DNA of 37,374 bases from Caldifarciminota bacterium (GTDB taxonomy: Bacteria > Hydrothermota > Hydrothermia > LBFQ01). Of the stretch, positions 1 to 37,374 are shown piece by piece; within the stretch, counting starts at the first letter, position 1; each line of letters begins with the position of its first letter. The position numbers were made by a program, and so were the translations under genes. The notes under the pieces were generated by a model that was not told where the DNA came from, searched no databases, and saw only the letters and a list, made by a program, of their open reading frames with translations. The DNA is taken from assembly GCA_015490465.1 (NCBI GenBank), contig WFXS01000079.1:1-37374 (forward strand), read 5' to 3'.

Positions 1-554
1 CCCCTCCCACCGCATACGGAACAGGCGCGGGGGTTGACTATGCCCTCCCCATTGCACGTGGGACACAGTACCCTTCTGGTATATCGGATCTCCCGTGTGG
101 TACCCTTTACTATCTCCTCAAGACTCAGCTCCACCTCAACGTGAACGTCCAGATCTTCCTCTCTGGCCTTCTCCCTCCTCCTTCCTCCGAACACGTCCCC
201 GAATATATCCTCAAAACCGAACCCTCCGAACCCACCGAAGTTCCTGCCGAATATCTGTTCCAGTATCTCCTCTATGCCCATACTGGAGAAGTCGTAGGCG
301 GTACCACCGCCCGGCATACCCCCCTCCGGGTCCATCCCCATATCGTAGAGCCTCCTCTTTTCGGGGTCGGATAGGACGGAGTAGGCTTCGCTTATCTCCT
401 TGAACTTCCTCTCGGCCTCCTCCTTCTTCTCCGGCGGCACCCTGTCGGGGTGCCACTTCATCGCCAACCTGGCGAAGGCGGCATCTATCTGCTCTTTGGT
501 GGCGTTCCGGGGGACACCCAAGATCTCGTAGTAGTCCTTCTTCGTACCTCTCAC
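1..554 (-). CDS. dnaJ: Chaperone DnaJ (Hsp40), 5' part; 3' end beyond window
   Basis: Co-chaperone that stimulates DnaK ATPase in the cytoplasm. Reading from a GTG at 554, the frame stays open to the window edge (about 184 codons). It shows a J-domain (KKDYYEILGVPRNATKEQID onward) with the HPD motif in WHPDRV, a Gly/Phe-rich region (FGGFGGFGFEDIFG), and the start of the zinc-finger domain with two CxxCxGxG motifs (CPTCNGEG and CSVCGGRG). This makes it a type I DnaJ as far as visible. The start codon is set by family N-termini and by a TAAAAT hexamer ending 8 nt upstream. It is divergent from the aeRF1-like gene at 613. The C-terminal substrate-binding domains lie outside the window. Confidence 0.95.
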   Translation of the reverse strand, partial: MRGTKKDYYEILGVPRNATKEQIDAAFARLAMKWHPDRVPPEKKEEAERKFKEISEAYSVLSDPEKRRLYDMGMDPEGGMPGGGTAYDFSSMGIEEILEQIFGRNFGGFGGFGFEDIFGDVFGGRRREKAREEDLDVHVEVELSLEEIVKGTTREIRYTRRVLCPTCNGEGIVNPRACSVCGGR

Positions 555-562
555 GGGTGCGA

Positions 563-568
563 ATTTTA
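563..568 (-). promoter_or_regulatory. -10 hexamer TAAAAT of dnaJ
   Basis: TAAAAT on the minus strand ends 8 nt before the dnaJ GTG, with no Shine-Dalgarno between them. If transcription starts 6-8 nt after the hexamer, the mRNA would be leaderless. Confidence 0.6.
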
Positions 569-598
569 AAGTCGTATATTAAACCCCCGTTTCGGCGG

Positions 599-604
599 TA
601 AAAT
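599..604 (+). promoter_or_regulatory. -10 hexamer TAAAAT of the aeRF1-like gene
   Basis: TAAAAT ends 8 nt before ATG 613 with no Shine-Dalgarno between. The dnaJ hexamer lies only 30 bp away on the other strand, so the two divergent promoters must share upstream DNA. Confidence 0.6.
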
Positions 605-612
605 TCCCGCCT

Positions 613-1764
613 ATGTTCTACACGAGCGTCTATATGAGCCTGCAACCCGACGACAGGGCGGATAGGCCACCTCGCTACCTGATACGGATAAAGGACCTGA
701 TAAAGCGGTACAGGGAGTTCCTGAAGGAGAAGGGGGTGGACCCCAGGCACCTTGAGAGCGTGTTTGAGGATTTCAGGAAGATAGAGGAGTTCTTTGAGGA
801 CCCCAGGAACCTTGAAAGCGACGAGGGTATACCCGTCGGGGGGATAGCGATATTCTCAAAGAGCGATGAGAACTACTGGGAGGTGGTCAAACTGGCTTAC
901 GTACTCAGGAACGAGCTGGTAGTGGATATTCAGCCCTATAAGCTGGGCGTTTACGCCGTGGAGAGCGACTTCGGTAAGAACCTCGTCGTGAACTTCAGTA
1001 AGGGTCTGATAGACGTTTACATGGTGGATGCCCGCTCCATACGTCACCTCGTGGATAAGCTGGACATAGAGGAGGTGGCGGAGAAGCCCGGCGTCTTTAA
1101 GACTGCGGTGGCGGACATGCCGGTCTTCCGCACTCTCAGGGCCAAGAACATGGAGGCCTTGAAGGCCGAGGAGGCCAATCGTGTCGCGAAAGCCGTCGCA
1201 GACTACCTGTTCAAGATCTACAAGGAGGAACCTTACGATAACCTCTTCCTCTCCTCCCCTAACGAGAAGATGGTCCCTCTCGTCCTTGAGAAGTTGCACA
1301 CTTACGTGAAGAGGACCTTCAGGGCGGAGCTTCAACTTTCATGGCCTACCAACAAGAACGAGGTATACAGGGCGGTGATAGATAAGACCAGAGAACTGGA
1401 CGTGGAGGACGAGAAGGATCTCCTGAAGAGGTTCAACGAGGCCCTCGGCCTGGAAATGGCTGTAAAGGGGCTGAGGCCGGCCACCCTTCTGGCCATGATG
1501 GGCAACGTGGACACCCTGATAGTGGACCCCGACTTCTCCCGCGAGGGATTCATATGCCACCCCTCCGGCTACTTCTCCTTTGAGGGTGAATGCCCGGCCG
1601 ATACGGACGTTGTGGTACCCACGCCCGACATAACCGACAAGCTGGTGGAGGAAGTCCTGCGAATGGGCGGCAGGGTTGAGGTCGCCAACACCAACGAGCT
1701 GCGGGACGCCATAGACCGCAGCGTTGCGGCGATAATGAGGTGGAAGATGGAGGTGAAGGTATAG
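613..1764 (+). CDS. Bacterial archaeo-eukaryotic release factor (baeRF)-like protein
   Basis: A 383-residue protein resembling bacterial homologues of archaeal/eukaryotic release factor aRF1/eRF1 and Pelota. The clearest part is the C-terminal domain (about 300-383): [10 protein letters not shown], a Cys pair at 315 and 327 that may hold a small zinc knuckle, and the terminal GGRVEVA strand typical of eRF1 domain 3. I see no GGQ motif, so peptidyl-tRNA hydrolysis is not expected. Relatives include ribosome-associated factors such as the hibernation factor Balon. It is 4 nt from prfA, the bacterial-type class I release factor, which supports a ribosome role. The start ATG lies 8 nt after a TAAAAT hexamer. 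Family-level assignment is by pattern only; the exact baeRF subfamily is uncertain. Confidence 0.75.
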
Positions 1765-1768
1765 GGCC

Positions 1769-2839
1769 GTGAAGAGGCAGTACGAAGAGGTCCTCGGAAG
1801 GTTTGAGGAGCTGGAGAAAAAGATCGCCTACCCGCAGAACTATTCCCACGAGGAATTTCAAAGACTCCTCAGGGAGTACCGGGATCTAAAGAGGGCGGCC
1901 GAGTTGATAAGGAGGTTGAAGGAGGTTGAAGGGGACATAGAGACCATAAGGGAACTCCTTCAGGAGGAGAGGGACCCGGAGTTGGAGGCGGAGATGGAGA
2001 GGCTCCGGGAGGAGGCGGAGAAACTGGACGAGAGGATCTTCTACGCCCTCATACCGAGGGATCCGAGGGACGAGGGGAACGCCATACTTGAGATAAGGGC
2101 GGGGGTAGGCGGGGAAGAGGCCGCCCTCTTCGCCGGGGATCTGGCCAGGATGTACATCCGCTTCGCCGAGAGGAAGGGGTGGAAGGTCTCAATAACGGAC
2201 TTCACGGAGAGCGACCTCGGTGGGTACAAGGAGATAACCCTCCTGATTGAGGGGAAGGGGGCCTACGGCCTCTTAAAGTTTGAGGGAGGGGTCCACCGCG
2301 TCCAGCGGGTCCCGATAACGGAGACCTCCGGCAGGATTCACACCTCCGCAGCCTCCGTGGTTGTGCTTCCGGAGTACGAGGACGTTGAGGTGGATATAAG
2401 GCCGGACGAACTGAAAATAGACACCTTCCGGTCGGGGGGTGCCGGTGGCCAGCACGTGAATAAGACGGAGTCGGCTGTGCGCATCACCCACATACCGACG
2501 GGCATAGTGGTCACGGTGCAGGACGAGAGGTCTCAGCACCAGAACAGGGCCAAGGCCCTGAGGATCCTGAAGGCGAGGCTGCGGGAGTACTACGAGAGCC
2601 AGAAGGAGGCGGAGTTGAGGCAGCTCCGGAAGGTTTACGTAGGCTCCGGGGACCGCTCGGAGAAGATAAGGACCTACAACTTCCCCCAGAACAGGGTGAC
2701 GGATCACCGCATAAACTTCACCATATACAACCTTGAGGGGGTACTCAACGGGGAACTGGACCCTATAATTGAGGCCCTCTTGGAGGCCGACCTCAAGGCG
2801 AGGGCGAAGGAGATGGGTATCGTCAGGGAGAGTACCTGA
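1769..2839 (+). CDS. prfA: Peptide chain release factor 1
   Basis: Terminates translation at UAA and UAG. 356 residues, normal for the family, from a GTG start 4 nt after the upstream stop. The N-terminal coiled-coil domain is rich in Glu/Arg (about 1-95). The codon-recognition loop reads VPITET (182-187), a PxT-type motif that marks RF1 rather than the SPF motif of RF2. The catalytic GGQ is at 226-228 within [20 protein letters not shown]. The methyltransferase prmC, often next to prfA, is absent here. Likely co-transcribed with the baeRF-like gene. Confidence 0.97.
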
Positions 2840-2868
2840 CAGACGGGGGAGGCGGTGGTCTTTCGCCG

Positions 2869-2934
2869 TTAGAATAGGGGCGGTGAGAGATGGTAGAGCT
2901 TTACTTGAGAAGGATCCGGTCCTTCGTCGGATAG
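2869..2934 (+). repeat. Direct repeat copy A (promoter and 5' end of MNT gene)
   Basis: This 66-bp stretch matches 3618-3683 at 58 of 66 positions by hand alignment, offset 749 bp. It includes the TAGAAT hexamer, the GTG start and the first 17 codons of the nucleotidyltransferase. Confidence 0.9.
2870..2875 (+). promoter_or_regulatory. -10 hexamer TAGAAT of the MNT gene
   Basis: TAGAAT ends 7 nt before GTG 2883. The same hexamer and spacing recur in the duplicated copy at 3619-3624. Confidence 0.55.
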
Positions 2935-3260
2935 TTGAGGTCATCGTTAAGGAGATAGATCCCGATAAGATAATACTCTTTGGCTCAAGGGCGAGGGGGG
3001 ACTACAACGAGGGCAGCGATTACGATATTCTCGTCCTCAAAAAAGGGGTTAAGCCAGAGGAGAGAAGGAAGTTACAAGCGAGGATACGTTTAAAGTTGCT
3101 TGATGTAGGGATATACAGGTATGCCGACATAGACGTCGTCGTTCAGGATCCGAAGAGGTATGAGGAACTCTCTCATAAATGGTACCTGATTTACTACGAC
3201 ATAAAAAGGGAAGGGAAGGTGATATATGACAGGGAAAGAGGACGCATTGCGGTGACTTGA
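2883..3260 (+). CDS. MNT-type minimal nucleotidyltransferase (antitoxin-like)
   Basis: A 125-residue protein of the polymerase-beta-like minimal nucleotidyltransferase family, usually the antitoxin partner of HEPN RNases, which some MNTs AMPylate. The core motif GSRARGDYNEGSDYDILVL contains the GS and D-x-D metal/nucleotide residues, and a third Asp is present in YADIDVVVQD. I chose GTG 2883 because it directly follows a promoter-like hexamer and because the duplicated copy at 3632 begins with the same residues; the frame is open further upstream. Its 3' end overlaps the reading frame of a broken HEPN gene, so the antitoxin appears intact while the toxin is lost. Confidence 0.85.
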   Translation: MRDGRALLEKDPVLRRIVEVIVKEIDPDKIILFGSRARGDYNEGSDYDILVLKKGVKPEERRKLQARIRLKLLDVGIYRYADIDVVVQDPKRYEELSHKWYLIYYDIKREGKVIYDRERGRIAVT

Positions 3261-3621
3261 GTTTGCCGAAGGGGATCTTGACGCTGCGGAAGGTGCGGCA
3301 GAAAGGAAGAGGTACAATTACGCCCTTTACCACTTACAGCAGGCCGTTGAAAAGTCCTTAAAGGCAGTTATAATTTACTCGGTTGGGGAAAGGCGAACAT
3401 TAGAACGCATTCAATAGAGAAACTCATACTTGTTCTTGAAGATTACGGGCTTGATGTTCCTCCCTCTATCCGTAGAAGCACCTACTTAACCGATTACGCC
3501 TTCACGACCCGGTATCCGGACGACTACTTACCTGTATCCAGGGCAGGATTACGAAAATGCTTACAAGATAGCGGTTGGAGTTTACGAGTGGGCAAAGGGT
3601 ATAGTTGAAGGCCAGCCTTAG
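3226..3621 (+). pseudogene. HEPN-domain protein, broken (stop plus two frameshifts)
   Basis: Piecing frames together recovers a HEPN-like protein. Frame one gives LEFAEGDLDAAEGAAERKRY followed by NYALYHLQQAVEKSLKAVII. A shift near 3385-3395 continues with RTHSIEKLILVLEDYGLD and YLTDYAFTTRYPDDYLP. A second shift near 3530-3545 continues with PGQDYENAYKIAVGVYEWAK and ends at TAG 3619-3621. An in-frame TGA at 3253-3255 also interrupts the start. HEPN proteins are the RNase toxin or substrate-binding partner of MNT proteins. The helical HLQQAVEKSLKA and RTHSIEKL segments are typical of the family. Sequencing error is possible, but three separate lesions favour real decay. Confidence 0.85.
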
Positions 3622-3683
3622 AATAGGGACGGTGAGGGAAGGCAGAGATTTACTTGAAAACGATCCGGTCCTCCGTCGGATAG
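3618..3683 (+). repeat. Direct repeat copy B (duplicated MNT 5' end)
   Basis: Second copy of the 66-bp unit at 2869-2934, 8 mismatches. It retains the TAGAAT hexamer at 3619-3624, 7 nt before a GTG at 3632. Confidence 0.9.
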
Positions 3684-3751
3684 CAGTACTTTCGCGGCCT
3701 GAAGATTCAGAATTGAGGGATTTGTGCCGGTTAAGTCAACTTGAGGATTGA
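3632..3751 (+). pseudogene. Truncated second copy of MNT nucleotidyltransferase
   Basis: The frame from GTG 3632 begins VREGRDLLENDPVLRRI, matching VRDGRALLEKDPVLRRI of the intact gene, then diverges and stops at 3749-3751 after 39 codons. The catalytic GS...DxD region is absent. It looks like the remnant of a second MNT unit in a tandem array. From 3752 to 3851 I see no gene or clear RNA structure. Confidence 0.75.
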
Positions 3752-3851
3752 AAAAGCCTACCCCAAAGCCTCATACTCTTTCCTCCGTAGAATGCATGTA
3801 TACCAATGTTGGGGCGCTATCCCATGATGGCATTAATTAGTGGAAATGGTA

Positions 3852-4403
3852 TTACTGCCTTGGACCCATAATCTTCCCCATAACGAAGAATCTGACACCG
3901 TCCGGAGAAAAGCGGAAGTCGTTTAAGACCACCACCCAACCCCTCTTCCTGTACAGGGAAATGGCAGGTTCGTTATCGGATCTCACCGTGAGCAACGCCA
4001 CAGGCTCAGGACGGTCCTTCAGAAGTAAATCGTGAAGCCTCCCTCCGATTCCCCGCCTCTGATATTCGGGATGTACGGCCAGCTCAACGAATTCGTAATG
4101 CTCCGGTTCCATCCACTCCTTTCGCTGTTCCGGTGTCATGGCCGCCCAGACCTTATCGTACCAGTACTGACCCGGATCCCCCGTATAACCGTAGGAGAAA
4201 CCCACGAGCCTGTCCCCATCAACGGCGATGAAACCCCTGTATCCTCTCCTTCTGAAGTGCCTTTTCATTATTTCCTCACGCTCTCTGATAGCCCTATCAC
4301 TTAGACCGTGGACGATGGCGTATATTTCAAGAATCTCCGGCAACCGCATTTCCATCTCCTCCCGCGAGGCTTCCCGGATCTCTACTTTACCCATACGTAT
4401 CAC
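3852..4403 (-). CDS. GNAT-family N-acetyltransferase
   Basis: Transfers an acyl group from acyl-CoA to an unknown amine. The acetyl-CoA binding motif A is clear: ELAVHPEYQRRGIGGRLHDL (R/Q-x-x-G-x-G type), followed by motif B around DNEPAISLYRKRGW. About 183 residues from GTG 4403, which overlaps the preceding stop by 4 nt (GTGA); ATG 4394 is an equally possible start giving MGKVEIREAS. It is last in an apparent operon with ppiD-like, deoC and VOC genes. The substrate cannot be read from sequence. Confidence 0.85.
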   Translation of the reverse strand: MIRMGKVEIREASREEMEMRLPEILEIYAIVHGLSDRAIREREEIMKRHFRRRGYRGFIAVDGDRLVGFSYGYTGDPGQYWYDKVWAAMTPEQRKEWMEPEHYEFVELAVHPEYQRRGIGGRLHDLLLKDRPEPVALLTVRSDNEPAISLYRKRGWVVVLNDFRFSPDGVRFFVMGKIMGPRQ

Positions 4404-4744
4404 TTCAGGGGTGTGGCCAGTTCAACGTGGTTTCCGAAGGGGTCCCGGTACAACACCGTCCTGTAGCCGAAATCCTGATCCTTAGGAGGATGCACGGGTT
4501 TGAGGCCTGCACCGTTGAGACGTTCCGTTGTAGCATCTACGTCATCCACAACGATGAATATCCCCGCTCCGTGCGTCTCATCCTCCGGACTTTTGGCACG
4601 GTGAAGGGCGATGGTCGCCGGGGACAGATCAAACTCCACGTACTCCGGCGATGCGTACCGTACGGGCAGGCCTAAGACGTCCCGGTAGAAACGCAGGGCC
4701 TTATCCATATCCGCAACGTGCAGGACGCATACGGTGAACTTCAT
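4400..4744 (-). CDS. VOC-superfamily (glyoxalase/bleomycin-resistance-like) protein
   Basis: 114 residues, one full VOC module of paired beta-alpha-beta-beta-beta units. Typical features are VLHVADMDKALRFYRDVLGL at the N-terminus, FIVVDDVDATTERLNGAGL in the middle and a C-terminal RDPFGNHVEL with the metal-ligand Glu. Members are dioxygenases, lyases or binding proteins, so the substrate is unknown. The gene starts 4 nt after deoC. A TAGAAT hexamer at 4751-4756 ends 6 nt before its ATG but also encodes the last residues and stop of deoC, so an internal promoter is only possible. Confidence 0.85.
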   Translation of the reverse strand: MKFTVCVLHVADMDKALRFYRDVLGLPVRYASPEYVEFDLSPATIALHRAKSPEDETHGAGIFIVVDDVDATTERLNGAGLKPVHPPKDQDFGYRTVLYRDPFGNHVELATPLK

Positions 4745-4748
4745 GTCC

Positions 4749-5447
4749 CTATTCTAAGCCCGCCACCTGAGGCCCCCTGCTCGTGCCGAGCCTCTTCGCC
4801 CCCGCCTTTATGAGCTTCAGGGCGAACTCCTTCGTCCTTATCCCCCCGGAGGCCTTTACAGGTAGTTTGGTGGCCCTCGCCATGAGGAGGACGTCGTATA
4901 CGGTGGCCCCACCCTTTATGAATCCGGTGGAGGTCTTTACGAAGGATGCCCCAGCCTCCTCGGCCAGTCTGCACGCCATCACCTTCTCCTCGTCCGTGAG
5001 TAGCCCCGTCTCTATGATCACCTTCACCGGCACCCCTGCCGCCTCCACCACCGCCCTTATATCCTCCTTCACCTCATCGTACCTGCCGGCCTTCAGGAGG
5101 CCGACGTTTATTACCATGTCTATCTCGTCCGCCCCGTCCTCTACGGCCTTTCTGGCCTCGTAGGCCTTGACGTCGCTCCTGCTGGCCCCGAGGGGGAACC
5201 CCACGACGCTAACTACCTTCATCCTGTCCCCCACCACCTCCTTCGCCAGTCTCACGTAGTAGGGGTTAACGCACACGCCTAAGAAACCGTACTTCAGGGA
5301 CTCCTCACAGAAGGCCTTTATCTCATCCGGCGTGGCTTCCGGTCTGAGTATGGTGTTCTCTACGTAGGGTCTCACGTCCACGCTCTCGTCTACGGGGGAA
5401 GCTTCTATTTCCGCAGCGAGCCTGCGTATCTCGGCGAAATCTATCAT
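4749..5447 (-). CDS. deoC: Deoxyribose-phosphate aldolase
   Basis: Cleaves 2-deoxy-D-ribose 5-phosphate to glyceraldehyde 3-phosphate and acetaldehyde in deoxynucleoside catabolism. A 232-residue class I aldolase TIM barrel. The Schiff-base Lys is K171 in SFVKTSTGF, the second catalytic Lys is K198 in [10 protein letters not shown], and D109 in ADEIDMVIN matches the catalytic Asp. The phosphate-binding end reads KRLGTSRG. The start is supported by GAGGAGG 7 nt upstream, overlapping the stop of the PpiD-like gene, so it is translated within an operon. Confidence 0.96.
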
Positions 5448-5458
5448 GCCTTTCCTCC

Positions 5459-7285
5459 TCAGTAGATGTACCCTCGGTAGTCCTTGAGCGGGTAGAGGTC
5501 TTCCAGCTCCCTTGCGAAACCGCCTATGAACTTCATGGCTACCTGCTGATGCTCCTGCGGGAGCAGGGTCTGGAACTTCTTGTTGAACTCCTCCTTACTT
5601 ACGGGTACCTCGTACCTCTTAAGGACGAGATATGCCCCCGTCTCGTAGTCGTACGGGCCCTGCCATGTGCCGGCCTTCACCTTCCTCAGGAGGGAGAAGA
5701 AGAGGTCCTTCGCCACGAGTCCCCTCACGAAAGCGTTGGAGCTGACGGAGTCTTCCGTCCCGACCCCCAGACGCACGTCGGGGTAGAGGGCGGGTATGCT
5801 GTCCACGGGAGTTCCGGCCGAGAGTTTCGCCTTTATCTCCTCCATGAGCTTCAGCCCCTTCCTGCGCCTGTAATCAAGGGTGTACTCCCTCTTAACGTCC
5901 TCTTTAACCTCCTCGTAGGGCGGTACCCCTGCCTCCCTCTTATCAAGGAGTTTGGCCACCAGATAGAACTGCGGCCTGTAAACGATATCGGACACTTCCC
6001 CTACCTTCGCCCTCTTTATCCACGAGAGGAGCGCCCTGTCCGGCCCGACGAAGGGGATAAAGCCGTCGGCGAGGCTGAAAAGCCCCGTACTGTCAACCCG
6101 AAAGCCGTACTTCTTCGCCAGACCCACGAAGTCCTTCGTCTTCTTCGCCTCCTCAAGGAACCTTATGAGGGAATCCCTTATCTCCTGCTTGCTCTGGTAA
6201 GACGTCTTCACGGTTATCAGGATGTGGGCGAGCCTGACGCTGTCTCCGGTGGTATCCTTTTCCAGAACCTTCACTATGTCCCATCCAAAGGGGAACAGGA
6301 AAGGCCCGAGGACCGCTCCGGTGTCGGCGTTGGAGAGGGCGGCCTTTATCTCAGGGGGGAGGTTGGGGTCGTCCACGGCGAACCACCCCAGTTCCCCGGC
6401 GTTCTCCCTCGTTCTTACGTCCTCGCTGTAGGCCTTTACGGCTCCCTCCCAGTTTACCCTGGCCTCTTCAAGGGCGTTGTCCACCAGCTCCTTCGCCTGA
6501 ACGGAGTCGGCCTTTAAAGGGACCTTGTCCACCCTGACGATGTAGAGGTCGGCCCTCGGAGGCTTGCGGAACTTCTCCCTGTTCTTCTCGTAGAACTCCT
6601 TCAGTTTTTCCTCCGTTACCCCCGTTGGGGTATCCTGAATCTGGTTGTAAACGAGATTTACAAAGGAAAAACCGTACTTCGTGTTCTCCTCCTCGTACTT
6701 CTTCCACATCTCGTGGCGGGATATTGAGGGGACCTTCACGAAGAGCGCCCTCGTTATTTCAACCGGTATTACCCTTCTCAGTTCACGCTCGTAGGCGGCG
6801 AATATGGGGGCGTAACGCTTATCGTTCAGGACCTGAAGGTAGAGCTGGTAGTTGAACTGTCCGTCCTTGTTGAAGAGGGTGTCCCTCATGATCTCCGGAG
6901 GGGGAAACAGGGCCACTAACGTCAGAACAGTTTTATCGTTCAACTTTATGCCATACTTGTCCGCCAGCATCTTCCAGCGGATCATGTCCACCAGCTGGTA
7001 GAATACGGCATCCCGTATGGCCTCCTCCTCCTCCGGAGGCAGGGACTCAACGCCCCTTACGGCGAGGGTTTCGGCTATGGCCTTTTGAACTGCCGCATCG
7101 TACTCCTGTACCGTAAGCTGGTAGTCCCCTATCTCCGCAACAATACCTTCCTGCCACGGTTTGGTTCTCGTCCAGTTGAAGTTAAGTATGTTAGCCCCCA
7201 GCTCCAGACCCAACCACGCTACGAAGGCTATGGCCACGAGCCAGATGAGCCACTTAAAACTTTCACGGAACTTCCTTATCGCCAT
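5459..7285 (-). CDS. PpiD/SurA-like periplasmic peptidyl-prolyl isomerase, membrane-anchored
   Basis: 608 residues. A short cytoplasmic N-terminus is followed by one transmembrane helix (about 12-32), then a SurA-type chaperone region ([20 protein letters not shown]) and two parvulin-like segments: about 235-335, ending [20 protein letters not shown] and [11 protein letters not shown], and a second from [12 protein letters not shown]. This is the layout of PpiD, which helps fold exported proteins at the inner-membrane surface. That suits a genome rich in secreted and outer-membrane proteins. The start ATG lies exactly 8 nt after TATAAT with no Shine-Dalgarno. It heads the operon with deoC, VOC and GNAT genes. 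Confidence 0.85.
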
Positions 7286-7293
7286 AGGCGGGG

Positions 7294-7299
7294 ATTATA
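7294..7299 (-). promoter_or_regulatory. -10 hexamer TATAAT of the PpiD-like operon
   Basis: Perfect TATAAT ending 8 nt before ATG 7285, with no ribosome-binding site between. Confidence 0.65.
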
Positions 7300-7552
7300 C
7301 TGGGGAAGGGGTAGAAGTTAAGCAGATCATCAAGTGAATGCCGGTGAAATTTGGGGTAACCATGTTTGTCTATGCCCAAGGAAACCTATTCTCCCTTCAG
7401 GAGCGTCAACACTCAACAAGGTTCAAGCCTCGTCTCCCATATCAAAAACCGACCCTGAACCTTTTCTTTCAACCTCAAAAACACTTCCCCCCCATCAAAC
7501 CTCCTACAGCCATTTCAAAGTTGAAACTACACCGTACGCGTTCCGGTAAGAC
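7300..7552. other. Gene-free spacer with strong C/T-versus-G/A strand bias
   Basis: About 250 bp with no supported gene. The plus strand is C- and A-rich and G-poor, with long pyrimidine runs around 7460-7505, unlike the flanking coding DNA. On the minus strand it begins just after the stop of the OMP gene and could be its 3' UTR. No convincing intrinsic terminator or known RNA family was seen. Confidence 0.4.
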
Positions 7553-9409
7553 TTAAAACCTGAACCTCACCGGCACCCTTATCCCGGCCGTGAATATCGT
7601 CTCCCTGTAGTCCTTGAAGACGTCCACCTTCGGCGTGGGAGCCGTCGTGCTGCGGTTCCTTATCCGGTAGGAAAGGAAGGGCCTGACGTAGGGGAGGTCC
7701 CCGGAGATGCCAAAGGTTAGGTCGTTCTCCTTGTCCTCCCTGCCGTAGTGGGAGTCGGCGGTGTTGGTGGTGGTGTAGTTACGCACAGTGTGCCTGTAGG
7801 AGACGTAGGGGGATACGTAGGGGAGGGAGAGGCGGAGACCCGCCTTGAAGGTGGTGTACTCGTGGGACCAGTCCTTGGGGGTTCCGGCGGGGAGGTTCGT
7901 CGCCTCCACCTTACCGAAGAGGACGTCCCCTTTTACGGAGAGGACGGAGTACCTCAAGGTCAGGCCTGTGCCGGACCTCCGAAATCGGGCGTCGTAGACG
8001 TCAAACGTGGGGTTAAAGTCGTAGTTTCCGAAGCCGTACGTACCCCTTACGGTCAAAAGCTTAAAGGTGTAGGAGACGGACAGGCCCGTCCTCGTATAGG
8101 CGAAGGAGAGGAGTTCGTAAATCCTCGGAGACCCCGTGTACGTGGGCCTTACGCCGTAGAAGGGCATGTTCAGGTAGGAGACGGACGCCCTCAGGCCGTA
8201 GAACCTCCCCTCAAGGGATATACTGTACCGGCTGCGGTTGAGCTGCTGGTTCTGGACGTACCTGTAGAGGGAGTATGAGAGGGACGGGCCGACGTAGACC
8301 CTCCTCTTGAAACGGTAGAGGTAGGTGAGGGATACGCCGAGCCTCCAGATCCCGTCCCCTATCCCCTCAACCTCGGGGTACCTGTAGGGCTTGAGACCGA
8401 GGTAGAAGGTGTCTATCTGGGGTTGGCTGTAGTGATAGACGTTGTCGGAGGACATGTAGGCGATAACGGGAGATACGCTGACGTAGTGGTGCTTGAAAGT
8501 TCTCCGACGCCTGCGGCGCTTTCTGGCCTTCTTCTTTTTCCTTTTCTTCTTCTTCTTCAACTTTGCCTCTTTGTAGTCCACAGCTTTGAGGGAAGCGAGC
8601 ATGGGGCCGTACCCGGCCATACCCATATCCGTGAACCGGAACAGTCCTCCTTCCCTTTTCTTACGTCTAACCTTTTCCACGTAAGGTTTGACCGCGCCTT
8701 CCGCACCGGATACCACTATCCTGTAGCGGTGGAGACCTTTGGGTACCTTCAGACTGAGTTTCAGAGGTACGGATGCGGCAATTCTACTGTTTCCCGACAG
8801 AAATACGGCTCTCCTTGAAGGTTTAAGCGTCTTTATGGCCGATTTTACGAGCCGTCTCCCCTTATACACCTTGAGCTTCGCCTTCACCCTGTTCCTATCT
8901 TTCATAAAAGCGCGGAAGAAGATGTGGAGCTTCGTCGGTCCCTTGACCTTGACCACGACCTCCTTATCCGCCCTGTAGTAGGTGTAGCGGTTCTCACCCA
9001 CCAGGAGGACGACGGGGTACCCTCCCCCCTCCGGCTGGATGGGTTTCCAGCGGCGGCGCACGTACCTGTAGATGCGGGCTATGGCCTCCGGTGAGGCGTA
9101 GAAGTCGTAGGTGCCGGCCGTTAGGTGCATCCTTATCTCGCTCTTACCCTTCTTGAAGGGGAACACCCTCCGTTTCCCGTTCTTGCGGTTTACGTACCAG
9201 AGTTTGCCGCTCCTGTCCGCCCGGAGTTTCCACTTGACGCTCATGCTCTTTTTTACCTTGATCCTCACGGGCGTGTTGGGTGAGAGCTGGAGGTAATCCT
9301 TCTTCCCGACCGTGGCTCTCGGCCCTTCGGCCAGATCCGTAATATCAACCCATGCCCCCATCAGGGAGACGGGAAGCAGAACAGAGATGAAAAACGCTAA
9401 CCTCTTCAT
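7553..9409 (-). CDS. Outer-membrane beta-barrel protein with long polybasic linker (pgs operon)
   Basis: 618 residues from ATG 9409, which overlaps the pgsW stop by 4 nt; the open frame extends further upstream inside pgsW but only this start gives a signal peptide (MKRLAFFISVLLPVSLMGAW). Residues 20-270 are beta-rich and Lys/Arg-rich. About 279-308 holds an almost uninterrupted run of Lys then Arg. After it come alternating amphipathic beta-strands with many Tyr/Arg/Ser, and the chain ends VPVRFRF, the terminal Phe expected for Bam-dependent barrels. No named family is recognised. As the last gene of the pgsB-pgsC-pgsW operon it may export, anchor or bind the acidic polymer. This role is inference. 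Confidence 0.8.
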   Translation of the reverse strand: MKRLAFFISVLLPVSLMGAWVDITDLAEGPRATVGKKDYLQLSPNTPVRIKVKKSMSVKWKLRADRSGKLWYVNRKNGKRRVFPFKKGKSEIRMHLTAGTYDFYASPEAIARIYRYVRRRWKPIQPEGGGYPVVLLVGENRYTYYRADKEVVVKVKGPTKLHIFFRAFMKDRNRVKAKLKVYKGRRLVKSAIKTLKPSRRAVFLSGNSRIAASVPLKLSLKVPKGLHRYRIVVSGAEGAVKPYVEKVRRKKREGGLFRFTDMGMAGYGPMLASLKAVDYKEAKLKKKKKRKKKKARKRRRRRRTFKHHYVSVSPVIAYMSSDNVYHYSQPQIDTFYLGLKPYRYPEVEGIGDGIWRLGVSLTYLYRFKRRVYVGPSLSYSLYRYVQNQQLNRSRYSISLEGRFYGLRASVSYLNMPFYGVRPTYTGSPRIYELLSFAYTRTGLSVSYTFKLLTVRGTYGFGNYDFNPTFDVYDARFRRSGTGLTLRYSVLSVKGDVLFGKVEATNLPAGTPKDWSHEYTTFKAGLRLSLPYVSPYVSYRHTVRNYTTTNTADSHYGREDKENDLTFGISGDLPYVRPFLSYRIRNRSTTAPTPKVDVFKDYRETIFTAGIRVPVRFRF

Positions 9410-10536
9410 ACCGTTTCTTCCTCCTTTCTCGGATTTCCAAAGAACCTGCCGAGGTATCCGTTGACGACCAGAAAGACCAGGACGAGGTAGCCAAAAAGGA
9501 GGAGGGCCTGAACCCACAGGACGTACCTCTCCTCAAAGAAGAGCCTACCCTCTCCAACCTCCGGCATGGCCGCCACTACGAGGGGGAGGCCGTACCTCTT
9601 CGCGAGGGTCCTGACGTGCAGCAGGTGTATCACCGGGGCGCCCTCCTTTAGGAACTTCGCCACCAACCCCTCAACCGGGTAGTCCGATAGGGAGAGGTCG
9701 GTGTATGTGCGGGGCCAGTTCACGCCCGGATTTAAAAGCTCTCCCACCTCGTGGGAACCGAGGCTGGCCACCCCACCGCCGATGTTTATGAAGGCCCTTA
9801 TCCTGCCCTTCGCCGCACCTTTTAGGGCGGAGTACTTGGCATCTACGGACCTCTGCAGGGGTAGGACCTCAAGGAGGCGGTACCCGTTCCGCCTTATGGC
9901 CTCCCGCAGCATCCTCCGGCCCTCCTCCGGCAGCCCCGCCCCTACGTCGTTGTTCCCTCCGAGGGAGACGAGGAGAGATGTCCCCTTGATCACCCCCTTC
10001 TCCCGCAGGGCCTTTTCCATATCCGGCCAGGTGAAGTCGGGGATGTTGGCCCCCCAGCTGGAGGAGCCGGCGGAGGAGACCCAGACCGGGATAGCGCCGT
10101 AGGTCTCAATCGCTATCAGGGTGGCGACGTTCAGGGCGGGGAAGGATCCGGTCATATGGACGGCGACGTAGTCTCCCCTCTTAACCTTCGCCTCTCTTAA
10201 CAGTTCCACCACTAAGGCCGCCCAGTTGGGGTTTATCGTCATCTGCTTCGCCAGCAGGTCGCCGGTGGTCGTAGTTATGGGGGAGTCCTTGTAGCCTATA
10301 AGCCCGCTAAGGGCGGGGTCGTTCACGGAGTCTATGGGTATGTCCCTGCGGAGCCTCTCTTTTTTCAGAACTGCGAACGCCTTCAGGGTGCGCCTTGCGG
10401 CCGTCAATTTTACGTCGTACAGGGGCGCCCTGGCCGTCGTCTTGGCCAGAGCGGAGAGGGCTATCACCACCACCCCCACCACGCCGAGGAAGACCATCTC
10501 GGCCGTGTTTAAGCGGTGCTTGAAGAAGATCCTCAT
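9406..10536 (-). CDS. pgsW: Poly-gamma-glutamate system protein PgsW
   Basis: 376 residues with an N-terminal transmembrane helix (about 14-31) and a C-terminal one (about 347-367), leaving a large extracytoplasmic domain between. Conserved-looking segments include LSGLIGYKDSPITTTTGDL, VAVHMTGSFPALN, SAGSSSWGANIPDFTWPDME and INIGGGVASLG. These match my memory of the PgsW family, which accompanies PgsB and PgsC in bacteria that lack the usual PgsA/CapA. It lies directly after pgsC with an ATGA overlap. Its molecular activity is unknown; a part in polymer transfer or release is inferred from context. Confidence 0.8.
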   Translation of the reverse strand: MRIFFKHRLNTAEMVFLGVVGVVVIALSALAKTTARAPLYDVKLTAARRTLKAFAVLKKERLRRDIPIDSVNDPALSGLIGYKDSPITTTTGDLLAKQMTINPNWAALVVELLREAKVKRGDYVAVHMTGSFPALNVATLIAIETYGAIPVWVSSAGSSSWGANIPDFTWPDMEKALREKGVIKGTSLLVSLGGNNDVGAGLPEEGRRMLREAIRRNGYRLLEVLPLQRSVDAKYSALKGAAKGRIRAFINIGGGVASLGSHEVGELLNPGVNWPRTYTDLSLSDYPVEGLVAKFLKEGAPVIHLLHVRTLAKRYGLPLVVAAMPEVGEGRLFFEERYVLWVQALLLFGYLVLVFLVVNGYLGRFFGNPRKEEETV

Positions 10537-10985
10537 ATCACCACCTCCCCGCCATGGAGGAGTATGAGCAGGAGCCTCACGACGGCCACATTAACGAAGA
10601 GCATTCCGAGGGTGGGGAGGACGCCTTGCTTGTCCATCCAGTAGGCGAGGAGTCCGGGGATCACGAAACCGAAGGTCTGAAGCTGGAAGAGGATGGGGGA
10701 GGGGTAGGCGACGGCCACCCACTTACTGAGGTAGGAGAAGATGAAGCCGAGGAGAACGGCGACGAGGAGCCTCCTGCGGCCGTAAAGGAGCATCTGGGAG
10801 GATATGATTCTCAAAAACAGGTAAGCCAGAAAGGCCGCCAACAGGGTGGCGAGAAGCATCAGGGGCCGGGAGGATATTACGACGAAGTACCCCGGCACCA
10901 CCAGACCCCCGGCGACGAAGCCGAGGACCTCCGAAGAGTAGAGGGAAAACACCAAACCGAGGGCTACGGCTTCCGTAAGTATCAT
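10533..10985 (-). CDS. pgsC: Poly-gamma-glutamate biosynthesis membrane protein PgsC
   Basis: 150 residues, about five hydrophobic segments and short loops, matching the usual size of PgsC/CapC. The N-terminal FVAGGLVVPGYFVV segment and the central FGFVIPGLLAYWMDKQG are typical. PgsC works with PgsB in the inner membrane to make and translocate gamma-linked polyglutamate. It overlaps pgsB and pgsW by 4 nt on each side, so translation is coupled. Confidence 0.9.
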   Translation of the reverse strand: MILTEAVALGLVFSLYSSEVLGFVAGGLVVPGYFVVISSRPLMLLATLLAAFLAYLFLRIISSQMLLYGRRRLLVAVLLGFIFSYLSKWVAVAYPSPILFQLQTFGFVIPGLLAYWMDKQGVLPTLGMLFVNVAVVRLLLILLHGGEVVI

Positions 10986-12187
10986 ACCTTTGCCTCCTTT
11001 TCAAGGGCTTCCACGATTTTGCCACCTATACCGACGATGTTGCCCATGGTGACGAGGACGTTCTCCCTGTCGGCCACCTTCCATATCTCCTCAACGACTT
11101 TTTGGGCCACATCCTCCGCCTCCGGATCCGGGACGGGGTTGGTATGCTCAACGGCCGTTATCTTCTCTTCGGGGACGCCGGCCCCCTTGAGGGCCTTGAC
11201 GATGTAGGAGGTGAAGGTGCCGACGATGAAGTAGTGGTCGGCCTCTATGCGGGTCCCCACTATCCTGGCGAAGCTCTCCGTCCTCTGCGGCCTGTCCTTT
11301 CGCAGGGTGAGGACGACGAGCCTCTTCCCCTTCCGCCTCCGATTCACCATGTCCCATATTATCACGGTTGAGTCGGGGTCATTAGCAGCGAAGGCGTTGA
11401 AGAGGTATATCCGCTTCCCCTCCCTCTCAACGATGGTCTCCGTCAGGACGCCGGGGTCGGGGATCACCTTGTACATCCTCTGGAGGGCCACCTCCCGCGG
11501 TACGCCGAAGTGTCTGGCCACCGCGAGGGCTATGGCCACGTTCTCCTTATGCTCTATGTAGGGGAAGCCCAGCATCTCCTCGTCCCTGACGTCCTCTGCG
11601 GAGACCTTGACGATCCGCGTGTTCCTCTTCTTCGCCTCCTCCTCAAACACCCAGAACCACCTGTCCTCGGCCGTGAAGGCTATCCCGTTCTTGGGGAGGG
11701 AGAGGGCGAGGTTCCGGGCGACGTCGTAGAGGGTCGGCCCCATGACGTCAAGGTGATCCTCCCTTACGTTGGTTATGACCCCCACGGTGCTGCGGATTAT
11801 CTTCTCCTCAAGGATGCGGATGTAGTCCGGTGTTATGGCCATACACTCCACCACGAGGGTGTCCGCCCCGACCTCAACAGCCCTCTTTACGACCTTCAAC
11901 TGCTCTATTATGTTGGGCTTTCCGGGGCGGAATATGGGTACCTCCCTGCCGTCCGGGTATATGAAGCGCGGGGTCGTTCCCGTCGTCTTTACGACCACCT
12001 TGCGGCCATCCCCCCGCAGGGCCGCCCCGATCAGGCGGGTGACGGAGGACTTACCCCGCGAGCCGTTCACGTGTATGCGGTTGGGGATGAGCCTTAGCCG
12101 CCTCAAGTGCAGGCGGTACCTGACCGCCTCCGCCACCATGAACGTCAGGGCGGCCCCCCCAACGCTCAGAACGAAGGGGTCAGTCAT
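10982..12187 (-). CDS. pgsB: Poly-gamma-glutamate synthase subunit PgsB
   Basis: An ATP-dependent ligase of the Mur/folylpolyglutamate fold that elongates gamma-glutamyl chains. 401 residues. An N-terminal membrane-anchoring segment is followed by the P-loop GSRGKSS at 42-48 (HVNGSRGKSSVTRLI), then VVKTTGTTPRFIYPDGREV, ECMAITPDY and ITNVREDHLDVMGPT, all characteristic of PgsB/CapB. I chose ATG 12187 because GAGGAGG lies just upstream and because the preceding part of the frame is a shadow of the neighbour's acidic tail. It overlaps the upstream gene by 8 nt. Confidence 0.93.
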   Translation of the reverse strand: MTDPFVLSVGGAALTFMVAEAVRYRLHLRRLRLIPNRIHVNGSRGKSSVTRLIGAALRGDGRKVVVKTTGTTPRFIYPDGREVPIFRPGKPNIIEQLKVVKRAVEVGADTLVVECMAITPDYIRILEEKIIRSTVGVITNVREDHLDVMGPTLYDVARNLALSLPKNGIAFTAEDRWFWVFEEEAKKRNTRIVKVSAEDVRDEEMLGFPYIEHKENVAIALAVARHFGVPREVALQRMYKVIPDPGVLTETIVEREGKRIYLFNAFAANDPDSTVIIWDMVNRRRKGKRLVVLTLRKDRPQRTESFARIVGTRIEADHYFIVGTFTSYIVKALKGAGVPEEKITAVEHTNPVPDPEAEDVAQKVVEEIWKVADRENVLVTMGNIVGIGGKIVEALEKEAKV

Positions 12188-12704
12188 CCTCCTCCTCTTC
12201 TTCTTCCTTTCCCTCCTTCTCTTCCTTTTCCCCTCCCGGATACATCCCCTCACCCTCACCGGAGGGGAAGGAGGTCAGGCCCTGCTCCGCGGCGTGTCTT
12301 ATGGCGCCTCCGGTCTTTGCGGCGTAGACGCCACCGCCGAGGGAGAGGACGGAGAGGAGCAGGAGCGCCCAGTCCCCGAACCGGAAGGGGAGGAAGAGAT
12401 AGACGGCGGAGAGGAGACCGGTTATGATGGAGAGGTAGAGGGGAAACTTGGCAGCCTCTTCGTGCTTTTCTATGGCCTCTTCAAGGACCCCCGGAAGGTG
12501 TTCAACCATCTCCTCGGCGTTATGTCCACTGAAGTAGGCCACTATTGTGCCGAGGGCGGCGAGGAGGAGAATGAAGGCGGCCACCCGCTTGATCTCCGTA
12601 TTCCCCCTGACCATGCCGTAGGCCAGGAGACCCGCCCCAAAGAGAAACCCGAAGACGGGTATGTGGTTGGTTAAAAGGTGCAGGTACGCAGCGTTCATAT
12701 TCAC
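12180..12704 (-). CDS. Four-TM membrane protein (DUF2231-like) with acidic tail
   Basis: 174 residues. An N-terminal motif AAYLHLLTNHIPVFGFLFG and about four transmembrane helices (about 10-30, 40-60, 88-106, 110-128) resemble small heme-associated membrane proteins found beside cytochromes in anaerobes; His9, His14, His61 and His81 are candidate ligands. The C-terminus (about 149-174) is almost all Glu, Lys and Asp, ending in a run of Glu and Asp. It overlaps the diheme lipoprotein gene by 4 nt and pgsB by 8 nt. Function is unknown; an electron-transfer role is inferred from its neighbours. Confidence 0.7.
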   Translation of the reverse strand: MNMNAAYLHLLTNHIPVFGFLFGAGLLAYGMVRGNTEIKRVAAFILLLAALGTIVAYFSGHNAEEMVEHLPGVLEEAIEKHEEAAKFPLYLSIITGLLSAVYLFLPFRFGDWALLLLSVLSLGGGVYAAKTGGAIRHAAEQGLTSFPSGEGEGMYPGGEKEEKEGKEEEEEEDD

Positions 12705-13180
12705 CTGTTGCAGGATAAAACGTTCCCGGCCTTACCTCCGGGCCTGTGGCAGTCGTTGCAACCGCCGTGGTAGGGATGGAGCCTCATAGCAAGGACCTTC
12801 CCATCGGGACACTCCACCCTGGCGTAGTACTGGGCCGTACTCAGGGAAGAGGAAGTTTTTAAGTTGCCGTAGTCGTCCGTAAGAAGTACGAGGGAGTCTC
12901 CGGCACCTACGGCCTTGAGGATGACCCTGGCACCGGGGAGGGGGTCTCCGTTGGGCCTGTCCCATACTGTCCCCGCGTACCTGAACATGGGCCTCTCCAG
13001 TCCCCCCTCTTCCTCCTCGTACTCCGGTCGGGCGTGGCAGGAGAGACAGTCGGCCTTGAACTTCAGGCCGGCCTCCCGTATCAGGGCGTGGTTGGGCCCG
13101 TAATCCTCCTCTCCCTCAAACTCCCCGACCTCACACCCGATCAGAAGGAGCGCCGGAATCATCAGAAGGAACCACCTCAT
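12701..13180 (-). CDS. Lipoprotein with two CxxCH heme motifs
   Basis: 159 residues. The signal peptide MRWFLLMIPALLLIGC has a lipobox with the lipidated Cys at 16. Two c-type heme-binding motifs, CLSCH at 45-49 and CNDCH at 141-145, flank a beta-rich middle (about 68-125) that resembles a carboxypeptidase-regulatory-like insert. It is likely a periplasmic, membrane-tethered diheme electron carrier. ATG 13180 was preferred over upstream starts because it begins the signal peptide and has a GGGGGGAG site before it. It lies between two polytopic membrane proteins with potential heme His residues. Confidence 0.85.
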   Translation of the reverse strand: MRWFLLMIPALLLIGCEVGEFEGEEDYGPNHALIREAGLKFKADCLSCHARPEYEEEEGGLERPMFRYAGTVWDRPNGDPLPGARVILKAVGAGDSLVLLTDDYGNLKTSSSLSTAQYYARVECPDGKVLAMRLHPYHGGCNDCHRPGGKAGNVLSCNR

Positions 13181-13191
13181 ACTCCCCCCTT

Positions 13192-13785
13192 TCAGAAGAT
13201 TATCCACAGCCCCGTCAGCGTAGCCAGACCCGTTGCGACCAACATCCAGTTCCTGTGCTGCTCGTAGTACCCCCGGTAGCCGAGGTACCCGGCGTAGAGG
13301 TAGGCCCCGGTGGCGGACCACGCCAGGACGCCGTGTACGAGACGGCGGAAGGATCCTTCCTTCTCACCCCAGAGCTTCAGGTAGTTGTACGTGCCGATGG
13401 AGGACTGGACGAGGGAGAGGGAGAAGACCGTATAGCCTACGGCCCTGTGGGAAATACGCACCGCCTCCGGAGGCGTTTCTCCCCTCTGGTAGAGGTTGAG
13501 TTCGTACAGGCCGAGGCCGACGTTGGCGAGGCTTCCGAGGATTATACCGTACCCCATCCAGCGGTGGAGGGTGAAGGTGGTGTAGGACTCATGCTCCTCG
13601 TACTCCTCCCCTTCCTCCTCATCGTCCTCCACTTCCACCATCTCCTCGCCGGTGGAAACCTCCTCCTGCATTAGCTCCTCGTCCTCCTCGCTCCCCTCGT
13701 CGGCGAGGGCGAGTTTCACCTCCCGACCACAGCAGGCCTCCAGCCCATCGCCCGCGTAGAGGGACAAGAGCATCAACCACGTCAT
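13192..13785 (-). CDS. Cytochrome b561-like four-helix membrane protein with acidic linker
   Basis: 197 residues. A signal-like N-terminus and a Cys pair (18-19) are followed by a strongly acidic stretch (about 29-66, mostly Glu and Asp). Four transmembrane helices follow. His74 (LHRWMGYG), His113 (SHRAVGYTVF), His151 (LVHGVLAW) and His177 (QHRNWML) each lie near a helix end, as in b561-type diheme cytochromes. It overlaps the YceI-like gene by 4 nt and precedes the diheme lipoprotein by 11 nt. The heme assignment is inferred from His placement. Confidence 0.7.
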   Translation of the reverse strand: MTWLMLLSLYAGDGLEACCGREVKLALADEGSEEDEELMQEEVSTGEEMVEVEDDEEEGEEYEEHESYTTFTLHRWMGYGIILGSLANVGLGLYELNLYQRGETPPEAVRISHRAVGYTVFSLSLVQSSIGTYNYLKLWGEKEGSFRRLVHGVLAWSATGAYLYAGYLGYRGYYEQHRNWMLVATGLATLTGLWIIF

Positions 13786-14330
13786 CTTCTTACCTCCAGA
13801 ACAATTCTACCTGAGACAACTACATCATCCGGCGCCCGCTTTACGAAGCCGAAGAGGGTGGGTGGCTTTATGCCGAAGTCGGTGAACTTGACGTGCCGGG
13901 AGGTCTTCAGCTCAAGGAGGTCCTCCGCCAGCCAGCGGTACTTCACCTTCCACGTGTAGGTCTTCGCCTTCCCCTTAACCCTGAGTCTGGCCCGTACCTT
14001 CACCGTGCCGCTGTCGGAGTTCAGGACCCTGTCTATGGCGTCCTTCGGATACGCAAGGAGGGAGAAGTATATGTACTTGTGCTTCGGATAGCCCAGTATC
14101 TTGGCCACCTCTCTGTCTCTGGTCGTGTTGCCGGACTTGAAGGAGCGGACGGGAACCTTGACCTTCAGGTAGAACCTGCCGTCGTCCTTGAAGCCCACAT
14201 TCACCTTGAGTTTCTCGCTCTTGCCGGTGACGGGGTCGGGGACGGCGCCGAGTGCCTTCAACACCGTGTGGTACTGAACGTAGCCCTCTTTGAAGGAGAG
14301 GGTAAGAGAAAGGAAAACTGACAGCAGCAT
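13782..14330 (-). CDS. YceI-like exported beta-barrel (lipocalin-like) protein
   Basis: 182 residues with a short signal peptide (MLLSVFLSLTLSF). Features of the YceI family include FKSGNTTRDREVAKILGYPK, corresponding to the family's 'S-x-N-x-x-RD-x-H' region, and alternating beta-strands to the C-terminus (RAPDDVVVSGRIVLEVRR). YceI proteins bind isoprenoid or quinone-like lipids in the periplasm and often sit next to b561-type cytochromes, as here. First gene of the pgs operon. The start ATG lies exactly 8 nt after TATAAT. Confidence 0.75.
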   Translation of the reverse strand: MLLSVFLSLTLSFKEGYVQYHTVLKALGAVPDPVTGKSEKLKVNVGFKDDGRFYLKVKVPVRSFKSGNTTRDREVAKILGYPKHKYIYFSLLAYPKDAIDRVLNSDSGTVKVRARLRVKGKAKTYTWKVKYRWLAEDLLELKTSRHVKFTDFGIKPPTLFGFVKRAPDDVVVSGRIVLEVRR

Positions 14331-14338
14331 AACCTATA

Positions 14339-14344
14339 ATTATA
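14339..14344 (-). promoter_or_regulatory. -10 hexamer TATAAT of the YceI-pgs operon
   Basis: TATAAT ends 8 nt before ATG 14330, with no Shine-Dalgarno. This appears to be the only promoter before the eight overlapping genes down to 7553. Confidence 0.65.
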
Positions 14345-14392
14345 CATCAGAATTTGGGAAAAGGGCTGGACATTGCAACAGTACTTTGGCTT

Positions 14393-14398
14393 TAAAAT
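14393..14398 (+). promoter_or_regulatory. -10 hexamer TAAAAT of the barrel-TPR gene
   Basis: TAAAAT ends 9 nt before ATG 14408 without a Shine-Dalgarno. Confidence 0.5.
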
Positions 14399-14407
14399 AT
14401 TTGAACG

Positions 14408-16492
14408 ATGTTCGTGGCTTTGATCTCTACCAGTATTTTCGGAACCTCAGGTTATGAGAGGACACAGTCCGCCCTTTTCCACGAGAGGCCGACCCTCCTT
14501 CTGACCATCCCCTCCGTACGCTTTGGGTACGACCACGAGAGAGGCGCCGGTCTGTACTCCTACCTTCCCGTGGACCATCCCTTGCCCGATGTAAGGACCT
14601 TCAACACCTTCTTCGCCGACCTCCACCTCGGCGTGGGCATATCCTACAGGTTCCTTGAGGTCGGCCTGTCCGCCCCGCTCAGATACGACCAGCTCAACCT
14701 GAACGAGACGGGGGAGATGTTCTACGCCTACGGTTTCGGAAACCCCACCTTTACGCTGAAGTCGGCCTACAGGTTCAGGCTTGGCAGCGTACTCGGAGGT
14801 ATGGGCCTGATGGGGTATTACGGGCCGCTTGTAGGAGATACGGGATCAACCACGCCGATAAGGAACGTCAGGGAGAGGTACAGATTTACGAGAGGGCTTG
14901 TGAGGGTTTTCAACGAACCGGATCACTTCGCCTTCGGCGGGATACTTTCCCTGCGCGGGAAGAGGTGGTCTTACGACCTCAACCTCTACATGGGTGGGGC
15001 CGACCTTGACGTAAACGTCTCTAACCTCGCCACCTTCTCCGTACTGCCGAATTTGAGGCTCCTCGGCGAGGGCTTCGTTGAGGTTGGGGGCCCCTCCTGG
15101 GTCAAGGTGGGACTGGCTTACGTAAGGGAGGGCCTGACGGTATCCCTCGCCTACGACCACCTTCTTACTCTGGGCAACTACCCGGATGTCAGGTACTCCA
15201 ACAGGTGGCCGGATTACTGGGACGTCCTCCTGAAACCTGACGCCACCGTATGGTTCTCCATATCCTACACCCTGCCCCTGTACAGGTACAGGCACACCGT
15301 ACGGGTGAAGGTGGTAAGCACGGAGGGGAAGCCCGTAAGCGGTGCGACGGTTATACTCGGTGGGAAGGTCGGCAGAACGGACGGGATAGGAAGCCTGAGG
15401 TTTGAGAACGTTAAGGAAGGAAGGTACTCCCTCAAGATAACCGCTAAGGGGTACTATCCGGAGGACGGGACGGTTGAGGTTCTCTCGGACACCACGCTGG
15501 CCGTTATCCTTCAGGAGGCTCGGACGGAGGAGCGTATGACGGAATACTTCATAAAACAGGCGGAGCAGAGTGCCGGAGCCGGAGATTACGAAGATGCCGA
15601 ACACTTCGCCAACCTCGCCCTCATATGGGCGCCCGACACGTCCTACGAGGGGAGGGTGAAGGCCCTGATGGAGAGGATAAACCGGGGAAGGTACAGGTCC
15701 CTGAAGGATAGCCTGAAGGCGTCTATGAAGAGGCGGGATTACGCTGCGGCCCTGATATACCTGAACGGCATGGACAGTCTGGCGAACGCCCTCAACTGGG
15801 AGGATTCCCTCCCGAGTCTCCGCAGGTTGCGGGACTCCATATACACGTTAGAGATACGCCGTCTGAACTTCCCCGGCGCCGAAAAGGTCGTTTCCCTGAT
15901 TGAGAGGAGACAGTACCGCAGAGCGATAGACGCCCTCAGGAGGATCCAGAAGAAACGGAACAGCAGGGTACTGGACAGGTTCATAAAACACCTCAACGTT
16001 ATGCGCAGGGAGTACGTCAGCGAGATTCTCCTGCGGGCCACCTCCCTTATAGCCTCCGGCAGGTACAACGAGGCGGAAAGGTTGTTGAAGATAGCCTTGA
16101 GGGAAGATCCGAACAACCGGAGGGCGAAAGCCCTGAGGCGTAAGCTGGTCAGGAGGAAGAAGGCCAGGGCCCGTATGCTCTACACCGAAGCCCTCTCCCA
16201 CCTTGAGAAGGGGGACACCCTTATGGCCATAGCCCGGTTGAAGGAGGCGGTTAGCCTCGCCCGGATGCCGGAGGCGAAGGATCTGCTCAAACGCATCCAG
16301 CAGAAGAAGAGCAGGAAGAGGGTCTCCCGCGAGGTTCTGGATAGGATGTACCTGATGGGGCTGGAAGCCTACCAGAGGGGGGAGTATCGCAGGGCGTACG
16401 AGATATGGCGGGAGATACTGAGGTACGATTCAACCTACACGAGGGCGAGGTTGAACGTTGAGAGGTTAAAGCGCATGATGGGAGGGGAATAG
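14408..16492 (+). CDS. Fusion of outer-membrane barrel, PEGA/carboxypeptidase-regulatory-like domain and TPR repeats
   Basis: 694 residues. A short signal-like N-terminus leads into about 290 residues of alternating amphipathic strands rich in Tyr, Gly and Leu, as in transporter-type barrels (for example LHLGVGISYRFLEVGLSAPL). Residues about 297-371 form a beta-sandwich of the PEGA or carboxypeptidase-regulatory type (VVSTEGKPVSGATVILGGKV and EGRYSLKITAKGYYPEDGTV). The rest (about 375-694) is helical, Arg/Lys-rich and built of TPR-like repeats, including YNEAERLLKIALREDPNNRR and YRRAYEIWREILRYDSTYTR. The TPR part would lie in the periplasm. It is divergent from the pgs operon; a functional link is unproven. 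Confidence 0.8.
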   Translation: MFVALISTSIFGTSGYERTQSALFHERPTLLLTIPSVRFGYDHERGAGLYSYLPVDHPLPDVRTFNTFFADLHLGVGISYRFLEVGLSAPLRYDQLNLNETGEMFYAYGFGNPTFTLKSAYRFRLGSVLGGMGLMGYYGPLVGDTGSTTPIRNVRERYRFTRGLVRVFNEPDHFAFGGILSLRGKRWSYDLNLYMGGADLDVNVSNLATFSVLPNLRLLGEGFVEVGGPSWVKVGLAYVREGLTVSLAYDHLLTLGNYPDVRYSNRWPDYWDVLLKPDATVWFSISYTLPLYRYRHTVRVKVVSTEGKPVSGATVILGGKVGRTDGIGSLRFENVKEGRYSLKITAKGYYPEDGTVEVLSDTTLAVILQEARTEERMTEYFIKQAEQSAGAGDYEDAEHFANLALIWAPDTSYEGRVKALMERINRGRYRSLKDSLKASMKRRDYAAALIYLNGMDSLANALNWEDSLPSLRRLRDSIYTLEIRRLNFPGAEKVVSLIERRQYRRAIDALRRIQKKRNSRVLDRFIKHLNVMRREYVSEILLRATSLIASGRYNEAERLLKIALREDPNNRRAKALRRKLVRRKKARARMLYTEALSHLEKGDTLMAIARLKEAVSLARMPEAKDLLKRIQQKKSRKRVSREVLDRMYLMGLEAYQRGEYRRAYEIWREILRYDSTYTRARLNVERLKRMMGGE

Positions 16493-16494
16493 AG

Positions 16495-16515
16495 GGGCGG
16501 GGCGTAGCCCCACCC
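16495..16515. terminator. G/C hairpin between convergent genes
   Basis: A hairpin with a GGGGC stem (16499-16503), GTA loop and GCCCC (16507-16511), extended by a mismatch and three more G-C pairs. No T-tract follows on either strand, so it is at best a weak bidirectional terminator. Confidence 0.4.
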
Positions 16516-16521
16516 GTATAT

Positions 16522-17301
16522 CTACCGGGCCTCCTTCCATCCCTTTATCTTCTCAGGTTTTTCCTTCAGGAAAGACGCGGGGTAGGAGGTCTCGTACGTG
16601 TAGAGGGCGGCGGGGGAAGGGATGGAGAGTAGTATCTCAAGGAGGCCGTCCCCATCGTAATCCATGGCGACCAGGGAGAAGTACCCGGATGCCGTGCGTG
16701 AAGGGGAGGTATACACGAGGTCGGTGAAGTTCTCGTACACCTCAAAGTAGACCGTACCGGAGGTGGTCAGATAACCCAGAAGGATCCTGCCATCTCCCAT
16801 GGGGAAACCCGTCCACATGCTCGCACTGGTGGGTTTGTAGTAGGTGACCAGCTTTACCGTCGGGTCGCTGCCGTCGTATATCTCAACGGAGTCCCCGTAG
16901 TAGATCAGGATCTCGCGCACTCCGTCCCCCGTGAGATCATCGAAGTCGTAGACGTCGGCGGATACGGGCCCCCCGGTGTAATCTAAGGTCAGGTTGTCGT
17001 AAACCTCGTACTCGTACCCCGAAGGGACGGTATAGATCACGAGTAGCCTGCTGGACGACAGAGGGTAGTGATGGGTGGGGTAGCGGGAGGAGGTGCCGTC
17101 AAAGACGGCAAGGGGGGTGTTGGACACACCGTCGTACACGACCACGGAGTCCGTATAGGAACGCCCCGCATCGGCGTAATAAATCACGGCGTCTTTAACG
17201 CCATCGCCGTTGAGATCCTCGTTTACGCCCGTGTATCCCAACAGGACGTTGGGATAGGTGCCGTGGGCAACCATGGAGATCTGAGAAAGTACAAACAGCA
17301 T
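16522..17301 (-). CDS. Secreted FG-GAP/VCBS-like repeat protein
   Basis: 259 residues with an N-terminal signal peptide (MLFVLSQISMVAHG). It carries three Asp-rich calcium-binding loops spaced along the chain: DLNGDGVKDAVIYY, DLTGDGVREILIYY and DYDGDGLLEILLS, as in FG-GAP/integrin-type propeller repeats. It is a paralogue of the upstream gene at 17313-18254 but lacks its C-terminal sorting domain. A GGAGG site before ATG 17301 and an 11-nt gap support translation in an operon. Function is unknown; probably a surface or secreted protein. Confidence 0.75.
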   Translation of the reverse strand: MLFVLSQISMVAHGTYPNVLLGYTGVNEDLNGDGVKDAVIYYADAGRSYTDSVVVYDGVSNTPLAVFDGTSSRYPTHHYPLSSSRLLVIYTVPSGYEYEVYDNLTLDYTGGPVSADVYDFDDLTGDGVREILIYYGDSVEIYDGSDPTVKLVTYYKPTSASMWTGFPMGDGRILLGYLTTSGTVYFEVYENFTDLVYTSPSRTASGYFSLVAMDYDGDGLLEILLSIPSPAALYTYETSYPASFLKEKPEKIKGWKEAR

Positions 17302-17312
17302 CTTTCACCTCC

Positions 17313-18254
17313 TTACTTTAAGATGACCATCTTTCCGGATAGGGTCCTATCCCCTCTGTGGAGCGTGTAGAAGTAAACACCGGCGGGGAGGTTGAGGCGT
17401 ACCCTGCTCTCCCTCACCCGTAAGGTGGCCACGGTCCTACCGGAAACGTCCATAACCTTGAGCGTAGCCCCGACAAGTCCCTCGTCCAATTTCAGGGTGC
17501 CGTTCTTTACGAGGCCTGGCAGTACGGTCTCGGTCTCCTTCTCCCTCTCGGAGACGCCAAGGAAGTTGGTTGAGAAGACGTAGAAGTCCGCCGTCCACGA
17601 AGAGCTTACGGTGCCGAGGAGTATGTCGGCGTAGTCGTCGTTGTCGTACAGGAAGGGCATAACGTCCGACGTGATGGCGTAGGGATAGGCGGATGAGGTA
17701 TAGACGAGGTTCGTGGCGTTGCTGTACACCTTGAAGGAGACGTTCCCGGAGTTATGGGCGAAGACCAGAACGTTCCCCGGCGTTATGAGTCTCATCTTAC
17801 CCTCGTACGCCCTTATGAGGCCGTAGGGTGCGGCTCCGCTGTAGAGGTAGGTGGTGTCGTATATTCCGTCGTACACGGTGACGTCCGCGTTCCCGTCCCC
17901 GTCGGCATCCCCTATGGCCTGCACCATGGAGTAAAGGTGGGAGGGGGACGTATATTCCACGGTCGTGAAGCCGGAGTATATCTTGAAGAGGACGTTCCCG
18001 GACGGATCGGAGTACGACACTGCTATCCTGCCTCCGGACAGGGGAAAGGCGTTCGTTGGACTGTACGTACCATCGGGGCCGTAGACTCCGAGCAGAGTCG
18101 TTGAGACCCCATCGTGTATCTTTATGCTATCGGAGGACTGCTCAACGGCGTCAAGGACACCGTCCCCGTTGTAGTCCCACTCCATCCAGATGCTCCAGCC
18201 GGAAGGTGAGACCACGCTATCGCCGGGCGTAATCTGTGCCAATATCCACAGCAT
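17313..18254 (-). CDS. Secreted FG-GAP-like protein with C-terminal sorting (FlgD/Por-like) domain
   Basis: 313 residues. The signal peptide is followed by repeat loops DYNGDGVLDAV and DADGDGNADVTVYDG, then a C-terminal module (about 230-313) with LKVMDVSGRTVATLRV, NLPAGVYFYTL and a terminal GKMVILK. That pattern matches the FlgD-like or Por-secretion-system tails used for sorting in the FCB group and related phyla. It heads a two-gene unit with its paralogue. A TAGAAT hexamer ends 9 nt before ATG 18254, and here an ACGGAGGTC site also lies in between. Confidence 0.8.
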   Translation of the reverse strand: MLWILAQITPGDSVVSPSGWSIWMEWDYNGDGVLDAVEQSSDSIKIHDGVSTTLLGVYGPDGTYSPTNAFPLSGGRIAVSYSDPSGNVLFKIYSGFTTVEYTSPSHLYSMVQAIGDADGDGNADVTVYDGIYDTTYLYSGAAPYGLIRAYEGKMRLITPGNVLVFAHNSGNVSFKVYSNATNLVYTSSAYPYAITSDVMPFLYDNDDYADILLGTVSSSWTADFYVFSTNFLGVSEREKETETVLPGLVKNGTLKLDEGLVGATLKVMDVSGRTVATLRVRESRVRLNLPAGVYFYTLHRGDRTLSGKMVILK

Positions 18255-18263
18255 GACCTCCGT

Positions 18264-18269
18264 ATTCTA
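18264..18269 (-). promoter_or_regulatory. -10 hexamer TAGAAT of the FG-GAP pair
   Basis: TAGAAT ends 9 nt before ATG 18254. A GGAGG lies in the gap, so the transcript start cannot be both 7 nt downstream and keep the full site. Confidence 0.5.
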
Positions 18270-18304
18270 ACATACCGTGGGACCAATTTCAAGTGGGACA
18301 GGAT

Positions 18305-19513
18305 TTACCTTACTTTCCGTCCCGATGGATCGTATTTACCCCTGAGGATTATCCTGCGACCTATTATTGCGTTGAGTTTGGCCTCGTCGTTACGCAAAAC
18401 TTCATCGCGACCCTCCTCAACACCTACGGGGGAAAGGCTCCTGACGTAGAAGATACGGGGGAAGGAGGAGCCGTACGACCTGTCCACGTAGGTCAGGTGT
18501 AAGTATCCCTCCCCGTCTACAAAGACCGTCGGCCTGCCCTGGGGCCCACTCTGGTGTATGCGGAAGGTGTCCCTTAAGGATAGATCCCTCCGTAGGATCG
18601 CACCGACCACATCGCTATCGTAGGCGTCGTAATCCTCCCTCCAGACCACGACGAACCCGTCGCCAAACGGAAATACGGCCGGTTCCTTCTGGGGGTTTCC
18701 CGTGGGGAAGACCGGGCGGGGCAGGCTCCAGACCGTATCCCTTTCCACGATATACACGTCCCCACTCCCGTCCTGCCATACCACGACGTACTTCCCGTGA
18801 CCGTAAGCCGCATCCGGATAGTAGCCCGTCCTTCCGGAGATAGGAAAGTCGGAGGTTCCGAAATTTCCGAATATCTCGTAACCGCCGTTGCGGTTGTCCG
18901 CCCACACGTACAGGACGCTATCCGGACCCGGGGCGAAGGCCGGGTACCACGCGTTCCCCGGTGAGTCGCTCACCCTCACATCCGGTTCCCAGCCGGACGG
19001 TCCCCGCACCCTGGTGTAGATCTCGGCGTCGTAGGCCATGGGATCGTCCCGGTAGTCGTACCACACCACTCGCAGGGTTCCGTCTCCCTGAACCTTCATC
19101 GCCGGCACGTACCCGTTATCCCCCGGACTTCCCGAAGAGGTGTAGGTAAGCCTCTCCTCGTTGGGCCAGGTGTCTCCGTAAACGGGTTTGGAGTTGAAGA
19201 ATAGTTCAACGTTGGATATGCCCCCAACCCTGTAGTCGTGCCATACCAGAAAGACGCTGTCCCTTGCGACCACCACGGCCGGATACTTGGCGTCGGCCGT
19301 ATCCGTAAATACGACCCTCTCCTCCGGAAGCCACCCGCTTCCGTCCCTCATCCTGTAGAAGACCTGCCACGTACCCCCAACCTTCCTGTGATAGGCCACG
19401 TGTACCCTCCCGGCGGTATCCACGAAGAGGGACGTATGGTTGAGTCCGTTTTCACACGTGGTATCGCACACCAGTTCAGGAGTCCCGAAGTTCAGGGAGA
19501 TGAGGAGGAGCAT
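18305..19513 (-). CDS. Secreted beta-propeller protein with BNR/sialidase-like repeats, truncated tail
   Basis: 402 residues with a very short N-terminal hydrophobic segment. Repeated V-W-x-D-type motifs (VWHDYR, VWYDYRDD, VWADNRNG, VWQDGSG, VWREDYD) at regular spacing mark a beta-propeller like those of BNR/sialidase-fold proteins; no sialidase catalytic set is evident. The C-terminus reads IGRRIILRGKYDPSGRKVR and stops, resembling the first half of a secretion tail whose LPAGVYF part is missing. The start ATG lies exactly 8 nt after a TACAAT hexamer. Substrate unknown. Confidence 0.7.
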   Translation of the reverse strand: MLLLISLNFGTPELVCDTTCENGLNHTSLFVDTAGRVHVAYHRKVGGTWQVFYRMRDGSGWLPEERVVFTDTADAKYPAVVVARDSVFLVWHDYRVGGISNVELFFNSKPVYGDTWPNEERLTYTSSGSPGDNGYVPAMKVQGDGTLRVVWYDYRDDPMAYDAEIYTRVRGPSGWEPDVRVSDSPGNAWYPAFAPGPDSVLYVWADNRNGGYEIFGNFGTSDFPISGRTGYYPDAAYGHGKYVVVWQDGSGDVYIVERDTVWSLPRPVFPTGNPQKEPAVFPFGDGFVVVWREDYDAYDSDVVGAILRRDLSLRDTFRIHQSGPQGRPTVFVDGEGYLHLTYVDRSYGSSFPRIFYVRSLSPVGVEEGRDEVLRNDEAKLNAIIGRRIILRGKYDPSGRKVR

Positions 19514-19521
19514 AGGTGTGT

Positions 19522-19527
19522 ATTGTA
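19522..19527 (-). promoter_or_regulatory. -10 hexamer TACAAT of the beta-propeller gene
   Basis: TACAAT ends 8 nt before ATG 19513 and no Shine-Dalgarno is present. Confidence 0.5.
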
Positions 19528-19532
19528 AACCC

Positions 19533-21035
19533 TTACACCATACCCCTCGCCCTGCGCAGGAACCACTCCGCCCACGCTATCAGGACGACCAGAAGGAACA
19601 ACGGCAGGAGGGAAGATAGGGTAAGACGCCTTTCGTTCCGCTTTTTTAACACGTCTATGGCCGTTTGCAGATCCCTGAACACTTTCCCTCCTGAAACTGA
19701 GGCCATATTCTTAAGCAGGGTCGTATCAAGTCCCACGTAAACTTTCTCGGCCGGAACGTCCCGAAGGTTTATCCGGAGGGTCTCCGAAAGGATCCTCACT
19801 CCCTTTCTGAATACGTCCACGACAAAAATCGTATCTCCGGCCTTAAGACGCTTTGTGTACGTGTACAGTGAGGATATGCGGACGGCCTTCCCGCGGTTTA
19901 CCGATACGGCCATGGGAAAAGGGGGGTACACCCTCAGCTCAAACGTCTCCCCCGGAGCGTAAACGGGCTTCTCGGTGTAGACCTCTACGTCCCTAACGAC
20001 GAACTTTCTGAGATAGTTTATGAACCTCTCGTAGGATGAGGGGTCGGCCAGCCATACCTTCCAGATGTCGGGAGAGAGTACGAACAGGGCGTTTCCTCTG
20101 GAGGCTATCAGGGGATACCTCCCTACCCTCTCGTATACCTCGTCGTACTTAACGTCTAACGTGTAGATCTCCCTTATCGGCGGAACGTCCCCCTTCAGGT
20201 AAAAGGCCCCTCTTATGGCACGGAACCCTCCCCTCGGTCCGGGGACGTAAAGGGAAGGTCTGCCTACCGATAGCGTTCCCGCGGGGGGATCCACGAAGAC
20301 GGTGAAGGAGTACCTTCCGGTCGGGCGGGCGGTATCGCGCATAAGTTTTAAAGTGGCATCCGTAAGGAACCACCTCACGAACCGGACGACGGGCAGAGGC
20401 GTCCAGACCAGTATACCCACACCCCTCGGCTGACGGGCGAACACCCTGAAGGAGAGCGTATCGGACGGGAGGACTATCCTCGCGGGTGTGTCTTTCCTTT
20501 TAACCTTCACTTTAAAGGTCGCCCTGTCCGTAGCGTAAACCCTCCTCTTGTCCTTCCCGTAGACGAGGGTGAGGGTGTCGTTCAGTGGTGAGGAGAGTTC
20601 AACCGTTATCTCCGCCGTTTTATCCACGGTTGCCGGCGTCTTCATCCTCACGTGGGTGACCTTTACGGGGAGCTTGCGGGGTCTGAGAAGGAGAACGTTG
20701 ACCTCCTTATCGTAAGCCACGGACAGGGGATCTCCCTCGCCGTTGTGCATGCCGTCGGATACGAGGAGGATAGGGGGAGATGCACCGGCCAGAGCCGATT
20801 GGATGTCGCTCATCGTATCGGATCCGAAACGTTTTATCCGGAACCCAGTCTTCCTTAGTTCGCTTTCCACACCTTTAAGAACGCTTTCACCAAACACGAG
20901 GCGGGAGCTGTAGGAAACGTCAATCAGGGCCACGGGTTTCCCCGGAATGCGGATTCCCACGTTCCATAGAAGGAGGATGGCCAGAAGGACCCACAGGAGT
21001 CGGAGGAGGTAGAGGAGCCGTCTGTATCCTCTCAT
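19533..21035 (-). CDS. Membrane-anchored VWA-domain protein
   Basis: 500 residues. An N-terminal transmembrane helix (about 8-26) is followed by a von Willebrand A-like domain with a D-x-S-x-S metal site (ALIDVSYSSRL) and ILLVSDGMHNGEG. A beta-rich middle region follows (about 125-430), and a second transmembrane helix lies near the C-terminus (about 475-493). The layout recalls the extracytoplasmic 'double-TM' proteins of Bat/MoxR clusters, but no MoxR ATPase is in the window. It is last in the operon from galT, 1 nt after the small membrane protein gene. Confidence 0.65.
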   Translation of the reverse strand: MRGYRRLLYLLRLLWVLLAILLLWNVGIRIPGKPVALIDVSYSSRLVFGESVLKGVESELRKTGFRIKRFGSDTMSDIQSALAGASPPILLVSDGMHNGEGDPLSVAYDKEVNVLLLRPRKLPVKVTHVRMKTPATVDKTAEITVELSSPLNDTLTLVYGKDKRRVYATDRATFKVKVKRKDTPARIVLPSDTLSFRVFARQPRGVGILVWTPLPVVRFVRWFLTDATLKLMRDTARPTGRYSFTVFVDPPAGTLSVGRPSLYVPGPRGGFRAIRGAFYLKGDVPPIREIYTLDVKYDEVYERVGRYPLIASRGNALFVLSPDIWKVWLADPSSYERFINYLRKFVVRDVEVYTEKPVYAPGETFELRVYPPFPMAVSVNRGKAVRISSLYTYTKRLKAGDTIFVVDVFRKGVRILSETLRINLRDVPAEKVYVGLDTTLLKNMASVSGGKVFRDLQTAIDVLKKRNERRLTLSSLLPLFLLVVLIAWAEWFLRRARGMV

Positions 21036-21036
21036 G

Positions 21037-21450
21037 TTATATCAGGGCTGCCCCCCTCTCTTTAACCCTGTGGTATAGGAACGATATGGAAGCGACGGCG
21101 ACGGACGTGAAGAGGACCTCCTGAAGGTCCAGTCTGGCGCCCCAGAGGAGAGACCTCATGATCAGGTCTATAGCGTAGATGAACAGAACTACCCCCGTGA
21201 GTATCACCCAGTGGGGTCTTACACGGTTTATCAGGATTACCCCCACGGTCATCAGGAGGGCGGAGTACCAGGGCTTACTCAGGAAGAGGGCGTCTCTGGT
21301 CAGGCCTATGGCCACGTATACGGCAAGTGCAAAGGGACGGGAGGTTTCCCGCGTGAGGACGAAGCCCAGATAGGCGAAGTCCAGAGGTATCCTAAGGGTG
21401 GAGTAGAAGGCGTTGAGGATCAGTATGAGAATCAGTACGGCGTATATCAT
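21037..21450 (-). CDS. Small polytopic membrane protein, possibly MreD-like
   Basis: 137 residues with about four transmembrane segments. Size and topology are compatible with MreD of the cell-shape complex ([20 protein letters not shown]), but I see no diagnostic motif and no mreB or mreC nearby. It overlaps lipA by 4 nt (ATGA) and is followed by the VWA gene. Treat as a hypothetical membrane protein. Confidence 0.5.
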
Positions 21451-22322
21451 GACCCTCCGGTGGCCCCAGCAAACACCCTATCCGCCCTGTAGGAGGATCG
21501 GACGAGGGGACCTGAGAAGACCTCTCTGAAACCGAGTGAATAACCTATCTCCCTGTATCGGGCGAAGACTTCGGGATGTACGTACTCCTTGAGAGGGTAG
21601 TGTCTCGGCGTGGGCTGGAGGTACTGGCCTACGGTCAGGATGTCCACACCCACCGATCTGAGGTCCCTCATGGTCCCAATTACCTCCTCTTCGGTCTCCC
21701 CCATGCCCACCATTATGCTTGACTTCGTGAGAATCTCGGGCCTCGTATCCTTGGCGAACTTCAGGACCCTCAGGGATAGGTCGTAGGACGCCCTCCTGTC
21801 CCTGACGTAGGGTGTGAGACGCCGCACGGTCTCAACGTTATGGGCGAAGACGTCAAGGGGGGACTCCACCACCTTCCTTATGGAGTCCTCGTCCCCCTGA
21901 AAGTCCCCCACCAGAGCCTCCACCTTCACGTCCGGCCTGACCTCCTTTATACGCCTGACCGTCTCGGCAACGTGGGAGGCCCCGCCGTCGGGGAGGTCGT
22001 CCCTGTCCACCATGGTAAGGACGACGTAACGGAGGTTGAGCCGTTTAACGGCCGCGGCCACCCTCAGAGGCTCAAGGGGATCCACCACCCCTCCGGGGTT
22101 TCCCGTCTTAACGGCACAGAAACGGCACCCTCTCGTACATACGTCCCCGAGGATCATTATCGTGGCGGTACCGTGGGACCAGCACTCGTGCAGGTTGGGG
22201 CATTTCGCCTCCTCGCAGACGGTATGAAGACCGTACCCCCTCAGGGTACCCTTTACATCGCTGAACCCCCCTTCGCTGGATAGCCTTATCTTTAACCACT
22301 CCGGCTTACGGTGTACCTTCAC
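21447..22322 (-). CDS. lipA: Lipoyl synthase
   Basis: A radical-SAM enzyme that inserts two sulfurs into octanoyl groups on carrier domains. 291 residues. The auxiliary cluster Cys are C36, C41 and C47 ([12 protein letters not shown]). The radical-SAM CxxxCxxC is C62, C66 and C69 (CTRGCRFC). The C-terminal [12 protein letters not shown] carries the conserved Ser ligand. It overlaps the transketolase gene by 4 nt and the next membrane protein by 4 nt. No lipB or 2-oxoacid dehydrogenase genes are in the window. Confidence 0.97.
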
Positions 22323-23275
22323 CCGATCATCTCCCTTATTCTCGCCTTTATGCCTTCGGCGTCCAGGCCGTAGTACCGGTAAAGTTCCTCGTACTTACCC
22401 GACCTTCCGAACTCGTCCCCCATATTCACGAAGGAGAGCGGCACGGAAATCCCCTTCCGGGCGAGGAGGGAGGAGACGGCCATGCCAAGGCCACCCCAGA
22501 AGACGTGATCCTCCACCACCAACACACCGTGCCTCTTCCGGGCCGCGTCCATTACGGCCTCCTCGTCAAGGGGTTTTACGCTCAGGAAGTCGTAGACGGC
22601 CACGGATACACCCTCCTTCTCAAGGTCAAGGGCGGCCTTAAGGGCGTGATGTACCGGTATACCCGTTGCTATTACGGCTACGTCCTCACCGTCCTTTATA
22701 AGGTTGGCCTCCCCCAGGCTGTAGGGGAACTCCTCAGGGTAGACTGTGGGGGTTTTGGGTCTCACCAGGCGGATGTACACGTACCCTTCGTACTCGTACA
22801 CCGCCCTCAGTACGCTCAGGGCTGAGTAGTAATCCGAGGGGGAAAGGACCTTCATCCCGGGTATCGCCCCCATCAGGGCGAAGTCCTCCGTCATCTGGTG
22901 GGAGGCTCCGTCCTCACCCGTGGCTATACCTCCGTGGGTCGCCACTATCTTCACGTTGAAGTTGGAGTAGGCTATGGAGAGCCTTATCTGTTCCCAGGGT
23001 CTTCCGGTTGAGAATATGGCGAAAGTGGACGTGAAGGGTATCTTGCCCACGGCAGCGAGTCCGGCGGCCATGCCCATCATGTTCTGTTCCTGAATCCCTA
23101 TCTCCACGTACCTGTCCGGATACCTCTCACCGAATTTGGCCGCCTTGGTGGAGTGGCCGAGGTCACAGTCTATCACGACCACCCTCTCGTCCTCTCCCAC
23201 GCTGAGGAGGAAGTCCCCGTAGGCCTCCCTTATGGCCTTAGGCGGGCCCAGAGTCTTTATCTCGTACCTCTTCAT
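22319..23275 (-). CDS. Transketolase family protein, C-terminal half
   Basis: 318 residues, equal to the pyrimidine-binding and C-terminal domains of transketolase. Motifs include [20 protein letters not shown] with the catalytic Glu, [20 protein letters not shown] and [15 protein letters not shown]. Many thermophiles encode transketolase as two subunits; the N-terminal, thiamine-diphosphate-binding half is not in this window. It overlaps dnaN and lipA by 4 nt each. It may act in the pentose phosphate pathway or, as a variant, in DXP-like chemistry. Confidence 0.9.
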
Positions 23276-24360
23276 GCTATGGGAAGGGTGAGGTAGAAGT
23301 GCCTGTCGTTCGTGGTGGGTCCCACCATAACCGGGGTGCTTTCACCGGAGAAGGCGAGTCTAACGGAGGGGGAGTCTATGTACTTGAGCATGCGGGTAAG
23401 GTGGCTACCGATGAGGCGAACCTTTATCTCCCCCTTTGTCTCCGCCGCCAGCTTCTCTACACCTTCACCCTTGGGGGAAACCGTCCTGAGGGTAAGCTCC
23501 CCGTCCGTTATCTCAACGTCCACCTCGTAGGTATCCGGGGCGAGGGCCATCATACGCTCAATCTTCCGGCGCATCACCGTCGTGTCCACCACGGCCTCTG
23601 CGACGAACTCCGTGGGTATTATCCCCTCGTAGTCAACGTACTTCTCGTCTATCCCCCTGACCACGGTTAGAACGTTTACGGGGTCGTCGTCGGCCGAGAT
23701 GTGGAACATGCCGTCCCTGACCGACACTATACCCTTGCTCTTCGGCAGGGTCTTCAGTATGGCCTGAGCCGTTGAGGGGAGTATTATTTCAATATCCCCG
23801 GAAAAATCGGGGCGCGCGTAGAAACCGAGGACCGACCCGTCCGATGCCACGAACCTCAATTCGTTCTCTTTCGTATGCACGTATATACCCGTGAGGAAGG
23901 GGCGGGGGTCGTCCCTGGAGGCGCACCACCCCACCTTTTCAACCCCCTCCATCAGCTCCTCAACGTCCACCATGAGGCCCTCGTCAACCCCCACGTCCGG
24001 TATAGCGGGGAACTCCTCGTCGTTGTAGAGGTTTATGCGGTACGTAGCGTCGTCCCCTATCTTAACCGTCAGGACAGTGTCCTCCCTCTGGAGGACGACC
24101 GAACCGCCGTCGGCCCCCTTGAGTACGTTGGTCAGCTCTTTAACGGGGGCGTAGGCTTTACCCTCCTCCCCCTCGTAAACCGGCATACGCTGTACCACCC
24201 AGTTGTCCATATCCGTGGCGTAAACCGTAAGGGTCTCCCCCTCCACCTCAAGGAGTACACCCGGATTTATGAATGCCCCCTTTCCGAGGCGGGATACGAG
24301 CTTCCCCGCCCTTGAGAGTACCTCTCCCAGACTCTCCCTATCAAGTACTGCCTTTAACAT
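23272..24360 (-). CDS. dnaN: DNA polymerase III beta sliding clamp
   Basis: 362 residues covering three clamp domains. Recognisable parts are the N-terminal LKAVLDRESLGEVLSRAGKL, the domain 1-2 linker YRINLYNDEEFPAIPD, ASDGSVLGFY and the C-terminal [20 protein letters not shown]. The clamp tethers polymerase to DNA. Its start overlaps galT by 20 nt and lies exactly 8 nt after TATAAT located inside the galT tail, so it may have its own leaderless promoter. dnaA is not in the window and recF is 9 kb away, unlike the classical dnaA-dnaN-recF order. Confidence 0.95.
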   Translation of the reverse strand: MLKAVLDRESLGEVLSRAGKLVSRLGKGAFINPGVLLEVEGETLTVYATDMDNWVVQRMPVYEGEEGKAYAPVKELTNVLKGADGGSVVLQREDTVLTVKIGDDATYRINLYNDEEFPAIPDVGVDEGLMVDVEELMEGVEKVGWCASRDDPRPFLTGIYVHTKENELRFVASDGSVLGFYARPDFSGDIEIILPSTAQAILKTLPKSKGIVSVRDGMFHISADDDPVNVLTVVRGIDEKYVDYEGIIPTEFVAEAVVDTTVMRRKIERMMALAPDTYEVDVEITDGELTLRTVSPKGEGVEKLAAETKGEIKVRLIGSHLTRMLKYIDSPSVRLAFSGESTPVMVGPTTNDRHFYLTLPIA

Positions 24361-25198
24361 AGGTGGCGATTATATCGGTGAACTTCCATGCGAACTCTTC
24401 GGGGTCGTAATGTACCACCCTCATACCGGTCCCCAGTTCAAACCCGGCGAACCTCCCCATGCGGGGCAGTATCTCTACGTGCCAGTGGTAGTCGTACCCC
24501 TCGGGTGCCTGATGGAGAACGAGGTTGTAATCCCGGACGTTGAACTCCCTCTTCAGGGCCCGTACGGTGGCGGAAAGGAGTCTACCGAACGGAGGAGAGG
24601 GGGAAAAGTGGCGCCTATGGGATAGGGGGTGTATCCACACCTCGTAGGGTACGGTCTGGACCTCGGGTACGTTTATGACGTACCCGCCGGATATGAAGGC
24701 CTTCCTGCCGTACATACTGCACAGGACGCAGTCGTGTTCCCGCAGGTTTGCGCTCTCCCTCAGGGCGACGTCCGGTACCACATCAAGGGCAACTATCTGC
24801 GTATGGGGGTGCATTATGGACGCCCCGGCACCGTGGCCGTAGTTCCTGAAGAGGAGAACGTACGCGTTGTTCCGTAGGGCTTCCAGCCTCTCCCTCCACA
24901 CTTCAACGAGGACGTTCACGTGCCTTTCGTCCATGGTATCAAGGTCGGCGTCGTGATCTGGAGAGTCAACTATAACCTCGTGGACGTCCGTTATGGGGTA
25001 CCTGTTGGGTACGACCCTCACCACCCATCCGTCCTTACCACCCGGCACCCTGTAGATCTCCGGCGGGGTCATATGTTCGTTTCCGGGGCAGAAGGGACAT
25101 ACAAAACCTTTATCCCTATCTTCGTGGGGCCTCCTCTTCCGTTCCGGGGAGGTTATTACCCATATACCCCTGAGGGGATCCCTTTCCAGATATGGCAC
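24341..25198 (-). CDS. galT: Galactose-1-phosphate uridylyltransferase
   Basis: Leloir-pathway enzyme exchanging UMP between UDP-glucose and galactose 1-phosphate. 285 residues, shorter than E. coli GalT. Zinc-type CPFC at 34-37 (VCPFCPGNE) and a second Cys pair CVLC at about 156-159. The nucleophile His132 lies in IMHPHTQIV, and DYHWHVEILPR gives the C-terminal His pair. The start is GTG 25198; a TAGAAT hexamer ends 5 nt upstream. First gene of the string galT-dnaN-transketolase-lipA. Confidence 0.93.
   Translation of the reverse strand: MPYLERDPLRGIWVITSPERKRRPHEDRDKGFVCPFCPGNEHMTPPEIYRVPGGKDGWVVRVVPNRYPITDVHEVIVDSPDHDADLDTMDERHVNVLVEVWRERLEALRNNAYVLLFRNYGHGAGASIMHPHTQIVALDVVPDVALRESANLREHDCVLCSMYGRKAFISGGYVINVPEVQTVPYEVWIHPLSHRRHFSPSPPFGRLLSATVRALKREFNVRDYNLVLHQAPEGYDYHWHVEILPRMGRFAGFELGTGMRVVHYDPEEFAWKFTDIIATYVKGST
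24369..24374 (-). promoter_or_regulatory. -10 hexamer TATAAT of dnaN, inside galT
   Basis: TATAAT ends 8 nt before the dnaN ATG and is embedded in the last codons of galT. Confidence 0.55.
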
Positions 25199-25203
25199 GG
25201 TGT

Positions 25204-25209
25204 ATTCTA
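25204..25209 (-). promoter_or_regulatory. -10 hexamer TAGAAT of galT
   Basis: TAGAAT ends 5 nt before GTG 25198, in the 21-bp gap after the regulator gene. Confidence 0.45.
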
Positions 25210-25219
25210 AGGAGGGAGC

Positions 25220-26425
25220 TTATACCGGCGGTCTGGCGATTACGGGAGGTTTCAGATCGCCCGCCCTTCTGAGCTTCTCTTTCAGAGCGTTTGCCCACGG
25301 TTCGGTCTCGTCGTAGAGAAAGGATCCGGAATGCAGGGTGAACTTCAGGTTGGTGGGTGCGTACCGGTACTCCCGGATAAAGCGCATGTAGTCGTACACC
25401 GTCTTCATAGGGTTCGTACTGTTGGGGAAAATATCTTTCGCCATGGTTCTCAGCCCTTCCGTACCGGCACTTCGGAGTACGGCCAGTATAACGAGGGCCT
25501 TACGGCGGGATAGGTGTATCTCTTTAATACCGTTCAGCAGTCTCAACTTACCCCCGAAGGAGAGAAAAATACGCTTATCCCTTATCTTTCTCATGTGCCA
25601 TATAAAACTTTCCATACCCATGGGTATATCCGTAATATCGCACTTCTCACTCCCCGATACGCAGGCTTTTGCCATCCTAAGGAACCTGACGTACTCCGGT
25701 ATATCCTCATCCGAAACGGAAAATGACGGGTCAAACATGCTCCCCAGTATCAGGCCGGCCGTATACAGGTACTTCTCCCCTTCCCTCTCAAAGTTCCTCA
25801 GCATTATCTCGTACGTGAGTAAGTCTTCCTCCATAAGGGCGGTTATCATACGACCTATGATCGTCAGGCGTTTGGAAAAGGGATGGGAGAGGGCGAACTC
25901 AAACCTGCCGGGTTTAAAGGCGTTCAAAAGCGCGTAGGTATCACCCGCAACGAAACGGTTGAAGTCAAGGTAAACGTTCATGGGACCGCGCAGGCCCCTC
26001 ATTATGTCCTCGGGTATTACGTACAACCTGCCCATGAAGTTATATACCTGTATGTAAAGGGAATAGTAAAGTTCTGGCGATATCTCGTCAAATATGGTTT
26101 TTCCGAACCTATCAAGGACCTCCTTCGCCCGGTCCGGGTCTCCTCTGTAGTAGAGGTGGTAAAAGAAGGCCTGTAGAGGTTCCTCGGGTTCATTTAGAGG
26201 CTCCATAGCCAGAAATCTGAGCATAAACCCCAACCAGCGCATCTCCCTTTCCCCTTCCCCAAACAGCTCCGAGTACAGGTTCATATACTTCCGCAGTTTT
26301 ACGGTATTCATGTTAAAGAAGTAGTATATCAGAAGGGTTTTAATATCGTTTTTCGGTACTACCCCACGTTTAATGAGCTCTTTCATCCTCCGCTCCAGAC
26401 GTAAAAAATCTTCCTTGCTCCACAT
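25220..26425 (-). CDS. SARP/BTAD-like transcriptional regulator with C-terminal winged helix
   Basis: 401 residues. Most of the chain (about 1-300) is alpha-helical, like the TPR-type regions of SARP/BTAD or MalT-type regulators. The C-terminal part (about 305-390) reads FGGKLRLLNGIKEIHLSRRK, LAVLRSAGTEGLRTMAKDIF and VYDYMRFIREYRY. This matches the OmpR-like winged helix seen in SARP proteins, here at the C-terminus rather than the usual N-terminus. It is divergent from fabH, and a 13-bp palindrome covers its own start codon, suggesting autoregulation. The exact family is uncertain. Confidence 0.65.
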   Translation of the reverse strand: MWSKEDFLRLERRMKELIKRGVVPKNDIKTLLIYYFFNMNTVKLRKYMNLYSELFGEGEREMRWLGFMLRFLAMEPLNEPEEPLQAFFYHLYYRGDPDRAKEVLDRFGKTIFDEISPELYYSLYIQVYNFMGRLYVIPEDIMRGLRGPMNVYLDFNRFVAGDTYALLNAFKPGRFEFALSHPFSKRLTIIGRMITALMEEDLLTYEIMLRNFEREGEKYLYTAGLILGSMFDPSFSVSDEDIPEYVRFLRMAKACVSGSEKCDITDIPMGMESFIWHMRKIRDKRIFLSFGGKLRLLNGIKEIHLSRRKALVILAVLRSAGTEGLRTMAKDIFPNSTNPMKTVYDYMRFIREYRYAPTNLKFTLHSGSFLYDETEPWANALKEKLRRAGDLKPPVIARPPV

Positions 26426-26434
26426 ACAGTATGT
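26422..26434. promoter_or_regulatory. Palindrome ACATACAGTATGT, candidate operator
   Basis: Perfect 6-bp arms (ACATAC and GTATGT) around a central A. It overlaps the ATG of the SARP-like regulator and lies just downstream of that gene's TAGCAT hexamer, in the divergent region shared with fabH. A bound dimer would block transcription start of the regulator and could influence fabH. Confidence 0.5.
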
Positions 26435-26440
26435 ATGCTA
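26435..26440 (-). promoter_or_regulatory. -10-like TAGCAT of the SARP-like gene
   Basis: TAGCAT ends 9 nt before ATG 26425; the palindrome fills the gap. Confidence 0.35.
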
Positions 26441-26464
26441 AAGCGGGACCACTAAATCCGTCTG

Positions 26465-26470
26465 TAGAAT
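26465..26470 (+). promoter_or_regulatory. -10 hexamer TAGAAT of fabH
   Basis: TAGAAT ends 8 nt before ATG 26479 with no Shine-Dalgarno between. Confidence 0.6.
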
Positions 26471-26478
26471 ACGATGTA

Positions 26479-27432
26479 ATGGTGCGGATAGTAGGTCTGG
26501 GGGCGTACGCCCCACCCGACAGGCTTTCCAACCGAGACTTTGAGAGGTTCATGGATACCAACGACGAATGGATAAGGAGCAGAAGCGGTATAAGGTACCG
26601 CCACATATCGCCACCCGAGGTGCTTACGTCCGATCTGGCAACCGAGGCGGCCTCTAAGGCGCTCATGAGGGCGGGTCTATCACCGAAGGACGTTGATATG
26701 GTTATAGTGGCCACTTCCTCCCCGGATACCCTTACCCCGTCTACGGCGTGCGTCACGGCGGCCAAACTGGGTATAGGGAAGGTCCCGTGCTTTGATATAA
26801 GTGCCGCCTGTCCGGGCTTCCTCTACGGCCTTGAGATCGGATCCGGCCTTCTCAGGACAGGCAACTACCGTTACGTGCTTGTGATAGGGGTTGAGGCGGG
26901 AACGAAGTTCATAGACTGGTCGGATAGGGGAACGGCCGTCCTCTTCGGCGACGGCGCGGGGGCTGCTATACTTACGGAGGACGACAGCGGATACGGCATC
27001 CTCTCCACGTACCTTCAGGGGGATGGGAGACTGGGGGAACTGCTCAAGATAGAGGTGGGTACGGCCTACCCTCCCGGAAGCTGGGGGGTGAGGATGAGGG
27101 GTAGGGAGGTTTTCAGAAACGCCGTCGTGCAGATGGGAGATGCCGCCATAACCGCCCTTCGGAGGGCCGGGATGGAACCGGAGGAACTGGACTGGCTCGT
27201 TCCCCATCAGGCTAACCTCCGCATAATAGAGGCCACCCGCGAGAGGCTCGGCCTCCCTCCGGAGAAGGTGTACGTCAACATTCAGGAGTACGGGAACACC
27301 TCGGCCGCATCCATACCTCTGGCCATGGACGAGATGATAGAGAGGGGGCTGCTGAAGGAGGGGCATAACGTTCTGGCCGTCTCTTTCGGTGCCGGATTTA
27401 CATGGGCCTCCGCCCTTATAAGGTGGGGGTGA
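26479..27432 (+). CDS. fabH: 3-oxoacyl-ACP synthase III (FabH)
   Basis: Condenses acyl-CoA with malonyl-ACP to start fatty-acid synthesis. 317 residues from ATG 26479; GTG 26482 is possible, and the frame is open upstream but those residues lie before the promoter hexamer. The catalytic triad is Cys111 in DISAACPGFLYG, His243 in VPHQANLRII and Asn273 in YGNTSAAS. The N-terminal VRIVGLGAYAPP and WIRSRSGIRYRH are typical. It stands alone, divergent from the SARP-like regulator, and may be controlled through the shared palindrome. Confidence 0.95.
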   Translation: MVRIVGLGAYAPPDRLSNRDFERFMDTNDEWIRSRSGIRYRHISPPEVLTSDLATEAASKALMRAGLSPKDVDMVIVATSSPDTLTPSTACVTAAKLGIGKVPCFDISAACPGFLYGLEIGSGLLRTGNYRYVLVIGVEAGTKFIDWSDRGTAVLFGDGAGAAILTEDDSGYGILSTYLQGDGRLGELLKIEVGTAYPPGSWGVRMRGREVFRNAVVQMGDAAITALRRAGMEPEELDWLVPHQANLRIIEATRERLGLPPEKVYVNIQEYGNTSAASIPLAMDEMIERGLLKEGHNVLAVSFGAGFTWASALIRWG

Positions 27433-27500
27433 GGGTTCCGAGGTTGTACCCTATGAATTTCAGCGCGAGAAGTAGCCGGAAGGAGGTGAAGATATTTAAG

Positions 27501-27587
27501 ATGGACAAACGGCAGAGGGTATTACGAAACGGTGAACCGTCTTTGATCCTTACTACCAAAGAGGGAAGGAACGGTAGATTGAAGTAG
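27501..27587 (+). CDS. Possible 28-residue ORF
   Basis: GGAGGTGA at 27482-27489 is followed by ATG 27501 and 28 basic codons (MDKRQRVLRNGEPSLILTTK onward). No homology is recognised. It is the only thing suggestive in the 226-nt gap after fabH, and it may be chance. Confidence 0.15.
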   Translation: MDKRQRVLRNGEPSLILTTKEGRNGRLK

Positions 27588-27646
27588 AACACCCTTCGGT
27601 ACGGCGATGTCGGAATCCTTGTGTTGCGGGTGCGAGCTTTCACTTG

Positions 27647-27652
27647 TATAAT
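27647..27652 (+). promoter_or_regulatory. -10 hexamer TATAAT of the WG-repeat lipoprotein
   Basis: TATAAT ends 6 nt before GTG 27659. Confidence 0.55.
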
Positions 27653-27658
27653 CACCAT

Positions 27659-28408
27659 GTGCAAAGGTTATCTTTTATCCTGATCTTCGTGGGGCTGGTT
27701 CTGTCCTGCGGAAGGGAAAGTAAGGGGAAAGGACCGGTTCAAAGGGTACTTCTACCCTTTGAGAGTGATTCCGGATGGGGAGCCATGGACACGAACGGGA
27801 AGGTCGTCTTCGTCATAAAAGGCGCGAGGCATCTCGGATGGTTCTCCGAAGGCGTTGCCCCTTTCTCCCCCGATGGTCTAACCTACGGGTACGTGGACAC
27901 GTCCGGGAAGGTGGTAATACCCGCGAGGTTCAGGTCCGCCGGAGAGTTCAGGGATGGGATGGCCGTTGTAGAGGAGGAGCAGTGGGGAGTAATAGACAGG
28001 GACGGACGGTACGTGGTGAAACCGGAGTACATCGCAATAACTCCCGCCGGGTACGGCCTCTTCTGGGTAAGGCTCAGGAACGCCTGGAGACTAATAGATA
28101 CGACCGGTAAATTCATCGGCGACTACTTCATGCACGTTTACCCTTTCAACCGGGAGGGATGGGCTAAAGTTGAGGGGCCGAAGGGATGGGGTGTGATGGA
28201 TACGTCCGGCAGGTGGATAGTTGAACCGAAGTACGCCATGGTGGATACGGCCGTTGGAGGGGTGTTCCTCGTCAGGGATACGACCGGATGGGGGTACGTA
28301 AGGGATGGTAAGGTGATCTACTGGAGGGAGACACAACGCCTGTCTCTGGACAGCCTGAAGGTTGCACCGGAGGTCAAGATAAAGTTATCCCCACCGAAGA
28401 TCCAGTAA
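27659..28408 (+). CDS. Lipoprotein with WG repeats
   Basis: 249 residues from GTG 27659. Upstream in-frame codons would precede the promoter, and only this start gives the signal peptide MQRLSFILIFVGLVLSCG with its lipobox Cys. WG-type beta repeats follow, for example WGAMDTNGKVVFVIKGARHL, YGYVDTSGKVVIPARF, WGVIDRDGRYVVKPEY and WGVMDTSGRWIVEPKY. WG-repeat proteins are surface or periplasmic and of mostly unknown role. Confidence 0.85.
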   Translation: MQRLSFILIFVGLVLSCGRESKGKGPVQRVLLPFESDSGWGAMDTNGKVVFVIKGARHLGWFSEGVAPFSPDGLTYGYVDTSGKVVIPARFRSAGEFRDGMAVVEEEQWGVIDRDGRYVVKPEYIAITPAGYGLFWVRLRNAWRLIDTTGKFIGDYFMHVYPFNREGWAKVEGPKGWGVMDTSGRWIVEPKYAMVDTAVGGVFLVRDTTGWGYVRDGKVIYWRETQRLSLDSLKVAPEVKIKLSPPKIQ

Positions 28409-28512
28409 CGATATCCGGTATTCGTCCGCTCTGGTATGCCAAAGAGTGGCCAAGGGTGACTGAGATTCTGCGGTCGTGGATACTGTAGCCGATAAACATT
28501 TGTGTGCGTAAT

Positions 28513-28647
28513 CTACCGTACAACTACCTTAAAGACTTTACCTCCTACCTTCACAAAGTACACACCGGCAGGCAGGGAGACCCTGCCCTCGCCCCATAAC
28601 GGGAGAGAAATCGGTACGTTTCCCTCAGGTTTATTTGCGTTCATCAT
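28513..28647 (-). pseudogene. Remnant of a C-terminal secretion/sorting domain
   Basis: A short minus-strand frame (44 codons at most) ends RVSLPAGVYFVKVGGKVFKV plus a few residues and a stop. This matches the C-terminal half of the FlgD/Por-like tail in the gene at 17313-18254 (NLPAGVYFYTL ... MVILK). No signal peptide or passenger remains upstream, so it is probably the tail of a deleted secreted-protein gene. Confidence 0.7.
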
Positions 28648-28661
28648 AAGCGGATCATGTG

Positions 28662-28701
28662 AAAAAATTTTTGGCACGTTATGAACTTTTTAAAAATTTT
28701 T
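28662..28701. promoter_or_regulatory. AT-rich upstream element of the lipoprotein gene
   Basis: AAAAAATTTTT at 28662-28672 and TTTTTAAAAATTTTT at 28687-28701 lie 34-73 bp before the -10 hexamer. Such tracts bend DNA and can act as UP elements or protein-binding sites; in this GC-rich window they stand out. Confidence 0.4.
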
Positions 28702-28734
28702 CTTGATTCTACCCCCTACAATCCTGATCAACCG

Positions 28735-28740
28735 TAAAAT
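28735..28740 (+). promoter_or_regulatory. -10 hexamer TAAAAT of the lipoprotein gene
   Basis: TAAAAT ends 8 nt before ATG 28749 with no Shine-Dalgarno. Confidence 0.6.
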
Positions 28741-28748
28741 TCCAGCTC

Positions 28749-29564
28749 ATGAAAAGAGTTTTGCTGCTTTCAGGTATTCTCGCTCTGGGTGTGGTGGGGT
28801 GCAAGAAGGCATCCCCGACGGCCTTTATAAAGGCCATAAGCATGTACCTCAACGACTACGACGGCCAGCAGACCAGCCTCCACCGGTTCAGCATAATGAC
28901 CACCAGTCCTAACTACAAACCCACCATCATGTTCAACAACAGGACGGTACCGGACGACAGGATAGACGCCGGTCTGGGAGACTATACAGGGTGGGACACG
29001 CTTCCGCCCGTATCTCCGAACGCCGAGGTGGAACTGAAGGTAACTTACTACAACCTCAACGACGAGAAGAAGGAGGCTTCCTCAAAGGTGAAGCTCCCTG
29101 CCGAGCCTGCCGGTATGGCCCTGAGCATAAGCGGAGGGGAGGTGAACGTATCCTGGAACAAACCTGACAAAGCCACCACGGACTTCATTTACGTGGGTAT
29201 TTACGCCGGCTGTACGGACGGAAGCTCTACACAGTACGCCTTTGTTGACACGGTGATAACCGACATAGAGAACGTAACGTCCGTAAGTAGGACCCTTGGA
29301 AGCATATGTGACGAGATCAGCAATATCCTCGCTGCGTCTGTCTATGCCGGAGTGTACAACATGCAGGGTCCCTGGAGCGGTAGCAAGGACAACATCAAGG
29401 GAGCGACGGGGCAGTACTACGGCGGAGCCGGAAAGGCCGATACCACGAGCTATATGCCCACAAAGGGGAACTACAACCTCTCCATACCTGAGGTTGACTG
29501 GTCCAGCAGGATCCTTAAGGCCCTCGGTGGCCCGGTTGACGGAGGGGAGTGGATAGAGAGATAG
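28749..29564 (+). CDS. Lipoprotein of unknown function
   Basis: 271 residues. Signal peptide MKRVLLLSGILALGVVGCKK with lipidated Cys at 18. The mature part is beta-rich; about 115-210 resembles a fibronectin-III-like fold (MALSISGGEVNVSWNKPDKA). Amino-acid use is less charged and richer in Thr, Ser and Asn than the enzymes nearby, as expected for a surface protein. AT-rich upstream DNA and a strong terminator after it suggest a highly expressed single gene. Confidence 0.8.
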   Translation: MKRVLLLSGILALGVVGCKKASPTAFIKAISMYLNDYDGQQTSLHRFSIMTTSPNYKPTIMFNNRTVPDDRIDAGLGDYTGWDTLPPVSPNAEVELKVTYYNLNDEKKEASSKVKLPAEPAGMALSISGGEVNVSWNKPDKATTDFIYVGIYAGCTDGSSTQYAFVDTVITDIENVTSVSRTLGSICDEISNILAASVYAGVYNMQGPWSGSKDNIKGATGQYYGGAGKADTTSYMPTKGNYNLSIPEVDWSSRILKALGGPVDGGEWIER

Positions 29565-29585
29565 GGGAAAACGCTCAAAGCGATC

Positions 29586-29610
29586 GGGGGCCGAAAGGCC
29601 CCCTTTTTTT
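29586..29610 (+). terminator. Intrinsic terminator after the lipoprotein gene
   Basis: Seven-bp stem GGGGGCC/GGCCCCC with a GAAA tetraloop, followed by seven T residues. It is the clearest rho-independent terminator in the window. Confidence 0.95.
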
Positions 29611-29630
29611 ATTCAACGTCCCTACATCCT

Positions 29631-29636
29631 TAGAAT
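29631..29636 (+). promoter_or_regulatory. -10 hexamer TAGAAT of asd
   Basis: TAGAAT ends 8 nt before TTG 29645, with no Shine-Dalgarno. The position helps fix the unusual TTG start. Confidence 0.6.
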
Positions 29637-29644
29637 AGAGCATC

Positions 29645-30616
29645 TTGAGAGTAGCCGTAGTAGGTGCAACCGGTCTGGTGGGCCGTACGATGTTGCAGGT
29701 CCTTGAGGAGAGGATAGCCCCCAGGGAGCCGGTAGAACTGTATCCGTTGGCGACCCGTAGGTCCGCTGGCAAGAAGGTGGGCTTCTTCGGCAGGGAGCAC
29801 GTGGTAAGGGATATAGACGAGGGTATACCGGACGTGGACTTCGCCCTTTTTTCCGCGGGATCGGAAGCATCTAAGAGGTACGCCCCTGCATTCGTAACCC
29901 GTGGGGCCGTGGTAATAGACAACTCCTCAGCCTTCAGGATGGATCCGAAGGTTCCCCTGGTGGTACCTCAGGTCAATCCGGAAGATGCCTTCAAGCACGC
30001 GGGTATAATCGCCAATCCCAACTGCTCCACCATCCAGATGGTGATCTTCCTGAAACCTCTGCTTGACGCCTTCGGCATAGAGGAGGTGAACGTCGTGACG
30101 TTTCAGGCCGTCTCCGGTGCCGGATACAAGGGCATATTCGCCCTTGAGGCCGAGGAGGAGGGAGGGTTCTACGACAACACCCCCTTTGCCAAGCGAATTC
30201 ACCGCAACGTTATACCCCAGATAGGGGACTTCTCCGACGGATACACTACGGAGGAGTGGAAGATGATCAGGGAGACTAAAAAGATCCTGCACTCCGATAT
30301 CCCCGTCAATCCGACTACGGTAAGAGTTCCCGTCCTCGTAGGCCACAGCGAGGCCGTTCACGTCCTCCTTGACAGCGCCCCACCCATAGAGGACGTATAC
30401 GGTGTTCTGGAGGGGTTTCCGGGTCTCGTGCTTCTCAAAGACGACTACGTTACCCCCATGGACGTGGAGGGAAGGGACGAGGTCTTCGTGGGAAGGGTAA
30501 GGTTTCACCCCGACAACCCCCGACTGCTCAGTGCGTGGGTCGTAGCCGACAACCTCCGCAGGGGAGCGGCCACAAATGCCGTTGAGATAATGCAACTCCT
30601 GATGGGAGGGAAGTGA
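29645..30616 (+). CDS. asd: Aspartate-semialdehyde dehydrogenase
   Basis: NADP-dependent reduction of aspartyl phosphate to the semialdehyde, for Lys, Thr, Met and diaminopimelate. 323 residues. The nucleotide-binding loop VAVVGATGLVGRT is at 3-15, and the catalytic Cys127 lies in IIANPNCSTIQM. The start is TTG 29645, fixed by the N-terminal beta-strand of the family. It overlaps tatC by 1-4 nt and is likely co-transcribed with it. Confidence 0.96.
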   Translation: MRVAVVGATGLVGRTMLQVLEERIAPREPVELYPLATRRSAGKKVGFFGREHVVRDIDEGIPDVDFALFSAGSEASKRYAPAFVTRGAVVIDNSSAFRMDPKVPLVVPQVNPEDAFKHAGIIANPNCSTIQMVIFLKPLLDAFGIEEVNVVTFQAVSGAGYKGIFALEAEEEGGFYDNTPFAKRIHRNVIPQIGDFSDGYTTEEWKMIRETKKILHSDIPVNPTTVRVPVLVGHSEAVHVLLDSAPPIEDVYGVLEGFPGLVLLKDDYVTPMDVEGRDEVFVGRVRFHPDNPRLLSAWVVADNLRRGAATNAVEIMQLLMGGK

Positions 30617-31332
30617 TGGACGAGTGGAGGTGGGAGGAGTGGATACCCCATCTTGAGGAGTTAAGGGTAAGGCTAATACGGGCCGTAATAGTGTACCTGA
30701 TCGTTGTGGGGGTGATGTGGTTCTTTCACAAGCCTATCCTTGACTTCATAGCACGGCCGGTGGGCAAACTCTACCTCTTTAACGTTCAGGACCCCTTCTT
30801 CGTGAGGCTGAAGATAGCCTTCATTTCGGCCCTTTTTTTCGTGTTCCCCTACTTCCTATGGGAAATATGGAGGTTCGTTGAGCCGGCTCTGTACCCCCAT
30901 GAGAAGAAGGCCGCCGCTCTCGTCCTTATAAGCGCCCTCCTGCTCTTTTACTCCGGGTCTCTGATGTCCGTCTTCGTTATAGTGCCGAGGGCCGTCCAGT
31001 TCCTCCTATCCTTTTCGGAGGGATTCACGACCATGGTAAACGCTAACCAGTATCTGAACTTCGTTTTCTGGAGTACGGTGGTTTTCGGTGTCGTATTTGA
31101 ACTTCCCGTTGCCATAGGTATACTTGCGAGGATGGGGATAGTAAGGTCTTCCTTCCTTGCGAAACGTAGGAGGGAAATAATCGTTGCGATAGTGATCCTT
31201 ACCGCCGTTATATCCCCCACGGTGGATATGTTCAGCCTCCTCCTGATGTCCCTGCCCCTCATACTCCTGTTTGAGGTCAGTATCTGGGTCGCCCGGGCGT
31301 TGGAGCCGAAGGGTGAAGGTTCGGGGGTATAA
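30616..31332 (+). CDS. tatC: Sec-independent (Tat) protein translocase subunit TatC
   Basis: Core membrane receptor for twin-arginine signal peptides. 238 residues from ATG 30616 (GTG 30613 is the alternative). The N-terminal HLEELRVRLIRA and the FPYFLWEIWRFVEPALYPHE loop are diagnostic, and six transmembrane helices fit the hydrophobicity. No tatA/B gene lies in the window. Its start overlaps the asd stop. Confidence 0.96.
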   Translation: MDEWRWEEWIPHLEELRVRLIRAVIVYLIVVGVMWFFHKPILDFIARPVGKLYLFNVQDPFFVRLKIAFISALFFVFPYFLWEIWRFVEPALYPHEKKAAALVLISALLLFYSGSLMSVFVIVPRAVQFLLSFSEGFTTMVNANQYLNFVFWSTVVFGVVFELPVAIGILARMGIVRSSFLAKRRREIIVAIVILTAVISPTVDMFSLLLMSLPLILLFEVSIWVARALEPKGEGSGV

Positions 31333-31333
31333 T
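31328..31333 (+). promoter_or_regulatory. -10 hexamer TATAAT of the small barrel gene
   Basis: TATAAT ends 7 nt before ATG 31341 and overlaps the tatC stop. Confidence 0.55.
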
Positions 31334-31340
31334 AGGCGCG

Positions 31341-31952
31341 ATGAAAAGTGCGTGGGTTATGACGTTTTTCGCTTTCCTGATCGCATCTCCCCTGATGGCG
31401 TCCGGACGAAACGTATGGTTTGAAATCGGAGGAGGGCCGTGGCTGCCCATGTTCGGAAGTTTCAAGAACGACCACGATCCCGGAGTTCAGGGGCGCCTGC
31501 GTATCGGATACGACGGCCAGTTTACGCTCTCCTCTTCTCTCAAAAAGTGGTTTCCTCCCCTCGCGCTCTTCAACAACGTTTACCCCTTCGCCGAGGTCTA
31601 CCACTCTTACAACCGTCTGAAAACCCCGGTTAACGGTGTGAACTACGGGAACGTCGCCTTTATCGGAATCGGGGGCAGGCTCCTCAACTCCTACCGGAAT
31701 CTGAGGTATGGGGCGCACCTGTCCATCGGCTTTCTCTCTTTTTATACCCTGAACCGGTATTCGCCGGCCGGGTTCGTGGGTCTGTACGGCCAGTGGAACC
31801 TGAGGAGGTTCTACCTGTACGCGGAGTACAACCTTGAGACGTCCGTCAACCTTCAGAGTTCGTACAGTATAGACACGTCCCTGACCTTCCTCCAGAGGTC
31901 CTCCGGCTGGCACGAGATAGGTCTGGGGGTGGGTTTCAGACTGGGGAGATAA
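31341..31952 (+). CDS. Small outer-membrane beta-barrel protein
   Basis: 203 residues with a clear signal peptide (MKSAWVMTFFAFLIASPLMA). The mature chain alternates amphipathic strands (GVQGRLRIGYDGQFTLSS, GFVGLYGQWNLRRFYLYAEY), consistent with an eight-stranded OmpA/OmpW-like barrel. No specific family recognised. It lies 8 nt after tatC but has its own TATAAT. Confidence 0.7.
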   Translation: MKSAWVMTFFAFLIASPLMASGRNVWFEIGGGPWLPMFGSFKNDHDPGVQGRLRIGYDGQFTLSSSLKKWFPPLALFNNVYPFAEVYHSYNRLKTPVNGVNYGNVAFIGIGGRLLNSYRNLRYGAHLSIGFLSFYTLNRYSPAGFVGLYGQWNLRRFYLYAEYNLETSVNLQSSYSIDTSLTFLQRSSGWHEIGLGVGFRLGR

Positions 31953-31986
31953 AAACAAAAAAGGCGGGGGGACGATGCCCCCCGCC
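31951..31986 (-). terminator. Intrinsic terminator of the thi4-like gene
   Basis: Nine-bp stem GGCGGGGGG (31963-31971) with CCCCCCGCC (31978-31986). On the minus strand it is followed by TTTTTTGTTTTT, giving a strong terminator for the gene at 32002-32793. On the plus strand it has no T-tract. Confidence 0.9.
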
Positions 31987-32001
31987 CTACGGAGAAACCA
32001 C

Positions 32002-32793
32002 CTAAACGCTTACGGCGAGTTTCTCAAGTACCACCTGAGCGGCGCGTTTTCCGGATAGGAGCATCCCACCGAAGGTCGGCCCCATCCTGCTGAGACCGAA
32101 GGTTTCGGCTACGGCCATACCGCTGACTACGAGACCGGGGTACACTTCGCCTGTGTACTCCACGACGGCATCTTCTGAGGCGTTCACGTTCATCGCTCCG
32201 AGTCCCCTCATCTCAACGAGACCCCTGTCAGCGAGCCTCTTAACGGCCACGGCGTCGTGACCGCTGGCATCTATAACGAACCGGCTCTCAAGGGCTATCG
32301 GGTCCACGCAGGTTATGGACCTGGGAAGCGCCCTTACGGGACTCCAGTTTACCACCACACCGGAGACCCTGCCATCTTTGACGATGAGGTCGTCCAGATG
32401 GGTGAGCTGGAGGAACTTCACACCGCTTTCGGCGGCCGCAGCGATGAGCTTGGACGCGGCCAGAGGTCCGTACGCGGCGTACAGACCCTCCTCCACCTCC
32501 TCGTACCGTACTCCTATCTCGTCAAATACCTCCTGCGCGGGATAGCGAACGGTTACGGTGTTCATGAAGTAACCGCCGAGCCAGAAACCTCCGCCGAGGT
32601 AGTTGTTCTGCTCTATCACGTAGACCTTTACCCCGGCTCTGGCGAGTTCATAAGAGGCCACCAGGCCCGATGGCCCGGCCCCTATCACAAAGACGTCGGC
32701 GTTGAGGGCCTCCCTGAGATCCCTGTAAAAGTTCTCAAGGATAGCCCTGCTCACGGCGGATTCCGGAACACTCTTGAACTTTACACGCTCCAT
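32002..32793 (-). CDS. thi4: Thi4-family thiazole synthase with active-site Cys
   Basis: Makes the ADP-thiazole precursor of thiamine from NAD, glycine and sulfur. 263 residues. The FAD/NAD-binding Rossmann motif is DVFVIGAGPSGLVASYELA (about 33-51), then YLGGGFWLGG, DASGHDAVAV and the C-terminal GPTFGGMLLSGKRAA. Residue 162 in SITCVDPIALES is Cys, aligned with the suicide Cys of yeast Thi4 (SCMDPNV); archaeal sulfide-using enzymes have His here (LHVDPL). ATG 32793 follows AAAGGAGG at a good distance, with a roughly 30-nt leader from a TATAAT at 32830-32835, too short for a TPP riboswitch. Confidence 0.92.
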   Translation of the reverse strand: MERVKFKSVPESAVSRAILENFYRDLREALNADVFVIGAGPSGLVASYELARAGVKVYVIEQNNYLGGGFWLGGYFMNTVTVRYPAQEVFDEIGVRYEEVEEGLYAAYGPLAASKLIAAAAESGVKFLQLTHLDDLIVKDGRVSGVVVNWSPVRALPRSITCVDPIALESRFVIDASGHDAVAVKRLADRGLVEMRGLGAMNVNASEDAVVEYTGEVYPGLVVSGMAVAETFGLSRMGPTFGGMLLSGKRAAQVVLEKLAVSV

Positions 32794-32829
32794 ATCGTAC
32801 CTCCTTTATGTTGACCAGATTAGTCAGGT

Positions 32830-32835
32830 ATTATA
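32830..32835 (-). promoter_or_regulatory. -10 hexamer TATAAT of the thi4-like gene
   Basis: TATAAT lies 36 nt before ATG 32793. This is one of few leadered genes here and has a Shine-Dalgarno (AAAGGAGG). The hexamer overlaps the end of the upstream methyltransferase gene. Confidence 0.55.
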
Positions 32836-33481
32836 GGCCAGAAACCTTCCTGCCCACAAAGAGGTAGGTGGAACCGACGTGGAAGTAGTAGGCCTTCTCC
32901 ATCCTGAAGCCGTTCTTCTCAAACAGGCCTTTCATTTCATCGTACCCGGGGAAGTTCAGTATGCTCCTGAAAAGGTAGAGGTAGTCCCCGATATCCCCTC
33001 CGAAGAGTGGAGTAAGCAGCGGCATAACTAAGGCCACGTAAGGGAGGGCGAACCACGACGCCATCCTGTCCCCTATCTTCATGTCAAGGATGAGGACCTT
33101 ACCCCCCGACCTCAGCACCCGGTTAAACTCCCTGAGGGCGGCCACCTTATCGGGTACGTTCCTCAGACCGAAGGCTATACTGACCGTGTCAAACGACGAC
33201 GACCTTATGGGCAGATTCTCGGCATCCCCCCTAACGAGCAACAGCCCCTTCGGTGCCCTCTTCAGCATTCCCTCGGCTATGTCCACCCCCACACCCATGC
33301 CGGAGCGGTAGAGCTTGAGGACGTTCCCCTCTCCCGTGGCCACGTCCAATAGCCGGCCCTCCACCTCCCTTATGAGGTAGCGGCGCCATATCAGGTTCTG
33401 GCCAAAGGAGAATATGACGTTCCTCGCCTCGTAAAGTCGCATACGGGAGAACATCCGCTCTATCCTGCGTTTATCCTGCAT
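32831..33481 (-). CDS. UbiE/MenG-like SAM-dependent methyltransferase
   Basis: 216 residues. SAM motif I is LLDVATGEGNVLKL; the UbiE/COQ5 signatures are DTVSIAFGLRNVPDKVAALR and EFNRVLRSGGKVLILD. The family methylates (demethyl)menaquinone or ubiquinone precursors. I chose ATG 33481, 10 nt after a TAGAAT hexamer, rather than the earlier GTG at 33502, which would precede the transcript. It is divergent from recF with overlapping promoters. The quinone role fits the b-type and c-type cytochrome genes elsewhere but is not proven. Confidence 0.85.
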   Translation of the reverse strand: MQDKRRIERMFSRMRLYEARNVIFSFGQNLIWRRYLIREVEGRLLDVATGEGNVLKLYRSGMGVGVDIAEGMLKRAPKGLLLVRGDAENLPIRSSSFDTVSIAFGLRNVPDKVAALREFNRVLRSGGKVLILDMKIGDRMASWFALPYVALVMPLLTPLFGGDIGDYLYLFRSILNFPGYDEMKGLFEKNGFRMEKAYYFHVGSTYLFVGRKVSGL

Positions 33482-33491
33482 CGGAAGGGGG

Positions 33492-33497
33492 ATTCTA
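33492..33497 (-). promoter_or_regulatory. -10 hexamer TAGAAT of the UbiE-like gene
   Basis: TAGAAT ends 10 nt before ATG 33481. It lies just 10 bp from the recF hexamer on the other strand. Confidence 0.5.
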
Positions 33498-33507
33498 AAC
33501 ACGACCG

Positions 33508-33513
33508 TAGAAT
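33508..33513 (+). promoter_or_regulatory. -10 hexamer TAGAAT of recF
   Basis: TAGAAT 23 nt before the inferred ATA start, leaving room for the AAAGGAGG ribosome-binding site at 33523-33530. Confidence 0.5.
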
Positions 33514-33522
33514 AAACTCCCT

Positions 33523-33530
33523 AAAGGAGG
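33523..33530 (+). promoter_or_regulatory. Ribosome-binding site AAAGGAGG deciding the recF start
   Basis: A strong Shine-Dalgarno 6 nt before ATA 33537. The nearest standard start, GTG 33561, is 30 nt away, too far for this site. Confidence 0.75.
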
Positions 33531-33536
33531 TCAACC

Positions 33537-34553
33537 ATACGTATAAACCGCCTGAAGGTCGTGAACTTCCGGAACCTTTCGGGTACGTACGCTTTCGGTG
33601 GTGGTATAAACCTCGTCCTCGGTCCCAACGGTGCCGGCAAGACCTCCCTCCTTGAGGCCATAGCCTACCTGTCCGTTCCCAGGTCCTTCCGCGGGGTGAG
33701 GGATTACGCCCTCGTCCGTTGGGGGGAATCCCACTTCTTCCTTGAGGGGAACGTCGTAAGGCTCGGAACCCCCATAACCCTCACGGCCTACGTTGAGGTG
33801 GACAACAGGGGCAACACCGTAAAGAAGGTCTTCAAAAAGGACGGCAGATTGCTCCGCACCTATCAGGACGTCTTCAACACCTTCGTCGTCCTCTCCTTCA
33901 GTTCAAGGGAACACGCCTTCATGGACGGGCCTCCGATGGAGAGACGCAAGTTCTTTGACTGGGCGCTTTCCCTCCTTGATGCCGAATATTACGTCCATCT
34001 GGTGAATTACAGGAAGCTGCTGATTGAAAAGAGGATGCTCCTGAAGAGCGGGGTTGACCCCACACCCATCAGCCGGGCTATGGTGGAGCATGCCGATTAC
34101 ATCGTGAGAAGACGGGAAGAGTTCGTCCTCCGGTTGAACCGGGGCATACGGTACGCTTTCGTGCCTTCCGGGGCGAAGATCGTGTACGTTCCGAGCGTCA
34201 GAAGGGGAACGGAGATAGTGGAGAAGGGAAAGGATGAGTTAAGGAGCCGGAAGGCCCTGTACGGCCCCCACAGGGACAGGTTTGAGATACTGCTTGACGG
34301 TAAACCCGTCCGCTACTTCGCCTCCGAGGGACAGAAGAGGCGCATACACCTCGGCATAGTCATGTTCGTCCGGGATCTGCTTGAGGAGAAACTGCAGGAC
34401 TCCCCGGTTATGGTTTTGGACGAACCCTTCGTCTATCTGGATAGGGAGGGGGTTGAGGGTGTGGTGCGGAGCCTGAAGGGGCAGGTGTTCCTGTCCTCTA
34501 CCCACAGGCCGAACATCAACGTCCCGTGGCACGAGGTCGTCCTCGGGAGGTGA
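33537..34553 (+). CDS. recF: DNA replication/repair ATPase RecF, apparent ATA start
   Basis: An SMC-like ATPase that loads RecA at gaps. 338 residues if read from ATA 33537 (IRINRLKVVNFRNL, the usual RecF N-terminal strand). Walker A is GPNGAGKTS at about 29-37, the signature is ASEGQKRRIHLGI and Walker B is VMVLDEPFVYLD. A stop (TAA) lies at 33522-33524 in frame and no ATG, GTG or TTG occurs between it and GTG 33561. Starting at GTG would remove the first beta-strand. The 3' end overlaps the convergent hydrolase gene by 38 nt. Confidence 0.92.
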   Translation: MRINRLKVVNFRNLSGTYAFGGGINLVLGPNGAGKTSLLEAIAYLSVPRSFRGVRDYALVRWGESHFFLEGNVVRLGTPITLTAYVEVDNRGNTVKKVFKKDGRLLRTYQDVFNTFVVLSFSSREHAFMDGPPMERRKFFDWALSLLDAEYYVHLVNYRKLLIEKRMLLKSGVDPTPISRAMVEHADYIVRRREEFVLRLNRGIRYAFVPSGAKIVYVPSVRRGTEIVEKGKDELRSRKALYGPHRDRFEILLDGKPVRYFASEGQKRRIHLGIVMFVRDLLEEKLQDSPVMVLDEPFVYLDREGVEGVVRSLKGQVFLSSTHRPNINVPWHEVVLGR

Positions 34554-35181
34554 GGTACCCGTTCAGGAACCTGACCGTCGCCTTTCCGATGTAGTCGTAA
34601 AACCTTCTCTGACCGAAGGGCGGCCATCCCGCCATGAAGTCCCCCCAGACGGGTCCGTTCAGGTAGGCGTTGTGGGTGGCCTCCGGTATCAGCACCATAG
34701 CCCTGTCGGATGTCGCCCTCTCAAAGAGCGGCCTCTGATGGAACGGGTAGGGAGTCAGGACGTCCCGGCCACCGGAGAAGAGGAGGACGGGAATACGGAT
34801 GCTGTCCACACTTCCGAACGGAAGGTAAAGGGAGAGGAATACGGCACATTTGAAACGATCGGATATCCTCAGGCCCACGTACGCACCCATGGAATGGCCC
34901 CCAACGCAGGCCTCCCCATCCCCGTAGATCGCCCTTACAGAATCCAGAATAGCCAGGGCCTCACTCCCGTACCTCCCCGCATCCGCGAAAACGTGCATGT
35001 TGTACGCGGGAGCGACCACCACGTATCCATCCCGGGCCACGATCTCAAGGTAGCGGGTGTAATCCCGTGGAGAGAGTAGAGACCCGTGGAGGAACAGGAA
35101 GTACCCCTTTCTCAGGCTATCCGGCGGGAGCATTACGATCACGTCCCTTCCGAGGAGGTGCAGGGTGAGGAGGGTGGGCAT
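34516..35181 (-). CDS. Alpha/beta hydrolase (dienelactone-hydrolase-like)
   Basis: 221 residues. The oxyanion region is YFLFLHGSLLSPRDY, the nucleophile elbow GHSMG has the catalytic Ser (ACVGGHSMGAYVGL), the acid is probably Asp in FSGGRDVLTPY, and the His lies in IPEATHNAYL. No signal peptide is evident. It starts in a TGATG 1-nt overlap with the solute-binding lipoprotein gene, so the two are translated together. Substrate unknown. Confidence 0.8.
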   Translation of the reverse strand: MPTLLTLHLLGRDVIVMLPPDSLRKGYFLFLHGSLLSPRDYTRYLEIVARDGYVVVAPAYNMHVFADAGRYGSEALAILDSVRAIYGDGEACVGGHSMGAYVGLRISDRFKCAVFLSLYLPFGSVDSIRIPVLLFSGGRDVLTPYPFHQRPLFERATSDRAMVLIPEATHNAYLNGPVWGDFMAGWPPFGQRRFYDYIGKATVRFLNGYLTSRGRPRATGR

Positions 35182-36236
35182 CAGTCTATCTCCCTGAACT
35201 TAGAGCATACCCTTTCCACCGCCGACGTGTCAAGGGAGTCCGCCCCTATAAAGCTCCTTATCAGTTTCCTCAGATCCTGACGGGGGACGTCCACGTTCAT
35301 ATCGTGGTACAGGTTCTTTTCCTTCAACTGAACGGCGGGGATATAACCGAACCTCCTCCATACCGTGTCTTTCTTGAGGTTCCTGTACAGGACCTTAACG
35401 AACTGCGTGGCCATATCGCGGTCCCCGTCCTTAAGCAGGACGAGATCCGGGCCGGAGAGGAAGAGTACCTTCTCACCCTTACGGTTTATCAGGGGTACGA
35501 ACTTCAGGGCTATACCCTCCCTCTCAATGTACGGAGCGTAGGCGCTCGTGCCGGGGAGGAAGACTATCCTCTCCAGTATCATGTCCTCCTGCGCCCGTAT
35601 GGGCGAGGGGTAGAGCCTCACGTACGGACGATGCAGGATCTCGTAGTAAAACTCCCCCGCCTTAACGCAAGCGTCCTTCAGGGGCATACCCTCGGAGGCG
35701 TACACGAAGGTGAAGGCGGTGTAAAGCGTGGCCGATACGTACATGCCGAGGACGACGTACTCCGTCTGAAGGTTCAGGAGGTCCTCAAGTTTAAAGACCG
35801 TGTCCATGCCCACCTCCAGGGCGAGGGGAACGTTCAGGTAGAAACCGACGAAACTCTTGAACACCGGCCAGCAGTACTTTTTACCCTCAAACTCGCAGTA
35901 CCCCCTGAGGACCGGCTTCACCTCCCCCGTATCCACCGGAGCTATGCGCCCGGACTTGTAGAGGTCCTTAATGGTTGAAGGGTACGTAAGGGCGATATCC
36001 GGAGGGTTCTGGGACTTGAGGAGGGAGTCTTCCAGCTCCCGTATGGAGTTGAACTTTCTGGGAATAACCGAAAAGGGAACCTGCTTCCAGAGATGGTTCA
36101 GAAGGTTACGGAAGTGGTAGTCGTGGATCTCTCCGAAGTAGTACCAGAGCGTAATTTCGTTTTTACCGCATCCGGACACCCCCACCGCTCCCACGAACAG
36201 AAGGAACAGAAAAATTCTCCTCATCTTAAGACGCAT
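35181..36236 (-). CDS. ABC-type extracellular solute-binding lipoprotein (orphan)
   Basis: Starts at ATG 36236 (MRLKMRRIFLFLLFVGAVGV) or the in-frame ATG 36224; both keep the lipobox SGC and a lipidated Cys. The mature part has the two-lobed family-1 binding-protein style: ITLWYYFGEIHDYHFRNLL, LLKSQNPPDIALTYPSTIKD and FLPGTSAYAPYIEREGIALK. No permease or ATPase genes adjoin it. A TATAAT ends 3 nt before ATG 36236 and 15 nt before ATG 36224, so 36224 fits a promoter there better. The ligand is unknown. Confidence 0.8.
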   Translation of the reverse strand: MRLKMRRIFLFLLFVGAVGVSGCGKNEITLWYYFGEIHDYHFRNLLNHLWKQVPFSVIPRKFNSIRELEDSLLKSQNPPDIALTYPSTIKDLYKSGRIAPVDTGEVKPVLRGYCEFEGKKYCWPVFKSFVGFYLNVPLALEVGMDTVFKLEDLLNLQTEYVVLGMYVSATLYTAFTFVYASEGMPLKDACVKAGEFYYEILHRPYVRLYPSPIRAQEDMILERIVFLPGTSAYAPYIEREGIALKFVPLINRKGEKVLFLSGPDLVLLKDGDRDMATQFVKVLYRNLKKDTVWRRFGYIPAVQLKEKNLYHDMNVDVPRQDLRKLIRSFIGADSLDTSAVERVCSKFREID

Positions 36237-36239
36237 GGG

Positions 36240-36245
36240 ATTATA
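36240..36245 (-). promoter_or_regulatory. -10 hexamer TATAAT of the solute-binding protein gene
   Basis: TATAAT 15 nt before ATG 36224 and only 3 nt before ATG 36236; argues for the inner start. Confidence 0.45.
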
Positions 36246-36279
36246 CGGTTGAGGGCCGATGAGCCACAAATAAAAAAAA

Positions 36280-36351
36280 CTGCGGGGCAGGGACTCGAAC
36301 CCCGATCACCTGATCCAGAGTCAGGCGTGTTACCAATTACACCACCCCGCA
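36280..36351 (-). tRNA. tRNA-Gln (anticodon CUG)
   Basis: 72-nt cloverleaf: acceptor TGCGGGG/CCCCGCA, D-arm GTGT...ACAC, anticodon stem CCTGA/TCAGG with loop CTCTGGA (anticodon CTG), T-arm with loop TTCGAGT. The discriminator is G and CCA is not encoded. Eight T residues follow at once on the transcribed strand (36272-36279), probably ending transcription. It reads CAG codons. Confidence 0.95.
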
Positions 36352-36362
36352 GTGAGGAGTAT

Positions 36363-36368
36363 ATTATA
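36363..36368 (-). promoter_or_regulatory. -10 hexamer TATAAT of tRNA-Gln
   Basis: TATAAT ends 11 nt before the mature tRNA 5' end, leaving a 3-5 nt 5' leader for RNase P. Confidence 0.6.
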
Positions 36369-36393
36369 TAGGGGAAAGGTGTTCCGGCAGGGG

Positions 36394-37374
36394 TCAGCCG
36401 TAGAACCGCTCCACCTTCTCCCTCAGGTAATCCACGAGGTATGCGGGGTTGGGTTCTTCACCCGTGGCCCTCCGTACCAGATCCATGGGCCGGTAGAGGG
36501 AGCCGTGCCGGTGTATCTTCTCCCTGAGCCATCCGAGTATCACCCCGAAGTCGCCGGAGCGTACAGCGGAGGGTATGTCCACGTCTTTCCCCATGCTGTT
36601 CCTTATCTGGGCGGCAATAACGTTCCCGAAGGCGTACGTCGGGAAGTAGCCGAAACTTCCGGAGAACCAGTGTATGTCCTGAAGGAAGCCCTGCCGGTAA
36701 GTGGGTGGGGTTATGCCAAACATCTCCCCGAACTTTTGGTTCCATGCCTCCGGCAGGTCCTCAACGTTTAAGCGGCCGTTTATCAGGTCTCTCTCCAGCT
36801 CAAAGCGGAGGATGATATGCAGGTTGTACGTCAGCTCGTCCGCCTCTATCCTTATGAAGGAGGGTTTTATATCGTTAACGGCGAACAGGAAGCCCTCCAC
36901 GGAAACGTCGTAGAGGGACGGGAAGAAGGCCTGAAGGTAGGGGTAGAACCTCTCCCAGAACTCCGGACTCCTGCCGACTACGTTCTCCCAGAAGCGGGAC
37001 TGGGACTCGTGGACGGATAGCGATGAGGTACTACCCACCGGTTCACCGAACCACTCCTCCGGAACGCCCATCTCGTACAGGGCGTGTCCCATCTCGTGGA
37101 GCGTTGAGAATATGCCGTCCGTTACGTCGTCCTCCTTGTAGCGGGTGGTGATGCGCACGTCTCCGGGGGTTATTCGTACGGCAAAGGGGTGGGTGGTCTC
37201 GTCTAACCTTCCGGCCTCAAGGTCGTACCCGATGCTCCTGAGAAGGAAGAGGTGAAACCTCCTCTGGTCCTCCACCGGGAAACGTCCCCTTATCGTCTCT
37301 GGAACCCTCCCGGACTCCCTCGCTTCCTTTACCCTGTTCAGGAGTTTGACCGTCTCCTCCTTGAGGAGGGAGAA
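36394..37374 (-). CDS. M32 metallocarboxypeptidase (carboxypeptidase Taq-like), C-terminal part; 5' end beyond window
   Basis: Zinc carboxypeptidase of family M32. 326 codons are visible and the frame is open to the window edge. The zinc motif HEMGH is in STLHEMGHALYEMGVPEEWF, with the family's VHESQSRFWENVVGR and LTYNLHIILRFELERDLI following, then NQKFGEMFGITPPTYRQGFL and QDIHWFSGSFGYFPTYAFGN. These match carboxypeptidase Taq and thermostable homologues closely. It releases C-terminal residues in the cytoplasm. The missing part would be about 170-180 residues. Confidence 0.95.
   Translation of the reverse strand, partial: FSLLKEETVKLLNRVKEARESGRVPETIRGRFPVEDQRRFHLFLLRSIGYDLEAGRLDETTHPFAVRITPGDVRITTRYKEDDVTDGIFSTLHEMGHALYEMGVPEEWFGEPVGSTSSLSVHESQSRFWENVVGRSPEFWERFYPYLQAFFPSLYDVSVEGFLFAVNDIKPSFIRIEADELTYNLHIILRFELERDLINGRLNVEDLPEAWNQKFGEMFGITPPTYRQGFLQDIHWFSGSFGYFPTYAFGNVIAAQIRNSMGKDVDIPSAVRSGDFGVILGWLREKIHRHGSLYRPMDLVRRATGEEPNPAYLVDYLREKVERFYG

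What the first reader, a model, noticed from the sequence alone, without database searches (positions are those of the whole stretch)
7553..14330. Eight-gene operon joining a polyglutamate synthase (pgsB-pgsC-pgsW) to YceI, b561-like and diheme proteins and an outer-membrane barrel
All eight genes lie on one strand, nearly all linked by 4-8 nt overlaps, behind one TATAAT. Known capsular PGA operons (pgsBCA, capBCADE) do not contain cytochromes. Here a lipocalin-like YceI, a tetra-His membrane protein, a two-CxxCH lipoprotein and a four-TM protein precede the synthase, and a barrel follows it. This may be a redox-linked system that makes a gamma-glutamyl polymer and carries it across the outer membrane, or a polymer that binds metals or hemes outside the cell. 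The redox link is inference from translational coupling.
Basis: partly seen in the sequence, partly recalled or inferred. Interest (0 to 1): 0.75.

Follow-up and report, generated by a model that had tools for sequence, protein, structure and literature searches.

The report
Polyglutamate export operon, redox genes incidental
The eight genes are real, but they are two systems side by side: a widespread Gram-negative machine that probably makes polyglutamate and passes it through the outer membrane, and an unrelated, already known kind of redox cassette that sits next to it in one genus only.

Summary
The eight-gene run (7553-14330, minus strand) is real. It joins two modules that separate in relatives.

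Module 1 is the finding of value: pgsB-pgsC-pgsW followed by a protein fused from D (two basic beta-sandwich domains) and E (a 14-strand outer-membrane barrel). In most genomes D and E are separate genes in the order pgsB-C-W-D-E. E and PgsW co-occur almost perfectly: 66 genomes with both against 10 with one in the window's phylum (WOR-3; Fisher p = 2e-29), and 102 against 7 in Cloacimonadota. The order also recurs in Bacteroidales, Ignavibacteria, Calditrichota, Zixibacteria and Marinimicrobia. No library names D or E. Best reading: a dedicated inner-to-outer-membrane apparatus for poly-gamma-glutamate, whose route across the outer membrane is undescribed in the papers I could search.

Module 2 (YceI, b561-like, two-CxxCH lipoprotein, 4-TM protein) lies beside pgs only in the window's genus. 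The sister genus has pgsBCW-DE and the YceI-b561-CxxCH cassette on separate contigs, and other relatives have the cassette alone. YceI+b561 is the published BcnA-LcoA lipid-peroxyl-radical defence pair. The redox link to polymer synthesis is therefore not supported; the outer-membrane export idea is.

Polymer identity and transport are inferred, not shown.

The parts
13782..14330 (-). YceI-like periplasmic lipocalin-fold protein (182 aa), first gene of the run; redox module
   Evidence: PF04264 33.3 bits over cut-off 23.7; same cassette away from pgs in L202, L203, L205, L209
13192..13785 (-). b561-like four-helix membrane protein with four conserved His and an acidic N-terminal tail; redox module
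   Evidence: PF03188 E=7e-4, 20.2 bits, below cut-off 23; alignment A4; b561 relatives in 12 of 147 genomes, 8 of them with PgsW
12701..13180 (-). lipoprotein with two CxxCH (CLSCH, CNDCH) flanking a carboxypeptidase-regulatory-like stretch; redox module
   Evidence: relatives in 9 of 147 genomes; cytochrome c assembly proteins PF01578 present in own genome
12180..12698 (-). four-TM His-containing protein with acidic C-terminal tail (DUF2231-like by eye, no family hit)
   Evidence: no family over cut-off; distant relatives L051 and L214
10982..12187 (-). PgsB, poly-gamma-glutamate synthase (Mur-ligase-like amide ligase), P-loop NGSRGKSS
   Evidence: TIGR04012 403 bits, cut-off 222.7; PF08245 46 bits
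10533..10985 (-). PgsC, inner-membrane partner of PgsB
   Evidence: TIGR04011 102.6 bits, cut-off 96.45; PF14102 107 bits
9406..10536 (-). PgsW, membrane-anchored alpha/beta protein (one long helix near each end), occupies the position of PgsA/CapA
   Evidence: TIGR04332 312 bits, cut-off 100; AlphaFold2 pLDDT 94.3, pTM 0.91; no solved fold at E<=0.001
7553..9409 (-). D+E fusion protein (618 aa): periplasmic adaptor plus outer-membrane barrel
   Evidence: split into two adjacent genes in most of the phylum and in other phyla; AlphaFold2 pLDDT 88.7
8675..9358 (-). D region: beta-sandwich domains, strongly basic (pI 10.9 for residues 1-290)
   Evidence: (strands 18-245); D homologues median pI 9.6 against 5.3 for secreted-like neighbours
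8501..8557 (-). Lys/Arg tract KKKKKRKKKKARKRRRRRR between D and E, found in the window's genus
   Evidence: helix with low to middling confidence in the model
7556..8491 (-). E region: 14-strand outer-membrane barrel, ends ...RVPVRFRF
   Evidence: Foldseek to porins E=2.7e-8, OmpG TM-score 0.65 by target; profile A8 motifs
14339..14344 (-). TATAAT 11 nt upstream of the yceI start; no -35 partner in the scan

Best explanation
Two systems are juxtaposed. (1) pgsB-pgsC-pgsW-DE is a diderm poly-gamma-glutamate (PGA) synthesis and export apparatus. PgsB, a Mur-ligase-like enzyme, joins glutamates at the inner face of the inner membrane and PgsC passes the chain through that membrane (by homology). 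PgsW, anchored in the inner membrane with its main domain probably in the periplasm, takes the place of PgsA/CapA. D, a basic secreted beta-sandwich protein, receives the polyanion in the periplasm, and E, a 14-strand outer-membrane barrel with a positively biased lumen, lets it out. In the window's class D and E are one polypeptide. Shown here: families, gene order, co-occurrence, predicted folds, charge bias. Inferred: the product, the direction of transport, and the order of contacts. (2) YceI-b561-CxxCH lipoprotein (with the 4-TM protein) is a separate periplasmic quinone/heme redox cassette of the BcnA-LcoA kind that became stacked upstream of pgs in one genus; co-transcription there is likely, joint function is not.
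For: PgsB/C/W exceed curated cut-offs. Order pgsB-C-W-D-E holds across WOR-3 families and in Bacteroidales, Ignavibacteria, Calditrichota, Zixibacteria, Cloacimonadota and Marinimicrobia. D or E lies just downstream of PgsW in 55 of 61 WOR-3 loci and 72 of 80 loci of the named scan; median PgsW-to-D gap -3 nt. E and PgsW co-occur: 66 both, 4 PgsW only, 6 E only, 71 neither, p=2e-29; Cloacimonadota 102/3/4/16, p=7e-14. E is a predicted barrel matching porins. D is basic: median pI 9.6 against 5.3 for secreted-like neighbours, p=2e-29; E p=6e-11. Window E strands have 24 K/R against 8 D/E on the likely lumen side. Flavobacterial loci lack E but keep pgsBCW-D with a different barrel-like gene beside it, and the E profile finds nothing in the flavobacterial genome of L146. 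Cloacimonadota with PGA genes form DAPI-stained PGA flocs (PMC13082233). For module 2: cassette without pgs in L202, L203, L205, L209-L212 and the published YceI+b561 system (PMC9113575).
Against: No polymer was measured in any WOR-3 member, and Mur-ligase-like PgsB could join other substrates. E could be a general porin or an anchor rather than the exit. Barrel lumen charge was read from strand alternation, not from an electrostatic map. pgsBCW without D/E exists in diderms (Planctomycetes L189, L197). In the window's genus the two modules do overlap by 8 nt at tm4-pgsB, which fits coupling.
Confidence: 0.7

Rival explanations
1. One reading: one redox-linked system in which YceI, b561 and the CxxCH lipoprotein act together with PGA synthesis or export, or the polymer binds metal or heme for them.
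For: Overlapping or closely spaced genes through all eight, kept in the window's genus (L038, L040, L206). A DUF2231-like 4-TM gene also lies beside pgs in G054 (L051). Acidic tails on the b561 and 4-TM proteins. Cytochrome c assembly proteins exist in the genome.
Against: Only one genus has the arrangement. Sister genus G037 carries pgs on C19 and the cassette on C120; G034 and G035 likewise have them on different contigs; four b561-bearing genomes lack a detected PgsW. b561 and PgsW are not associated (p=0.23). YceI+b561 is a known independent pair (PMC9113575).
Confidence: 0.07
2. E is a dedicated porin or surface anchor for finished PGA (capsule tether), not the exit channel; PGA leaves by another route.
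For: Top structural matches are ordinary porins and OmpG, not known polymer exporters. D's basic sandwiches could bind the polymer at the surface as well as in the periplasm.
Against: Position directly after PgsW in the operon, one copy in nearly every genome, D with a signal-peptide-like start and fusion of D to the N-terminal (periplasmic) side of the barrel.
Confidence: 0.15
3. The operon makes another amide-linked polymer or modification (for example short gamma-glutamyl chains on a lipid, protein or peptidoglycan) rather than free PGA.
For: PgsB is a Mur-ligase relative; PgsW has an unmatched fold with invariant polar residues that could be catalytic.
Against: PgsB and PgsC pass equivalog cut-offs for PGA synthase; PGA staining reported in Cloacimonadota enrichments (PMC13082233).
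Confidence: 0.08

Closest known systems
Bacillus PgsBCA / CapBCADE poly-gamma-glutamate synthase
   Same: PgsB and PgsC pass the curated equivalog cut-offs and lie adjacent in the same order.
   Different: PgsW replaces PgsA/CapA; the only CapA-type gene (PF09587) found in the genome is on another contig (C72). D and E follow, which a Gram-positive cell would not need.
PgsBCW of NCBIfam TIGR04332 ('poly-gamma-glutamate system protein')
   Same: PgsW exceeds the cut-off threefold; this is a member.
   Different: The family model names PgsW only; D and E have no Pfam or NCBIfam family.
Fusobacterium nucleatum PGA (first Gram-negative producer, cited in PMC3815933)
   Same: PGA made by a diderm.
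   Different: No outer-membrane component is described in the passages read; not compared by sequence here.
Cloacimonadota PGA locus (PMC13082233, PMC8542988)
   Same: Tenebribacter genomes named there carry pgsB-C-W-D-E (L173, L177, L196).
   Different: The papers list CapB, CapC and a CapA-like protein; the passages retrieved name no outer-membrane exporter.
BcnA-LcoA (YceI lipocalin + cytochrome b561) lipid-peroxyl-radical defence (PMC9113575)
   Same: YceI and a b561-like protein as adjacent genes.
   Different: Here yceI comes first and a two-CxxCH lipoprotein is added; the b561 protein scores below the Pfam cut-off.
Porins / OmpG and polymer exporters such as AlgE, PgaA, BcsC
   Same: E is a 14-strand barrel by prediction, as OmpG is (OmpG strand number from general knowledge).
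   Different: No sequence match to any solved structure; no TPR domain; AlgE/PgaA/BcsC not among the top 50 fold matches.

Membership tests
Poly-gamma-glutamate synthase (PgsB-PgsC) | PgsB over equivalog cut-off with Mur-ligase P-loop | tested here: met
   TIGR04012 403 vs 222.7 bits; NGSRGKSS in the translation
Poly-gamma-glutamate synthase (PgsB-PgsC) | PgsC over cut-off, adjacent to PgsB | tested here: met
   TIGR04011 102.6 vs 96.45 bits; 4-nt overlap
Poly-gamma-glutamate synthase (PgsB-PgsC) | product is gamma-linked polyglutamate | not testable with these tools
   needs chemistry
Classical pgsBCA/capBCA operon | PgsA/CapA (PF09587) as third gene | tested here: not met
   third gene is PgsW; the only PF09587 hit in the genome is on C72
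Classical pgsBCA/capBCA operon | CapD gamma-glutamyltransferase or PgdS hydrolase linked | tested here: not met
   no such family among the eight genes; elsewhere in the genome not tested
TIGR04332 PgsW | score over cut-off | tested here: met
   312 vs 100 bits
Outer-membrane beta-barrel proteins | barrel fold with signal peptide and C-terminal beta-signal | tested here: met
   14 strands predicted, porin matches E=2.7e-8; 92% of separate E proteins have a signal-like start; window E ends in F and F/Y/L are the commonest last residues of E
Known polymer exporters (AlgE, PgaA, BcsC) | sequence or closest-fold relation | tested here: not met
   no PDB sequence match; not in the 50 best fold matches listed
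BcnA-LcoA redox pair | YceI domain over cut-off | tested here: met
   PF04264 33.3 vs 23.7 bits
BcnA-LcoA redox pair | adjacent cytochrome b561 | tested here: inconclusive
   PF03188 20.2 bits, below cut-off 23; four conserved His
BcnA-LcoA redox pair | protects against lipid peroxidation | not testable with these tools
   needs mutants
DUF2231 | DUF2231 Pfam match for the 4-TM protein | tested here: not met
   no DUF2231 hit at E<=1; resemblance by eye only

The most novel reading that the evidence does not exclude
PgsW-D-E is a previously undescribed trans-envelope conduit for a poly-amino acid, shared across WOR-3, Cloacimonadota, Bacteroidota and related phyla, with E as its outer-membrane exit. 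In many lineages a LVIVD-repeat lipoprotein and a C25 (gingipain-type) peptidase in the same gene cluster would process the polymer or anchor it to surface proteins, much as a gamma-glutamyltransferase anchors PGA in Gram-positive producers.
Probability: 0.3. Interest if true: 0.8.

Novelty: new variant of a known kind. Interest (0 to 1): 0.57.

Why it matters
How polyglutamate crosses an outer membrane is not described in the papers searched: the CapsuleFinder model for PGA requires only CapB and CapC, with no outer-membrane part listed in the passages read (PMC5542703), and the Cloacimonadota passages retrieved name none (PMC13082233). A conserved, genetically linked candidate (D+E) makes the question testable by knock-out and gives a marker for PGA-producing diderms in uncultured phyla of anaerobic digesters, vents and sediments. 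It also shows that the apparent redox-polymer operon is a local stacking of two modules.

Tried and rejected
Redox-coupled PGA synthesis: rejected on synteny and co-occurrence. CapA as missing partner: PF09587 is on another contig and is not detected in several PgsW genomes, e.g. G037, G051, G054, G055. PgsW by homology: no PDB sequence or fold match that means anything (best E=4e-3, TM-score 0.2 or less). D+E by sequence in PDB: none. Paper search for 'PgsW': no relevant paper. Search for papers on Stahlbacteria and PGA: none.
Full report
What is there. The window lies in a 2.05-Mb genome whose nearest named relatives are candidate division WOR-3 bacteria. On the minus strand, 14330 to 7553, eight genes follow each other with junctions of -4, +11, +2, -8, -4, -4 and -4 nt. 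Families: YceI; b561-like; two-CxxCH lipoprotein; four-TM protein; PgsB; PgsC; PgsW; and a 618-aa protein without any family. A TATAAT stands 11 nt before the first ATG, without a detectable -35.

The run splits into two modules. I took PgsW (TIGR04332) through 147 genomes of the phylum: 70 have it. I fetched 60 loci and read their gene order. pgsB-pgsC-pgsW is followed in most by two genes, here called D (about 276 aa) and E (about 330 aa). YceI, b561 and the CxxCH protein stand next to pgs only in the window's genus (L038, L040, L206, window). The sister genus G037, whose PgsW is 70% identical, has pgsBCW-DE on C19 and YceI-b561-CxxCH on C120; G034 and G035 also have them on different contigs; G036, G039 and G031 have the cassette or most of it with no PgsW detected (for G039 a D+E fragment at a contig end, suggests that its pgs genes are merely missing from the assembly). 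The window genome has a second b561-CxxCH pair on C72 (L201). b561 carriers are not enriched for PgsW (8 of 12 against 70 of 147; p=0.23).

The redox module. YceI lipocalin next to cytochrome b561 is a published pair, BcnA-LcoA, which protects Gram-negative envelopes from lipid peroxyl radicals (PMC9113575). Here a two-CxxCH lipoprotein is added; in G036 and G044 a different single-CxxCH protein holds that place (L210, L211). The genome has cytochrome c assembly proteins (PF01578), so heme attachment is possible. Its function here is inferred from the published pair.

The polymer module. Across the named scan, D or E follows PgsW in 72 of 80 loci, and in 55 of 61 WOR-3 loci; the median distance from PgsW to D is -3 nt. 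The two sets overlap in some WOR-3 genomes. The order pgsB-C-W-D-E is seen in Bacteroidales, Ignavibacteria, Calditrichota, Zixibacteria, Cloacimonadota and Marinimicrobia. Co-occurrence over whole genomes: in WOR-3 66 have both, 4 PgsW only, 6 E only, 71 neither (p=2e-29). Several exceptions are contig ends (G040, G038, G039, G082, G112). In Cloacimonadota 102 have both, 3 PgsW only, 4 E only, 16 neither (p=7e-14). The genomes are related, so these p-values overstate independence; the repeated order in several phyla does not depend on them. In Flavobacteria E is absent, but D is kept and a different barrel-like gene and a lipoprotein follow (L146). Planctomycetes have pgsBCW without D/E (L189, L197).

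Structures and charge. The D+E model (pLDDT 88.7) has beta-sandwich domains at residues 18-245, a Lys/Arg-rich linker, and a 14-strand barrel at 307-618. Foldseek finds porins at E=2.7e-8 and OmpG with TM-score 0.65 normalised to the target. D proteins are strongly basic (median pI 9.6, n=111) compared with other secreted-like proteins in the same loci (5.3, n=241; p=2e-29); E proteins less so (8.8; p=6e-11). Lumen-side residues of the window's E strands, assigned by alternation, have 24 K/R and 8 D/E. A basic periplasmic protein and a positively biased pore fit a polyanion such as PGA. PgsW is predicted with high confidence (pLDDT 94.3), but no solved structure matches it.

Mechanism. PgsB makes and PgsC passes the gamma-glutamyl chain through the inner membrane, by homology with Bacillus, where PgsBC suffices for production (PMC6029982). 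PgsW takes the place of PgsA. D accepts the chain in the periplasm and E lets it out. Synthesis by PgsBC follows from family membership; the rest is inferred. Support from outside: Cloacimonadota, which carry this locus (Tenebribacter L173, L177, L196), are reported with DAPI-stained PGA flocs in an enrichment of another genus (PMC13082233) and with PGA genes in Antarctic genomes (PMC8542988).

Novelty. PgsW is a named NCBI family. D and E have no family, and I found no paper that describes an outer-membrane exit for PGA; the passages retrieved from the CapsuleFinder PGA model mention only CapA-E and PgsS (PMC5542703). The library holds open-licence papers only, so earlier description elsewhere is possible. 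I rate it a new variant of a known kind: PGA synthesis with a diderm export extension.

Beyond the window. LVIVD-repeat lipoproteins and C25 peptidases lie on the same strand within 7.5 kb of PgsW in 40 and 34 of 61 WOR-3 loci and in 26 and 27 of 80 named loci. C25 genes are numerous in this phylum (present in all 147 genomes), so a matched control is needed before a functional link is claimed. In the window itself neither lies in the eight-gene run.

Noticed in passing
L061, L142, L155, L177, L200 and others: A LVIVD-repeat lipoprotein and/or a C25 (gingipain-type) peptidase, often with T9SS-like sorting tails, flank pgsBCW-D-E in WOR-3, Bacteroidales, Ignavibacteria, Cloacimonadota and Marinimicrobia.
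   Followed up: partly
window 8501-8557: Lys/Arg tract (KKKKKRKKKKARKRRRRRR) between D and E, found in the window's genus and absent from the sister genus.
   Followed up: partly
window 13590-13720 and 12180-12215: Poly-acidic tails on the b561-like protein (N-terminal) and the four-TM protein (C-terminal), kept in the genus; no explanation.
   Followed up: no
L201 (G000:C72) 3675-4588: Second, shorter b561-CxxCH pair in the same genome, on the same contig as the only CapA-type (PF09587) gene found.
   Followed up: no
L146, L143, L148: Flavobacterial pgsBCW-D loci with E replaced by a different barrel-like gene and a carboxypeptidase-regulatory-like lipoprotein.
   Followed up: partly
G212, G217, G218 (Cloacimonadota): E matches lie in open frames of 645-654 aa, which may be independent D-E fusions.
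   Followed up: no
L051 (G054): Rearranged locus pgsC-W-DE-pgsB followed by a DUF2231-like four-TM gene with an acidic tail.
   Followed up: no
window 14408-16492: Divergent gene on the plus strand: 694-aa protein with carboxypeptidase-regulatory and TPR domains, next to yceI in the window's genus.
   Followed up: no
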